A stretch of 64,000 bases of DNA, taken from Burkholderiales bacterium (GTDB lineage Bacteria; Pseudomonadota; Gammaproteobacteria; Burkholderiales; Burkholderiaceae_C). The stretch spans positions 52,865 through 116,864 of the forward strand of contig JAGWTU010000014.1 in NCBI GenBank assembly GCA_028868825.1, given 5' to 3'. A model generated the notes under the pieces. The model made no database searches. It was not told the DNA's origin and saw only the letters and a list, made by a program, of their open reading frames with translations. The first letter of the stretch is position 1; every line of letters starts with the position of its first letter. A program made the position numbers and the translations under genes. Shown here piece after piece: positions 1-64,000 of this stretch.

Positions 1-471
1 CCGGCCGCCGAGAAGACGCTGGCACTGAAGTTCATCATGCATTTCGTCGGCGACATCCACCAACCCCTGCACGCGTCCGACCACCAGGACCGGGGCGGCA
101 ACGCGGTGGCGGTCGAGGTCCCGCCTTCGACCCGGCAATCGAATCTTCATGCCTACTGGGACACTTACCTCGTGCAGCGCCTGGGGACCACGGTGGCGGC
201 GGCGGCGGCCAATGTCCGCCAAGTCATCACGAAATCGAAGGTGCAGGCCTGGTCCGGCGGCACCATCGACGACTGGGCCGGCGAATCATTCGCGCAGGCC
301 AAGGCCACCGCCTACGATTTCCAGGGCGAGAAGACCTTCGTAGACGACCATGGCGGTACCGGCGAACTGCTCGACGCGAATTACGAGGCGCGTGCGCTGC
401 CGGTGGCCAGGCAGGCGTTGGCCAAGGCCGCCGTGCGGCTGGCCAATCTGCTCAACGAAGTCTTCCGTTAG
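1..471 (+). CDS. S1/P1 nuclease, C-terminal part (5' end outside window)
   Basis: Frame open from base 1; MHFVGDIHQPLHASDHQDRGGNAVAVE matches the HxGDxHQPLH motif of S1/P1 nucleases; stop at 471. Confidence 0.85.
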   Translation, partial: PAAEKTLALKFIMHFVGDIHQPLHASDHQDRGGNAVAVEVPPSTRQSNLHAYWDTYLVQRLGTTVAAAAANVRQVITKSKVQAWSGGTIDDWAGESFAQAKATAYDFQGEKTFVDDHGGTGELLDANYEARALPVARQALAKAAVRLANLLNEVFR

Positions 472-624
472 GCGCCTGCGCAGGCCGGCGTCTACGCATC
501 CAGCGCGGGCGCCGCGGGGAAATCCACCGCAATCTGCGTGGCGCCGTGCAGGAAGTTGCTGACCATCTTGTCGCCGACGACGACCAGGGCGTCGACGTGC
601 GGTCGGCCACCGCCCGCGGGAGCC

Positions 625-998
625 TGCCGGGCATCCCCCAAGACCTGAAGCAGCACCCCTGCATCGTCTACACCGAATTGCGCAACCGCAATCTGTGGGA
701 CTTCGGCACGCCCGATGGATCCGGCGTCTCGGTGCGGGTCGAGGGGCCGCTGCAGACCAATGCGTCGGAGATCATCCGCGCCGCGGTGCTCGACGGCGTC
801 GGCCTCGCGTATTCACCGACCTGGCTGTTCCAGGACCTGATCGACAGCGGCGAGGTGCAGGTGCTGCTGCCGGACTGGCAGACCAGCCCCCTGCCGCTGC
901 ACCTCGTCAGCCCGCCCGAGCGGCGCCACGCGGCGAAGGTGCGGGCGTTCTCGGAGCACCTGGCCGGCGCGCTGGTCGATTGCCCGATGTGCCATTGA
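625..998 (+). pseudogene. LysR-family regulator, C-terminal substrate-binding fragment only (no HTH)
   Basis: PGIPQDLKQHPCIVYTELRNRNLWDF...EIIRAAVLDGVGLAYSPTWLFQDLIDSGEVQVLLPDW is typical LysR effector-domain C-terminus; the N-terminal HTH is absent upstream. Confidence 0.7.
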
Positions 999-1315
999 AG
1001 GTCGCCGAGATCACCGACAGGATCGATGCCGTCGGGGCCGAGGTCCAGCGGGCGGAGGACGCGAAGCCGGCGACGACCGGCCAGCCGCCTGCGGACGCGA
1101 CCGGCTCGGCGACACATCGTCGTCGGCTGCGGCCGGATCTGCTGGGCACCTGGGCCGATGCGCAGGCCTGATCCGGGCTCGTGGTCGGCGCCATGGGCGC
1201 GCGCCGCATCGATCGCCGCGGCGGCAGCCGCGACCGGTGCTGGCGCGAATTCCTGACCGGCAGCGCCGAGTCCGCGGCGCGGCGCGCATCGCAGTGCCCG
1301 ACGCGCTTGACCGTC

Positions 1316-1339
1316 TTCCATATTTCGATAAACTTGGAA
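1316..1339. promoter_or_regulatory. Candidate ArsR operator (imperfect dyad TTCCAtaTTTcgatAAActTGGAA)
   Basis: TTCCA...TGGAA dyad ending 2 nt before the arsR ATG at 1342. Confidence 0.4.
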
Positions 1340-1341
1340 CC

Positions 1342-1671
1342 ATGAATGAAAAAACCGCCGTCACCGCTCTGGCCGCGCTGGCCCAGGAAGCGCGCCTGCG
1401 CGTCTTCCGCGCCCTGGTCGGCGCCGGCCCCGAGGGCATGACACCCGGCGCGCTGTCCGCGATGCTCGACATCCCCGCCTCGACGCTCTCGTTTCACCTG
1501 AAGGAATTGGTCCACGCCGGCCTCGTGAGCGCCGAACGCGACGGACGCAACCTGCACTACATGCCGGCCCTCGGCCGGATGAACGACCTGCTGGCCTACC
1601 TGACGGCGCATTGCTGCATGGGCCGATCCTGTACCCCTGGCGGCAATTCCAGGCGCCGCACGACCTGCTGA
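1342..1671 (+). CDS. arsR: ArsR/SmtB-family metalloregulator
   Basis: MNEKTAVTALAALAQEARLRVFRALVGAG... winged helix; C-terminal CCMGRSC cysteines; followed by ars genes. Confidence 0.85.
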   Translation: MNEKTAVTALAALAQEARLRVFRALVGAGPEGMTPGALSAMLDIPASTLSFHLKELVHAGLVSAERDGRNLHYMPALGRMNDLLAYLTAHCCMGRSCTPGGNSRRRTTC

Positions 1672-1684
1672 TCCGGAGAACCCC

Positions 1685-2197
1685 ATGATGCGATTCCACG
1701 TTCACCTCCACGTCGACGATCTCGCCAGGAGCATCGGCTTCTATTCCAAGCTCTTCGCGGCGCAGCCCGCCCGCGTCGAGGCCGATTACGCGAAATGGAT
1801 GCTCGACGACCCGCGCATCAACTTCGCGATCTCGACGCGCGGCAGCAAGGCCGGCATCGACCACCTGGGCTTCCAGACCGACAATGCCGAGGAACTCGCG
1901 GCCCTGAAGGAGCGGGCCGTCGCGGCGGACATGGCGCTGCTCGACGAAGGCGAAACCACCTGCTGCTATGCGCGCAGCGAAAAGCACTGGGTCACCGACC
2001 CGCAAGGCATCGCCTGGGAGCACTTCCACACGCTGGGCAGCATTCCCGTCTTCAGCCAGTCCCGGCAGGCCGATGCCGCTTCGGCCTGCTGCACGCCCGC
2101 GGCCAGCGCAACGCCCGAAGCCGCCGCCTGCTGCACGCCGACCCCACGCGGCAAGCCGATCGGCATCGCCGTCAAGCCGTCGGATTCCTGCTGCTGA
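1685..2197 (+). CDS. arsI: ArsI/CadI-type VOC-family protein (putative organoarsenical C-As lyase)
   Basis: VOC fold (MRFHVHLHVDDLARSIGFYSKLF...), vicinal Cys pair TTCCYA, HWVTDPQGIAWEHFHT motif; Cys-rich tail; in ars operon. Confidence 0.8.
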   Translation: MMRFHVHLHVDDLARSIGFYSKLFAAQPARVEADYAKWMLDDPRINFAISTRGSKAGIDHLGFQTDNAEELAALKERAVAADMALLDEGETTCCYARSEKHWVTDPQGIAWEHFHTLGSIPVFSQSRQADAASACCTPAASATPEAAACCTPTPRGKPIGIAVKPSDSCC

Positions 2198-2216
2198 CGC
2201 GACGCGGTGCCCGAAC

Positions 2217-2723
2217 GTGACGACCCATGTCCTGATCCTGTGCACCCACAACTCCGCACGCAGCGTGCTGGGCGAGGGCATGCTCAACCACCTGGCGAAG
2301 AAGCTCGGCAAGGACGTGCGGGCGCACAGCGCCGGCAGCGCCCCGAGCGGGCGCATCAACCCATGCGCAATCGAGTCGCTCGACAACGCCGGCATCGACA
2401 CGCGCGGCTGCCGCAGCAAGAGCTGGGACGAATTCAGCCGCGACGGCGCGCCGCCGCTGGCCATCGTCATCACCGTCTGCGACAGCGCCGCGGCCGAGAC
2501 CTGCCCGGTGTTCTTCGGCGGCAGCGGCGGCCCGCCGGTGAAGGTGCACTGGGGCTACCCGGACCCCTCGAACGCCGAAGGCGGCGAGGCAGGCAAGCGG
2601 CGCGCTTTCGAGCTCACCCGCCAGGCGATCGGTTTTCGCATGCTGCAACTGCTCGCGCTGCCGCTCGAGACCCTGGACCGCAAGGCCCTCGCTGCCGCAC
2701 TGGCCGAGATCGGCCGGAGCTGA
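2217..2723 (+). CDS. arsC: Arsenate reductase, LMW-phosphatase type
   Basis: GTG start; VTTHVLILCTHNSARSVLGEGML... P-loop CxxNSARS; VITVCDSAAAETCPVFFG; HWGYPDPS. Confidence 0.88.
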   Translation: MTTHVLILCTHNSARSVLGEGMLNHLAKKLGKDVRAHSAGSAPSGRINPCAIESLDNAGIDTRGCRSKSWDEFSRDGAPPLAIVITVCDSAAAETCPVFFGGSGGPPVKVHWGYPDPSNAEGGEAGKRRAFELTRQAIGFRMLQLLALPLETLDRKALAAALAEIGRS

Positions 2724-2745
2724 ACGCCCGCCCTGCGACAAGAAC

Positions 2746-3843
2746 ATGAACACGACCACGCTGCCTGCGCGCGCCGCAGCCCCGGCCCCGATGAACCTCT
2801 TCGAGCGCTACCTGACCGTCTGGGTCTTCCTGTGCATCGTCGTCGGCATCGGCCTCGGGCAGTGGCTGCCGGGCCCGTTCCAGGCCATCGGCCGGATGGA
2901 AGTCGCCAAGGTCAATATCCCGGTCGGCCTGCTGATCTGGGTGATGATCATCCCGATGCTGCTGAAGGTCGATTTCGGCGCCCTGCACCAGGTCAGGCAG
3001 CATTGGCGCGGCATCGGCGTCACGCTGTTCGTCAACTGGGCCGTGAAGCCGTTCTCGATGGCGCTGCTGGGCTGGATCTTCATCCGCCATGTCTTCGCGC
3101 CCTACCTGCCGGCGGCTCAGCTCGACAGCTACATCGCCGGGCTGATCCTGCTCGCCGCCGCGCCCTGCACCGCGATGGTCTTCGTCTGGAGCCGGCTGAC
3201 CCATGGCCACCCGCTCTTCACGCTGAGCCAGGTGGCGCTGAACGACACGATCATGGTGTTCGCCTTCGCGCCCATCGTTGCGCTGCTGCTGGGCCTGTCG
3301 TCGATCACCGTGCCCTGGGCCACGCTGCTGACCTCGGTCGTGCTCTACATCGTCATCCCGGTGGCGATCGCGCAAATCTGGCGCAAGGCCCTGCTGGCCC
3401 GGGGCCAGACCGCTTTCGACGCAGCGCTCGCGAAGATCGGCCCCTGGTCCGTCACCGCGCTGCTGGCGACGCTGGTGCTGCTGTTCGCGTTCCAGGGCGG
3501 GGCCATCCTGAAGCAGCCGCTGGTCATCGCGATGCTGGCGGTGCCGATCCTCATCCAGGTGTTCTTCAATTCGGCCTTGGCATACTGGCTCAACCGCAGG
3601 CTCGGCGAGTCGCACAGCGTGGCCTGTCCGTCGGCGCTGATCGGCGCCAGCAACTTCTTCGAGCTCGCCGTGGCCGCGGCGATCAGCCTGTTCGGCTTCG
3701 ACTCCGGCGCCGCGCTGGCCACGGTGGTCGGCGTGCTGATCGAGGTGCCGGTGATGTTGCTGGTGGTGCGCGTGGTCAACCGCAGCAAGGGCTGGTACGA
3801 GGCCGGCGCCATGCGCTCCCGTCCGGCCGACACGCGCGCCTGA
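2746..3843 (+). CDS. acr3: ACR3-family arsenite efflux permease
   Basis: 365 aa polytopic protein; MNLFERYLTVWVFLCIVVGIGLG, PCTAMVFVWSRLTHG motifs of Acr3. Confidence 0.92.
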   Translation: MNTTTLPARAAAPAPMNLFERYLTVWVFLCIVVGIGLGQWLPGPFQAIGRMEVAKVNIPVGLLIWVMIIPMLLKVDFGALHQVRQHWRGIGVTLFVNWAVKPFSMALLGWIFIRHVFAPYLPAAQLDSYIAGLILLAAAPCTAMVFVWSRLTHGHPLFTLSQVALNDTIMVFAFAPIVALLLGLSSITVPWATLLTSVVLYIVIPVAIAQIWRKALLARGQTAFDAALAKIGPWSVTALLATLVLLFAFQGGAILKQPLVIAMLAVPILIQVFFNSALAYWLNRRLGESHSVACPSALIGASNFFELAVAAAISLFGFDSGAALATVVGVLIEVPVMLLVVRVVNRSKGWYEAGAMRSRPADTRA

Positions 3844-3856
3844 ACGGGTTCGACCG

Positions 3857-4456
3857 ATGACCGAGTCGACCCCGACCGCGACCGGCTCGGCCGCCGCAGC
3901 GACGGCACCGTACGCCTGCGTCACTGCCGCCTGGCAGGCGCACGAACGCGAACTGCTGGGCTATCTGCGGCACCGCCTGGCGGACCCCGATGCCGCCGAC
4001 GACGTGCTGCAGGAAGTCTTCGTCAAGGCCATGCGCCATGGCCAGGGCTTCTGCAGCCTGGACAACCCGCGCGCCTGGCTGTTCCAGGTTGCGCGCAACA
4101 CGCTGGTCGACCGGGCCCGCGCGTCGCATGCCTCGCTGCCCTTGCCCGAAGGCGATGACGAGCCGGCCGCGCCGCAGGAAGACCCCCCGGCACCGGTGGA
4201 TGCGCTGGCCACCTGCCTCGCGCGGACGATGGCGGAACTCCCGGCCGACGACGCCGCCATCCTCAGCGCCTGCGACCTGTCCGGCCAGACCCTGCGCGAC
4301 TACGCCGGCGCCCACGGCCTGAGCCTGGCGGCGGCGAAGTCACGCCTGCTGCGTGCCAGGCAGCGCCTGCGCGAGAGGCTGACCCGGGTCTGCCAGGTGA
4401 GCTTCGAGCAGGACGGCACGGTGGCCGGCCACGTGCCGCGGACGCCCGGCGCCTGA
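3857..4456 (+). CDS. SigZ-like ECF sigma factor
   Basis: WQAHERELLGYLRHRLADPDAADDVLQEVFVKAMR...NPRAWLFQVARNTLVDRAR is sigma-70 region 2; region 4-like C-terminus with AKSRLLRARQRLRERL. Confidence 0.8.
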   Translation: MTESTPTATGSAAAATAPYACVTAAWQAHERELLGYLRHRLADPDAADDVLQEVFVKAMRHGQGFCSLDNPRAWLFQVARNTLVDRARASHASLPLPEGDDEPAAPQEDPPAPVDALATCLARTMAELPADDAAILSACDLSGQTLRDYAGAHGLSLAAAKSRLLRARQRLRERLTRVCQVSFEQDGTVAGHVPRTPGA

Positions 4457-4534
4457 TCCGGCCGCCGCGCGCGGTTCGCGGCAATTGCATCCTTTTGGCG
4501 TGTTCTCCGTCTTCAGGTCGGAGACCGACACGCC

Positions 4535-5587
4535 ATGAGCACGCTGACCCTGACTCGACATACCCGGCAACTGCCCCGCCGGCACCCGAAGCTGTTCCTG
4601 GGGGCGGCGGCGCTGTTCTGGTTCGCGCTCTACCAGGCGCTGAATCCGGCGTCCGAGGCGCTGGTCGCGGCCGCCTCGGTCGATCGCGGCAGCCCCCTGG
4701 GCGCCGCCCTGCAGTTCTTCCTCTACGACACGCCCAAGGTGCTGTTGCTGCTCACCGCCGTGGTGTTCGTGATGGGCATGATCAACTCCTATTTCACGCC
4801 GCAGCGCACCCGCGCCCTGCTGGCCGGCAGGACCGAGGGCGTGGCCAACGTGATGGCCGCCAGCCTGGGCATCGTGACGCCGTTCTGCTCCTGCTCTGCC
4901 GTGCCGCTGTTCATCGGTTTCGTGCAGGCCGGCGTGCCGCTGGGGGTGACCTTCTCGTTCCTCATTTCCGCGCCGATGGTCAACGAGGTGGCGCTGGCGC
5001 TGCTGTTCGGCCTCTTCGGCTGGAAGATCGCCGCCCTCTACATGGGCCTGGGCCTGACGGTGGCCATCGTCGCCGGCTGGGTCATCGGCCGCCTGCGCAT
5101 GGAAGCGCACCTCGAAGACTGGGTGCGCGAGATGCCCCAGGTGCAGGCTGCGGCCGCCGGCGACGGCATGACCCTGGCCGATCGCATCGAAGCCGGATAC
5201 ACCAGCGTGCGCGAGATCGTCGGCAAGGTCTGGCCGTACATCCTGGCCGGCATCGCCGTCGGCGCGGCGATCCACGGCTGGGTGCCGCAGGACTTCATGG
5301 CGTCGTTCATGGGCCGGGACGCCTGGTGGTCGGTGCCGCTGGCGGTGCTCATCGGCGTGCCGATGTACACGAACGCGGCCGGCATCATTCCCATCGTGCA
5401 GGCGCTGCTGGCCAAGGGCGCCGCGCTGGGCACCGTGCTCGCCTTCATGATGAGCGTGATCGCGCTTTCGCTGCCCGAGATGATCATCCTGCGCAAGGTG
5501 CTGAAGCTGCGCCTGATCGCCACCTTCGCGGGCGTCGTCGCCGCCGGCATCCTGATCGTCGGCTACGTCTTCAATGCGGTGCTCTGA
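4535..5587 (+). CDS. arsP: Permease of DUF318/ArsP family
   Basis: 350 aa membrane protein; NVMAASLGIVTPFCSCSAVPLFIGFVQAGVPLGVTFSFLISAPMVNEVAL is diagnostic for this family. Confidence 0.8.
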   Translation: MSTLTLTRHTRQLPRRHPKLFLGAAALFWFALYQALNPASEALVAAASVDRGSPLGAALQFFLYDTPKVLLLLTAVVFVMGMINSYFTPQRTRALLAGRTEGVANVMAASLGIVTPFCSCSAVPLFIGFVQAGVPLGVTFSFLISAPMVNEVALALLFGLFGWKIAALYMGLGLTVAIVAGWVIGRLRMEAHLEDWVREMPQVQAAAAGDGMTLADRIEAGYTSVREIVGKVWPYILAGIAVGAAIHGWVPQDFMASFMGRDAWWSVPLAVLIGVPMYTNAAGIIPIVQALLAKGAALGTVLAFMMSVIALSLPEMIILRKVLKLRLIATFAGVVAAGILIVGYVFNAVL

Positions 5588-5622
5588 GCGCACCGCCCCT
5601 TCCTCGATTCAAGGAGAAACCC

Positions 5623-5856
5623 ATGGACATCAAGGTACTCGGCAGCGGCTGCGCCAATTGCAAGAACACGGTCGCGCTGATCGAGCAGGCTGCGAAAGAC
5701 AAGGGCGTGGCCGTGACACTCAGCAAGGTCGAGGACCTGCGCGACATCGTGAGCTACGGCGTGATGTCGACACCGGCGGTGGTCATCGACGGCAAGGTCG
5801 TCCACGCCGGGGGCGTGCCGCAGCGGGCCAAGGTCGAACAGTGGCTGGGCGGCTGA
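5623..5856 (+). CDS. Small thioredoxin-family (redox-active disulfide) protein
   Basis: MDIKVLGSGCANCKNTVALIEQ...MSTPAVVIDGKVVHAG; CxxC; 77 aa. Confidence 0.88.
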   Translation: MDIKVLGSGCANCKNTVALIEQAAKDKGVAVTLSKVEDLRDIVSYGVMSTPAVVIDGKVVHAGGVPQRAKVEQWLGG

Positions 5857-5947
5857 ACCCGCTCGCCGGTCCACCCCGCCACCACGGCCGGGCGTCGCCT
5901 GAACCCTTGGACCGTGCGTCGATACGCGCGGGAATGCGCCGCCGCCC

Positions 5948-7090
5948 CTATTCGGAGCCGAGCTTGATGCCCGAAGGCATCCGCCGCTCGATGGAAGACT
6001 TGAGCAACGACGCCAGGCGGTAGAACCCATGGGCGAACTTCCCGTAGGGCAGCGTCAGAAACAAGGCCATGACGATGCCGAGATGGATCGCCAACAGCAG
6101 GGCCATGCCCGCAGTCTCCCGTCCGGCCATCAATGCAAGTCCCGTCAGGCTGGCCGCGAACAGCAGCAAGATGAATGCACGATCCATCGTGCGCTGCGCG
6201 GGGTCTCCGTGTGCGGCGTTTCGACGCAGGTTCAGCCACATCAGGCCCGCCGGTCCCGCGAGCAGGCCGGCTCCACCGACGGTCCCGAGGATCACCGGAA
6301 GACTGGTCAACGCATAGGGCGCCGATAGCCCCAGGACGTAGTGATACAGCGTGGCCACCGCAGTCGATGCGACGCAGAGCGCGAAGCCATAGAAAGTCAG
6401 GTGGTGGAAGCGGCGCCGCCGCAGCGTGAACCGGTCGTCCTCGTCGTTGCAACCTTCGCCGTGGCCACCATCGAGATACTTCAGGGTCAAGGCATGACCG
6501 ACGGCCTCGGTGGCTGCGCCTCGCATCGAGGTGCCCGGCCTCACGTCGCGCCAGAAGCGCCCGACGCCGATGGCCAGTGCCACCGATGAATACGTGAAGA
6601 CCGAGCCGAACAGCAAGACGAGCGTGCGGTGCGGAAACACGGCATAGAAATTCCCCCGCGCCGGCGTCTGGAACAGGCTGCCGGTCATGGCCAGCGCCAA
6701 CAGCAGGAACAAGGTCAGGCTGGCCGCCGCGGCCACGGCAAGGGTCGGGCCGCTGGACTCGTACAGCCGGCCCAGAACCGAGGGCCACGCGTAGTCGCGG
6801 TAGGTCTGCCCGCGCACCGTCGCCAGCGACCGGGGTACGTTGACGGCAAACTCGTGAGGGGGCGCGTACTGGCAGGCATGCAGACAGGCGCCGCAACTGT
6901 GGCAGAGATTGGCCAGGTAGTGAATGTCGGCCCGCACATCGAAACCGATGCGGCGGGTCATGGCGGGAAAGACCCCGCAATAGCCCTCGCAGTAACGGCA
7001 GGAATTGCAGATCTGCATGACCCGGGACACCTCCTTCTCGGCCTCGGACAAGGGCCTGCCCAGCCAGGCGGCGGATGGCTCATTCAGCAC
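5948..7090 (-). CDS. tcuB: Tricarballylate utilization 4Fe-4S protein TcuB-like
   Basis: [21 protein letters not shown]...[23 protein letters not shown], then membrane helices. Confidence 0.85.
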
Positions 7091-7123
7091 GGTTTCACCT
7101 CTCCGATATCCCGCTGCCGCGCG

Positions 7124-8575
7124 TCATGGCTCACGCGAGGACGAAACCGGCCCGGCCTGCGGCCCGCGGGCCGACCGTGCCGCCTCCATTCCGGCAATGC
7201 GCCCGAATGCCGTACCGATGGCCATGCCGATGCCCCCGGTGTATCCCTTGCCAAGGACATTACCCGAGATGATTTCACCGGCACCGAAAAGGTTCGGACT
7301 GCCTCGCCCGCCGAAATGAACCCGCGCCCGCGCATCGGACTTCAGGCTCAGGTACGTGAAAGTGATACCCGGGCGCAGGGCAAAGCCGTGAAAGGGAGGT
7401 TCGTCGATCGGCATCGCCCAATGCGATTTCGCAGGCGTCAGACCCTCGGTATGGCAGTCGTCCAGCGCCGTGTGGTCGAATCTTCCGACGCGACAGGCCG
7501 CGTTGTATGCGGCTATCGTGCGCACCAGCGCGGCAGGTTCCAGACCCAGCTTCGAAGCCAATTCCGCAACCGTATCGGCCTTCTCGCCGGGGAAGACCGG
7601 CGGCATGAACCGGCCCAGGGCCTTGGCATCGATCACGGAATAACCGATCTGATCCGGCTGCATGGCCACGAGGCGCCCCCAGATGGCATAGCGCTTGGGC
7701 CAGAAGTCCTCGCCCTCGTCGTAGAAGCGCTGTCCGTTCCGGTTCACCATGATGCCCAGTGACACGCAGTCCACCCGGGTGCAGATACCGCCATCGTAGA
7801 GCGGCGCTCGCGCATCGATCGCCACGCAGTGCGATTGCGACGGATCGCCGATCATGTCGGCGCCGGCGTCCTGCATGAATTTCAGCATGACCCCTTGATT
7901 GAACCGGGTGCCTCGAATGAGGAAATTGTCAGCGGGCCATTCACCCCGCTCGTTGCAGCCCCAGACCTCCCGCAGCCATTGCCGATTCGATTCGAAACCG
8001 CCCGCCGCCAGCACGCAGGCCTGGCCCTCGATCCTTTCGCTGCCCACCCGGGCCGCCAGGAAGCGACCATCATCGATATCCAGCGAGGTCACCGGCGCGT
8101 CGTACCGGATCGCCACGCCCAGGGCCCGCGCGCTGCGGTAATAGGCATTCACCAACGCCTTGCCGCCCCCCATGAAGAACGCATTGGTACGGGACAGGTG
8201 CAGCGTTCCGGAGAGCGAGGGCTGGAATCGGACGCCCTGCCTGCGCATCCAGTCCCGACAATCGGCCGTGCTGCGGATCACCATGCGAGCGAGGGCCTCG
8301 TCGGTCTGACCTCCGGTCACCTTGAACAGGTCCTGCCAGTATTCCTCCTCGGGGTAGGACTCCAGCAGCACGTCCTGAGGGGCGTCGTGCATGCAGCGGA
8401 TATTGCGCGTGTGCTGCGAGTTGCCGCCGCGCCACTCCTTGGGCGCGGCCTCCAGCATCAGCACGCTCGCTCCTGCTTCGCGCGCCGAGATGGCGGCACA
8501 CAATGCGGCGTTGCCGCCACCGACGACGACGACATCCCACATGGCGGCCTTGCGCGTAGCGCCCCGCACGGTCAA
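7124..8575 (-). CDS. tcuA: FAD-dependent tricarballylate dehydrogenase TcuA-like
   Basis: MWDVVVVGGGNAALCAAISAREAGASVLMLEAAP...RGGNSQHTRNIRCMHD; C-terminal GEIISGNVLGKGYTGGIGMAIGTAFGRIAG. Confidence 0.85.
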   Translation of the reverse strand: MTVRGATRKAAMWDVVVVGGGNAALCAAISAREAGASVLMLEAAPKEWRGGNSQHTRNIRCMHDAPQDVLLESYPEEEYWQDLFKVTGGQTDEALARMVIRSTADCRDWMRRQGVRFQPSLSGTLHLSRTNAFFMGGGKALVNAYYRSARALGVAIRYDAPVTSLDIDDGRFLAARVGSERIEGQACVLAAGGFESNRQWLREVWGCNERGEWPADNFLIRGTRFNQGVMLKFMQDAGADMIGDPSQSHCVAIDARAPLYDGGICTRVDCVSLGIMVNRNGQRFYDEGEDFWPKRYAIWGRLVAMQPDQIGYSVIDAKALGRFMPPVFPGEKADTVAELASKLGLEPAALVRTIAAYNAACRVGRFDHTALDDCHTEGLTPAKSHWAMPIDEPPFHGFALRPGITFTYLSLKSDARARVHFGGRGSPNLFGAGEIISGNVLGKGYTGGIGMAIGTAFGRIAGMEAARSARGPQAGPVSSSREP

Positions 8576-9375
8576 TGCTGCCCGCGCTCGCGAAGCATGG
8601 CCTTGTCGACCTCGACCGACAGCGCATCGGTGACGCGCTTCATGTGCCGCGCCACCGCCGGATCACCCACTTCGCGAGGGTGGGGCAATTCGACGATCTC
8701 CTCGTGAACGATCCCGGATGGGCGGTTGCCGAAGACCACCACCCGGTCGGCCATCAGCACCGCTTCCTGCACGCTGTGGGTAACCATCAGGATGGTCTTG
8801 TCGGCCTCCTTCCAGAGGGAATGCAGGTCCTTGATCATGTAATTCTTGGTCTGCACGTCGAGGGCGCCGAAAGGCTCGTCCAGCAGCAGCACCTCCGGGT
8901 TGTAGGCGATCGCCCGTGCAATCGCCACGCGTTGCTTCATCCCCCCCGAAAGGGTCGACGGGTAGGCATTCTCGAATCCGGACAGGCCGGTCGCTCGTAT
9001 CCACCGGCGAGCGATCCCTTCGGCATCCTGCCGAGGCATCTTCTGCAGTTCGAGCCCGAGCGTGATGTTGCGCAGCACCGTGCGCCAACCGAAGAGCACG
9101 AATTCCTGAAACACCAGGCCGCGGTCCCGCCCCGGACCCGTGATCGGCTTGCCACTGAGGAGGATCTCGCCCGAACTCGCCTTCTCGAACCCGGCCACCA
9201 TGTACAGAAAGGTCGACTTGCCGCAACCCGAGGGGCCGATGATGGCGACGAACTCGTTCTCCGAGATCGAGAAGTTCAGATTGTCGATCGCGACCACCTG
9301 CTCGCCGGTCTCCTGATTGACGAATGTCTTGTTCAGGTTCCGGACGACGATCTTCTTGTTCCGCTCTTGTACCAC
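8572..9375 (-). CDS. NitT/TauT-type ABC transporter ATP-binding protein
   Basis: GTG start at 9375; Walker A GPSGCGKSTFL, LSGGMKQRVAIARA signature, LLLDEPFGALD; overlaps tcuA start by 4 bp. Confidence 0.9.
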   Translation of the reverse strand: MVQERNKKIVVRNLNKTFVNQETGEQVVAIDNLNFSISENEFVAIIGPSGCGKSTFLYMVAGFEKASSGEILLSGKPITGPGRDRGLVFQEFVLFGWRTVLRNITLGLELQKMPRQDAEGIARRWIRATGLSGFENAYPSTLSGGMKQRVAIARAIAYNPEVLLLDEPFGALDVQTKNYMIKDLHSLWKEADKTILMVTHSVQEAVLMADRVVVFGNRPSGIVHEEIVELPHPREVGDPAVARHMKRVTDALSVEVDKAMLRERGQH

Positions 9376-9398
9376 GCCGATCTCCGTTCCCGATGGCT

Positions 9399-10229
9399 TC
9401 AACGCTCGACCTGCACGCCCCAACGCTTCGTGGTCACGGCCTCGATCCTGCCCATGACGATGTTCTCCAGGATATAGCCCATCAGCGCGATCAGCAGGAT
9501 GCCGCCGAATATCGTGTCCATGCTCAGGTACTCGACGGCGTCGTAGATCATGAAGCCCAGGCCGAAGCCGCTGGCCGCCAGCATCTCGGCGGCAATCAGC
9601 GAGCGCCACGCAAAGCCGATGCCCAGTTTCACGCCGGTGATCAGGAAGGGAAAGATGCCCGGCAGTGCGACGATCCAGACGCAACGCATGCGGCTCGCGC
9701 CCATGGACTGCGCCACCCAGAACGCCTTGTCGCTCAACGCGTCCAGGCCCGCCGCCACGTTGTAGATGATCTGGAAGCTCGCCGAGAGAAATACGACGGT
9801 GATCGTGGTTCGATCGTCGATGCCGAAGATCAGCAGCAGAATCGGCGTCCAGGCCAGGGTCGGCACCGGCATCATGGCGCTGACGACGGGCTGAAGAATC
9901 CGACGCCCCCATTTCGTCAGGCCGATCAGCAGGCCCACGATGCTGCCGAACACGATGGCGAGCAGGATGCCGGCCAGGATCCGGTACAGGCTGGCCCCGA
10001 GATGGGCCCAGAGCCCGTACGGCGGCGTGCCCGCAGGTCCTGCTTGCAGCCACAGCGCCGCGAGGATCGTGCTCGGCCGCGGGATCAGCGCCACGTTCAT
10101 CCAGCCCAGCTTGCCGGCGATCTCCCAAAGCACCAGGAGGCCGGTGATCGTCAGCGTCGGGCGCATCCAGCGCGCCTGGCGTCGCCATCCGAATCGGGAC
10201 CCCTGGAGGGTCGTCGCTGTCGCGCTCAT
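9399..10229 (-). CDS. NitT/TauT-type ABC transporter permease
   Basis: ATG at 10229; MPVPTLAWTPILLLIFGIDDRTTITVVFLSASFQIIYN...GASRMRCVWIVALPGIFPFLITGVKLGIGFAWRSLIAAEM. Confidence 0.9.
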   Translation of the reverse strand: MSATATTLQGSRFGWRRQARWMRPTLTITGLLVLWEIAGKLGWMNVALIPRPSTILAALWLQAGPAGTPPYGLWAHLGASLYRILAGILLAIVFGSIVGLLIGLTKWGRRILQPVVSAMMPVPTLAWTPILLLIFGIDDRTTITVVFLSASFQIIYNVAAGLDALSDKAFWVAQSMGASRMRCVWIVALPGIFPFLITGVKLGIGFAWRSLIAAEMLAASGFGLGFMIYDAVEYLSMDTIFGGILLIALMGYILENIVMGRIEAVTTKRWGVQVER

Positions 10230-11074
10230 CGCGTCCGCCTGCCCCGTTGCGGGTACCAGCGGCGGATCGTGGCACGCTCGACCGCACCGAAAAGGAGGTG
10301 TTCGATCGAGAACCCGAGTATCGCCAGCAAGGCGATGCCGACGAACATGGACGGCACGTCGGCATAGGCCCGGGCCGCAAAGATCATGTAGCCCAGACCG
10401 AACGAAGCCGCAGCGAGCATCTCGGCGGCCACCAGGGTCCGCCAGGAATGGGCCAGTCCCAGTTTGAAGCCCGTGATGAGCGTGGGCAGCGAGGATGGCA
10501 ATAGCACCCTGAAGAAGACGTGCAACCGGGACGCGCCCATCGACCGGACGACCCACAAGGCGTGCTGCGGAATGGCCTGCACGCCCTGGATCGTGCTGTA
10601 GGCGATGGGGAAGAAGGCGCCGAGGAAGCAGACGCTGATGATCGTCGCGTCACCGCGCCCCATGGTCACCAGGAATATCGGCGTCCACGCGACGGCCGGC
10701 AGCGGCAACAGCAGGCTCAGCACGGGACTGAACCAGGCATGCGCGCTGCGGCTGAGACCGAGCACGAAGCCGAACGGGACGGCGACCAGCGCGGCGAGGA
10801 CGAAGGCCACCAGCGCACGCAGGAGGCTGTGTGCCATGTGCGAGACCAGCACATGGTTGTTCGATGCACCCATCAATTCGAGACCCCGCACGACGATGGT
10901 GTGCGGCGCGGGCAGGACCTTCAAGTCCAGGAGTCCGAACCGGACCACCGCCTCCCAGATCAGCAGCAGCGCGAGGTTCGGGGCGATATAGGCCAGGCCG
11001 GACTGCAGGCGCTTCGGAATCCAGCCTGCGCGTTGGCGCGCGGGCGGTTCCAACTTGATCGACGAACAGTCCAT
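10226..11074 (-). CDS. NitT/TauT-type ABC transporter permease
   Basis: MDCSSIKLEPPARQ... ; LLPLPAVAWTPIFLVTMGRGDATIISVCFLGAFFPIAYSTIQGV; 4-bp overlap with the next gene. Confidence 0.88.
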   Translation of the reverse strand: MDCSSIKLEPPARQRAGWIPKRLQSGLAYIAPNLALLLIWEAVVRFGLLDLKVLPAPHTIVVRGLELMGASNNHVLVSHMAHSLLRALVAFVLAALVAVPFGFVLGLSRSAHAWFSPVLSLLLPLPAVAWTPIFLVTMGRGDATIISVCFLGAFFPIAYSTIQGVQAIPQHALWVVRSMGASRLHVFFRVLLPSSLPTLITGFKLGLAHSWRTLVAAEMLAAASFGLGYMIFAARAYADVPSMFVGIALLAILGFSIEHLLFGAVERATIRRWYPQRGRRTR

Positions 11075-11112
11075 TCGGTAATCTCGATCGGTTGAGAGGC
11101 GCGACCCGGAAC

Positions 11113-12075
11113 TCATCGGGACTGCGTTCGTTTCCGGGGCGCGGCCGTGCGGCGGGCGACCGGCTTTCCTGCCGGTTCGGCCGGCTTCGCGCCGGTGGCC
11201 ATGCCGACGAGGGCGTCGAGCTGACGAACCTGTTCGGCCGGCAGGTACTGGTGCCGCAAGGAATAGAGCGCAGGACCGAAGCGGCTTTCGAGTTGCTTGC
11301 CGAAATGGGCAAAGATCTCCGCCACGTAGATTTCGTGCCGAATCAGGCTCTCCGCCATGTTGACGACCGGGCGGCTGCGCGTGAACACGCCGTAGCCTTT
11401 GGGCCCGGTGGTCGCCGTCATGGCCTCCTCGAAATCCCGCGTCATCGTCACGAGCCAATCGCTCAAGCCCACCGCGGCGCCGCTGCTTTCGTGCAGATAG
11501 ACCTTGACCTGGCCACCGAAGTCGTATTCCACCAGATCCGCGGGACTGCCGAACAGGATGATCAGGATGCGCGCGCCGCGCCGGGCGGCCTGCCGCAACG
11601 GTTCGATGTGCGGCCGCAGCAGGTGATGCGCCGCCTTGATCCAGACATGCACCTTGGCCTGCTCGATGAGGTCGTCCATCTTGGCGTGGATATGCGCGTT
11701 CCCGCTGAGCGTCCAGACGAACTCCGTCGCTTCCACCGCCTTGGTGGCGATCAGCTGTTCAGCCAGGCTGTCGCATCGGTTCGCCGTTTCCCGCTGGATG
11801 CGATCGAGCAGCTGACGGGGTTCGACCGGCACGTAACGCACCGGGTTCTCGTTCACCGGCTGCACGGCCAGCTTCTTTTCGAGCGTGGCCAAGGCGTTGT
11901 AGACGTTCGCGCGCGGCAGCCCCGCCCGCTTGCTGATCTCGTAGGCGGTGGCCGGGAACTCGCGCAGCAGGCTCAGGTAGACCTTGGCTTCGTACCCGGT
12001 GAAGCCCAGCTGCTGCAGTGCTTCGGCCTGCTCGCCGTGATGGGTCAGGCCGGGCTCGCTATCGTCGCGCTGCAT
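11113..12075 (-). CDS. TrmB-family transcriptional regulator
   Basis: EALQQLGFTGYEAKVYLSLLREFPATAYEISKRAGLPRANVYNALATLEKK is a TrmB HTH; C-terminal domain VHVWIKAAHHLLRPHIEPLRQAARRGARILIILFG. Confidence 0.82.
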   Translation of the reverse strand: MQRDDSEPGLTHHGEQAEALQQLGFTGYEAKVYLSLLREFPATAYEISKRAGLPRANVYNALATLEKKLAVQPVNENPVRYVPVEPRQLLDRIQRETANRCDSLAEQLIATKAVEATEFVWTLSGNAHIHAKMDDLIEQAKVHVWIKAAHHLLRPHIEPLRQAARRGARILIILFGSPADLVEYDFGGQVKVYLHESSGAAVGLSDWLVTMTRDFEEAMTATTGPKGYGVFTRSRPVVNMAESLIRHEIYVAEIFAHFGKQLESRFGPALYSLRHQYLPAEQVRQLDALVGMATGAKPAEPAGKPVARRTAAPRKRTQSR

Positions 12076-12088
12076 GGTCAGACGGCGA

Positions 12089-12856
12089 TCATTTCAGGAT
12101 CGAGTAATCGACGGCCCGCCCGACGCCCCGTCGCAATCCCTCGAGGCGCAGGCACTGTCCCGCCGTGATGTTGGCGAGATTGATCTCGGCTCCGAAGTCC
12201 TTTATCAGCTGTGCATGCTGCTGCGGAAAGCGGTAGGGATCGGCCTCGACCATCAGGTGGGCGAACCAGGCTTGCCTCGCCAGTTCGGCGAGCGCCCCGG
12301 GCGATGTCGCAGCGATCATGTCGATCTCGCTCTGTTCGATGATGACGTGCTCGATCTCCATCCCCTGCACCTCGGCCACGAGCCTGCCCAGATCATCGAG
12401 GCCGAACGGTGCCGCGGGATTCTTGCGCCCGAATTCGTAGATCACCTCGAAGCCGTCGCTCTGCGCCTGCCGGATGTAGGCTTGACGCTCGCCCGGCTGG
12501 AGTTCCAGGTAATTCTCGGAGATTTCCATGGACGCTATCCCCAGACCCTTGAGGTGACGCAGCATGTCCGGGAACGAATGAGTCCGGCAGGCATATTCGA
12601 ACAGGATCCCGCCCGAATAGGCCTTGATCCCGGCATCCTGATAAAGGCCGACGACCGATTGGATGGTCTTGCGAGGCGCGAGCAGCGCGTTCATCGCATA
12701 GATCTTCGCGAAATCGATGTAGTCCGCGGCGTAGTCGAGCAGGTCCCGGACGCCCTGCACGCCCGTCCAGCCGAAGGTGTCGGGGCCGAAGTCGATCACC
12801 GACGTCGTGCCGATGCGGCGGGGCTTGGCGGAGCGGGGCGGCAGTGCGAAGGTCAT
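12089..12856 (-). CDS. ComA (phosphosulfolactate synthase, PF02679)-like protein
   Basis: DYAADYIDFAKIYAMNALLAPRKTIQSVVGLYQDAGIKAYSGGILFEYA...GIASMEISENYLELQPGERQAYIRQAQSDGFEVIYEFGRKNP resembles ComA/HSA32 family motifs (GGTLFE, EISDG, EvGKK). Confidence 0.75.
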   Translation of the reverse strand: MTFALPPRSAKPRRIGTTSVIDFGPDTFGWTGVQGVRDLLDYAADYIDFAKIYAMNALLAPRKTIQSVVGLYQDAGIKAYSGGILFEYACRTHSFPDMLRHLKGLGIASMEISENYLELQPGERQAYIRQAQSDGFEVIYEFGRKNPAAPFGLDDLGRLVAEVQGMEIEHVIIEQSEIDMIAATSPGALAELARQAWFAHLMVEADPYRFPQQHAQLIKDFGAEINLANITAGQCLRLEGLRRGVGRAVDYSILK

Positions 12857-12880
12857 GGTGGGCGCCGTTGACGGTGACGA

Positions 12881-14068
12881 TCAGAGGGTGACCACGGCTC
12901 GCAATTCGGCGATGCGTCTGGCCGAGAGATGCAAATCGCCCGACAGGATCAGTCTTGCGGTGCGTTCTATCTTGGCGCCACGGATGGCATATCCGCCATC
13001 GCCACGCGGCTCGACGTCGGCCTCGACCTGCAGCACGCCGCTCGGGTGTCCCAGGCGGGTGTATCCCGCCCGCCCCGCCGCCCGGCATTCCGCCGCCACG
13101 CTGCCCTGGAGGGCCGACGCGACGGCCGTGCAGACGCTGCCGACGACCGCCAACGCCTTGTGTGGCTTCTGCATGGCCAGTTGGCGCACGACGAGGTCGG
13201 CCTCGCCGGCACCGACCCGGCGCCCGTCGACGGAGGTGTAGTCGGCGGGGGCCGACACCATGATCACGCGCGGCACGTTGGGGGACTTCGCGACGGCGTC
13301 CCGCGCATCGTCGACGCGGCCGATGGCCTGCGCGGCCCAGCCGCGCACGGCCTCGAGCCGCGCCATCAGGGCGAGGTTTGCGGCGATTTCAGCGGGCAAC
13401 TCGGTGCCCTTCGCACCGAGATCCGCGGCCTTCACGAAGACGAACGGCGTCGCCGCGTCGACGAGCGAGACATCCATGTCGATGCCGTCGATCGTGATGC
13501 GGTCGCGGACCCGTCCCGTGGGCAGCAATTGGCCCGTCACGGCCCCGCTGCAATCGCCGAAGTCCAGCATGATCCGCGCGCCCGCGCTCGGCACGCCCGC
13601 GATCCGGCAATCGCCCTCGACGGCGGGCAGTTCCCCGTCCATCGGGATTTGCGCCGTCACCACTTGCCTGGTGTTCGTGGTGTAGATGCGGACCACGGTC
13701 ACGCCCGGGGTCGGCTGCACCAGGCCGCGATAGATCGCGAAAGGCCCGACGGCCGACAGCATGTTGCCGCAGTTGCCGCCCGTCGCGACCTGGGGACGAT
13801 CGATGCCGATCTGGCAGAACGTGTAGTCCACATCGGCGCCGGGATGCGCGGAGCGGGCGATCACGGCCGCCTTGCTCGTCAGCGCGTCTGCGCCTCCGAT
13901 GCCGTCGATCTGACGCAGATCGGGCGAGCCGTAGGCGGCCAGCAGCCAAGCGGCCCGGTCCAGAGGCTCGGACGGCAGGTCCTGCGCCAGGAAGAAGCCG
14001 CCTCGACTCGATCCGCCTCGCATGAGATAGCACGGCAGCGCGTGCTGACCGGTCTGAAGCAGGCCCAT
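12881..14068 (-). CDS. PrpF-family isomerase (2-methylaconitate/aconitate isomerase-like)
   Basis: ALPCYLMRGGSSRGGFFLAQDLP...QIDGIGGADALTSKAAVI...GNCGNMLSAVGPFAI is diagnostic of PrpF. Confidence 0.9.
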   Translation of the reverse strand: MGLLQTGQHALPCYLMRGGSSRGGFFLAQDLPSEPLDRAAWLLAAYGSPDLRQIDGIGGADALTSKAAVIARSAHPGADVDYTFCQIGIDRPQVATGGNCGNMLSAVGPFAIYRGLVQPTPGVTVVRIYTTNTRQVVTAQIPMDGELPAVEGDCRIAGVPSAGARIMLDFGDCSGAVTGQLLPTGRVRDRITIDGIDMDVSLVDAATPFVFVKAADLGAKGTELPAEIAANLALMARLEAVRGWAAQAIGRVDDARDAVAKSPNVPRVIMVSAPADYTSVDGRRVGAGEADLVVRQLAMQKPHKALAVVGSVCTAVASALQGSVAAECRAAGRAGYTRLGHPSGVLQVEADVEPRGDGGYAIRGAKIERTARLILSGDLHLSARRIAELRAVVTL

Positions 14069-14072
14069 GGGC

Positions 14073-15485
14073 TCAGGCCGCAAGCAGCACGGGCTTGCCG
14101 TCGACGGCGACGGAAAGCGACGGCAGGACACCGGCGTTCGTTTCGGATTCGAGTGCCATGATGCGACGGCTGATGCTGTCGACGGCCGCCGAGTCCTTCA
14201 TGACCATCGACGCCAGGCCTTTGAACTTGCGTTCGAGCTCGACCTCGGTCAGTGGATTGTTCGGCTCGCCGCGCGGTTCCTCAGAACGCAACTGGAGATG
14301 CCGACCGTCCTTCGTGTCGATCTCGACGATGGCCTGGCGGCCGGTCAGGCCGAACTCCTCCTCGGCGACCAGCGTCACCTTGCTCGAGGCCACGTCATGG
14401 ATGTTCCGGTTCTCGTAGCCCGACCAGTAATCGCGCAGGCCGTTGGCACCGGTCTCCAGGGCCAGCGCGACGCCGAATTGCGTGCTGCCCATGGCGGCAT
14501 TGAGGTTCGTGACCTTGGGCTTGGAGGCCTGGCGGATCGCCATCGTGCTCATGTGCACGGTGACCGTCTCGACATCGCCCACGCGCACGCCGTGCTTCCA
14601 GTACAGGTCCTGCGCGAGATCGATCGGCCCGTGGGCATAGCGGCAGGCCGCGTGCGGCTTGAATCCGACTTCCATGATCGCGTATTCGCTGCCGAGACCG
14701 TCCAGCAGGTCGGCGACGCGGACCGAATCCGTGAAGGCGTTGAAGAAGCCTTCGCGGCTCTCGAGCACCTTCTTCGGGCCACTGAATCCCCGGCTGGCCA
14801 TCACGGCGGCGATGGTGCCGTTGAAGGCGGACTTGCCGGGGCTGAAAGGCTTGGCGATGCAGGGATCGTCGAGGTAGGACTGGATGCCGGCGGACTGCAT
14901 GCCGGCGAGCCCGATGGCCCATGCGATCTGCTCGGCATTGCAGCCCAGAAGCCGCGCGCCCATGGCGGCCGCGCCCAGGCACGAGACCGTGCCGGTCGTG
15001 TGATAGCCGCGCGAGCGGTGCCCCGGGTTGATGGCCTTCGCGACGCGAATGGCCAATTCGTAGCCGGCCACCAGGGCGGTGATGACCTCCTTGCCGGGGA
15101 TGCCCCTGAATTCGGCGATCGCATTGGCGGTCGGCACGAGCACCGAGCCCGCCTTGATCAGGCCGGAGCCATGGGCGTCGTCGAGTTCGACGCCGTGACC
15201 CATCATCGCATTGCACATGGCCGCGTGCGGCAGCGGCACCTTGAAGCCGAAACCGATCACGGTGGCCTGCGGCGCGCCGCCCCATTCGCGAACCAGATCG
15301 ACCATGCGGATGGCCGGCTCGCCGATCGCGGAAGCGGCAATCTGGTTGCCCATGCCGTCGCGCAGGATCAGCTTGGCCTTGTTGACCACGGATTCGGGCA
15401 GGTCCTCGAACCGGAGGTTTGCGATGTGATCCGCGAAGCGCAGGGTCAGGCCAGTCAGATCGTCTTGGCTATAGCTCGTGGACAT
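14073..15485 (-). CDS. MmgE/PrpD-family protein
   Basis: LTLRFADHIANLRFEDLPESVVNKAKLILRDGMGNQIAA...GHGVELDDAHGSGLIKAGSVLVPTANAIAEF. Confidence 0.92.
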   Translation of the reverse strand: MSTSYSQDDLTGLTLRFADHIANLRFEDLPESVVNKAKLILRDGMGNQIAASAIGEPAIRMVDLVREWGGAPQATVIGFGFKVPLPHAAMCNAMMGHGVELDDAHGSGLIKAGSVLVPTANAIAEFRGIPGKEVITALVAGYELAIRVAKAINPGHRSRGYHTTGTVSCLGAAAMGARLLGCNAEQIAWAIGLAGMQSAGIQSYLDDPCIAKPFSPGKSAFNGTIAAVMASRGFSGPKKVLESREGFFNAFTDSVRVADLLDGLGSEYAIMEVGFKPHAACRYAHGPIDLAQDLYWKHGVRVGDVETVTVHMSTMAIRQASKPKVTNLNAAMGSTQFGVALALETGANGLRDYWSGYENRNIHDVASSKVTLVAEEEFGLTGRQAIVEIDTKDGRHLQLRSEEPRGEPNNPLTEVELERKFKGLASMVMKDSAAVDSISRRIMALESETNAGVLPSLSVAVDGKPVLLAA

Positions 15486-15528
15486 GCGGGTTTCCTTGCT
15501 CCATTGAATGGGGTACGGGGTCGAAGAT

Positions 15529-16500
15529 TCACTTCCCGCGCTGCGCGATCGAGGATTCGTAGAACTTCCTGTTCACCAGCGCCTTGAAATCGGGCATCTG
15601 CTTGATGCGCTTGGCGGCCAGCATCGATTCGGCCACCGGCGTCAACTCGGCCAGCATCTCGTCCTTGATCTCGGGATTCACGTTGATGCGGGTCAGCGCC
15701 AGGGCCATCGCCTTCGGATCGACCTGAACGCCCTTCTTGGCGATCTGCGCGGCGGCCAGGCGCCCGGCCTCCGGGGCGTCCTTGCGTATCAATTCGGATT
15801 CTTCCCAGGCCGCGGCCAGGAACCTCGAGACCGCCGAGGGATTCGCATCCGCAAACTTGCGCGAGACGAGATAGAAGTTGGGACTTTCGTTCACGCCCTT
15901 GAGCGAAATGATGCGCTTGGCCACGCCGGCGGTTTCCGCCAGCGCCACCTGCGGTTCCCAGGCCACGGCCGCATCGAGCAGACCTTGGCTCAGCGCGGAT
16001 TGCATGTCCTGCACTTTCATGTTGATCATCTGGAAGTCGGCCTCCGCCATTCCGTTTTGCTGCAGGTAGAGCCGGAACGTGCTGTTGGATCCCGACCCGC
16101 CGACGGTGCCGACCTTCTTGCCCCGGAGTTCCTGGATCGTCTTCGCGCCGGAACCCGACGGCACCATGACGCCATAGCGATCCCCGCCCGATTGACGCAC
16201 GGCCACGATGTAGAACGAATCGGGCTGCGTGGCGGCCAGGGTCACCAGGCGCCCGGATCCGCCGTCGGCGATGTCGATCCTGCCGGCGATGAAGGCCTGC
16301 ATCATGTCGCCACCGGACGAGAACTCGGAGACTTCCGCCTTCAGGCCATGCGGACCGAGCCAGTCCTTCGCCATGAAGACGGCGTCCGGCGGAATCGACT
16401 GCACGCCGACGCGGATCGTCGTTCCAACCTGCGCATGGGCGGAACCCGAGGCACCGACCATGCCGGCGAGGACCAGGGATGCCAGGGCTTTGAACATGCT
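15529..16500 (-). CDS. ABC transporter substrate-binding protein (NMT1/SsuA-like)
   Basis: Signal peptide MSMFKALASLVLAGMVGASGSAHAQ, then TIRVGVQSIPPDAVFMAKDWLGPHGLKAEVSEFSSGGDMMQAFIAGRIDIADGG; alternative upstream ATG at 16518. Confidence 0.87.
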   Translation of the reverse strand, partial: SMFKALASLVLAGMVGASGSAHAQVGTTIRVGVQSIPPDAVFMAKDWLGPHGLKAEVSEFSSGGDMMQAFIAGRIDIADGGSGRLVTLAATQPDSFYIVAVRQSGGDRYGVMVPSGSGAKTIQELRGKKVGTVGGSGSNSTFRLYLQQNGMAEADFQMINMKVQDMQSALSQGLLDAAVAWEPQVALAETAGVAKRIISLKGVNESPNFYLVSRKFADANPSAVSRFLAAAWEESELIRKDAPEAGRLAAAQIAKKGVQVDPKAMALALTRINVNPEIKDEMLAELTPVAESMLAAKRIKQMPDFKALVNRKFYESSIAQRGK

Positions 16501-16522
16501 CATGAGCGCTCCGATCAAGAGT

Positions 16523-16565
16523 GGTAGCTTTCACAACTACCTGTAAAGTAGTTGCGAAGACTACC
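16523..16565. promoter_or_regulatory. 43-bp imperfect dyad, candidate operator of the ten-gene operon
   Basis: GGTAGCTTTCACAACTAC-CTGTAAA-GTAGTTGCGAAGACTACC; arms match at 15 of 18 positions; lies just upstream of the first gene. Confidence 0.6.
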
Positions 16566-16977
16566 TCTCCGATCGCAGCACTCAGAAGAGGGGAAATCCC
16601 TGGGGCAGGTAAACCCTGGCGCGCCTGCCGTGACGCCGCTCATGCGGCGCGCCGCCATCCGGCGCAGCCGCCGGCGCGCCGGTGCGTCATGACCCAGAGG
16701 GTCCGATCTTGTCCGTCACGAATGGAGTTCCCGCCAAGCCCCACGCGCGACGCCGCACGGCATGGCTGGTCCCGGCAGCCTGCCCCTCTCGGGCCGGGAA
16801 CTGCAGGCCAACGGGCTGTCGGCCATGCGCAACAAGGCGCTATTCCCGCGCTGAACCCGTATTCGGCCGGCGCCGCCTGCAACCTCCACCGCCGGGGCAG
16901 GCGCGTGGTGCTGCAGCGCAACTTCGACAGCCTCACCAGCAAACGCTGCCGTCGGTCTCGGTCAACCTGCCAGGCGC

Positions 16978-17964
16978 TCACCCAGCCGATCCAACGCCCT
17001 TTGGCAACCGCCGCGCCTTTGCTCCTGACTTCGGTGTGTTGACCTCGGGTGCGGGTTCGGTGAGCCGGTTGCCCCAGGACCCGACCAACTGCTGCACCAC
17101 CTCGGCCACCACGCGGGATGCGGGTGAGAGCTTTCCCTGGCGGGGCAGCGCCAAGGTCGTATGGCGGACCAGATCGGGCTTGACGAGCTGGCTGGCCTGC
17201 AGCCGTCCGCTCTGCAACTCCGCGGACATCGAGTAAGGCCCCAGCACCGAATACAGGCCCGGCGTTTGCGCGACGAGTTCCTTCTGCACGGTCAGCGAAT
17301 CGGCTTCCGCAACCGACTCCAGCCTGAATCCCAGGCTGCGCGCCGCCTCGTCGAGCGCATTGCGCCATAGACCAGGACGCCGCGGCAGCACGAGCCGCAA
17401 TCCCGCGAGCCGCGCAAAGGGGACCGTCGGCTCGCGCGTCAGTTCGTCACCCGGCGCCGAAACGAGATAGGTGTGGGCGATGCTGAGGAGTTTCTCTTCG
17501 CGTCCGCTGGGACGGTTGAAGCGGAACAGGATGGCGAGGTCGACCGCGCCGCTGTCCAGCATCGCGTCGATTTCGGTTCCTTGGGCTTCGGCGATGTTCA
17601 AGCGGATGCCTGGATGTTCGCGTTGCAAGCGCTCGTACAGGCGCGTGACCAGCGGATGCGCGGCGGAGGGGATGATGCCCATGCGCACCTCCCCCAGCAC
17701 CTTGCCGGACTCCGCGCGCAAGTCCTCGGTCAATCGTTCGGTCTCCTGAACCCAGGCGCGCAGCCGCAGCGCCGCCCGGGCGCCCAGCTCGGTCAGCGCG
17801 ACGCCGCGACCGGTGCGCCTGAACAGCGGGCTGCCGAAGGTCGATTCGAAGTCGCTGACCTGTCGGCTGATGTGCGACTGCACGGTCTGTCGACGTGCCG
17901 CCACCTTGCTGAGGCTGCCCGCCTCGGCCACCTCGAGGAACAGTCGGACGCTGGCGATGTTCAT
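16978..17964 (-). CDS. LysR-family transcriptional regulator
   Basis: MNIASVRLFLEVAEAGSLSKVAARRQTVQSHISRQVSDFESTFGSPLFRRTGRGVALTELG. Confidence 0.92.
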   Translation of the reverse strand: MNIASVRLFLEVAEAGSLSKVAARRQTVQSHISRQVSDFESTFGSPLFRRTGRGVALTELGARAALRLRAWVQETERLTEDLRAESGKVLGEVRMGIIPSAAHPLVTRLYERLQREHPGIRLNIAEAQGTEIDAMLDSGAVDLAILFRFNRPSGREEKLLSIAHTYLVSAPGDELTREPTVPFARLAGLRLVLPRRPGLWRNALDEAARSLGFRLESVAEADSLTVQKELVAQTPGLYSVLGPYSMSAELQSGRLQASQLVKPDLVRHTTLALPRQGKLSPASRVVAEVVQQLVGSWGNRLTEPAPEVNTPKSGAKARRLPKGVGSAG

Positions 17965-18125
17965 AGGGATTTCCCGTAAGAGCCATGCCAAAGACGGCAA
18001 GTCTGATTCCTGAGAAGTCTATCTAGGCAGAAGGCCCACCGATTTCTACATTGGCGTCATCGACTGCAGCGGCACGACTCCTCCGAGCCACCGGCAGCCC
18101 CCCCCTCACGAGCCTGGAGACGCCA

Positions 18126-18977
18126 TTGAAACTCATCAGCTTCATCGATGCCGGACAGCCCCTCTACGGCATCGTCCAGGGCGAGCGCACCCTGCGGCCG
18201 CCCGCCGAATTCCTGGGTCGATTGCCGGACCTGCGGGCCGTGCTCGAGGCCGGCGCCCTGAGTGAGCTGCAGCAGGTCACGGCAAAAGACGGCATCGCCG
18301 TCGATCCCGCCACCGTCAAGGCCTTGCCGGTGCTGCCGAACCCCGGCAAGTTGATCTGCGTCGGCCTCAACTACAAGACCCACGTCGCCGAGACCCAGCG
18401 CGCCGACAGCGCCCATCCGTCGCTGTTCCTGCGCTTCAACGACACGCTCGCGGCAGCGGACGACATCGTGCTGCGACCGGCCTTTTCCGATCGCTTCGAC
18501 TGGGAAGGCGAACTGGCCTTCGTGATCGGCAAGGGCGGCCGGCACATCCCGAAAGCGCAGGCCTTCGAGCACATCGCCGGGTATGCCTGCTTCAACGACA
18601 TCAGCGTCCGTGACTGGCAGCGCCATACACACCAGTTCACGCCGGGCAAGAACTTCCCCGGCACCGCGCCGTTCGGTCCCTACCTCGTCACGCGCGACGA
18701 AGTCCCCGACGTGACGCAGCTGACGCTGGAGACGCGGCTCAACGGCCAGGTGATGCAGCACGCCGACATCGCCGACCTGATCTTCGACATCCCGGTGCTC
18801 GTCGAATACATCTCGCGCTTCACGCCGCTCGCACCGGGCGACGTCATCGCCACCGGCACGCCCGGCGGTGTCGGCGACCGCCGTGTGCCGCCGCTGTACA
18901 TGAAGGAAGGCGACGTGGTCGAGGTGGAGATCACCGGCCTGGGCGTGCTGCGCAACCGCATCGGCACCGACGCCTGA
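18126..18977 (+). CDS. Fumarylacetoacetate hydrolase-family protein
   Basis: TTG start; KLICVGLNYKTHVAET...FDWEGELAFVIGKGGRHI...VIATGTPGGVGDRR. Confidence 0.88.
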   Translation: MKLISFIDAGQPLYGIVQGERTLRPPAEFLGRLPDLRAVLEAGALSELQQVTAKDGIAVDPATVKALPVLPNPGKLICVGLNYKTHVAETQRADSAHPSLFLRFNDTLAAADDIVLRPAFSDRFDWEGELAFVIGKGGRHIPKAQAFEHIAGYACFNDISVRDWQRHTHQFTPGKNFPGTAPFGPYLVTRDEVPDVTQLTLETRLNGQVMQHADIADLIFDIPVLVEYISRFTPLAPGDVIATGTPGGVGDRRVPPLYMKEGDVVEVEITGLGVLRNRIGTDA

Positions 18978-18993
18978 CGCAGGAGAACAGCCA

Positions 18994-21075
18994 ATGAGCA
19001 CCCACCGACCCCAATTGCGCATCGCCGTCGACATCGGCGGCACATTCACCGACATGGCGGCCTTCGACGAATCCAGCGGCAAGCTGCTGTTCGGCAAGGC
19101 GCTGTCGACCCACGGCGAGCTCGTCAACGGCATACAGGCGACGATCGACAGCGCAGGCATCGACTGGCGCGACGGCAACCTGTTCCTGCACGGCTCGACG
19201 ATCGCGATCAACACGCTGCTCGAGCGCACCGGCGCCAACACCGCGCTGCTCATCACCGAAGGTTTCCGCGACATCTACGAGATCGGCCGCGTCAACCGGC
19301 CCGACGCCTACAACCTCTTCTTCAACAAGCACCAGCCGCTGGTGCGGCGCTCGCTGCGCTTCGAAGTGGCCGAGCGGCTGCGCGCCGACGGCAGCACGCA
19401 CAAGGCGCTGGACGAGGCGGCGGTGCGCGAGCTGGCCCGCGAGCTGAAGGGGCAGAAGGTCGAAGCGGTCGCCGTGCTGCTGCTGCATTCGTATCGCAAC
19501 CCGGCGCACGAGCAGCGCGTCAAGCAGATCCTGCAGGAAGAGATACCCGGCGCCTTCGTCTGCGCCTCGCACGAGCTGAGCCAGGAGTACCGCGAATTCG
19601 AACGCGTCTCCACCGCCGTGGCCAATGCCTATGTCGGCCCGCGCGTCTCGGAGTACCTGGGCCAGCTCGAGAGCCACCTGGGCAGCCGCGGCTTCGATGG
19701 CGACTTCTACATCGTGCAGTCGACCGGCGGCCTGTTCCCGGTCGAGCACGCCAAGGTCGGCTGCGTGCGGATGCTGGAATCGGGGCCCGCGGCCGGTGTC
19801 ATCGGTGCCCAGGCCATCTGTGCCCAGCTCGGCATGGGCGACGCGATCGCCTTCGACATGGGCGGCACGACCGCCAAGGCCGGCGTGATCAGCGCCGGCC
19901 GGCCGCTGACGACGGGCTCGGCCTTGATCGGCGGCTACGAGCGCGCCCTGCCGATCCAGATCCCGATGATGGATATCCACGAAGTCGGCACCGGCGGCGG
20001 CAGCATCGCGCGCGTCGAGACCGGCAGCGCGCTGCGCGTCGGGCCGCAGAGCGCGGGGTCGATTCCCGGCCCGGTGGCCTATGGCCGCGGCGGCACCGAG
20101 CCGACGGTCACCGATGCCAACCTGCTGCTCGGGAGGCTCGATGCCGAGCACTTCCTCGGCGGCGAGCTCAAGCTCGATCTCGACGGCTGCCAGCGCCAGA
20201 TGCGCGAGCGCGTGGCCAAGCCGCTGGGCCTGGACCCGACGGCGGCGGCCGACGGCATCCTGCGCATCGCGGTGACGCAGATGTCGCACGCCGTGAAGGC
20301 CGTGACCACCGAGCGCGGCCTGGACGCCGGCAGTTTCACGATGGTCGTCTACGGCGGCGCCGGTCCGCTGCATGCGTCGGCCATCGCCCGCGAGATCGGC
20401 ATCCGCAAGGTGCTGATTCCGTACGCGCCCGGCTATTTCTCGGCCTACGGCATGCTGTTCTCCGACCTGCGCTACGACTATGTGCGCTCGGTGTTCCGCA
20501 AGCTGGGTGACGTCTCCTTCGACGAGATCGAGGCGGCGTACAAGACGATGGAGGACGAGGGTCGCGCGGCGCTGGCGCAATCGGGGATCGATCCCGATGA
20601 CGTGGTGATCGAGCGCGCTGCCGATATGCGCTATGTCGGCCAGGAACACGCCGTCGCAGTCGACCTGCCGTTGAGCTTCTTCGCGGGCAAGGACCGCTCT
20701 GCCATCAAGCAGCAGTTCGACGAGCTGCACAAGGTCCGCTACGGCACCTCGGCGCCGAAGGAGCCGGCCGACCTCGTCAGCCTGCGCGTGACCGTGCTGG
20801 GCAAGATGAAGAAGCCGCCCAAGCACAGTGTGGACGCAGGTGCGGCGACACCGGACAAGCGCGCCGTACGGGCCGTCAAACCGGTGTATTTCCGCGCCGG
20901 CGGCTGGGCCGACACGCCGGTCTACCTGCGCGAGCGGCTGCTCGCCGGCAACGTCATAGCCGGCCCTGCCCTCATCGAGGAACACGCCTCCACCACCGTC
21001 GTGCAGCCCGGCGACGAGCTCCGCGTGGATGAACTCGGCAACCTGCAAATCGCCATCGGGAGCGACCGCTCATGA
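18994..21075 (+). CDS. hyuA: Hydantoinase/oxoprolinase family protein, A-type subunit
   Basis: LRIAVDIGGTFTDMAAFD...LHGSTIAINTLLERTGANTALLITEGFRDIYEIGR; 693 aa. Confidence 0.92.
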   Translation: MSTHRPQLRIAVDIGGTFTDMAAFDESSGKLLFGKALSTHGELVNGIQATIDSAGIDWRDGNLFLHGSTIAINTLLERTGANTALLITEGFRDIYEIGRVNRPDAYNLFFNKHQPLVRRSLRFEVAERLRADGSTHKALDEAAVRELARELKGQKVEAVAVLLLHSYRNPAHEQRVKQILQEEIPGAFVCASHELSQEYREFERVSTAVANAYVGPRVSEYLGQLESHLGSRGFDGDFYIVQSTGGLFPVEHAKVGCVRMLESGPAAGVIGAQAICAQLGMGDAIAFDMGGTTAKAGVISAGRPLTTGSALIGGYERALPIQIPMMDIHEVGTGGGSIARVETGSALRVGPQSAGSIPGPVAYGRGGTEPTVTDANLLLGRLDAEHFLGGELKLDLDGCQRQMRERVAKPLGLDPTAAADGILRIAVTQMSHAVKAVTTERGLDAGSFTMVVYGGAGPLHASAIAREIGIRKVLIPYAPGYFSAYGMLFSDLRYDYVRSVFRKLGDVSFDEIEAAYKTMEDEGRAALAQSGIDPDDVVIERAADMRYVGQEHAVAVDLPLSFFAGKDRSAIKQQFDELHKVRYGTSAPKEPADLVSLRVTVLGKMKKPPKHSVDAGAATPDKRAVRAVKPVYFRAGGWADTPVYLRERLLAGNVIAGPALIEEHASTTVVQPGDELRVDELGNLQIAIGSDRS

Positions 21076-22892
21076 GCACCGCCAACACCCACGGCACCAC
21101 CAAGCCCACTGTCACGGCCTCCACCACGGTGGACCCGGTCACCGTCGAGATCATCCGCAACGGGCTCTATGCCGTCACGGAAGAGATGAAGACCAACCTC
21201 ACGCGCACGGCCTACAACCTGATCATCTACGAGGCGCTGGATTTCACCGTCGGCCTGTTCACCAAGGAAGGTGACACGGTGTCGATCGGCCTGGGCCTGC
21301 CGATGTTCATCCGCGGCATGTCGGAAACGGTGAAGGCCAAGATCCGCCACTTCGGCTACGAGAACATCCTGCCCGGTGACATCCTCGTCACCAACGACGC
21401 CTACACGACCGGCAGCCACCTGAACCACTTCACGTTCACGATGCCGGTGTTCCACGAGGGCCGGCTCGAGGGCTTCACCTGCTGCATGGCGCACTGGCTG
21501 GACGTGGGCGGCACGCTGGGCAACGTCACCACCGACATCTTCAGCGAGGGGATCCAGATCCCCATCGTCAAGTACCAGCGCCAGGGCGTCGTCAACCAGG
21601 ACCTGATCGACATCATCGCGATGAACGTGCGGCTGGCCGAGCGCGCCCTGGGCGACCTGCGCGCGCAGATCACGGCCATCACGACTGGCGAGCGCCGCTA
21701 CGTCGAGCTGCTGCAGCGCTACGGTGCCGACGCGGTGAATGCGTCGGTGCGCCAGATCATGGACTCGTCGGAAGCCGTGGCGCGCAAGAACACGCTGTCG
21801 ATACCCGACGGCGTCTACGAGGCCGAATCGTTCATGGACGACGACGGCCTGGAGATCGGCAAGCGGATTCCGATCCGCGTCAAGGTCACCGTCCACGGCG
21901 ACGAGATGACGGTCGACCTGTCGGACGTCAGCAAGCAGGTGCGCGGCTTCTACAACTCGGGCTTCACGACGGGCATCGCCTGCGCGCAGGTGGCCTACAA
22001 GTGCCTGACGACGCCGACCGACTACCCGGTCAACGACGGCAGCTTCCGGCCGCTGAAGGTGATCATGCCGATGGGCACCGTCATCAGCGCCGAGCGGCCG
22101 TACCCGATGCGCGTGTGGATGACCTTCCCGATGACGGTGATCGACACGATCTTCAAGGCGCTGGCACCGGCGATCCCGCACCGTTCCATCGCCGGCCACC
22201 ATGCCGACCTCGTGTTTCCGAACATCCACGGCATCTCGCCGGAGGACGGCCGCCTGTTCATCGTCGGCATCGGCCCGCTCGGCGGCGGCTGGGGCGCCAA
22301 GAGCAGCGAGGACGGCGTCTCGGTCACCGTCTGCATCAACGACGGCGACACGCACAACAGCCCGACCGAACAGCTCGAGGCCAAGTACCCGGTGCTGGTC
22401 GAGAAGTACGAGATCCGCCGCGACAGCGCCGGCGCCGGCAAGTACCGCGGCGGCCTCGGCGCCGAGATGGTCGTGCAGGCCCTGTCGCCGTTCACCGTGA
22501 CGACGCGCATCGACCGCGTGCACTGCAAGCCCTGGGGACTCGAGGGCGGGGGCGACGCGATGGGCAACGGCCTGGCCGTGCGCCACAAGGGCGAATGGAA
22601 GACCGACCATCTGAACGCGAAGATCTTCAACGTGCGGCTGGAGCGAGGCGACGCCTACAAGATGCTGTCGGGCGGCGGCGGTGGCTTCGGCGACCCGCTG
22701 GAGCGCGACCTCGAGAAGGTCGCCGAGGATGTGCGCGAAGGCTATGTCAGCGCCGAGGTGGCGCGCGAGGTCTACCGCGTGGCGCTCGACTCCAAGGGCG
22801 AGGTGCACGCCGAGGCCACCCGGGCCCTGCGCCATGCGCCGCGCGCCCCGCGCAACGGCACGGCCGGTGATCTCGCCTGGGCCGGGCAGTGA
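21072..22892 (+). CDS. hyuB: Hydantoinase B/oxoprolinase family protein
   Basis: DPVTVEIIRNGLYAVTEEMKTNLTRTAYNLIIYEALDFTVGLF; GGGGGFGDPLERD; 4-bp overlap with hyuA. Confidence 0.92.
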   Translation: MSTANTHGTTKPTVTASTTVDPVTVEIIRNGLYAVTEEMKTNLTRTAYNLIIYEALDFTVGLFTKEGDTVSIGLGLPMFIRGMSETVKAKIRHFGYENILPGDILVTNDAYTTGSHLNHFTFTMPVFHEGRLEGFTCCMAHWLDVGGTLGNVTTDIFSEGIQIPIVKYQRQGVVNQDLIDIIAMNVRLAERALGDLRAQITAITTGERRYVELLQRYGADAVNASVRQIMDSSEAVARKNTLSIPDGVYEAESFMDDDGLEIGKRIPIRVKVTVHGDEMTVDLSDVSKQVRGFYNSGFTTGIACAQVAYKCLTTPTDYPVNDGSFRPLKVIMPMGTVISAERPYPMRVWMTFPMTVIDTIFKALAPAIPHRSIAGHHADLVFPNIHGISPEDGRLFIVGIGPLGGGWGAKSSEDGVSVTVCINDGDTHNSPTEQLEAKYPVLVEKYEIRRDSAGAGKYRGGLGAEMVVQALSPFTVTTRIDRVHCKPWGLEGGGDAMGNGLAVRHKGEWKTDHLNAKIFNVRLERGDAYKMLSGGGGGFGDPLERDLEKVAEDVREGYVSAEVAREVYRVALDSKGEVHAEATRALRHAPRAPRNGTAGDLAWAGQ

Positions 22893-23305
22893 ACGGCGCC
22901 GACCTGGCCGTGGCAGCCGACGACCTCGTCCAGCGAGCCGAGCGCCTGCTCGACCTGTGGAGTTCGCTGTCCATGCAGCATGTGGCGCTGGGCGCCGGTT
23001 GCGGCTGCGGCATGGGCGGCATCAGCTTGCGACTCGACGACTTCGAACTCGACATCGTCGACTACCTGGGTGATGCCGGCGTGCGCTGCGGCCTGCCCGA
23101 GGTCGCGGCCTTCTTCACGGATCTGCAGCAAAGCGCGCAGGAAGGCCCGGCGATGGGGTCGCGCGCGCAGCCGCTGCGCCGCCTGCTCGAGCAGGCCCGC
23201 AGCGGCCGGCTGCCGCGCGCGGTGAGCGCGTGGCTGCTGCCCAAGGTCGAGCACACCTTGAAGTCGTATGCCGAACTGCATGGACCGAAGCTCGCAGGCG
23301 GTTAG
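22889..23305 (+). CDS. Uncharacterized 138-aa protein coupled to hyuB, GAGCGCGMGG motif
   Basis: ATGA overlap with hyuB; complete ORF continuing the same operon; no family recognised. Confidence 0.65.
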   Translation: MNGADLAVAADDLVQRAERLLDLWSSLSMQHVALGAGCGCGMGGISLRLDDFELDIVDYLGDAGVRCGLPEVAAFFTDLQQSAQEGPAMGSRAQPLRRLLEQARSGRLPRAVSAWLLPKVEHTLKSYAELHGPKLAGG

Positions 23306-23381
23306 CGCTGCCGCGGGCCTGGCCTTCCTCCGTTGACCCATCCGGCGCGTCGCGCGCCGAACATTACGCAAGGAAAAGAAA

Positions 23382-24494
23382 GTGATGAACAAGCAACTTC
23401 TTGCCGCCGGCCTCAGCGCCGCCTGCGTCGCCGCTGCCGCGCAATCGTCGGTCACCGTCGGCGGCACCATCGATCTGGCCGCGCGGCAGGTCCGCAACGG
23501 CTCGGTGGGGTCGATCAAGTCCGAGGTCAGCGGCGCGAATTCGACCAGCAAGCTGGTGCTGCGCGGCGTCGAGGACCTCGGCGGCGGCCTCAGCGCCGGT
23601 TTCTTTCTGGACGCCACGATCCTGGCCGATACCGGGGTCGCCGGTGCGACGGCCCAGCCCGGGCCGTTCTGGGATCGTCGTTCGACCCTCAGCCTCGCCG
23701 ATGTCCGCCTGGGTGAACTTCGGGCCGGCCGCGATTGGGTGCCGACGCACCTGGTGTGGTCGGGCTTCGACCCGTTCTTCACACTCGGCATTGCCGGCGC
23801 CAACACCTTCCGTTCCTTCGCCGCATCGCGCGCGCTGGGCCAGGCCTTCGGCACCGCCGGCGAGGCCACCACGGCGAACCCGACCTTGCGCGTCAGCAAT
23901 GCCTTGGAATATTTCCTGCCCGCGGGACTGGCCGGCGTCTACGGCCAGCTCATCGTGACGGCGGCCGAGGGCGGCACCACGGCCAGCGGCGGCACCAGGG
24001 GGCAGGGATTCCGCCTCGGTTGGGCCCAGGGACGCTGGAACATCGCGGCCGCGCAATTCACCACGCGCAACGCCAGCGGCAACCATGCCTTCACCGACCA
24101 GGCCTACGGCTTGTCCTACGATTTCGGCGTCGTCAAGCTCGATGTCGCGCAACGGCGCTGGGTGTTCGGCGTCGATCGCACGGTGAACACCCAGGTCGGC
24201 GCGGTGATTCCGCTCGGCCAGGGCGCCATCAAGCTGACCTATCTGCGCGCCGATCAGACCGGCGCCACGGCGGCACTGAGTGCCAACGACGCCAAGCTGC
24301 TGGGCGCGGGCTACGTCTACAACCTGTCCAGGCGCACGGCGCTGTACGCGCATCTGTCGCGCGTCGCGAACCAGGGTACGGCCACCTTCGCCGTCCTCGG
24401 CGGACCGGCGGTCAGCGCGACGCCGTCGGCCGCCAACTATTTCGGTGGCCAGAAGTCGACGGCCTACGAATTCGGCGTGCGCCACGATTTCTGA
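23382..24494 (+). CDS. Gram-negative trimeric porin
   Basis: SSVTVGGTIDLAARQVRNGSVGSIKSEVSGANSTSKLVLRGVEDLGGGLSAGFFLDA...YEFGVRHDF C-terminal Phe. Confidence 0.9.
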   Translation: MMNKQLLAAGLSAACVAAAAQSSVTVGGTIDLAARQVRNGSVGSIKSEVSGANSTSKLVLRGVEDLGGGLSAGFFLDATILADTGVAGATAQPGPFWDRRSTLSLADVRLGELRAGRDWVPTHLVWSGFDPFFTLGIAGANTFRSFAASRALGQAFGTAGEATTANPTLRVSNALEYFLPAGLAGVYGQLIVTAAEGGTTASGGTRGQGFRLGWAQGRWNIAAAQFTTRNASGNHAFTDQAYGLSYDFGVVKLDVAQRRWVFGVDRTVNTQVGAVIPLGQGAIKLTYLRADQTGATAALSANDAKLLGAGYVYNLSRRTALYAHLSRVANQGTATFAVLGGPAVSATPSAANYFGGQKSTAYEFGVRHDF

Positions 24495-24609
24495 TTGCAG
24501 CCGGCGTCGCCGAGCCGGGATTCGAGGCCTCGGATTCCGAACCCAGCGCCGCACACCCGAGCAAGACGAGACCAGAACAGAACGAGCCGAGCGCGGCGAT
24601 GGAGACCAG

Positions 24610-26022
24610 ATGAAAAACGACCTGAACCCGGCCGTGCCCGCCAGCGACGGCGCCCATGCCGCGGCCCTGCTGCTCTTCCGCATCGAGAACGTGCCGTTCA
24701 CGCGCTGGCACACGAAGGCGCGGGTGATCATGGGCAGCGCGACGTTCTTCGACGCCTTCGACGCCCTGGCCCTGGCTTTCGTGCTGCCGGTGCTGGTGGG
24801 CCTGTGGCACCTCAAGCCCGCCCAGGTGGGCGTGCTGATCGCGGCGGGCTATCTCGGGCAGGTCATCGGCGCGCTCGCCTTCGGCGCGCTGGCCGAGCGC
24901 CGCGGCCGTGTGCCCAGCGTCAGCCTGGCGGTCGGCCTGATGTCGGCCATGAGCATCGTCTGCGCGCTGTCGGGCAACTTCCTGATGCTCTTCACGACGC
25001 GCTTCATCCAGGGCATAGGCGTGGGCGGCGAGGTGCCGATCGCCGCCGCCTACATCAACGAACTGTCGCAGGCCAAGGGGCGTGGCCGCTTCTTCATCCT
25101 GTACGAACTCATCTTCCCGCTGGGCCTGCTCGCCGCGGCGCAGGTCGGTGCATACGTCGTCCCGCGGTTCGGCTGGGAATACATGTTCCTGGTCGGCGGC
25201 CTTCCCGGACTGCTGATTCTCTTGTTCATCGCACGCCTGCCCGAATCGCCGCGCTGGCTGGTCTCGAAGGGGCGCTTCGACGAGGCCGAGAAGATCATAC
25301 GCACCATCGAGTCGAGCACCGACAAGCGCAGTCTCGATCCGAGCAAGCACGGGAGCGAGATCTCGATACGCGTCGAGAACCTGGCTTGCGGGCTGCGCAA
25401 TCAGAAGCGGGCCTCGTGGAAGGAACTCTTCTCGCCGGTCTACCGTCCCCGCACGCTGGCGGTCTGGTTGCTGTGGGCGACCTCCTATTTCGTGGCCAAC
25501 GGCATCAACAACTGGCTGCCGACCCTTTACAAGACGGTCTACAACATGCCGTTGCAGCAAGCCCTGCGCATGGCGTCGCTGACCAATGTGCTGAGTGTGC
25601 TGGCCGTACTGGGATGCGCGCTCCTCGTCGACCGCGTGGGGCGCCGCCGCTGGGCCGTCGCGTCGTTCGTGCTTTGCGGCGCCCTGCTCGCGGTGCTGGC
25701 CGCACTCGGGGCCAGGAGCGCCTTGTCCGTGATGATCCTGGCTTCATCGGCCTATGCGGTGATGGGCACCACGACCGTCCTGCTCTACCTCTACACGCCG
25801 GAGATCTACCCGACGCGCATGCGCGCGATCGGCACCGGACTGGCGACCTCGTGGCTGCGCGTGGCTTCGGCGACGGCGCCGGCGATCGTGGGCGTCGTGC
25901 TCACGGACTGGGGCATCGCTGCCGTGTTCGGGATGTTCGCCGTGACCAACCTGATAGGCCTGATTGCCGCGACAAGAATGATCGAAACGACCAACCGTGC
26001 GCTGGAGGATATCTCGCCGTGA
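24610..26022 (+). CDS. MFS transporter (AAHS/sugar-type)
   Basis: SATFFDAFDALALAFVLPVLVGLWHLKPAQVGVLIAAGYLGQVIGALAFGALAERRGR; YTPEIYPTRMRAIGTG. Confidence 0.9.
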   Translation: MKNDLNPAVPASDGAHAAALLLFRIENVPFTRWHTKARVIMGSATFFDAFDALALAFVLPVLVGLWHLKPAQVGVLIAAGYLGQVIGALAFGALAERRGRVPSVSLAVGLMSAMSIVCALSGNFLMLFTTRFIQGIGVGGEVPIAAAYINELSQAKGRGRFFILYELIFPLGLLAAAQVGAYVVPRFGWEYMFLVGGLPGLLILLFIARLPESPRWLVSKGRFDEAEKIIRTIESSTDKRSLDPSKHGSEISIRVENLACGLRNQKRASWKELFSPVYRPRTLAVWLLWATSYFVANGINNWLPTLYKTVYNMPLQQALRMASLTNVLSVLAVLGCALLVDRVGRRRWAVASFVLCGALLAVLAALGARSALSVMILASSAYAVMGTTTVLLYLYTPEIYPTRMRAIGTGLATSWLRVASATAPAIVGVVLTDWGIAAVFGMFAVTNLIGLIAATRMIETTNRALEDISP

Positions 26023-26282
26023 GTCGACCTTGCCGATGGCGACTGCGGCGGCAGGCGCCATCGTGAGGTCGGCAGTGGGTGACCGCGGACGTTCGTGTCT
26101 GCCTCCGCAAAGACAGCGCAGGATCGAGACCGTTGCCGGGCCGCATGCGAGACCGGTCGCTCACCGCCGGTCGGGCCGGAGCAGTCGCCGCAAGGGCTTT
26201 CCGCTGCGCCAACGACGCCGGCGGGCTGCGGTCATGAAATCGCTACGCAGATACCGGTCCATCGGGGCCCGACCCGCTGGGA

Positions 26283-27293
26283 CTAGCGAGCGGCGATGCC
26301 CGGCAAGTCCTGGCGACAGTACCCGGCGCCCTCGCGAAGCAGCGCGGTGGCCATGCCGATCATCCGCTCGATCACCTCGCCGGCATTCGGGATGTCGTGG
26401 ATCAGGGCCACGGCCTCGCCGGCAATCACGGCGGCGGTCTCGAAGTTGCCAGCTGCGCGAGCGGCGGCATAGCGCGGACCTTCGGCGTCGATGGCGCGCA
26501 TCAGATCCAGCTCGCGCCCAGCCCAGCGCTTCAGATGGTCGTTGATCAGGCACCGCCCGGTGAAGGGCGCGGGCCACAGATTGCGGCGTGAGATATCGAA
26601 CACAACGCTGCGCAGGCTGTCGTCCCCGCCGGCTTCGACGATGCGTTGCTTGGCCGCCTGCATGCCGGCGGCCTCCACCGTTGCGTACAAGCGCGTGCCG
26701 ATCGCCACGCCCGCTGCGCCCAGCATCAGGCACGCCGCCAGCCCACGGCCGTCGGCAATGCCGCCCGCTGCCACTACGGGTACGTTGGGGCCGGCGAGGT
26801 CCACCATGGCAGGCACCAGAGCCAGAGTGCCGCGGCTGACACCATGGCCCCCGGCTTCCCCTCCCTGCGCTACAAGGATGTCGGCGCCGGCCTCGAGGGC
26901 GGCACAGGCCATCGCTTCGGTTTGAACTTGGCACACCAGCTTCGCGCCGGCAGACTTGATGCGCAATGCAAAAGGCGCCGGGTCGCCGAACGACAGCCAG
27001 ATCGCCCCGGCACCCTGCTCGAGGGCCAGGTCCAGCAGCTGCGGCCGGCGCGCCAGACTCCAGGTGATGAAGCCGACCCCGAAATCAGGCCGGCGAGCCC
27101 GGCCCGACTGCGCGAGCAAGGCGAACTCCTGCCGCAGCCAAGCCTCGTCGCCGTAGCCCCCGCCCAGGAATGCATAACCTCCGGCGTCTGTGACCGCCAA
27201 CGACAGGCGCGCGTCGGCGACGAGGTCCATGGGCGCCAAAAGGATCGGATGCTCGACGCCGAGGATCGTGTTGAGCGTGGTCCGGAGGGCCAT
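26283..27293 (-). CDS. Nitronate monooxygenase family protein
   Basis: HPILLAPMDLVADARLSLAVTDAGGYAFLGGGYG...ILVAQGGEAGGHGVSRGTLALVPAMVD...VVAAGGIADGRGLAACLMLGAAGVAIGTRL. Confidence 0.9.
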   Translation of the reverse strand: MALRTTLNTILGVEHPILLAPMDLVADARLSLAVTDAGGYAFLGGGYGDEAWLRQEFALLAQSGRARRPDFGVGFITWSLARRPQLLDLALEQGAGAIWLSFGDPAPFALRIKSAGAKLVCQVQTEAMACAALEAGADILVAQGGEAGGHGVSRGTLALVPAMVDLAGPNVPVVAAGGIADGRGLAACLMLGAAGVAIGTRLYATVEAAGMQAAKQRIVEAGGDDSLRSVVFDISRRNLWPAPFTGRCLINDHLKRWAGRELDLMRAIDAEGPRYAAARAAGNFETAAVIAGEAVALIHDIPNAGEVIERMIGMATALLREGAGYCRQDLPGIAAR

Positions 27294-27679
27294 GGCGACT
27301 CCTGTCTACCGCATGAGGGTGCCAATACTTTAGATCATGACTCGCCGCGGGTTTGCCAATTCGAGAAGACTGCCGCGGTTCGCTTGCCCGAGAACCCGAC
27401 CTGGTTCCACCGCTTCCCTCCAGACCCGACGCGACGGCTGCGGGTTCGAAACACGGGATCACGGCCGCGCAGCGGAAGCGGGCATGCGGCAGGCCGCGCG
27501 GAGGCAAACGAGCCGGCATCGCTGCGCATGACGCCCGGCAGGCCGGCGCTACGGTGCAAGCGTCTCGAGACCATGGCAATGACGCGGTCAATTGCGCGAG
27601 CAATACGGAGGTCGTGGTCCGGAATCAGAATGGCCGCACTTGGCGTCCGCATCCGGGTGTGCAAGCGGGAGGCGAAACC

Positions 27680-29161
27680 GTGTTCGACGGCGACGATCCA
27701 CAGGCCGGCCGCTCCTCGTTGCCGGACTCCAACCTGCTGGCGCGGGCGTTTCAGGCGGCGCCCAACGGCTTCGTCGTGATCGACGGCCAGGGTCGCATCA
27801 CCGCCGTCAACGCGGCACTCGAAACGATGTTCGGTCGCCCGCCAGGGTCGCTGCTCGGCGAGCCGGTCGAGACGCTGCTGCCCGACGCCGTGCGCGAGAT
27901 GCATCGCGGTCACCGCGCCGGGTACTTTCGCCATCCCGAGCCGCGCGCGATGGGCGCGGGCCGCATCCTTTACGGCCGCCGCGCCGACGGCCACGAGTTT
28001 CCGGTCGAGATCGGGCTCAACCCCCTGCCTTCGGCCCAGGGCCCGCTCGTGCTCGCGTCGGTCGTCGACATCAGCGAGCGCATGGCGCTGGAATGGTCGT
28101 TTCGCGGCCTTTTCGACGCTTCGCCGTTCGGCCTCGTGATCGTCGACGACGAGGGTCTGATCGCGATGGTCAACCGCGTGCTCGCCGAGTCGCTGGGATA
28201 CACGCAGGCGACGCTGGCGGGCAAGCCGCTGAGCCGGCTGCTGCCCGAGCGCTACCGCGGCCTGCACGACGGCCTGATGCAGGGCTATCACGCCAAGGCC
28301 GAAGCACGCATGATGGGTCGCGGCCGCGACCTCACGGCGCTGCACGCCGACGGCACCGAGCTGCCGGTCGAGATCGGGCTCAGTCGCGTGCGCTGGCAGG
28401 GTCGCGCGATGACGCTGGCCGCCGTGAGCGACATCAGCGTGCGCAACCACCTCGAAAAGCAGTTGCGCCAGGCCAACGCCAATCTCGAGGAGTTCACCTA
28501 CGTGGCCTCGCACGACCTGCGCTCGCCGCTGCGCGGCATCGCCGATCTCATCGACTGGGTGCGCGACGAGCTCGAGGGCCTCGACGTGCCGGTGGCGCGC
28601 CGCAACCTCGACCGCGCCAGCCTGCGCGTGCAGCGCATGGAAAGGCTGATCGACGACCTGCTGAGCTACGCCCGCGCCGGGCGCGCGGCGACCGAATTTG
28701 CCAGCGTCGACCTGACGCTGCTGCTGCGCGGCATCCTCGACATGCAGCCGCTGCCCCCAGCGATGGCGCTGGAGCTGGACATCGACGCCGAACCGTTCCT
28801 CGCCACGCCGACGCCGCTGGAGGCGACGCTGCGCAATCTGCTGGGCAACGCCGTCAAGCATCACGACCGTGCGAGCGGCCGCATCCGCGTCTCGGCCCGG
28901 CACGACGACAGGCATTGCGTCATCATGGTCGCCGACGACGGGCCCGGCATACCGGCCGGCGCGCAGGAGCGCGTCTTCAAACTGTTCCAGACGGCGGGCA
29001 ACGCCGATCGCGGCAGTTCGGGCATCGGTCTGGCGGTCGCCAAGCGGCTGGCCGAGGTGCATGGCGGCAGCATCGAGCTCGTCTCGCCGCTGTGTGACGG
29101 TCGCGGCACCTGCCTGCGCCTGCGCTGGCCCCGCTACCCGCAGCGCTCCAGCCATGAATGA
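27680..29161 (+). CDS. PAS-PAS sensor histidine kinase
   Basis: GTG start after GGAGGCG; two PAS repeats; EEFTYVASHDLRSPLRGI H-box; VADDGPGIPAGAQERVFKLFQTAGNADRGSSGIGLAVAKRL. Confidence 0.85.
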   Translation: MFDGDDPQAGRSSLPDSNLLARAFQAAPNGFVVIDGQGRITAVNAALETMFGRPPGSLLGEPVETLLPDAVREMHRGHRAGYFRHPEPRAMGAGRILYGRRADGHEFPVEIGLNPLPSAQGPLVLASVVDISERMALEWSFRGLFDASPFGLVIVDDEGLIAMVNRVLAESLGYTQATLAGKPLSRLLPERYRGLHDGLMQGYHAKAEARMMGRGRDLTALHADGTELPVEIGLSRVRWQGRAMTLAAVSDISVRNHLEKQLRQANANLEEFTYVASHDLRSPLRGIADLIDWVRDELEGLDVPVARRNLDRASLRVQRMERLIDDLLSYARAGRAATEFASVDLTLLLRGILDMQPLPPAMALELDIDAEPFLATPTPLEATLRNLLGNAVKHHDRASGRIRVSARHDDRHCVIMVADDGPGIPAGAQERVFKLFQTAGNADRGSSGIGLAVAKRLAEVHGGSIELVSPLCDGRGTCLRLRWPRYPQRSSHE

Positions 29162-29585
29162 GCGCGGCGGCACGCTGTCGATCCTGCTCGTCGAGGACGA
29201 CGACGTCGCCGCCGAGGCGGTCGTGCGCAGCCTCGACAAGGCCGGGCTGCGCTTCCCGGTCGTCTGGGCCGAGGACGGCGAACAGGCGCTGCGCGTGCTG
29301 CGCGGCCGCGATCCGCTGCGCGAGGCGCAACGGCCGCGCGTCATCCTGCTCGACCTGAACATGCCGCGCATGGACGGTTTCGAGTTCCTGCAGCAGCTGC
29401 GCGCCGACGCCGACCTGCGCGACGACGTCGTCTTCGTGCTGACGACCTCGGACGCCGACAGGGACCGTCTGCGCGCCTACCGCGAGCACATCGCGGGGTA
29501 TATGGTGAAGGCGGCGCTGGGGCCGCAGTTCGCGCGCCTGGCGCAGCTGCTGACGACGTACCACCAGGCCGTCGAGCTCCCCTGA
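29154..29585 (+). CDS. Single-domain response regulator (Rcp1-like)
   Basis: LSILLVEDDDVAAEAVVRSL...RVILLDLNMPRMDGFEFLQQLR; overlaps the kinase stop by 8 bp. Confidence 0.88.
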   Translation: MNERGGTLSILLVEDDDVAAEAVVRSLDKAGLRFPVVWAEDGEQALRVLRGRDPLREAQRPRVILLDLNMPRMDGFEFLQQLRADADLRDDVVFVLTTSDADRDRLRAYREHIAGYMVKAALGPQFARLAQLLTTYHQAVELP

Positions 29586-29593
29586 GGCCGGCG

Positions 29594-32500
29594 ATGGACG
29601 GCACGCCGCTGCGCCTCAAGCTGCTGGTCATCGACGACGACGACGTCGACCGCGAACGCGTGCTGCGCCTGCTGGCGCGCACGACGATGACGGTGGACGC
29701 GAAGGAGGCGTCGTCGAGCGCCGCCGCGCTGGGCCTGCTGCGCGAGTACGACTTCGACTGCATCATGCTCGACAACCAGCTCGGCGACGCCAGCGGCGCC
29801 GAGCTGCTGCCGTTGATCCGCGACACGGCGCGCCAGCCCTGCCCCGTCATCATGATCACCGGCGCGGGCAGCGAGTCGCTGGCCGTGCAGTCGCTGCAGG
29901 AAGGAGCGGCCGACTACCTGACGAAGTACCGGCTGACGTCCGACACGCTGGCGCGCGCGATACGGCGCGCACTCGAACATCAGCGCATGCGGCGCGAGCT
30001 CGACGCGTTCCAGCAGCAGCTCGAGCAGCGCGTCGAGGCGCAGGCCTCGGCGATCCGCCGCAGCGAGCGCGACCTGCGCGCCATCCTCGACCACACGCCG
30101 GCCGTCATCGGCTACTGGGACGCGCAGCTGCGCAACCGCTTCGGCAACCGCGCGCACCGGCGCTGGTTCGGCGTCGACCCCGAGGCGCTGCCGGGTCGCC
30201 ACCTGCGCGACGTCATCGGCGCCGCACAGCTCGACGCCATCGGCGCCTACGTCGATGGCGCGCTGCGCGGCGAGAGCCACGGCTTCGAGCGGGTGTTCCC
30301 GGCCCCCGACGGCGTCACCTTGCGCCATGCGCAGGTCAGCCTGTACCCGGACATCGACGAGGACGGCCGCGTGCAGGGCTTCTATTCGACGATCAACGAC
30401 ATCACCGCGATCAAGCGCGCGCAGGCGCACAGCGAGGAACTGGCCGCATTCACCGAGACGCTGTTCGCACATTCGCCGGTGGGCCTGGGCGTGTTCGACC
30501 GCCGGCTGCGCTGCATCAAGCTCAATGTCGCGCTGGAGCAGCTGCTGGGCGGCGCCGCGCCCGACGTCGTCGGCGTCGCGCTCGCCGATCTGATCGCCGA
30601 CGATCCGCTGGCGCTGCGCACGACGGCCCTGGCCACGCTGGCCGACGGCCAGACGCGGCGCTTGGCGCCCGACCTCGCGACCGTCTTCGGGCGGCGCCTG
30701 ATGGCCGACTGCACCTGGGTCCGGTTCGAGCGCGACGGGCAGCACCAGTTGCTGCTCGCGGCCGAGGACATGACCGAGCGGCAGCACATCCACGACGCGC
30801 TCGTCGATGCGCGCAACGCCGCCGACCAGGCCACGCAGGCCAAGAGCGCCTTCCTCGCCAACATGAGCCACGAGATCCGCACGCCGATGAGCGCGATCCT
30901 CGGCCTGACGCACCTGCTCGCGCGCGACACCGGCGACGAGGTCCAGCGCGAGCGGCTGCGCATGATCGACGGCGCCGCCAGGCACCTGCTGCAGGTCATC
31001 AACGACATCCTCGACCTGTCGAAGATCGAGGCCGGCAAGCTCAGGCTCGAATTCGCCGAAATCGCGCGCGACGCACTGCTGACGCGCGCACTGGACATGG
31101 TCAGCGACGCGGCCGGCGCCAAGGGGCTCGAGCTGATCGTCGACGCCGATCGCCTGCCGGCGTGCATGCGGGGTGACTTCAAGCATCTGGCGCAGGCGCT
31201 GATCAACCTGCTGGCCAACGCCGTCAAGTTCACCGAGCGGGGCTGGGTCAGGCTGCGTGGCGAGGTGTTGGCCGCCGAAGGCGAGCGGCTGCAGCTGCGT
31301 TTCGAGGTGCGCGACACCGGCATCGGCATCGCCGCCGATCGCCTGGCGGCCGTGTTCAGCGCTTTCGAGCAGGCCGACAGCTCGACGACGCGGCGCCATG
31401 GCGGCACCGGACTGGGGCTGGCGCTGACCCGCCATATCGCCGAACTGATGGGCGGGCAGGCCGGCGTCGAGAGCGAGCCCGGTGTCGGCAGCAGTTTCTG
31501 GTTCACGGCCTGGGTCGGCCGCGGCCCGGACAACGCCGAAGTCGAATTGCGGGCGGCGTTGCCCGGCATGCGCGCGCTGCTCGTCGACGATCTGCCCGAA
31601 GCCCTCCAGGTGATGGCCGACAGCCTGCGGCTGTTCGGGCTCGAAGTCGACGCCCAGCCCGGCCCCGACGCCGCGCTGGCCCGCGTCGACGCGGCGCTGG
31701 CCGCAGGCCAGCGCTACGACCTGATGCTGATCGATTGGCGCATGGAGACCATGGACGGCATCGCGACGCTGCAGGCGCTGCGGGCGAGGCTGGCCGACGC
31801 CCTGCCGCCGACGATCCTGCTGGGCTCGCACGGTGAGGCCGACCTGACGAAGCGGGCGCTCGCGGCCGGCTTCCTCGCCGTGCTGCCCAAGCCCTACACG
31901 CTCTCGGCTTTGCATGACGCGTTGATGCGCGTGCTGCAGCGCTCGGCGCTCGTCCCGGCGGCGGTCCCGGCGCCCGCGTCCGGCGCCGAGTCGGAACTGC
32001 GTCGCCATCACCGGGGCCAGCGCGTGCTGCTGGCCGAGGACAACGCCATCAACCAGCTCGTCGCGCACGAAATCCTCGTCTCGGTGGGGCTCGACGTGAC
32101 GATCGCAGGCGATGGCGCGGCCGCCGTCGAACTGGCCTCGAGCGAGGACTTCGACCTCGTGCTGATGGACATGCAGATGCCCGAAATGGACGGCATCGAT
32201 GCCACGCGCGCGATCCGTGCCCACGGCGGGCGGCTGCCGATCGTCGCGATGACGGCGAACGCCTTCGAATCGGACCGCCAGGCCTGCCTCGACGCGGGCA
32301 TGAACGACCATGTCGCCAAGCCTGTCGACCCGGCACGCCTCTACGCCACGCTGCTGCGCTGGCTGCCGCGGCGGCACGACGTGGCACCGGCGGGGTCGCA
32401 TGGGCCGGCCGAGCCGGTGCCGCTGACGCAGCGACTGGCCGGCTTGCCGCAGGTCGATCTCGAGCAGGCGCTGCATTTCGTAGGTGGCAGCACCGCCGCG

Positions 32501-32806
32501 CTGGAGACCGTGATGCGCGGATTCGTCAGAAGCTATGGTGCCGGACTGCCCCAATTGCTGGGCTCACCACCGCACGGCCATGGCGCGGCCTGGCGCGAGA
32601 CCTGTCATTCGGTGCGCGGTGCCTGCGCCGTGATCGGCGCCAAGGCCCTGGGCCAGGCCTTCGCCGACATCGAGCGACGGCTCGGCGACGGCACCGAGCC
32701 GGCCGACCTGGGGCCGCAGCTCGTGCCACTGCACGAGGCGCTGATCGCGCTGGCCCGGCAGATCGAGTCGGCCTTGCCGGGCGCGGCACGAGACGCGACC
32801 GAGTGA
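29594..32806 (+). CDS. Hybrid sensor kinase REC-PAS-PAS-HisKA-HATPase-REC-REC-Hpt
   Basis: KSAFLANMSHEIRTPMSAILG; two C-terminal REC domains; Hpt motif CHSVRGACAVIGA. Confidence 0.88.
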   Translation: MDGTPLRLKLLVIDDDDVDRERVLRLLARTTMTVDAKEASSSAAALGLLREYDFDCIMLDNQLGDASGAELLPLIRDTARQPCPVIMITGAGSESLAVQSLQEGAADYLTKYRLTSDTLARAIRRALEHQRMRRELDAFQQQLEQRVEAQASAIRRSERDLRAILDHTPAVIGYWDAQLRNRFGNRAHRRWFGVDPEALPGRHLRDVIGAAQLDAIGAYVDGALRGESHGFERVFPAPDGVTLRHAQVSLYPDIDEDGRVQGFYSTINDITAIKRAQAHSEELAAFTETLFAHSPVGLGVFDRRLRCIKLNVALEQLLGGAAPDVVGVALADLIADDPLALRTTALATLADGQTRRLAPDLATVFGRRLMADCTWVRFERDGQHQLLLAAEDMTERQHIHDALVDARNAADQATQAKSAFLANMSHEIRTPMSAILGLTHLLARDTGDEVQRERLRMIDGAARHLLQVINDILDLSKIEAGKLRLEFAEIARDALLTRALDMVSDAAGAKGLELIVDADRLPACMRGDFKHLAQALINLLANAVKFTERGWVRLRGEVLAAEGERLQLRFEVRDTGIGIAADRLAAVFSAFEQADSSTTRRHGGTGLGLALTRHIAELMGGQAGVESEPGVGSSFWFTAWVGRGPDNAEVELRAALPGMRALLVDDLPEALQVMADSLRLFGLEVDAQPGPDAALARVDAALAAGQRYDLMLIDWRMETMDGIATLQALRARLADALPPTILLGSHGEADLTKRALAAGFLAVLPKPYTLSALHDALMRVLQRSALVPAAVPAPASGAESELRRHHRGQRVLLAEDNAINQLVAHEILVSVGLDVTIAGDGAAAVELASSEDFDLVLMDMQMPEMDGIDATRAIRAHGGRLPIVAMTANAFESDRQACLDAGMNDHVAKPVDPARLYATLLRWLPRRHDVAPAGSHGPAEPVPLTQRLAGLPQVDLEQALHFVGGSTAALETVMRGFVRSYGAGLPQLLGSPPHGHGAAWRETCHSVRGACAVIGAKALGQAFADIERRLGDGTEPADLGPQLVPLHEALIALARQIESALPGAARDATE

Positions 32807-33018
32807 GGGCGGGCGCGAGTTCCAGCGGGCGCAAACCGTGGCGGCGCTCCAGGAAGCAGGCCACCGGCTGAGGGTGCGGCAGGGCGGGTGTCACCCGGAT
32901 GGCGCTACCGTCGGGCATCTTCAGCTGCATGCCATCTTCAATCGCCCTCGAAACCGGCACACGCGGAAGACGAGGCAATTTTGGTTCGTCTCTGCTATCG
33001 CAGAAACACCCGTCAATC

Positions 33019-33063
33019 TGGTAGGCCGTGTTGGACTTGAACCATCGACCAAAGGATTATGAG
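33019..33063 (-). tRNA. 3' half of a tRNA-Met(CAU) (att-site remnant, not a complete tRNA)
   Basis: Reverse complement CTCATAATCCTTTGGTCGATGGTTCAAGTCCAACACGGCCTACCA: anticodon loop with CAT, GGTTCAAGTCC T-loop, terminal CCA; D-arm and 5' acceptor absent. Confidence 0.75.
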
Positions 33064-33170
33064 ACCTTCAGATCGGGATTTCCTGATACATCCAGAGACG
33101 ATCGAGTCGATATAAATCAACAACTTGCGTCCCACTACGTCCATCAGGGTCTCTTAGCATCCAGCCCGAA

Positions 33171-33192
33171 ACTGGCACCAGACTGGCACCAG
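33171..33192. repeat. Two tandem 11-bp repeats ACTGGCACCAG (each with CTGG-CA-CCAG dyad)
   Basis: Direct reading: actggcaccag|actggcaccag 18 bp before integrase ATG. Confidence 0.8.
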
Positions 33193-33210
33193 CAAGACTG
33201 GAGGACTCGA

Positions 33211-34587
33211 ATGAGCGGATTGGCACCGACCTCTCTGGCGCTACCGAAGCAACTGAGAGGACTGCCCGCGGGCACCTTCGTGACGATCGAGAAACTGGAG
33301 CATGGCGGCTCGCTGCAGGCGCGCCTTTTGAGCCGCGGCGCCGTCCAGTTCTATTGGCGCTACGCCGATGCCGGTCGCACGCGTCGGGAGCCGATCGGCC
33401 CTTATGACCCGGTCTCGCCGCCGAAGAAGCTGGAGCCGACTTCGCGTGGCTACAGCGTCGCTGCCGCGCGCGAGCATTGCCGCCAACTGGCGCAACGGCA
33501 CGAGGAACATCGCGGGATCGGCGGGCTCAAGGAGGCCAAGGCGATCGAACGCAGGCAATACGCCACAGCGCGGGCGGAAGCCGCAGTCCGCAGCGCGCAC
33601 ACGCTCGCGGCATTGCTCGACGACTACGTCAAGCACCAGGCCACGCAGGGCCGCATCAGCGCCCGCGAGGCCAAGGGCATCTTCGACCTGCATGTGGTAC
33701 AGGCCTGGCCGGTGTTGGCGCAGTTGCCCGCTTGCGAGATCAGCCAGGACCAGGTCATCGACATGCTCAGGCGCGTCACCGAGCAGGGCAAGGGCCGCAC
33801 CTCGAACAAGCTGCGAACCTACCTGCGGGCCGCCTTCCAATGCGCCGTCGATGTGCGCGTGTCGGCATCGATTCCGGTCGCCTTCAAGGCCTACGGTGTG
33901 CTGGTCAACCCGGTCTCGCAGACGCGTCGCGACCCTCGGCACGACCGCGCCGACAAGCATCCGCTGAGCACCGAGGAACTGCGCATCTACTGGACGCGGA
34001 TCGAGAAGATTCCTGGAGTGCAGGGCCGATGCCTGCGACTGCACCTGCTGAGCGGCGGCCAGCGCATCGAACAATTCGTGCGGCTGCGCTGGCCCGACGT
34101 TCGGGATGGTTCGATCACACTCTACGACATCAAGGGCCGTCCCGGACAAGGTGCACGGACCCACAAGGTGCCCATCATCGAGGCGGCGGCTCCCGACCTC
34201 GACGCCCTGACGCGCTGCGGCGACCATGTGTTTTCCACGACGAAGGGCGTCAAGCCGATCTCGGGCACGACCCTGTCGGGCTGGGCGGCGCAGGCCGCCG
34301 GCGAAGCCATCGAAGGTTTTCGGCTCAAGCGTGTCCGCTCCGGGGTCGAGACCCTGCTGGCCGCGAAGGGCATCAGCCGCGAAATCCGCGGCCAGCTGCA
34401 ATCGCATGGGCTCACGGGGATCCAGGCCCGGCACTACGACGGTCATGACTACATGCCCGAGAAGAAGAACGCGCTCGAGTTGCTGGCACGTGAGCTCGCT
34501 GTCTTCGACCGGCGCCCGAAAGCCTCGACGACCCGGCGCATGCGGCAGCTGTCGCTTCCCGGATCACAGATTTCGTCACCGCGCTGA
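33211..34587 (+). CDS. Tyrosine recombinase/phage-type integrase
   Basis: MSGLAPTSLALPKQLRGLPAGTF...; N-terminal arm domain, TLAALLDDYVKHQ core-binding, LHLLSGGQRIEQFVRLRWPDV; partner tRNA fragment upstream. Confidence 0.85.
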   Translation: MSGLAPTSLALPKQLRGLPAGTFVTIEKLEHGGSLQARLLSRGAVQFYWRYADAGRTRREPIGPYDPVSPPKKLEPTSRGYSVAAAREHCRQLAQRHEEHRGIGGLKEAKAIERRQYATARAEAAVRSAHTLAALLDDYVKHQATQGRISAREAKGIFDLHVVQAWPVLAQLPACEISQDQVIDMLRRVTEQGKGRTSNKLRTYLRAAFQCAVDVRVSASIPVAFKAYGVLVNPVSQTRRDPRHDRADKHPLSTEELRIYWTRIEKIPGVQGRCLRLHLLSGGQRIEQFVRLRWPDVRDGSITLYDIKGRPGQGARTHKVPIIEAAAPDLDALTRCGDHVFSTTKGVKPISGTTLSGWAAQAAGEAIEGFRLKRVRSGVETLLAAKGISREIRGQLQSHGLTGIQARHYDGHDYMPEKKNALELLARELAVFDRRPKASTTRRMRQLSLPGSQISSPR

Positions 34588-34649
34588 GATCCTGCTGCCC
34601 GCGACGCTCGACCTTCGTAACATCCGAAGAAGCCTGAGCGGTTCCATGC

Positions 34650-34700
34650 CTGTTGCTGGCGTTGACAACAGATCCAGTATGTTGCTAGCCTGAGCAACAT
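34650..34700. promoter_or_regulatory. Two operator-like dyads TGTTG-N10-CAACA with a TTGACA -35-like box
   Basis: CTGTTG(ctggcgttga)CAACAG at 34650-34671 and ATGTTG(ctagcctgag)CAACAT at 34679-34700. Confidence 0.5.
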
Positions 34701-34715
34701 CAGAGCCGAACTTCT

Positions 34716-34870
34716 GATGCGCGAACGAATGCGTGCTGCGCTACGACAACGAGGCCGGCAAGGGCGATCATCGGCACGTGGGCACCCGAGACGTGCCTTA
34801 CGCGTTCGTTTCCTTCGACCGACGGCTCGACGATTTCCTGGCGGACGTTGCCGGATGGAAGAGGAATTGA
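34716..34870 (+). pseudogene. C-terminal fragment of a DUF6516-like putative toxin
   Basis: CANECVLRYDNEAGKGDHRHVGTRDVPYAFVSFDRRLDDFLADVAGWKRN*; in-frame stop just upstream and no N-terminal domain. Confidence 0.55.
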
Positions 34871-34871
34871 G

Positions 34872-35207
34872 ATGGGTGCAGTCACATTGACAGTCGATTC
34901 GACCGCGTCCTTCAAGCAGCGTGTGCAGGCTGCCATGGCTGGCAAGCGGCAGCAAGAGCGGATCTCGTTCGAGTCGTTCGAGCTGCTTTGGAAGGTGCTG
35001 GCGCCGAACCGCATGACGCTGGTGCAGACATTGACCGGCGCCGGGCCGATCTCGTTGCGCGAGGTCGCGCGTCGCGACGTGCGCGCCGTGCATTCCGATG
35101 TGCACATGCTGCTGCAGGCCGGCGTGCTGCGCAGGGACGAAGAGGGTCGAATCGAGTTCCCGTATACCGCGGTGCGTGTCGACTTCATGCTGAAGGCCGC
35201 GGCGTAA
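34872..35207 (+). CDS. HVO_A0114-type HTH protein (putative antitoxin/regulator)
   Basis: SFESFELLWKVLAPNRMTLVQTLTGAGPISLREVARRDVRAVHSDVHMLLQAGVLRRDEEGRIEFPYTAVRVDF. Confidence 0.75.
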   Translation: MGAVTLTVDSTASFKQRVQAAMAGKRQQERISFESFELLWKVLAPNRMTLVQTLTGAGPISLREVARRDVRAVHSDVHMLLQAGVLRRDEEGRIEFPYTAVRVDFMLKAAA

Positions 35208-35371
35208 GCCTGTCGGCGCACGGCACTCATCCGATCCGGTGGTTCAGTTCCGCGAGCGATGTCGTTCGCCTACTGCCGACATCCAGAATCACCCGTCAGA
35301 TGCTCCCGTAGCTGTCGTCTGCGCCTGCCGTGGCTGTTGTCGCACTAACAAACGTAGCCGATCCACAGCGC

Positions 35372-35467
35372 ATGAGCACAGGAATCGACGACATCGTAGC
35401 CTTCCTGCATACGCTGACCGACGCCGACATCGACCCCCCGGCGAACGCCGGGAACAGGGCCCCCTAG
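35372..35467 (+). pseudogene. Possible C-terminal scrap of a di-haem cytochrome c peroxidase/MauG-like gene
   Basis: Short reading frame DDIVAFLHTLTDADIDPP* resembles the usual C-terminus of such proteins; no CxxCH upstream. Confidence 0.35.
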
Positions 35468-35488
35468 CGGGACGACCCCAGGCCGCGC

Positions 35489-37324
35489 TCAGCCCTTGGC
35501 CGCGGCCAGCGCCTTCTTCGGGTTCACGAGATGCCGGCGGCCATCGGGCGTGCTGTCGGCGGTGTCGACGATGATCTTTACCAGTTCGGGCGGCGTCAGC
35601 TTCGGGTTCACCGCCAGCAGCTTGCCGGCCAGGTTGGCAACCTGCGGCGACGCCATCGAAGTGCCCGACAAGGCCACGCGCTTGCCGCCCGGCAGCGTGC
35701 TTTCCACCTGGTAGCCGTTGGCGTGCACCTTGACGACCTGGCCGTAGCTGGTGAAGCTGGCCTCGTCGCCGGCCTGGTCCACTGCGCCGACGGTCAGCAT
35801 GTTGGGCAGCACGATGGCGGCCGGCACGTCCTCGACGAAGCTGGGGTCGTTGTTGCTGTTGCCGGCCGCGGTGACGAAGAGGATCTCGGGAGCGCTCCGG
35901 AACGCCTCGGTGAGCGATTTCTTCTGGATCTCGAACAGCACGCGCGCCTGCGCCTTGCGTTCCTCGGGCGTCTTGCCGATGCCGCACTGCTCCATCGCGC
36001 TCTCGATGCTGCCGACGTCGCCGCCCCAACTCATGTTCACCACGCGCACCTTCTGGGCCTTCAGGAAGGCCACGGTCTTCCTCGCCGCCACCGCGTCGGC
36101 CAGCGCCTGCGCCCGGCTCGGGCACGGATCGGGCTGCAGGTGGTAGTCGAACTCCAACCGCGCGACCACCAGGCGCGCGAACGGGTTGCCGGCCAGCGCG
36201 ATGCCGGCCACGTGGGTGCCATGCTCGTAGTTGCCGATCATGCCCAGTTCCTCGATCGCCTTGCGGTAGTCGGCCGGCGCCAGCGTCGAGAGGTACTGCT
36301 TGACCTCCGCGGCCTCGGGGCTGTCGATGTTGGATTGCAGGTCGGAGAAGCCCTTGCTGCGCGCGGCCATCAGGTCCAGCCGCTTCTCGACGTCGGGCGT
36401 CAGCGGCGCCAGCAGCGCCTTCGACGGCTTCGAGTACTTGTCGTAGGCGATGGCCACCGGCCGGCCTTCGGGCCCCTTGGCCAGTTGCGGGCCGAACAGC
36501 GTGATGTCCACGCCGCTGTCCCAGACGGCGATGCGCACCGGGCTCAGGCCCTGGGCCGGGTCCAGCACGACGTCGCGCGCGGCCCAGATGTCGGGCTTGA
36601 CCACCTTGTGCGCATCCAGGTAACCGGTGAACGTGGACACCAGGATCTTCTTCAGCGGCAGCGTGGCGGTCAGCGCCAGCCGGGCACTGACGATGCCGGG
36701 CGTGAACTCCGAGCTCAGCGTGCCGGTGCGGTCGACGATGGGCTGCAGCACCTCGCGCGCACCGCCCAGCACCAGGGTCTCGCCGATCAGTTCGGCGCTG
36801 GCCTTGAGCTCGCGCACGTCGTTGGCCACTACCTCGAAGGGCATGGCGTCCAGGCTCTTGCGCAAGTCCTCGGCGACGAACTTCGTGTAGGCCTCGCCTT
36901 CGCGCTGGCCGGTGGCCTTGGCGGCGCGGGTCATGCTCTGCAGGCGCAGGCCCGACATCAGCTTGTCGGCCGGCTTGTCCTGCAGCGCGCGTACCTGGTC
37001 CAGGCGCTTCAACGCATCGTCGTAGCGGCCCTCCAGGAAGTCGAGCACGGCGATCTGGTTGAGCAGGCCGCGCTGGGTGGCCTTGTCGGCGATCTCGTAG
37101 CCGTCCAGCACCGATTCGACGTCGCGCCGCACCGCGGCGGCAAACGGGTTGAAGCGGTCGCCCGACTTGACCAGATCCTCGACCTTGCCGTCCACCTTGT
37201 AGGTGAAGCGCGGCAGGTCGGCGGCCTTCTCGATGCGGGGTTTAGTCTGCGCCCAGGCAGGCGCGGCCAGGGTCAGCCCGGCCAGCAGGGGCAGCGCCAG
37301 GCGGCGGAGTTGTTTCAGTGACAT
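35489..37324 (-). CDS. Secreted S8 (subtilisin-like) serine peptidase
   Basis: Signal peptide; IAVWDSGVDI, NYEHGTHVAGIAL, VALSGTSMASPQVANLAGKLL. Confidence 0.88.
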   Translation of the reverse strand: MSLKQLRRLALPLLAGLTLAAPAWAQTKPRIEKAADLPRFTYKVDGKVEDLVKSGDRFNPFAAAVRRDVESVLDGYEIADKATQRGLLNQIAVLDFLEGRYDDALKRLDQVRALQDKPADKLMSGLRLQSMTRAAKATGQREGEAYTKFVAEDLRKSLDAMPFEVVANDVRELKASAELIGETLVLGGAREVLQPIVDRTGTLSSEFTPGIVSARLALTATLPLKKILVSTFTGYLDAHKVVKPDIWAARDVVLDPAQGLSPVRIAVWDSGVDITLFGPQLAKGPEGRPVAIAYDKYSKPSKALLAPLTPDVEKRLDLMAARSKGFSDLQSNIDSPEAAEVKQYLSTLAPADYRKAIEELGMIGNYEHGTHVAGIALAGNPFARLVVARLEFDYHLQPDPCPSRAQALADAVAARKTVAFLKAQKVRVVNMSWGGDVGSIESAMEQCGIGKTPEERKAQARVLFEIQKKSLTEAFRSAPEILFVTAAGNSNNDPSFVEDVPAAIVLPNMLTVGAVDQAGDEASFTSYGQVVKVHANGYQVESTLPGGKRVALSGTSMASPQVANLAGKLLAVNPKLTPPELVKIIVDTADSTPDGRRHLVNPKKALAAAKG

Positions 37325-37392
37325 GAGGTTTCACCGGGCGGGGCCCGGCGTCGCTGCAGGGTCTAAGCGCGCGATGCTAGACCAGGTCGCGC

Positions 37393-37680
37393 GGCCCGGT
37401 GGGACCTTCGTGACGATCGAGAAACCGGCGGCGACTTCGCGTGGCTTCGGCGTCGCTGCCGCGCGCGAGCAGGGCCGCCAGCTGGCGCATCGGCACGCAG
37501 AACATCGCGGGGTCGGTGGGCTCGATTAGGCCGAGGTGAACTTCGAGCTGCATGAGGTGCAAGCCTGGCCGGCCCCGACGCCGGCGCCCGCATGCGAGAT
37601 CGGTCAGCGCCAGATCATCGACATGCCCGAGCAGTGGAACGCGCTCGAGTTGCCGGCAGATGAATTCGCCGTCGCACCGA
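37393..37680 (+). pseudogene. Internally deleted integrase copy (paralogue of 33211-34587)
   Basis: GTFVTIEKPAATSRGFGVAAAREQGRQLAHRHAEHRGVGGLD*AEVNFELHEVQAWPAPTPAPACEIGQRQIIDMPEQWNALELPADEFAV is collinear with four separated integrase segments. Confidence 0.85.
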
Positions 37681-37739
37681 GATCTCGGTGCCTCCATCAC
37701 TCGCTCGTCGAAGCGGCGGACGCCTCTGGCTGGAGCGGG

Positions 37740-38798
37740 TCACGCCACCTTGCGCAGGAATCCTTGATTTCCACCGTTGCGATTCGGTGCGAAGCCGTTC
37801 GCTGCCAGCGTTTCCTCGGCCGTGTCGTAGAACACGCCGATCTTGCAGATCTCGCGCGCCTGCTGCGCGGTCGCGATCGGGCGGCCGAATTCGCCGGCGA
37901 TGCGCACGAGTTGCCTGATCTGCTCGACCGAACTCATCTTGCCCGACCGGTCCTGCTTCCAGAGCACGTCCTCGATGCCGCAACGCACATGCAGACCCAG
38001 GGCGATGCCGATCATGTTGATCGGCAGCACATTGAGCACCGAGCTTTCCACCGTGAGCACGGCGCCGTCGGGCACCGCGCGCAGCATATTGGCCAGGTTG
38101 TAGATGTTGGCCTGGTCCATGCCGCCGCTGATCGCGACCCAGTTCATCACCAGCGGCCCCTTGTAGACGCCGCGCCGGATCATGCGCTCGATCGTCTCGA
38201 AGCTGTTGATGTTGTAGACCTGGAACTCGCTCTGGATGCCCGCGGCCGTCAGGCGCCGGATGTGCTCCTCGACGAAGCTGGGGTTCGACGGGACGATCAT
38301 GTCCTTGTAGGTCTTGTGCAAATGGGGGAAACCTCGCGAAACACCGCGGAAGTCGTCGTCACAGGCATGCTCGGTGACATTCATCTGCGTCGTGTTGACG
38401 GTCACCGTCACCTGGTCGGGTTTCGGGCTCAGCTCCGCGAGCATGTGACGCGTGTCGTCCGACAGCCACTTGGCTTCGCCGTCCGGGCCCTCCGGGGCGA
38501 AGCTGATCGAGCCGCCGACCTGGATGATCATCTCGGGTACGGCCTTGCGCACGCCCGCGATCAATTCGTTGAACATCGACAGCCGCTTGCTCCCCTTGCC
38601 GTCGGCCTCCCGCACATGCAGATGCAGCACGGTGGCGCCGGCTTCGTAACAGTCCACGGCCTTCTGGATCTGCTCCTGCATGGTGACGGGGATGTCCTCG
38701 GGAAAGTCCGAGGGGATCCAGCCCGGCGCGTAGGGCGCGGCGGTGATGATCAGGGGTTGCTGGTTCTCGGGGTACAGGTGGCCGTCGAGGAAATTCAT
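37740..38798 (-). CDS. BKACE family (DUF849) beta-keto acid cleavage enzyme
   Basis: LIITAAPYAPGWIPSDFPEDIPVTMQEQIQKAVDCYEAGATVLHLHVRE; 352 aa, HLHVR metal motif. Confidence 0.9.
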   Translation of the reverse strand: MNFLDGHLYPENQQPLIITAAPYAPGWIPSDFPEDIPVTMQEQIQKAVDCYEAGATVLHLHVREADGKGSKRLSMFNELIAGVRKAVPEMIIQVGGSISFAPEGPDGEAKWLSDDTRHMLAELSPKPDQVTVTVNTTQMNVTEHACDDDFRGVSRGFPHLHKTYKDMIVPSNPSFVEEHIRRLTAAGIQSEFQVYNINSFETIERMIRRGVYKGPLVMNWVAISGGMDQANIYNLANMLRAVPDGAVLTVESSVLNVLPINMIGIALGLHVRCGIEDVLWKQDRSGKMSSVEQIRQLVRIAGEFGRPIATAQQAREICKIGVFYDTAEETLAANGFAPNRNGGNQGFLRKVA

Positions 38799-38847
38799 GA
38801 TGCGTGGTCTCCGGGGTCGCTTGGGGGGTCGTGATTAGGGCGCCGAT

Positions 38848-39699
38848 TCAGTAGGGGATGTCGCCCACGATGCCGGCACGTTCCATCTTGCGCGGCGCCG
38901 GCCAGTAGTCCATCACCGCGTAATGCTGGGTCGAGCGGTTGTCCCAGATGGCCACGCTGTTCGGCCGCCAGCGGAAGCGCACCTGGAATTCGGGGACCAT
39001 GGCCTGGCTCTGCAGGAATTGCAGCAACTGGCTGGCACCGGGGGTCTTGTCCAGCCCGAAGCGGACGTTCTCCGGCGTATGGAAGTTCAGGAAATGCGTC
39101 GTGAAACTGGCGACGTTGAGCACCGGCTCGCCCGTCTCCGGGTGGGTGCGCACGACCGGATGTTCGGCCGGCGGATGTTGACGCCCCAGCGCCTGCCGCT
39201 TTTCCTGATCCATCACGGCGCCGAAGCTGTGCTCGATGCTGCTGCTGGCGCGCAGCTGAGCGATCTTGCGCTTGATGTCCTGCGGCAGGCTCAGGTACGC
39301 CTGCACCATGTTCACCCAGATCGTGTCTCCGCCCACCTCCGGGCATTCGATGCAGCGCAGCACCGCGCCCATGGCCGGCGCCGCGCGCCAGAGGCCGTCG
39401 CTGTGCCAGTTGTTCTCGTAGGGGTTCCGCTCCTCGCTGCGATGGATGAGCACGAGGCCCGGATGCTCCGGATGCGTGCCCGCCACAGGGTGATCCTCGA
39501 GCGGACCGAAGCGCCGGGCCAGCGCCACATGGTCGGCACGCGAGAAGCGGTCCGGATCCTGGTCGCGGAAGAACAACACGCGATGCTTCAGCAGCAGCGC
39601 CTTGAGTTCCGCGAACAGGCCATCGCTGTATGCGGCGTCGCGCAGTTCGAGGGCCGACACCTCGGCGCCGATATGGACCGTGAGACGTTCGACCTTCAT
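38848..39699 (-). CDS. TauD/TfdA-family 2-oxoglutarate-dependent dioxygenase
   Basis: LLKHRVLFFRDQD...ENNWHSDGLWR (HxD)...NRSTQHYAVMDYWPAPRKMERAGIVGD. Confidence 0.9.
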   Translation of the reverse strand: MKVERLTVHIGAEVSALELRDAAYSDGLFAELKALLLKHRVLFFRDQDPDRFSRADHVALARRFGPLEDHPVAGTHPEHPGLVLIHRSEERNPYENNWHSDGLWRAAPAMGAVLRCIECPEVGGDTIWVNMVQAYLSLPQDIKRKIAQLRASSSIEHSFGAVMDQEKRQALGRQHPPAEHPVVRTHPETGEPVLNVASFTTHFLNFHTPENVRFGLDKTPGASQLLQFLQSQAMVPEFQVRFRWRPNSVAIWDNRSTQHYAVMDYWPAPRKMERAGIVGDIPY

Positions 39700-39762
39700 G
39701 TCCGGATTCCTGTTGGTTGCGCGATGCGCCGGTGCAGGCGTGATCCGCATCATAGCGATCGC

Positions 39763-39784
39763 ATTAATTGTTGTCGACATTAAT
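39763..39784. promoter_or_regulatory. Dyad-rich element ATTAATTGTTGTCGACATTAAT in divergent TauD/GntR intergenic region
   Basis: Two ATTAAT half-sites around a TGTCGACA palindrome, AT-rich against a GC-rich background. Confidence 0.35.
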
Positions 39785-39907
39785 TTGAAGGACAATGGCC
39801 CGCGTGCGCCGACCATTCGATCGAGCCCGGCGCCGTCGACCTTCGAGCCACGTCGTTCGTCCGCGCGGCACAAGGCGTTCGTCGCGGCGCGGGCAAGCTG
39901 CAGCATC

Positions 39908-40714
39908 ATGGCCAGACTCAAGACGACCAACACACCGAACCTCGAAGTCCTGCTGGTCCCGACCGGCCCGATGATGCTGGCCATCGAGCAGGCGGTGATG
40001 CGGGGACACCGGTGGTCCCTGGCAGCGCCGCCGGTGGCCGACCGCATCGCGGTGCGCATCGCCGGCGCCATCACGATGAACCTCATCCACGCCGGGCATC
40101 GCCTGCTGGAAACGGACATCAGCGAGACGCTGCACGTGAGTCGCGCCCCGGTGCGCGAAGCGCTGCGCATACTCGAGCGCGAGCGACTCGTCGAATTCCA
40201 GGCCCGCCACGGCGCGATCGTGACGGCGCCCGACGCCGATGACCTGCGCGACATCTACGTCGTGCGCGACGCGCTGTTCCAGATCCTGCTGCAGCAGTTG
40301 ATGGCCGAGCAAGCCGACGCGCTGCGTTCGGTGTTCGATCTGCACATGCCCCGCATCGTCGAGGCCGCCGGCGCAGCGGCGGTCGACGACTATGCGCTGC
40401 AGAGCTTCCTGCTGAGCCTGGCAATGACCGACCTGTCGCGCAACCGCGTCGTCGTCGATCTGCTGACCTCGATCTCGCTGCGCACGCTGCGCTATGTGCG
40501 CTTGGGCTTGGCGGCCGACCCTGCCCTCGTGCACGGTTCGCTGAAGACCTGGCGCGCACTGCAACGCGCCATCGAGCGGCGCGACCTGGCCGCCGTTCTC
40601 GACACGGCGAGCAAGCGCATCGCCGCGTCGCGGGATGCTGCCGTTCGGGCCATCACGCCGCCGATCGCACCGGCGCGCAAGGCCGCCGGGCCGCTCAAGC
40701 CTGCGCGGTCGTGA
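39908..40714 (+). CDS. GntR-family regulator (FCD-like)
   Basis: HRLLETDISETLHVSRAPVREALRILERERLVEFQARHGAIVTAPDADDLRDIYVVRDAL. Confidence 0.88.
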   Translation: MARLKTTNTPNLEVLLVPTGPMMLAIEQAVMRGHRWSLAAPPVADRIAVRIAGAITMNLIHAGHRLLETDISETLHVSRAPVREALRILERERLVEFQARHGAIVTAPDADDLRDIYVVRDALFQILLQQLMAEQADALRSVFDLHMPRIVEAAGAAAVDDYALQSFLLSLAMTDLSRNRVVVDLLTSISLRTLRYVRLGLAADPALVHGSLKTWRALQRAIERRDLAAVLDTASKRIAASRDAAVRAITPPIAPARKAAGPLKPARS

Positions 40715-40802
40715 GCGCCACACGCCGCGGCGGTGGACGGCTCGAACCGTGGGCGTCGACAATGCCAGCCACCCCCACCCAACATCCTGAAATCCGCTGC
40801 CG

Positions 40803-41792
40803 ATGAAAGCCTGGTTCTACGATCGCGTCGGCGCCGCCGCCGATGTCCTCACCGAAACCGAACTACCGACGCCCGAGCCTGCCGCGGGTGAAGTGCGCGT
40901 GCGCGTGCAGTGGAGCGGCGTCAATCCCTCCGACGTGAAGTCGCGCGGCGGCCTGCGCACGCGCGTGCTGCCGTTCGCGCGCATCGTTCCGCACAGCGAT
41001 GGATCGGGCGTGATCGACGCCGTCGGCGCGGGGGTCGAGCGCTCGCGCATCGGCCAGCGCGTCTGGCTGTGGAACGCGGCCTGGGGCCGGCCCGACGGCA
41101 CCGCGGCCGATTACTGCTGCCTGCCGCAGGAACAGGCCGTGCCGCTGCCCGACGCGGCCAGCGGCGAGGCGGGCGCCTGCATGGGCATCCCGGGCCTCAC
41201 GGCGATGCATGCGGTGCTGATGGACGGCGGTGTCGCCGGCAAGCGCGTGCTCGTGGCCGGCGGCGCGGGGGCGGTCGGCCATTACGCGGTGCAGATCGCC
41301 AGCCGCCTGGGCGCCGCGCACGTGATCAGCACGGTCAGCAGCGCGGAGAAGGCACGCCTGGCGCTCGCGGCCGGCGCCGATGCCGTGATCGATTACAAGA
41401 CCGAGCCCGTGGCCGAGCGCGTGCGCGAACTCAGCGGCGGCCAAGGCGTCGACCGCGTGATCGAACTCGACGTCGCGGTCAACGGCGCACTCGATCTCGA
41501 CCTGTTGCGCCCCGGCGGCGAGATCGTCGCCTACGGCAGCAGCGCGTCGCCGCTGAACCTGCCCTTCGTGCCACTGCTGACGAAGAACCTGCAGCTGAAG
41601 TGCTTCATGGTCTACCACCTGGCGACGGCCGACCGCGCCCGCGCCACCGCCGCCTTGCAGCGCATGCTCGCGCGCGGCGAACTGCAGCACGCCATCGCGG
41701 CGCGCATGCCGCTGGCCGAGATCGTGCGCGCCCACGAGGCGGTCGAGAGCGGCCGCCTCGTCGGCAACCTCGTGCTCGAGGTCGCTAGCTGA
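40803..41792 (+). CDS. NAD(P)H:quinone reductase-like zinc-type alcohol dehydrogenase family protein
   Basis: MKAWFYDRVGAAADVLTETELPTPEPAAGEVRVRVQWSGVNPSDVKSRGG...VLVAGGAGAVGHYAVQIA. Confidence 0.9.
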   Translation: MKAWFYDRVGAAADVLTETELPTPEPAAGEVRVRVQWSGVNPSDVKSRGGLRTRVLPFARIVPHSDGSGVIDAVGAGVERSRIGQRVWLWNAAWGRPDGTAADYCCLPQEQAVPLPDAASGEAGACMGIPGLTAMHAVLMDGGVAGKRVLVAGGAGAVGHYAVQIASRLGAAHVISTVSSAEKARLALAAGADAVIDYKTEPVAERVRELSGGQGVDRVIELDVAVNGALDLDLLRPGGEIVAYGSSASPLNLPFVPLLTKNLQLKCFMVYHLATADRARATAALQRMLARGELQHAIAARMPLAEIVRAHEAVESGRLVGNLVLEVAS

Positions 41793-44190
41793 CCTTCGGC
41801 AGCAGGAAGCGCGACAGGGCCGGAATCAGCACCACGGCGCCGACCATGTTCCACAGGAACATGAACGCCAGCAGGATGCCCATGTCGGCCTGGAACTTGA
41901 TCGGCGACAGCGCCCAGGTCGCGACGCCGGCCGCCAGCGTCACGCCGACGAGCACGACGACCTTGCCGGTGAAGCGCAGCGCGCGCTCGTAGGCCTGGGC
42001 CAGGCCGACGCCGGCGCGCTGCTGCGCCAGCTGCACCGACACGAGGTAGAGTGCGTAATCGACGCCGATGCCCACGCCCAAGGCGACCACCGGCAGCGTC
42101 GCGACCTTGACGCCGATGCCGAGCATCACCATCAGCGCCTCGCACAGCACCGAGGTGATGATCAGCGGCACGACGGCGACGACGACGGCGCGCCAGCTGC
42201 GGAAGGTCACGAAGCACAGCGCGATCACCGCGGCGTAGACCAGCAGCAGCATCTCGGTCCAGGCCTTCTTGACGACCTGGTTCGTCGCCGCCTCGATGCC
42301 GGCGCTGCCGGCGGCGAGCAGGAACTTGCGCTCGGGCGTGCTGTGATCGGCGGCGAAGGTCGACGCCGCCGCGGCCACGCGGTCCAGCGTTTCTGCGCGA
42401 TGGTCGGCGAGGTAGGCGACGACCGGCATCACCGAACAGTCGGTGTTGAACAGGCCGGGGCTGTTGACGCTGGCCGACTGCGCGCCGTAATTCAGCACGT
42501 CCTGGTTGCGCGCGATGGTCAGCCATTTCGGGTTGCCCTCGTTGCTGCCCGCGGTGACCTGGCGTATCGCGTCGGCCAGCGTCACCGTCGTGCGCACGCC
42601 CGGCAGCTGCTGCAGCGCCCAGGCGAGCCGATCGGCCTCGACCAGCGTCTCGTACTTCAGGCAGCCTTCCTTGGGCGTCTCGACGATCACCGCGAAGGTA
42701 TCGCTGGACAGCGAGTAATGGCCGGTGATGTAGGCGTTGTCGAGGTTGTAGCGCGAATTCGGTCGCAATTCGGGCGCGCCCGGATCGAGGTCACCGATCT
42801 TCAACCCGAGCCCGACGACATGGCCGGCGACGAGCAGCGCCGCGGCGGCAGCCAGCGCGGCGATGGCGCGGCGCCGCTCGACGAAGCGCGCGAGAAAATC
42901 GAAGGCGCGATCCATCGCGCCCTTCGGCGCCGCCGGGTCGTCGCTGCGCACGCTGCGTGCCGCTGCAGCCGGGCTCACGCCGGTGTAGCTCAGCAGCACC
43001 GGGATCAGGATGAGGTTGGTGACGATTAGCACCGCGACGCCCATGCTGGCGGTCAGCGCCAGGTCCTTGATCACCGGAATGTCGATCACCGTCAGCACCG
43101 CGAAGCCCACCGCGTCGGCCAGCAGCGCAGTGAGACCGGCCAGGAAGAGGCGGCGGAAGGTGTAGCGCGCGGCCACCAGGCGGTGCGCGCCGCGCCCGAT
43201 GTCCTGCATGATGCCGTTCATCTTCTGCGCGCCATGGCTGACGCCGATCGCGAACACCAGGAACGGCACGAGGATTGAATAAGGATTGAGTTCGTATCCC
43301 AGCGCCGCCACCAGCCCGAGCTGCCAGACCACCGCCGTCAGCGAACAACCCATCACCAGTGCCGTGCTGCGCACGCAGCGTGTGTAAAGCCAGATGATGA
43401 CCGCGGCGATCACCGCGGCGAGGCCGAAATACAGCCCCACCTGCATCAGCCCGTCGATGAGGTCGCCGACCAGCTTGGCGAAGCCGATCACGTGCAGGCC
43501 GATCTGCGGGCCGCCGGCGGCGGCAGCGGCGTCGAGCCGGTGGCGGATGGTCTCGATGCTGCTGGAGAACGCGCGGTAATCGATGTGCTGGCCCGAAGCC
43601 GCGTCGGCGTCGAGCAGCGGCACGACGAGCATGCTCGATTTGAAATCGTTGCCGACCAGGCTGCCCAGCAGGCCCGAGCGCGAGATGTTGGCACGCAGCC
43701 GCTCGATCGCAGCCGGCGTGCCGTCGTAGTTGTCGGGCATCACCGGGCCGCCCTGGAAGCCCTCCTCGGTGACCTCGGTCCAGCGCACCGCCGGCGACCA
43801 CAGCGATTTCAGCCAGGCGCGGTCGACACCCGGCGTCAGGAACAGCTCGTCGTTGATGCCCTTGAGCGTTTCAAGGTACTTCGGGTCGTAGATGTCGCCG
43901 CTGCGGTTCTCGACCACGATGCGCAGCGAATTGCCGAGCCCGCGCAAGTCGGCGCGGTGCTCGATGAAATTGCGGATATAGGGGTGGCTCTGCGGGATCA
44001 TCTTCTCGAAGCTGGCACTGAGTGCGAGCCGCGAGATGGCCGTCAAGGCCAGCAGCACGGTGACGATCGCGCAGGCGACGAGCACGCCCAGGCGGTGGTT
44101 GAAGACGGCGCGTTCGAGCCACGATCCGCTGTTGCGGTCGAAACCCTCCAGCGTCTCTTGGGGGCTGTCGTTGACAGTGGGGGCGTGCAT
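41785..44190 (-). CDS. RND/MMPL-family transporter
   Basis: 801 aa; two membrane blocks; SLTAVVWQLGLVAALGYELNPYSILVPFLVFAIGVSHGAQKMNGI and VVALGVGIGVDYALYLVSVQ. Confidence 0.88.
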   Translation of the reverse strand: MHAPTVNDSPQETLEGFDRNSGSWLERAVFNHRLGVLVACAIVTVLLALTAISRLALSASFEKMIPQSHPYIRNFIEHRADLRGLGNSLRIVVENRSGDIYDPKYLETLKGINDELFLTPGVDRAWLKSLWSPAVRWTEVTEEGFQGGPVMPDNYDGTPAAIERLRANISRSGLLGSLVGNDFKSSMLVVPLLDADAASGQHIDYRAFSSSIETIRHRLDAAAAAGGPQIGLHVIGFAKLVGDLIDGLMQVGLYFGLAAVIAAVIIWLYTRCVRSTALVMGCSLTAVVWQLGLVAALGYELNPYSILVPFLVFAIGVSHGAQKMNGIMQDIGRGAHRLVAARYTFRRLFLAGLTALLADAVGFAVLTVIDIPVIKDLALTASMGVAVLIVTNLILIPVLLSYTGVSPAAAARSVRSDDPAAPKGAMDRAFDFLARFVERRRAIAALAAAAALLVAGHVVGLGLKIGDLDPGAPELRPNSRYNLDNAYITGHYSLSSDTFAVIVETPKEGCLKYETLVEADRLAWALQQLPGVRTTVTLADAIRQVTAGSNEGNPKWLTIARNQDVLNYGAQSASVNSPGLFNTDCSVMPVVAYLADHRAETLDRVAAAASTFAADHSTPERKFLLAAGSAGIEAATNQVVKKAWTEMLLLVYAAVIALCFVTFRSWRAVVVAVVPLIITSVLCEALMVMLGIGVKVATLPVVALGVGIGVDYALYLVSVQLAQQRAGVGLAQAYERALRFTGKVVVLVGVTLAAGVATWALSPIKFQADMGILLAFMFLWNMVGAVVLIPALSRFLLPKVS

Positions 44191-44199
44191 GGGCTGGGT

Positions 44200-45237
44200 T
44201 CAGGTCAGCGCCAGCGCGTAGACGCCGCGCGGGCCGCCGAGGACGAGGCGGTCGGTCGGCGCGGCCACGACGGCTGCGGTCGGTGTCGGCCTCTCGACCT
44301 TCATCGGGGAGAAGGCGCTCGCGTCGTCGTTGCCGCGCAGCACATGGCCGGCCTGGCTGACGACGACGATGCGGCCGTGGTCGTCGAAGGTACTGGCGGT
44401 CAGTCCGACCGCGACGCCGCTGGCCACCGGCTGCCAGCCCTGACCGGCGCTGCGGACCATCGAGCCGCGCAGACCATGGGCGAGGACGAAATGCTCGTTG
44501 CCGATGAGGCCGAACAGGCTGCCCTTGGTCGGCAACTCGACGACACGGAACCGGCCGTCCGGACGGTCGAATTCGAGCAGCAGGCCCTGTTCGCCAGCGA
44601 TGAAGAGGCGGCCGGCGATGCCGCGCACCGCGTAAAGATGCAATCCCTTGGGGTTGTCGACGGCATGCAGCATCGGCTCCCAATGCGCGCCGCCGTCGGC
44701 GGTGCGCAGCGCCAGACCGAAGGCGCCGACGGCCCAGCCGTTGCGCGCATCCTCGAACCAGACGTCGAGCAGCGGGTTCTCGGTGCCCTGGTCGGCGAAA
44801 TGCAGCGCATTGGTGCGCAGCTTCTCGTCGGCCGTGCTGCCGTAGGCGGCGCGCATCAGTGGGCCCAGGCCGCGCCCGTCGAGCTGGCGCGTCCAGCGGC
44901 TGCCGCCGTCGTCGCTGTGCAGCACGACGCCGTCGTGACCGACGGCCCAGCCCGCCTGCGCCGTGGGGAACGACAGCGCGACGAGGTCCGAGGACACCGG
45001 CACCGAGCCCTGCTTCCAGTTCAGGCCGCCGTCGTCGCTGGCCAGCGCATGGCCGCGCTGGCCGACGGCGACGATGCGCCGGCCGGCGCGCGCCAAGCCG
45101 TTGATCAGCCCGCGCGGGGCCAGCGCGCTGTCCTCGGCCGGCACATCGAGCGGGTCGCGCCAGGCGGCCGCGGCGAATGGTGGCACCGCGGGCAGCGCGG
45201 CGGCGAGCAGGGTGCGGCCGAAGCGGCGTCGGTTCAT
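44200..45237 (-). CDS. YCF48/BNR-repeat photosystem II stability factor-like protein
   Basis: RRIVAVGQRGHALASDDGGLNWKQGSVPVSSDLVALSFPTAQAGWAVGHDGVVLHSDDGGSRW repeats. Confidence 0.82.
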   Translation of the reverse strand: MNRRRFGRTLLAAALPAVPPFAAAAWRDPLDVPAEDSALAPRGLINGLARAGRRIVAVGQRGHALASDDGGLNWKQGSVPVSSDLVALSFPTAQAGWAVGHDGVVLHSDDGGSRWTRQLDGRGLGPLMRAAYGSTADEKLRTNALHFADQGTENPLLDVWFEDARNGWAVGAFGLALRTADGGAHWEPMLHAVDNPKGLHLYAVRGIAGRLFIAGEQGLLLEFDRPDGRFRVVELPTKGSLFGLIGNEHFVLAHGLRGSMVRSAGQGWQPVASGVAVGLTASTFDDHGRIVVVSQAGHVLRGNDDASAFSPMKVERPTPTAAVVAAPTDRLVLGGPRGVYALALT

Positions 45238-45273
45238 GGCGATGGCGGTGGCGCGAGCGGGTGATCGCGGGCG

Positions 45274-46614
45274 TCAGCGCACGCCGGCGCCGGCCAGCGC
45301 GTCGGGCGTCCACTCGCGGTCGCCGAGCGGCTTGACGACGCGCATGCCGCCGCTCTCGGCCACGAGGCCCGTCAGCGAATACATGTGCGCGACGAGGTCA
45401 TAGAAGCCGAACATGTCGCTGTAGGGCGCCGGCACGTCGTAACTGGGCACCATGTAGGCGAAGCCGACACGGTAGAGCTGGCCGCGGGCGTCGTACTCGT
45501 CGCTGGCCAGGGCCGCCCAGGAGTCCTCGTCGAGATAGAAGGTGCGCTTGCTGTAGACATGGCGCTTGCCGGGGCGCAGCGTCGCCTCGACGACCCAGAC
45601 GCGGTGCAGTTCCCAGCGCACGAGGTCGGGGTTGAGGAAATTCGCCTGCAGCAGGTCCTCGTGCTTGCTGCCGTAGACCGCCGTGTAGGCGTTGTACGGG
45701 ACCATCATCTCCTTCTTGCCCACGAGCTTGAAGTCGAAGCGGTCCATCGAGCCGTTGAAGATGAAGGTGTCGTCGAAGGTCGTCGCGCCGCCGGCACCCG
45801 GATTCGGCGTGTCGTGGGCGAGGTCGGGTGCCAGCCGCACGCGGCGCTGTCCCGGCAGGTAGGACCAGGTCTTGCGGTCCTTGTTGCCGATGTCCAGCGG
45901 GTCGATGATCATCAGCGCCTCGCCGGCGCGGCGGGCCGGGCCGCTGTAGACGAGCTTGAGGCGCCAGAACGTGTCGGTGTCGGGCTTGGAGGTGTCCCAG
46001 TACGGATATTCCGAAACGCTCAGGCCCTCGGTCGTCAGCGTCGCGCGGCCGCTGGAGTCGACGTTGTAATTGCGGTATTTGGCCTCGTAGGCCTGGCCGT
46101 TGAAACGCACCAGGTGGTTCCACATCGCTTCGAATCCGGTCTTCGGAATCGGGAACGGGAAGCCGGCATGGGCGCCTTCGATCGAGCGTCCCTCGTTGGT
46201 CGTCTTCGCCTTCTGCGCGACCTTGGCCGTGTTCTCGGTGACGAATTTCGGATACGCGACGCTGCGGTGCGTCGGGTAGACCTCGACGCGATAGCCCGGG
46301 TACTTCTGCAGCAGCGCCTTCGTGCCTTCGGTCAATTCACCGGCGTATTGCGCCATGTTCTTCGCGTCGATGACCAGGCGGGGCTTCTCGGCGGCGTAGG
46401 GATTGGGTCGGATCGCGCTGCCGGGCTTGAAATTGGGCGGTGGCGTCGTCAGCCCGCCGGTGTACGGCGGTATCGTGCCGGCCTTGTTGCCGGCCGGATC
46501 GGCACCGACGGCGGTCAGCGTCGTGCCCAGGGCCTTCGCTTCCTCGGCGGTGATGGCCGCGCGGGCGCCCAGGCAGGCGCAGGCGCTGGCGAGAATCAGG
46601 ATCGTGTTACGCAT
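45274..46614 (-). CDS. DUF1329 domain protein
   Basis: AEEAKALGTTLTAVGADPAGNKAGTIPPYTGGLTTPP... and WSYLPGQRRVRLAPDLAHDTPNPG. Confidence 0.88.
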   Translation of the reverse strand: MRNTILILASACACLGARAAITAEEAKALGTTLTAVGADPAGNKAGTIPPYTGGLTTPPPNFKPGSAIRPNPYAAEKPRLVIDAKNMAQYAGELTEGTKALLQKYPGYRVEVYPTHRSVAYPKFVTENTAKVAQKAKTTNEGRSIEGAHAGFPFPIPKTGFEAMWNHLVRFNGQAYEAKYRNYNVDSSGRATLTTEGLSVSEYPYWDTSKPDTDTFWRLKLVYSGPARRAGEALMIIDPLDIGNKDRKTWSYLPGQRRVRLAPDLAHDTPNPGAGGATTFDDTFIFNGSMDRFDFKLVGKKEMMVPYNAYTAVYGSKHEDLLQANFLNPDLVRWELHRVWVVEATLRPGKRHVYSKRTFYLDEDSWAALASDEYDARGQLYRVGFAYMVPSYDVPAPYSDMFGFYDLVAHMYSLTGLVAESGGMRVVKPLGDREWTPDALAGAGVR

Positions 46615-46626
46615 CGCTCGGTGTCC

Positions 46627-48312
46627 TTAGAACGTGGTCTTGAAAGTCAGCGCGACGAAGCCCCGGTCGCGCAGATAGGTCGACAGCCCGTTCGTGGAGG
46701 TCACGGTGGTGCCGTTGTCCTTGATGTGGCCGATGTACTGGATGTACTTCAGGTCGAAGCGGAAGCGCTGACGGACGTCGGCGCCGAGTCCGATCGTGTA
46801 ATTGCCCAGACCCTGGTTGCCGCCGAAGGTGACGGCGGCATTGCCGTCGATGCCCATCGCATAGGTGTAGGGCACCGAAAGGTCGACACCGGGCAGGACC
46901 TGGAACCAGGTCGGCGTGAACGCGAGGCTGATCCCCGAGTAGTTCTTCGTCGCGCATCCGTCCCATTTGTCCTTGCCGACACAGGGCGCGAAGCCGGTCG
47001 CGTTGAACAGGTTCTGGCCGCTGCGGATCTTGGTCCAATGTGAATATTGCGCCTCCACGGCCCAGCTCGCGGTGTCGAACAGCGCGGTCTGCGGAATGAC
47101 GCCGACGAAATTGACCAGCGCGTGCAGCGTGTCGCCGCGCGGGCCCGCCGTCTCGCCCGGCGCCGGCATGCCCGGGGCGACACCCAGCACCTTGGAATTC
47201 AAGGGCGTATTGCGGCGCATCGAGGCCTCGGCACCGATGCTCACGCCGTTGACGTTCTTGGCCATGCTGACGCCGAACAGGTCGATGTGATCGGCATAGA
47301 TGTTGTCGTACACGCTGGCGTTGGGCGCCGCCTTGGTCAGGAAGACCTGGGGCAGCTTGTCGGCGAATTTCCGGTAATAGAAGCCGAGCGTGGCGTCGAG
47401 AGCGCTCGGACTCCAGCGTGCCGACAGGCCCCATTCGCCGCGCTGCGGCGGCGCCGACGCCGGGCCGCGTGTCGCGAAGCCGAGCCCCGCCGACAGGAAC
47501 TGGCGGTCCGGGCCGTCGAAGACGAAGTCCACCGGCCCGAGGTAGGTGCCGCCTTCGATGTAGCGCGCCGCCTGCCATTGCAGCAGGTACTGCGCGGAGA
47601 TCGAGAGGTCATCGCGCAACTGGGCCTGCATCGACAGCTGGTTCAGCGGCCGGAACAGCTCCTTGACCTCGGTCCCCGGGGTCGCGAACGCCTTCTGCAG
47701 ATCGAGCGGCGATTGGGCATAGGAGACGCTGTGGACATGGCCGCCGAGCATCAGCGACTCGCCCCAATAGATCGTGTGCCGGCCGAGCTTGAAGCGCACG
47801 GGCACCGCGCCGAGATCGACGGCGCCGAACGCGAAGGCATCGAGGAACTCGGCGCTGGGTCCTTCGTAGAAGCGCTTGACGGTCGAGCTGAACTGGTTGT
47901 TGACATAGCTCGGGATCGTGGCCAGGGCCGGGTTGGACTTGCTGGCGTTCGAGTAGGCGCCGTCGTACCAGGCCGTCGCGCTCAGCCGCAGGCCCTGGTC
48001 GCGTTTGTACACGAGATCGAATTCGGAGAGCAGGTCGATGCGTTCGGTCACCGCCTGCCCCTTGTTGAACAGGTAGTCGCCTTCGTCGGCGAGCGCCGAA
48101 CTGGCGATCTTGGGGTCGCGGTTCTGGGTGCGCACGCCGTAGTTGAGGCGCACGGTGTTGTCCCAGCGCAGCGACAGGTCGGCGTTGCCGGTGTCGATCT
48201 CGAAGGCAAGGGCCGGGCCGCAGACCAGGGCGGACAAGGCCGCCGCCAGCGCCGTGCGATGCAGCTGAGAGGCCGGCTCGCGACGGCATGGGGTTTTCTT
48301 CTGTTGACTCAC
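46627..48312 (-). CDS. DUF1302 outer-membrane-like protein
   Basis: FEIDTGNADLSLRWDNTVRLNYGVRTQNRDPKIASSALADEGDYLFNKGQAVTERIDLLSEFDLVYKRDQGLRLSATAWYDGAY. Confidence 0.88.
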   Translation of the reverse strand: MSQQKKTPCRREPASQLHRTALAAALSALVCGPALAFEIDTGNADLSLRWDNTVRLNYGVRTQNRDPKIASSALADEGDYLFNKGQAVTERIDLLSEFDLVYKRDQGLRLSATAWYDGAYSNASKSNPALATIPSYVNNQFSSTVKRFYEGPSAEFLDAFAFGAVDLGAVPVRFKLGRHTIYWGESLMLGGHVHSVSYAQSPLDLQKAFATPGTEVKELFRPLNQLSMQAQLRDDLSISAQYLLQWQAARYIEGGTYLGPVDFVFDGPDRQFLSAGLGFATRGPASAPPQRGEWGLSARWSPSALDATLGFYYRKFADKLPQVFLTKAAPNASVYDNIYADHIDLFGVSMAKNVNGVSIGAEASMRRNTPLNSKVLGVAPGMPAPGETAGPRGDTLHALVNFVGVIPQTALFDTASWAVEAQYSHWTKIRSGQNLFNATGFAPCVGKDKWDGCATKNYSGISLAFTPTWFQVLPGVDLSVPYTYAMGIDGNAAVTFGGNQGLGNYTIGLGADVRQRFRFDLKYIQYIGHIKDNGTTVTSTNGLSTYLRDRGFVALTFKTTF

Positions 48313-48450
48313 GTTGTCTCCGTTTTGATCTGACCGCGACGGCCTCCCCGAGTGGAGGCGCGGCCGGTTGGGATGCAGGAAATTCTCGAACCCGGGCCTG
48401 ATTCCGGGCCCCCTCTCGGCAGGGGGGTGGGCTGCGCCGAGGATCAGGAC

Positions 48451-49473
48451 TTACCCGGCCTCGAAGTTGACGATGCGCGAGAAGAGCTGGCGGTATTCGC
48501 GGTCGTCGTCGGCACCGAATCCCGGGTCGCGGTTGGCCGTGAAGGCGGCATCGATCTCCTCCCAGTCGGCGCTTTCGAGAAAGCGCTGCGCGGCCGGCAG
48601 GATCACGCCCTCCTCGCGGCCCAGATGCTCCCAGAGAAAGCTCGCATAGGCGTTGACCTCGGCGTCGAGCGCCTGCAGCTGCGCCTCGCCGGCGCCGGGC
48701 GCCGTCAGCGCCTTCGTGAGTTCGGCCAGCCGCGCGACGAGCGCACGGTCGCGCTCGTGCTGGCGTTCGAGCTCGCCGAGTTCGGCATCGAAGGTCGAGG
48801 TGCGCTCGCGCAGGCGCGCGAAGAGATGCCGGTCCTCCTTGGGATGATGCAGCTTCACCGGGAACGCCTCGAGATAGCGCACGATGGCCTGCATCAGCTT
48901 CGCGTCGGGCAGGACATGGTCGCTGCGCGCCTGCGCCAGCGCATGCATCCAGGCGTGCAGCACCGCCGCCAGCGAGCGATGCTCGTCGCGGATGATGCCG
49001 ATCGAACGCGCCGGCGCCGCCGGCTCGCCGGTGGACGAGACCAGCACCGGCAGGCCGGCGTTCATCAGCACCGTCAAGGTCTCCGACGCGAAGGCCATGC
49101 CCAGCTTGCCGCGGCCGCCGTGCGAGGCCATGAAGATGAGGTCGCAGTGGCGGGCGCGGGCCGCCGCGATGATGGCCTGGGCCGGCTTGTCGCCGGGCGC
49201 ATGCGCCGAGTCGCAGGTCACGCCGAAGGCGCGGGCCGCAGCCTCGGCCTTGGCCAGCACCTCGCGCGCCCTGCCGCTGTAGGTGTACGCGTATTCCTGC
49301 GGCGCGAGCAGCCGCACGATCTCGGACTCACCGCGCAGCGATTCCGCGTGATCGGGCGTGGCGTGGAAGAAGGTGATGCGTGCGCCGAGTTGACGCGCGA
49401 ACGCGACGGCGTGACCGACGACGGCGACCGACAGTTCGCTGTGATCGATCGGTACGAGCAGGTGACGGTACAT
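48451..49473 (-). CDS. UspA universal stress domain fused to a hemerythrin-like HHE domain
   Basis: MYRHLLVPIDHSELSVAVVGHAVAFARQLGARITFFHA...DLIFMASHGGRGKLG then IIRDEHRSLAAVLHAWMHAL...HHPKEDRHLFARL...YASFLWEHLGREEGVILPAA. Confidence 0.85.
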   Translation of the reverse strand: MYRHLLVPIDHSELSVAVVGHAVAFARQLGARITFFHATPDHAESLRGESEIVRLLAPQEYAYTYSGRAREVLAKAEAAARAFGVTCDSAHAPGDKPAQAIIAAARARHCDLIFMASHGGRGKLGMAFASETLTVLMNAGLPVLVSSTGEPAAPARSIGIIRDEHRSLAAVLHAWMHALAQARSDHVLPDAKLMQAIVRYLEAFPVKLHHPKEDRHLFARLRERTSTFDAELGELERQHERDRALVARLAELTKALTAPGAGEAQLQALDAEVNAYASFLWEHLGREEGVILPAAQRFLESADWEEIDAAFTANRDPGFGADDDREYRQLFSRIVNFEAG

Positions 49474-49623
49474 GGGGATCCTCCGAATCGGGCGCATCCC
49501 ATGCTAGGTTCATGGACCTGCCCGTACCCTCCCCGCGGCGGGGGGGCACGCGCGCCGCCAGGGGGTTACCATTGCCCACGCCCGATTCGGCGAGCATGCC
49601 CGGGCCGACGAACCCGCAGCACC

Positions 49624-52314
49624 GTGGCCGTTCCAACCGTTCCCAAGCCGATCGCCGCCGCCGACGATCTGCTGCTCAAGGTCACGGCGCCGCGCGTGCC
49701 GCGGCACCTGCTGACGCGCGAGCGGTTGCAGTCCGACCAGGACCAGTTGCGCGACAAATCGGTCATCGTGATCCAGGCGCCGCCGGGCTTCGGCAAGACT
49801 TCGCTGCTGGCGCAATGGCGGCGCGAGCACCTCGCGCGCGGCGGCATCGTGGCCTGGATGACGGCGCAGGGCAACGACGACGGCCAACGCCTGGTGCAGG
49901 CGCTGGCGCTGGCGGTGCGCATCGGCGCCGGACGCCCCGGTTTCGGGGCGACCCTGGTCGAGGCGGCAGGCGCCGCCGGCTTCGAGGGCGTGACGATGTG
50001 GCTGGCCGAGGTCGCCCAGACGGCGCTGGACATCGTCCTGATCGTCGATGAAGCCGACCGGCTGCAACCGGCGGCGCGCGACGCCCTCGCCTATCTGCTG
50101 CACAACACGCCGCCGAACCTGCGCGTGGTCGTCGCCGCGCGCACCGATTGCCGCCTCGGCATCGACGACCTGCTGGCCTACGGCCAGAGCCTCGGCATCG
50201 GCACCGAGGAGCTGCGGCTGCGCCAGGAAGAGACGATGGCGCTCGTGCAGGCGCGCTTTGGCACCCGTGTCGACCGCGATGCGGCGGCGCGGCTGTACGA
50301 GATCACCGAGGGCTGGGCGCTGGGGCTGCAGCTGGCGCTGTCGGTGATGTCCTCGGCGGCCGACCCGCAGGCCGAGCTCGAGGCGATGAGCGGCCGTCGC
50401 GATGCGCTCAACGGCCTGCTCGTCAACCTCATGCTCGCGAACCTGCCGCAGGGCGACCTCGCCCTGCTGACGCGGGTGGCCATGCTCGACCTGCTGCACC
50501 CGGCGCTGTGCAACGCGGTGATGGGCAGCGAGGCCGCCGCCGAACGGCTGGCCCGGCTCGTGCGCGACACGCCGGTGTTCGTCGCCGGCGAGGCCAGCGA
50601 ATGGATGCGCATGCACGCGCTGGCGCGCGACGAGTTGCGGCGGCGCTTCGCGCTGCTGCCTGAAACGGAGCAGGCGCAATTGCACAGCCGCGCCAGCGCC
50701 TGGCTGGCCGAGCATGGCATGGTCGAGGCCTCGGCGCGGCACGCGCTGGCCTGCGGCGAGAACGACCGCGCCTACGATCTCGCCGAACGCAGCCTCTACG
50801 AATCGCTGATGAGCCGCGGCCGCCACCGCGCGGTGCTGGACTGGCTGGCGCGCTTGCCGGCCGCCGAACTCGAACGGCGGCCGCGCCTGTTGCTGGCCGC
50901 CGCCTGGACGCTGGCACTGAGCGAGCACCACGAGGAGGCGCGCCGCTACGTCGAACGCATCCTCGCCGCACCGGGGGTCGACGATGCGCGGCGCTGCGAA
51001 TGCGCGCTGATCCTCAGCGGTGCGGCGGTCTATGCCGACGACCCCGATCGCTTCGTCGCGCTGCACGACCCCTGGGCCGATGCGCCACCGCTGGCCGACC
51101 CCACGCTGCGCCAGTTGCAGGCCAACCGGGCGGCCTACCGCACCCTGATCGACGGCGAACCGGCATTGGCGCGGCTGCGCCGGCAGCAGGCGCAGCAGGG
51201 CGACGCCGGCCCCGGCCTCGAATATGTCTCGCGCTGGTGTGAATTCGGGTTCGCGCAGTCCTACCTCTGGGAGGGCCAGTACGCTCGCGTCGACCGCGTG
51301 CTGCGCCCGCTGCTGGCGCGGGCCGAGACCGAACTGGGCCGCCGCAGTTCCTTCACCTGCATGGTGGCCTCGCTGCTGGCCACCGCAATGTGGGAACGTG
51401 ACGAGCCCGCGCAGGCCGCGGCGACCTTGGCCAACCGGCTCGACGTGCTCGAGCGCAGCGGCCTGCCCGATACCGTCGTGCAGGCCTACCGGACGATGGC
51501 CCGCATGAGCGCGGCCGAGGGCGCCGAGGACCGCGCGCTCGAACTGCTGGGCTCGCTGGACGCCGTCGGCCTGGCGCGGCGCCTGCCGCGCCTGCGCATC
51601 GTCAGCCTGGCCGACCAGGTGCGGCTGCACGCGCACCGCTTCCGGACCGAGACCTGCGCCGATCTGTGTCAGCGCATCGATGCGATCCTGGCAAGCGCCG
51701 ATGCGCCACCCGGTCCGCTCTGGCGGCGCGGCGTCTCGCTCACACGCGACGTCGCGCTCGGGCATGCCGAACTCGCGGCGCGACGCTGGCGCCAGGCGGC
51801 CGAGATCTGGTCGGCCGCCGCCGTGCGGGCGCAGGCGCTCAAGCTCGGTCGGCTGCATGTCGAGCTGCTGGGGCTGCGCGCCTACGCGCTGGACCATTGC
51901 GGCGAGCGGTCGCTGCCGTTGCTCGAAGAGGCGGTCGGCCTGGCACGCGCCTATGGCCTGCGGCGCGTCTTCGCCGACGCGCACCCCGGACTCGGCGACT
52001 GGGTGCGCGAGGCGCTGCCCGAAGCGGCCGCCGGCGGCGGTGCGCTCGCAGCGCCGATCCAGGCGCCGCGGCCGGCACCGGACAGCGCCAGACCCCATGT
52101 CACGCCGAGCCTGGCGCTGACGCCGAAGGAGCGCGAGGTGATGGAACTGCTGGCGCGCAACCTCTCGAACAAGGAGATCGGTCTGGCCATGCAGGTGGGC
52201 GAGGAAACGATCAAGTGGCACATGAAGAACCTGTTCACCAAGCTCGACGCCGGCACGCGCAAGCAGGTGGTGCAGCGGGCGCGCATCCTGGGCCTGATCG
52301 ACACGCCGATGTGA
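49624..52314 (+). CDS. MalT-type LuxR-family regulator
   Basis: VIQAPPGFGKTSLLAQWRREHLARGGIVAWMTA...LTPKEREVMELLARNLSNKEIGLAMQVGEETIKWHMKNLFTKLDAGTRKQVV. Confidence 0.88.
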   Translation: MAVPTVPKPIAAADDLLLKVTAPRVPRHLLTRERLQSDQDQLRDKSVIVIQAPPGFGKTSLLAQWRREHLARGGIVAWMTAQGNDDGQRLVQALALAVRIGAGRPGFGATLVEAAGAAGFEGVTMWLAEVAQTALDIVLIVDEADRLQPAARDALAYLLHNTPPNLRVVVAARTDCRLGIDDLLAYGQSLGIGTEELRLRQEETMALVQARFGTRVDRDAAARLYEITEGWALGLQLALSVMSSAADPQAELEAMSGRRDALNGLLVNLMLANLPQGDLALLTRVAMLDLLHPALCNAVMGSEAAAERLARLVRDTPVFVAGEASEWMRMHALARDELRRRFALLPETEQAQLHSRASAWLAEHGMVEASARHALACGENDRAYDLAERSLYESLMSRGRHRAVLDWLARLPAAELERRPRLLLAAAWTLALSEHHEEARRYVERILAAPGVDDARRCECALILSGAAVYADDPDRFVALHDPWADAPPLADPTLRQLQANRAAYRTLIDGEPALARLRRQQAQQGDAGPGLEYVSRWCEFGFAQSYLWEGQYARVDRVLRPLLARAETELGRRSSFTCMVASLLATAMWERDEPAQAAATLANRLDVLERSGLPDTVVQAYRTMARMSAAEGAEDRALELLGSLDAVGLARRLPRLRIVSLADQVRLHAHRFRTETCADLCQRIDAILASADAPPGPLWRRGVSLTRDVALGHAELAARRWRQAAEIWSAAAVRAQALKLGRLHVELLGLRAYALDHCGERSLPLLEEAVGLARAYGLRRVFADAHPGLGDWVREALPEAAAGGGALAAPIQAPRPAPDSARPHVTPSLALTPKEREVMELLARNLSNKEIGLAMQVGEETIKWHMKNLFTKLDAGTRKQVVQRARILGLIDTPM

Positions 52315-52320
52315 ATCGCG

Positions 52321-52364
52321 GCTCCCCCCCTCTGCGCAGGGGGGGCTGAGCGGGGTCGCCCCGC
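52321..52364. repeat. C7/G7 hairpin repeat (CCCCCCCTCTGCGCAGGGGGGG), possible terminator or intergenic repeat family
   Basis: Perfect palindromic C/G runs directly after a stop codon; related C-tract/G-tract hairpins near 48409-48428 and 49527-49547. Confidence 0.5.
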
Positions 52365-52420
52365 CTATGCTTGTCTCCAAGATGGCGCACCGACGAGCGC
52401 GCCGCTCCAGGAGACCCGCG

Positions 52421-53332
52421 ATGACCACCCTCTCGAACCCCGCCGCGCCCGCCGTCGTGCGCGCTGCCTCGCTGCCCGACTCGATCCGGGTCGAGCCGCT
52501 GACCTGCGCCATCGGCGCGCAACTCGGCAACGTCAACCTCGGTGTCGCCTCGCGCGACCCGGCCCTGGTGGCCGAGATCCGATCGTTGCTGCTCAAGCAC
52601 AGGGTCCTGTTCTTCCGCGACCAGGACATCACGCGGGCCGAGCATGTGGCATTCGCACGGCATTTCGGCGAACTCGAGGACCACCCGGTGGCCGGCAGCG
52701 ACCCCGATCATCCGGGCCTCGTGCGCATCTACAAGTCGCCCGAGGTCCCCAACGATCGTTACGAGAATTCCTGGCACACCGATGCCACGTGGCGCGAGAA
52801 GCCGCCCTTCGGCTGCGTGCTGCGCTGCGTCGAATGCCCCCCGGTAGGCGGCGACACGATGTGGGCGAACATGGTGCTGGCCTACGAGAAGCTGCCCGGG
52901 CACATCAAGTCGCAGATCGCGGGCCTGCGCGCACGCCACAGCATCGAGGCCACCTTCGGTGCGGCGATGCCGATCGAGAAGCGCCACGCGCTGCGGGCCC
53001 AGTACCCCGATGCCGAGCACCCGGTCGTGCGCACCCATCCCGAAACCGGCGAGAAGGTGCTCTTCGTCAACGGCTTCACGACGCACATCACGAATTACCA
53101 CACCGCCGAGCATGTGCGCGTCGGCCAGGACTACGCGCCCGGCGCGGCGATGCTGCTGCACTACCTCATCAGCCAGGCGCAGATCCCCGAGTACCAGGTG
53201 CGCTGGCGCTGGAAGCCCAACAGCATGGCGATGTGGGACAACCGCAGCACCCAGCATTACGCGGTGATGGACTACCCGCCCTGCCATCGCAAGATGGAAC
53301 GCGCCGGGATCATCGGCGACGCCACGTACTGA
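52421..53332 (+). CDS. TauD/TfdA-family 2-oxoglutarate-dependent dioxygenase
   Basis: LLKHRVLFFRDQDITRAEHVAFARHFGELEDHPVAGSDPDHPGL...ENSWHTDATWRE...NRSTQHYAVMDYPPCHRKMERAGIIGD. Confidence 0.9.
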   Translation: MTTLSNPAAPAVVRAASLPDSIRVEPLTCAIGAQLGNVNLGVASRDPALVAEIRSLLLKHRVLFFRDQDITRAEHVAFARHFGELEDHPVAGSDPDHPGLVRIYKSPEVPNDRYENSWHTDATWREKPPFGCVLRCVECPPVGGDTMWANMVLAYEKLPGHIKSQIAGLRARHSIEATFGAAMPIEKRHALRAQYPDAEHPVVRTHPETGEKVLFVNGFTTHITNYHTAEHVRVGQDYAPGAAMLLHYLISQAQIPEYQVRWRWKPNSMAMWDNRSTQHYAVMDYPPCHRKMERAGIIGDATY

Positions 53333-53367
53333 ACTCCATTCAACGACCTCAAACGGACACACCCATC

Positions 53368-54426
53368 ATGAATTTCCTCGACGGCCACCTCTTCCCGGAA
53401 AACCAGGACAAGCTGGTCATCACCGCCGCTCCGTACGGACCCGAATGGATCCCCTCGGACTTCCCCGAGGACATCCCGGTGACGATGGAAGAGCAGGTGC
53501 AGAAGGCGGTCGACTGCTACAACGCCGGCGCCACCGTGCTGCACGTGCATGTGCGCGAGCTCGACGGCAAGGGCAGCAAGCGCCTGTCCAAGTTCAACGA
53601 ACTGCTGGCCGGCATCCGCCGTGCGGTGCCCGAGATGATCCTGCAGGTCGGCGGCTCGATCTCCTTCGCCCCCGAGACCCAGGGCGCGGCGGCCAAATGG
53701 CTGTCGGACGACACGCGCCACATGCTCGCCGAGCTCGACCCCAAGCCCGACCAGGTGACGGTGACGGTCAACACGGTGCAGATGAACGTCGTCGAGCATA
53801 TGGACCTGCGCGACATCGCCGGCACCTCGCTGGCCGAGCCCGACAACAACCGCGCCTACCGCGAGATGATCGTGCCGGCCGGCCCGGGCTGGGTCGAGGA
53901 GCATGTGAAGCGCCTGACGGCCGCGGGCATCCAGAGCGCCTTCCAGTTCTACAACATCAACAGCTACGAGACGGTCGAGCGGATGATGCGCCGCGGCGTC
54001 TACAAGGGCCCGCTGGTGATGAACTGGGTGGCGATCAGCGGCGGCATGGACGCGCCCAACATCTACAACCTGGCGAACTTCGTGCGCGCGGTGCCCGACG
54101 GCGCGATGCTGACGCTGGAGAGCTCGATGCTCAACACGCTGCCGATCAACATGATGGCCATCGCGATGGGGCTGCACGTGCGCTGCGGCATCGAGGACAA
54201 CCTGTGGGCGCAGGACCGCAAGGCCAAGATCACGACGGTGCAGCAGATCGAGCAGCTGGTGCGCATCTCGCGCGAGTTCGGCCGCGAGATCGCCAGCGCC
54301 AAGGAGGCGCGCGAGATCTGCAAGATCGGCGTGTTCTACGACAGCGTCGAGGAGACGCTGGCCAGGAACGGCTATGCGCCGAACGCCCCGGGACGCCAGC
54401 AGGGACACCTGCGCAAGGCGGCCTGA
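53368..54426 (+). CDS. BKACE family (DUF849) beta-keto acid cleavage enzyme
   Basis: MNFLDGHLFPENQDKLVITAAPYGPEWIPSDFPEDIPVTMEEQVQKAVDCYNAGATVLHVHVREL; same length as 37740-38798. Confidence 0.9.
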   Translation: MNFLDGHLFPENQDKLVITAAPYGPEWIPSDFPEDIPVTMEEQVQKAVDCYNAGATVLHVHVRELDGKGSKRLSKFNELLAGIRRAVPEMILQVGGSISFAPETQGAAAKWLSDDTRHMLAELDPKPDQVTVTVNTVQMNVVEHMDLRDIAGTSLAEPDNNRAYREMIVPAGPGWVEEHVKRLTAAGIQSAFQFYNINSYETVERMMRRGVYKGPLVMNWVAISGGMDAPNIYNLANFVRAVPDGAMLTLESSMLNTLPINMMAIAMGLHVRCGIEDNLWAQDRKAKITTVQQIEQLVRISREFGREIASAKEAREICKIGVFYDSVEETLARNGYAPNAPGRQQGHLRKAA

Positions 54427-54507
54427 GAGCACCATTCGACCGCCGCGCCCCTGCGCCCCTGAAATCGCAAGCGATCCGCCTCGGCGGATCTCGAAGGAGA
54501 ACCATCC

Positions 54508-55500
54508 ATGGCCAAGGCCATCCGTTTCGACCGCATCGGCGACGCCGACGTGCTGCACCTCGACACCGTCGAGGTCGGTGAACCCGGTCCCGGCCAGGCA
54601 CGCGTGCGGCACACCTATATCGCGGTCAATTTCATCGACATCTATTTCCGCATCGGGCGCTATCCGCTGGCGCTGCCCAACGGCCTGGGCTCGGACGCGG
54701 TCGGCGTCGTCGAGGCGGTGGGCGCCGGCGTCACCGACATCCAGCCGGGCGATCGCGTCGGCTATCTGCTCGGCCCCCAGGGCGCCTATGCCGATGTGCG
54801 CGTGATGCCGGCCGACGTGCTGATCCCGCTGCCCGATGGCGTCAGCGACCGCACGGCATCGACGCTGATGATGAAGGGCATGACGGCGCAATACCTGTTC
54901 CGCCAGGTCTATCCGCTGAACGGCGGCGAGACGATCCTCTACCACGCCGCCGCCGGCGGTGTCGGCCTCATCGCCTGCCAATGGGCGCGCGCGATCGGGG
55001 TGACGATGATCGGCACCGTCAGCACGGAGGCCAAGGCCGAGGTCGCGCGAGCCAACGGCTGCGCGCACACCATCGTCACCGGCGGCATGACGCCCGAGGA
55101 GCTGACGCGCGAGATCCCGAAACGCGTGCGCGAGATCACCGGCGGCAAGGGCGTGCCGGTGGTCTACGACTCGGTCGGCAAGGACACGTTGACGGCTTCG
55201 CTCGACAGCCTGCGGCTGCGCGGCCACATGGTGAGCAACGGCACGAGTTCGGGCCCGGTGGTGATCGACACGATGCAGCTCGCGGTCAAGGGATCGATCT
55301 GGATCACGCGACCGGCGATGGTCCATTACGCGACCCCGCGCCCGCAGATGCTGGCGATGGCCGACGAGCTGTTCGGCCATGTGCTGGCCGGCCGCATCAC
55401 CGGCGAGCCGAAGCAGGAATGGGCGCTGGCCGATGCGGCGAAGGCGCATCGCGCGCTCGAATCGCGGCAGACCACCGGCGCCACCGTGCTCGTGCCCTGA
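54508..55500 (+). CDS. NADPH:quinone oxidoreductase
   Basis: AKAIRFDRIGDADVLHLDTVEVGEPGPGQARVRHTYIAVNFIDIYFRIGRYP...ILYHAAAGGVGLIACQWA. Confidence 0.92.
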   Translation: MAKAIRFDRIGDADVLHLDTVEVGEPGPGQARVRHTYIAVNFIDIYFRIGRYPLALPNGLGSDAVGVVEAVGAGVTDIQPGDRVGYLLGPQGAYADVRVMPADVLIPLPDGVSDRTASTLMMKGMTAQYLFRQVYPLNGGETILYHAAAGGVGLIACQWARAIGVTMIGTVSTEAKAEVARANGCAHTIVTGGMTPEELTREIPKRVREITGGKGVPVVYDSVGKDTLTASLDSLRLRGHMVSNGTSSGPVVIDTMQLAVKGSIWITRPAMVHYATPRPQMLAMADELFGHVLAGRITGEPKQEWALADAAKAHRALESRQTTGATVLVP

Positions 55501-55510
55501 GCCGACGACC

Positions 55511-56845
55511 ATGGCCGTCGCCCCGCCGCTGCAGGAAGCTTCACCGCAGGAAGGCTACCTGTTCGGCCGCGGACCGGCCTGGTTCGCCTTCGCGATGACG
55601 CTGGCGCTGATGACCTTCGACTATGTCGACCGCCAGATCATCGTCTCGCTGTTCCCCTATTTGAAGGCCGAATGGGCGCTGACCGACAAGCAGCTCGGCG
55701 CGCTGGCCTCGGTGGTCTCGGTCACCGTCGCGATCGGCGCCGTGCCGATCGCGCTGTTCGCCGACCGCGTCAGCCGCGTCAAGAGCATCGCCGCCATGGC
55801 CGCCATCTGGAGCCTGGCCACGCTGAGCTGCGGCATGGCGCGCAACTACGGCATGCTGCTGGCCGCGCGGGGCGCGATCGGTCTGGGCGAGGCGGGCTAC
55901 GGTTCGGTCGGATCGGCGCTGATCGCCAGCCATTTCCCGAGCCGGCTGCGCAGTTCGGTGATGGCGTCGTTCTTCGCCTCGTCGGCCGTCGGTTCGGTCG
56001 TCGGCGTCATGCTCGGCGGCCTGATCGCCGCGCGCTGGGGCTGGCAGGCGGCATTCGGCATCGTCGGCCTGCCCGGACTCGTGCTGGCGCTGCTGTATCT
56101 GAAGGTGCGCGACTACCGCACCGTCGCGCTGGCCCCGGCGGCGGGCGCGGCGGCCGGGACGCAGGCCGGCCCGTTGCGCCACGTCGTGCACATGCTCACG
56201 CACACGCGCACGCTGCTGTGGGTGTGCATCGGCGGCCCGGCGCAGCTCATCGTCGTCTCGGCGCTGTGGGCCTGGCTGCCGAGCTATCTCAATCGCCTGC
56301 ATGGCGTCGCGCCGGCGCAGGCCGGCATGCAGGCGGCGCTGGTCGTGCTCGCCGGCGCCGCCGGCGGCGTGATCTGGGGCGCGGTGATCGACCGCGCCGG
56401 CGGGCAGCAGCCGCGCCGCAAGCTCGCGACGCTGGCGCTGCTGTGCATCGCCTCGGGCATCGTGCTCGCCAGCGCTTTCGCATTCACCTTCGAGCCGCGT
56501 ACGCAGTTCGCGCTGACGCTGTTCGGCGGCTTCCTGGCCACCTGCACCTCGGGCCCGGCGACGGCGATCGTCATCGACGTCATCCATCCCGGCGTGCGCG
56601 CCACCGGCTGCGCCGTCTTCGCCCTCGTGCAGAACCTGTTCGGCCTGGCCGTCGGCCCCTTCCTCGCCGGCGTGCTCTCGGACGCCTGGGGACTGGTGCC
56701 CGCGCTGACGATCACGCCGGTGTTCTCGCTGCTGGCCGCGACGGCCTTCCTGCTCGCCGGCCGCAGCTACGAGGCCGAGAAGGCGCGCACGACCGCGGCC
56801 ATCGCGCTCGAGGCCGAAGGCCGGCTGCGCGTCGGCCTGGCCTGA
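55511..56845 (+). CDS. MFS transporter
   Basis: MTLALMTFDYVDRQIIVSLFPYLKAEWALTDKQLGALASVVSVTVAIGAVPIALFADRVSRVK. Confidence 0.9.
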   Translation: MAVAPPLQEASPQEGYLFGRGPAWFAFAMTLALMTFDYVDRQIIVSLFPYLKAEWALTDKQLGALASVVSVTVAIGAVPIALFADRVSRVKSIAAMAAIWSLATLSCGMARNYGMLLAARGAIGLGEAGYGSVGSALIASHFPSRLRSSVMASFFASSAVGSVVGVMLGGLIAARWGWQAAFGIVGLPGLVLALLYLKVRDYRTVALAPAAGAAAGTQAGPLRHVVHMLTHTRTLLWVCIGGPAQLIVVSALWAWLPSYLNRLHGVAPAQAGMQAALVVLAGAAGGVIWGAVIDRAGGQQPRRKLATLALLCIASGIVLASAFAFTFEPRTQFALTLFGGFLATCTSGPATAIVIDVIHPGVRATGCAVFALVQNLFGLAVGPFLAGVLSDAWGLVPALTITPVFSLLAATAFLLAGRSYEAEKARTTAAIALEAEGRLRVGLA

Positions 56846-56871
56846 TCCCCATTCGCATTGCAGGAGTGAAG

Positions 56872-58530
56872 ATGCTTGGATCGATGATGCAGCAGCCGCT
56901 GCTGATCTCGTCGCTGCTGACCCATGCCGAGCGCCACCATGGCGACGTGCAGGTGGTCTCGCGCCGCGTCGAGGGCGATGTCCACCGCCAGACCTACCGC
57001 GAACTCGCGGCGCGCTCGCGCCGCATGGCCAACGCGCTGGCCGCGCGCGGCGTGGCAGCGGGCGACCGCGTCGCCACGCTGGCCTGGAACGGCTACCGCC
57101 ACATGGAGCTGTACTACGCCGTCTCGGGATCGGGCGCGGTGCTGCACACGATCAATCCGCGGCTGCATCCCGAGCAGGTCGCGTGGATCGCCGACCATGC
57201 CGAGGACCGCATCCTGTTCTTCGACCTGACGTTCCTGCCGCTGGTCGAAGCGGTGGCCGCGCGCACGAAGTCGATCCGGGCCTATGTCGCGATGACCGAT
57301 CGCGCGCACATGCCGGAGACGAGCAAGGTGCCGGACCTGCTGTGCTACGAAGACCTGATTGCCGGCGCCAGCGAGCGCTACACGTGGCCGGTGTTCGACG
57401 AGAACGCGCCCTCGTCGCTGTGCTACACGTCGGGGACGACGGGCAACCCCAAGGGCGTGCTCTACAGCCACCGCTCGACCATCCTCCACACCTATGCGGC
57501 GGCGCTGCCCGATGCGCTGAACTGCTCGGCGCGCGACACGATCCTGCCCGTCGTGCCGATGTTCCATGTCAACGCCTGGGGGCTGCCCTATGCGGCCTGC
57601 ATGGTCGGCGCCAAGCTCGTGTTCCCGGGCCCGCATCTGGACGGCAAGAGCCTGTACGAGCTGTTCGAGTCCGAGGGTGTGACCGTGTCGGCCGGCGTGC
57701 CCACCGTGTGGCAGGGATTGCTGGCCCATGTCGAGGCCCACGGGCTGAAGTTCAGCACCATGCACCGCACCATCATCGGCGGCTCGGCCTGCCCGCCGGC
57801 GATGATGCGCGATTTCCAGCAGCGTCACGGCGTGCAGGTGCTGCACGCCTGGGGCATGACCGAGATGAGTCCGCTCGGCACCGTCTGCGCGCTGCGGTCC
57901 CGGCACGCTGCCCTGCCCGAAGAACAGCGCATGGCCGTGCAGCTCAAGCAGGGGCGTGCGGTCTACGGCGTCGACATGAAGATCGTCGATGCCGAAGGCG
58001 CCGAACTGCCGCAGGACGGCAAGGCCGCGGGCGAGCTGCTGGTGCGCGGGCCCTGGATCGTCTCCCGGTACTTCAACAGCGAAGACGATCCGCTCGTCTA
58101 CGCCGATGGCGTCGGCTGGTTCCCGACCGGCGATGTCAGCACGATCGACGCCGACGGCTATATGCAGATCACCGACCGCAGCAAGGACGTCATCAAGTCC
58201 GGCGGTGAATGGATAGGCTCGATCGACCTCGAGAACATCGCGATGTCGCATCCGGCTGTCGCCACCGCGGCCTGCATCGGCGTCAAGCATCCGAAGTGGG
58301 ACGAGCGCCCGCTGCTGGTCGTCGTCAGGAAGCCCGGCGCCGAAGTGACGCGCGAGCAGCTGCTGGCCTTCTACGAGGGCAAGGTCGCCCGCTGGTGGAC
58401 GCCCGACGATGTCGTCTTCGTCGACGCGATCCCGCTGGGCGCCACCGGCAAGATGCAGAAGACCAGATTGCGCGAGCAATTCGCGAATCACGAATTACCG
58501 GGCGCCGGCGCCGTGCGCCCGCATGCCTGA
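56872..58530 (+). CDS. Fatty-acyl/medium-long-chain-acid CoA ligase (AMP-forming)
   Basis: [71 protein letters not shown]. Confidence 0.93.
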
Positions 58531-58539
58531 GGAGAGAAC

Positions 58540-59319
58540 ATGAGCTTGAAGCAATTGCTGGATCTGAGCGGCCGCGTCGCAGTCGTCACCGGCGGATCGC
58601 GCGGCCTGGGCCTGCAGATGGCCGAGGTGCTGGGTGAGCTCGGCGCCCGCGTCGCCATCACGGCACGCAAGGCCGACGAACTGGCGCAGGCGAAGGCGCA
58701 CCTGGCGGCGCAGGGCATCGAGGCCTTGCCGCTCGTGTGCGACATGGGCGACCTGGCTGCGATTCCCGGGATGGTGAGCCAGGTCATCGCCACGCTGGGG
58801 CCGATAGACATCCTCGTCAACAACGCCGGCATGGCCTGGGGCGCGCCCACCGCCGAGCACTCGCTGGCGGCCTGGGAGCGGGTGATGACGCTCAACGTCA
58901 GCGCCATCTTCGTCGCCACGCAGGAGATAGGCCGGCGCTGCATGATCCCGCGGCGCAGCGGCAAGGTGATCAACATCGCCTCGATCCAGGGGCTGTCGGG
59001 CGGCTACCCCGAGGGCGCGCCGACGATCGCCTACAGCGCCAGCAAGGGCGCGGTCGTCAACATGACGCGCATGCTCGCAAACGAATGGGCGGCGCACGAC
59101 ATCAACGTCAACGCGATCGCACCGGGATTCTTCGCGACGAAGATGACGCAGGCCATCCTCGATCGCGACCACGACCGGACCGCCGCGCGCGCGCCGCTGG
59201 GCCGCACCGGCGGGCCCGAAGACCTCAAGGGCGTGACCGCGCTGCTGGCGTCCGATGCGGCCGCGTACATCACGGGTCAGATCATCGCCGTCGACGGCGG
59301 CTTGACGGCGGCGTTCTGA
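58540..59319 (+). CDS. SDR-family oxidoreductase
   Basis: GRVAVVTGGSRGLGLQMAEVL; NNAGMAWGAP; YSASKGAVVNMTR; TGQIIAVDGGLTA. Confidence 0.92.
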   Translation: MSLKQLLDLSGRVAVVTGGSRGLGLQMAEVLGELGARVAITARKADELAQAKAHLAAQGIEALPLVCDMGDLAAIPGMVSQVIATLGPIDILVNNAGMAWGAPTAEHSLAAWERVMTLNVSAIFVATQEIGRRCMIPRRSGKVINIASIQGLSGGYPEGAPTIAYSASKGAVVNMTRMLANEWAAHDINVNAIAPGFFATKMTQAILDRDHDRTAARAPLGRTGGPEDLKGVTALLASDAAAYITGQIIAVDGGLTAAF

Positions 59320-59321
59320 AA

Positions 59322-60179
59322 ATGAACAACGCAACAGCCTGGAACCTGGGCGGCAGGACCGCCGTCATCACGGGCGCCGCGAGCGGCTTCGGGCGCGAGC
59401 TGGCCCTGGTCTGCCGCGATGCGGGCATGCAGCTCGTGCTCGCCGACGTCGACGAGGCGGGCCTGGCGCAGACGCTGGCGCTGACGGGTCTGGCGCCGGC
59501 ACGGGCCGTCACGCAGCGCTGCGACGTGTCGAGGGCCGACGACGTCGATCGCCTCGCACGCCTGGCGCAGCAGCGCTTCGGCGGCGCGCATGTGCTGTTC
59601 AACAACGCCGGCGTGCTGGCGGCCGGGCCGATCTGGAAGGCCACGCCCCAGGACTGGAACTGGGTCTTCGGCGTCAACGTCATGGGCGTGGCCCACGGTG
59701 TGCGCAGCTTCGTGCCGGCGATGCTCGATCGCGGCGAGCCCGCCTGGGTCGTCAATGTGGCCTCGGCTGCCGGGCTGCTGTGTCCGCCGGACCTGGGTGT
59801 CTACAGCGCGAGCAAGCATGCGGTCGTCGCGATCTCGGAATGCCTGCATCACGAACTGGCGGCCAGCGGCAAGCCGGTCGGCGTGTCGGTGCTGTGCCCA
59901 TCGTTCGTCGACACCGGGATCGCCGATGCCGACCGCCAACGCCCCGCCTCGCTCGACGACGCCAATCCGGAGCAGGCGGCCACGATCGCGCGCATCCGCA
60001 AGGCCACGCGCGGCGGCACGCTGAGCGCCGCCCAGGTGGCGCAATGCACGCTCGAAGCCGTGCGGGCGCGGCGCTTCTACGTGCTGCCGCACGACAAGGT
60101 CGTGCCGGCCGTCGCCCAGCGGCTGGCCGCTCTCATCGCCGGCGACGCGCCGGTGGACGCGCGCGCGTCGCCGCGTTGA
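59322..60179 (+). CDS. SDR-family oxidoreductase
   Basis: GGRTAVITGAASGFGRELALVC; LFNNAGVLAAGPIW; YSASKHAVVAISECLHHEL. Confidence 0.92.
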   Translation: MNNATAWNLGGRTAVITGAASGFGRELALVCRDAGMQLVLADVDEAGLAQTLALTGLAPARAVTQRCDVSRADDVDRLARLAQQRFGGAHVLFNNAGVLAAGPIWKATPQDWNWVFGVNVMGVAHGVRSFVPAMLDRGEPAWVVNVASAAGLLCPPDLGVYSASKHAVVAISECLHHELAASGKPVGVSVLCPSFVDTGIADADRQRPASLDDANPEQAATIARIRKATRGGTLSAAQVAQCTLEAVRARRFYVLPHDKVVPAVAQRLAALIAGDAPVDARASPR

Positions 60180-60237
60180 GGCCGCGCGCCGCGCGGCATC
60201 GCCCAGCCCCTCACGACCACACCTGGGAACCGAAGCC

Positions 60238-62034
60238 ATGACCACCACCATCAGCGAACGCGAGCTGGAATTCCTGCTCTACGAATTCCTCGACACCGAG
60301 GCGCTGCTGCAACGACCGCGTTATGCCGAGCATTCGCGTGAAGTCTTCGATGCGACGCTGGCAACGGCGCGCCGCATCGCCGAAGAGCGCTTCGCGCCCT
60401 ACCTGCGCCAGGGCGACGAGCAGGAGCCCTCGTTCGTCGACGGCCGCGCCGAGGTCATGGCACCCAACGGCCCCGCCTGGCGGGCATTGGCCGAGGCCGG
60501 ATTCCTCAATGCGCATTGGGACGCCGACGAAGGCGGCCTGCAATTGCCCGAGGTCGTGCTGCGCGCGGCGATGAGCGCCTTCTACGCGGCCAACGTCGGC
60601 ATTGCTTCCTACGCGATGCTGACGATAGGCGCGGCCAACCTGCTGCGTACCTTCGGCACCCCGGCGCTTAAGGACCGTTACCTCGAGGCGATGGGCGACG
60701 GCCGCCACGCCGGCACGATGGCGCTGACCGAGCCCGGGCAGGGTTCTGCCCTGGGCGACATCAAGACGACGGCCGTGCCGCAGGCCGACGGCAGCTACCG
60801 CCTGTTCGGCCAGAAGATGTTCATCTCGGGCGGCGACCAGAACTTCACCGGGAACATCGTCCATATGGTGCTGGCGCGCATCCAGGACGCGCCGGCCGGC
60901 GTCAAGGGCATCTCGCTCTTCCTCGTTCCGAAGGTGCTGCCGGGCGAACAAGGCGCGGCGGGCGTCCGCAACGACGTCGCGCTCGCCGGACTGCTGCACA
61001 AGATGGGCTGGCGCGCGACGACCTCGACCGTGCTCTCGTTCGGCGAGGCCGGTGGCGCCGTCGGCTGGCTCGTCGGGCGCGAGCACCAGGGCCTGGCGCA
61101 TATGTTCCAGATGATGAACGAGGCGCGCATCGGCGTCGGCGTGATGGCGGCCTGCATCGCCTGGCGCGGCTACGCCGAATCGCTGGCCTATGCGCGGGAG
61201 CGTCCGCAGGGTCGGTTGCCCTCTTGCAAGGACCCGCTGTCGCCACAGGTCAAGCTCGTCGCGCATGCCGACGTGCGCCGCCTGCTGCTGGCGCAGAAGG
61301 TCTACGCCGAAGGCAGCCTGGCGCTGTGTCTTTACGCCTGCAGCCTGTTCGAGGATCAGCACAGCCACCCGCAGCCGCAGGCGCGCGCCGACGCCCGGCG
61401 GCTGCTGGACGTGCTCACGCCGGTGGTCAAGTCCTGGCCCGCCCGTTACGGCGCGACGTCCAACGACATGGCGATCCAGGTGCTGGGCGGCGCCGGCTAC
61501 ACGCGCGACTATCCGCTCGAGCAGCTGTACCGCGACCAGCGCCTGAACATGATCCACGAGGGCGCCGAGGCGATCCAGGGCATCGACCTGCTCGGGCGCA
61601 AGGTGGTGATGGACGACGGCGCGGCGCTGCGCCTGTTCGTCGAGACCGTGCACCGCGACCGCGCGCTCGCGAGCGAGGCCGGCCTGGCCGACGAAGCGGC
61701 AGCGCTCGGCGCCGCGCTCGATTGCCTGACCGCGACGACCGCCGTGCTGACCGAGCGGCTGCGCAACGATCCCGACCTGGCGCTGGCCAATGCCACCGTC
61801 TACCTCGACGTCTTCGGCCGCATCGCCGCGGGCTGGATCTGGCTGCAGCAGGGACGCGTCGCGGCGCTGGCGCTGGAGGGCGCCTCGGCCGGCAGGGCCG
61901 ATCACTACCGCGGCAAGCTGCAGGCGATGCGCTATTTCTTCCGCTGGGAGTTGCCGCAGACGCAAGCCCAGTGCGAGCTGCTGACGCGCCTGGACCGCAG
62001 CGCGCTGGACATGCAGGACGACTGGTTCGTCTGA
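60238..62034 (+). CDS. Acyl-CoA dehydrogenase (long, C-terminal extension type)
   Basis: [84 protein letters not shown]; 598 aa. Confidence 0.92.
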
Positions 62035-62081
62035 ACCGCCGCGCCCTGCTTCTTCTTCGCATCAAACCGTCAAGGGAATCC

Positions 62082-63269
62082 ATGAAACAAGCCGTCATCG
62101 TCTCGGTCGCGCGCACGCCGATCGGCCGCGCCTACAAGGGCGCCTTCAACGCCATCAAGTCCCCCACGCTGCTCGGTCATGCCCTGCGGCATGCGGTGGC
62201 ACGCAGCGGCGTCGAGCCGGGCGAGATCGACGACGTCGTCGTCGGCACCGTGCTCGCCGCCGGCACGGCCGGCATGAATCTCGCGCGCAACGCGGCGCTG
62301 GCGGCCGGACTCGGCATCGGCGCCGCCGGCCAGACGATAGACCGTCAATGCGCCTCGGGCCTGATGGCCATCGCGACCGCGGCCAAGCAGATCATCGTCG
62401 ACGGCATGCGCGTCGTCGTCGCCGGCGGCCAGGAGAACATCTCGGCCGTGCAGCAGCGCTATTTCGAATGGGCGGCTGCCGAGGCGGATGCGTCGGTGAT
62501 CGCGCAATCGCCGCAGGCCTATATGCCGATGCTGCAGACGGCCGAATTCGTCGCCCGGAAATACGGCATCGGCCGCGAGGCCCAGGATGCCTACGCGCTG
62601 CAATCGCAGCAGCGCACGGCGGCGGCGCAGCTGGCCGGGCGCTTCGATGCCGAGATCGTGCCGCTGCCATCGCGCATGGCCGTCGTCGACAAGGCCACGC
62701 AACAGGTCGGCTGGCGCGAAGTGACGCTGACCCAGGACGAAGGCAACCGCCCCGAGACGACGGCGGCCAGCCTGGCCGCGCTCAAGCCGGTGATCGAGGG
62801 CGGCAGCATCACGGCGGGCAATGCGAGCCAGCTTTCCGACGGCGCCGCGGCCTGCGTGCTGATGGACGAGGCGCTCGCGGCGCAGCGCGGCCTGGTGCCG
62901 CTGGGCGTCTACCGCGGCATCGCCGTGGCCGGACTCGCGCCCGAGGAGATGGGCATCGGCCCGGTGCTGGCCGTCCCCAAGCTGCTGAAGCAACAGGGCC
63001 TGCGCGTCGACGATGTCGACCTCTGGGAGCTGAACGAGGCCTTCGCCTGCCAGGCCCTGTATTGCCGCGACAAGCTCGGCATCGACCCCGAACGCTACAA
63101 CGTCGACGGCGGCGGCATCTCGGTCGGGCACCCCTATGGCATGACGGGCGCGCGGCTCGTCGGCCATGCGCTGATCGAAGGGCGCCGGCGCGGCGCCCGC
63201 TACGTCGTCGTGACGATGTGCGTGGGCGGCGGCATGGGCGCCGCCGGCCTGTTCGAGATACCGCGATGA
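62082..63269 (+). CDS. Acetyl-CoA acetyltransferase (thiolase)
   Basis: [69 protein letters not shown]. Confidence 0.93.
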
Positions 63270-64000
63270 GCGGGCAAGCAAGCGCTGCCGATCGAGACCG
63301 CATGCGTGAAAGAACTGCGATGAACAACCCCGTGAAATCGACCCTGGACGACGGCATCCTGACGATCGAGATCGACCATCCGCCCGTCAACGCGCTGGCA
63401 CTGCCGGTGCGCGCCGGCCTGCTGGCGGCGATGGAAGCGGCGCGCACCGATGCGCGGGTGCAGGCCGTGATCCTGCAGACGGCGGGCCGCACCTTCGTGG
63501 CCGGCGGCGACATCGGCGAATTCGCCGAACCGAAGATGATCGATCCGCACAACAACCATGTCTTCGCCGCGATGGAGGCGCTGGACAAGCCCATCGTCGC
63601 CGCGCTGCACGGCTCGGTATTGGGCGGCGGGCTGGAATTGGCGATGGCGGCGCATTACCGCGTCGCGCTGCCGGGCACGAGGCTGGGCCTGCCCGAGGTC
63701 AAGCTGGGCATCGTGCCGGGTGCGGGCGGCACGCAGCGGCTGCCGCGCCTGGTCGGCGTGGAGACGGCGCTGGAGATGATGACCAGCGGCCGGGCGGTGG
63801 ACGCCGGGCAGGCGCTGACGATGGGCCTGCTCGACGAACTGGAGTCGGCGCCATTGCGCGATGCCGCGCTGGCGCTGGCACGCAAGGCGATCGAAGCGCA
63901 GCGCGCCGGGCAGCCTTTGCCGATCGCCAGCCGCCGTGCCATCGACAACGATGCCGCGCAGGGCGATCGCTTGGAAGCCTGGCGGCGCCGGCTGCCGGCG
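63266..64000 (+). CDS. Enoyl-CoA hydratase/isomerase (possibly start of a hydratase-dehydrogenase fusion), 3' truncated by window
   Basis: Open to window end; [23 protein letters not shown]...[11 protein letters not shown]...[53 protein letters not shown]; alternative ATG at 63320. Confidence 0.85.

Follow-up and report, generated by a model that had tools for sequence, protein, structure and literature searches.

In coenzyme M synthesis, the phosphosulfolactate (PSL) synthase ComA (EC 4.4.1.19) attaches sulfite at the CH2 group of phosphoenolpyruvate (PEP). The enzymes that served us for comparison include MjComA of M. jannaschii (1qwg), the B. subtilis PSL synthase (1u83) and XcbB1 of Xanthobacter, and HSA32 presumably falls in the same Pfam family, PF02679. 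A second point of reference is the tricarballylate system of Salmonella, TcuABC, which uses the MFS carrier TcuC and the LysR regulator TcuR. Branched-dicarboxylate catabolism provides a third: the itaconate/methylsuccinate cluster of P. aeruginosa places an MmgE/PrpD gene beside a dedicated transporter, as does the locus described here, but it relies on CoA activation, and no ComA-like or TcuA gene has been reported from it (PMC9875883).

We analyzed a 64,000-nucleotide stretch of DNA from a Burkholderiales bacterium (hereafter the window) in which a ComA-like gene stands in a catabolic array. The encoded protein represents a separate branch of PF02679 without earlier assignment, which is found in bacterial tricarballylate-type catabolic operons and probably acts on a different substrate. 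Very probably, this branch is a non-PSL-synthase subfamily that serves polycarboxylate catabolism.

Fold and phylogeny

The open reading frame at 12089-12856 (minus strand, read from 12856 to 12089) encodes a 255-residue product with the motifs AYSGGILFEYA, MEISENYLEL and YEFGRKNP. Residues 7-245 match PF02679 (ComA) with 174.5 bits against a cut-off of 25.2, and the E value of 3.4e-51 means that the match is not due to chance. Family searches of the 5.8-Mb genome (98.5% complete), on which all genome-wide statements here rest, recovered this as the sole PF02679 protein. An AlphaFold model built with a 25-row alignment of relatives reached a mean pLDDT of 87, compared with 47 for a single-sequence prediction. 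Its top PDB match was 1qwg (TM 0.80, 29% identity) and its third was 1u83. The predicted structure is a ComA-type TIM barrel with homology to PSL synthase along its full length, and both score and fold match bear out the ComA-family assignment of the preliminary description.

Judged by scores and phylogeny, this PF02679 member is nevertheless no PSL synthase orthologue. It scored 125.9 bits against the PSL synthase equivalog TIGR03849, far below the cut-off of 280, although that model describes archaeal ComA, and bacterial PSL synthases may fall short of it too, so that the score is not decisive alone. In a 70-row tree the protein fell into a clade of its own with support of 100/100, apart from a CoM-type group (99/89, two extra rows included) of MjComA, the B. 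subtilis and Xanthobacter XcbB1 proteins and other CoM-cluster sequences; no ComA of the coenzyme M or sulfolactate type fell within it. The clade holds about 45 relatives at 49-75% identity to the window protein, compared with 29-34% for characterized or solved ComA and at most ~30% for the other bacterial PF02679 branches sampled.

Active-site residues

K51, E87, E111, E141, K145, E204, N229 and R242, which PSL synthase ComA and the window protein have in common, are kept together with S113 and E174 in 24 of 24 clade rows and in nearly all other rows. These columns likely form the catalytic core, their active-site roles being read from conservation. The strongest differences from CoM-type ComA, both overlooked in the preliminary description, are the loss of the RESG-loop arginine and two insertions. 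All CoM-type sequences sampled share the loop form R-E-S-G/A, with R176 present in 15 of 15, whereas every one of the 24 clade rows has S or C at this position. In ComA we infer that this arginine and its loop serve the PEP phosphate. The insertions, private to the clade, lie around GPDTFGW (residues 25-30) and DPYRFP (206-211), and further fixed differences change P206 to D and Q214 to H.

The preliminary description had read a possible shift in chemistry away from PEP plus sulfite out of two other motifs. Its GKK-to-GRK change proved uninformative, since R stands at this position in 5 of the 15 CoM-type sequences as well, and S in the one from B. subtilis. The change of EISDG to EISEN survived in part: G115 is diagnostic (always G among the 15 CoM-type sequences, always N among the 24 clade rows), but the D-to-E exchange is not. 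GRK and the D-to-E exchange were therefore dropped after alignment with the CoM-type sequences. The chemistry has probably shifted all the same, because the RESG arginine is lost, two private insertions are present and the clade is supported at 100/100.

Gene context in the window

Between 16518 and 5948, ten minus-strand genes arranged head to tail form an operon-like array in which the ComA-like gene is fourth. Assuming the most likely start codons, the first four gaps measure 43, 4, 24 and 13 bases; at each of the next two junctions the genes overlap by 4 bases, 23 bases then precede the ATPase gene, TcuA overlaps the end of that gene, and TcuB follows after 33 bases. The array begins with an SsuA/NMT1-type ABC substrate-binding protein (15529-16518; PF09084; TIGR01728 145.8 bits, cut-off 163.5), whose best solved relative is the aliphatic sulphonate-binding protein 2x26. 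An MmgE/PrpD family protein (14073-15485; PF03972 and PF19305) follows, most similar among solved structures to bacterial IRG1 (7e9d) and IDS-epimerase (2hp0), at ~105 bits each. The third gene encodes a PrpF family protein (12881-14068; PF04303, 370.6 bits) resembling OMA tautomerase and methylitaconate or methylaconitate isomerases. It scored 341 bits against NF033377, below the cut-off of 440, and its best solved relative is the 3-methylitaconate isomerase 3g7k; its ATG start at 14068 lies 4 bases past the MmgE stop, with an alternative GTG at 14131.

Downstream of the ComA-like gene lie a TrmB-family transcriptional regulator (11113-12075; PF01978), which recurs in clusters L002, L011, L031 and L040, and two ABC permeases of the TauC/SsuC type by profile matches (10226-11116 and 9399-10229), each start overlapping the preceding stop by 4 bases. 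An ABC ATPase (8572-9375, by profile matches; start uncertain, scanned open reading frame from 9450) completes the importer. The FAD-dependent tricarballylate dehydrogenase TcuA (7124-8575) scored 745 bits against NF006130 (cut-off 369) as the only match in the genome above cut-off, and the tricarballylate utilization 4Fe-4S protein TcuB (5948-7090) scored 630 bits against NF011607 (cut-off 524) and 411 against TIGR02484 (cut-off 247). By these profile scores TcuA and TcuB are the firmest functional calls of the array; the other partners are named at family level only. The array shares TcuA and TcuB, here adjacent, with Salmonella TcuABC but adds MmgE/PrpD, PrpF and the ComA-like enzyme, and its ABC importer and TrmB regulator stand where Salmonella has TcuC and TcuR.

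With TcuA and TcuB above NCBIfam equivalog cut-offs beside MmgE/PrpD and PrpF, the view that the neighbours act on aconitate-type acids held up. So did the reported lack of adjacent coenzyme M genes: profile searches found no ComB-, ComC- or ComDE-like gene in the window cluster, and by family search the genome as a whole lacks ComB (PF04029). Nor does the array contain the ADSL-type lyase and PLP enzyme cluster of bacterial coenzyme M loci. A genome search for the TPP-enzyme family gave 16 matches, which do not count for or against ComDE.

On the opposite strand, 18051-22892 holds a gene of the fumarylacetoacetate-hydrolase family with the genes for hydantoinase A and B behind it; in loci L009 and L092, too, hydantoinase B is encoded close to the ComA cluster. 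An ArsP_1-type permease gene and, after it, a small thioredoxin-like open reading frame with a CxxC motif (MDIKVLGSGCANCKN...) lie at 4535-5856, also on the plus strand.

Distribution of the clade

A scan of species genomes returned 43 relatives, and a denser sample of the order added more before identity dropped to ~30%. That denser sample lists 11 genomes from the same family as the window; none of them carries the gene, which is therefore accessory in this family. No phage relative was found.

Gene context was tallied over 47 clade loci, some of them cut off by contig ends; the counts are descriptive. The tally detected a TcuA-type FAD dehydrogenase (28 loci), class II aldolase (19), TctC (16), SnoaL (14), sulfatase (11), MmgE (11), PrpF (10) and an SsuA-type binding protein (6). 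Three settings recur. In setting A, MmgE-PrpF-ComA accompanies a TcuA-type dehydrogenase and an SsuABC-type transporter, including on annotated Bradyrhizobium and Paracoccus plasmids; the set also occurs in Alcaligenaceae and Hyphomicrobium. At the edge of the Alcaligenaceae cluster a nitrite/sulfite reductase gene (L031:247-1959, minus strand) was seen, which may be coincidence. Setting B consists of SnoaL-ComA-TcuA-like-aldolase II within a conserved chromosomal stretch, with TcuB in one case. In L017 and ~17 similar loci from betaproteobacterial MAGs, this block sits between glnE-ilvE-waaF and a phosphoglucomutase-type gene, a fixed position as if it were core rather than accessory in those genomes.

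Setting C comprises TctC, a formylglycine-type sulfatase and ComA. The sulfatase of the clade has an intact C-x-P-x-R motif, and formylglycine-type sulfatase genes adjoin RESG-less ComA in separate branches (L103, L104, L140 and, in setting C, L004-L042). Sulfatases release sulfate, not sulfite, and we therefore rejected this link as support for a sulfite step. Four consecutive genes of a Pigmentiphaga locus encode TctC, a fumarate-lyase/trans-aconitate-decarboxylase-like protein, ComA and TauE/SafE, and a partner gene in L030 has fumarate lyase, then trans-aconitate decarboxylase, as best solved relatives.

Proposed function and alternatives

Our best reading is that the ComA-like enzyme is a repurposed lyase for a C4-C6 unsaturated or sulfonated polycarboxylate, a substrate we infer. 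Itaconate, CH2=C(CH2COO-)COO-, is a close analogue of PEP in which carboxymethyl replaces the phosphate, and aconitate is a related acceptor. Since the core persists but the RESG segment has been exchanged, the simplest interpretation is an addition or elimination on an itaconate- or aconitate-type acid, which would take the place of PEP. The family chemistry would probably persist: a nucleophile would add to the carbon beta to a carboxylate, or be eliminated from it, by way of a stabilized enolate. We take the enzyme to belong to a catabolic module for a C4-C6 polycarboxylic acid, and the operon with its sulfonate-type importer leads us to favor, tentatively, elimination of sulfite. The importer would take up a sulfonated polycarboxylate, which MmgE and TcuAB would epimerize or dehydrogenate, epimerization by MmgE/PrpD supplying the right stereoisomer. 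The ComA-like enzyme would then desulfonate it to the unsaturated acid by retro-Michael elimination of sulfite, PrpF would isomerize this acid toward the TCA cycle, and the freed sulfite would be exported or oxidized. Substrate, direction, leaving group and order of steps are all putative in this scheme.

Our support for elimination of sulfite stays tentative because sulfite as the partner is the weak link. The sulfur hints are the SsuA-like binding protein and TauE/SafE beside the Pigmentiphaga member and near another RESG-less lineage; SsuA/NMT1 and TauE/SafE are broad families, and the sulfite part of the reading is circumstantial. An initial view of TauE as strong sulfite evidence was toned down, as the genome carries five TauE genes over cut-off, none in the window, and adjacency occurs at 1 of 47 clade loci. 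No recognized sulfite gene was found in the clade's SnoaL, TcuA-like and class II aldolase or TctC and sulfatase contexts. Also counting against this explanation, TcuAB alone already explains tricarballylate use.

These points leave an almost equally likely, likewise tentative, competitor, in which the same catabolic module works without sulfite and the enzyme adds or removes water, or isomerizes or epimerizes an aconitate-, itaconate- or methylitaconate-type acid together with MmgE and PrpF. The confidently named cluster enzymes, TcuA and TcuB, both act on sulfur-free polycarboxylates, and the solved relatives of the partners (IRG1 and IDS-epimerase, 3-methylitaconate isomerase, and the fumarate lyase and trans-aconitate decarboxylase of L030) fit such a role. 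Replacement in the clade of the entire RESG segment, kept by all CoM-type ComAs, points the same way, and MmgE/PrpD proteins can act as epimerases (PMC9875883). The SsuA-type transporter and the TauE/SafE genes beside some relatives would then be left unexplained. Moreover, we know of no PF02679 member that is a hydratase or isomerase.

A true PSL synthase forming phosphosulfolactate from PEP and sulfite, for instance in sulfite assimilation or detoxification, is improbable. The fold is alike and the core Lys, Glu and Arg residues are retained, but this is outweighed by the TIGR03849 score, the arginine loss in 24/24 rows with two private insertions, the genome without ComB or an adjoining CoM-pathway lyase/PLP cluster, and the clade's consistent link with polycarboxylate catabolism. 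We consider a regulatory or otherwise non-catalytic operon passenger more improbable still. Several unrelated-looking neighbourhoods do hold the subfamily, yet identical partners turn up in distant genomes, and a charged core invariant in 24/24 rows from Alpha- and Betaproteobacteria argues for catalysis. The earlier picture of a ComA-family protein outside a coenzyme M context, in an aconitate/tricarballylate-type operon and with probably altered chemistry, thus stands, with aconitate plus sulfite as a putative chemistry.

Literature searches returned no measured activity for any enzyme of the clade and no paper joining MmgE or PrpF with PSL synthase. The operon offers an obvious substrate panel, which makes the question of substrate directly testable. 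If sulfite elimination is correct, it would add a type of C-S bond-cleaving enzyme; in marine sediments, sulfonates reportedly account for 20-40% of the organic sulfur (PMC5573963).

Other branches of PF02679

The automatic label on the clade proteins, 'phosphosulfolactate synthase', is probably wrong for the clade and apparently for several other PF02679 branches as well, and would wrongly imply that coenzyme M or sulfolactate is made. Further RESG-less branches also lie in catabolic neighbourhoods with MmgE/PrpD, TTT transporters or TcuA-like genes. In a third ComA branch (L110, L131 and L132), three MmgE/PrpD genes stand in a TTT-transporter cluster, with TauE/SafE nearby and a GntR/UTRA regulator in both L110 and L132. 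RESG-less ComA is found with TcuA-like, PrpF, Ldh_2 and MmgE genes in L141, with MmgE and TTT genes in L108 and L143, and with sulfatase and TctC in L104 and L140. The six CoM-type loci examined instead had CoM-pathway lyases and PLP enzymes, or ComB, and none had the MmgE/PrpD, TTT, TcuA-like, sulfatase or TctC contexts. It is possible, though rather speculative, that several PF02679 branches in proteobacterial operons have been repurposed as a new class of sulfite lyase, in which the ComA fold would run in reverse and strip sulfite from sulfonated di- and tricarboxylic acids, the Michael adducts that sulfite forms with acids of the aconitate, itaconate or fumarate type.

On an Arthrobacter plasmid (L100:3251-9091), a RESG-less ComA is accompanied by an ABC transporter, a CocE/NonD hydrolase, thioredoxin reductase, thioredoxin and a UGSC-family protein, and CocE also adjoins a ComA of the same branch in L138.
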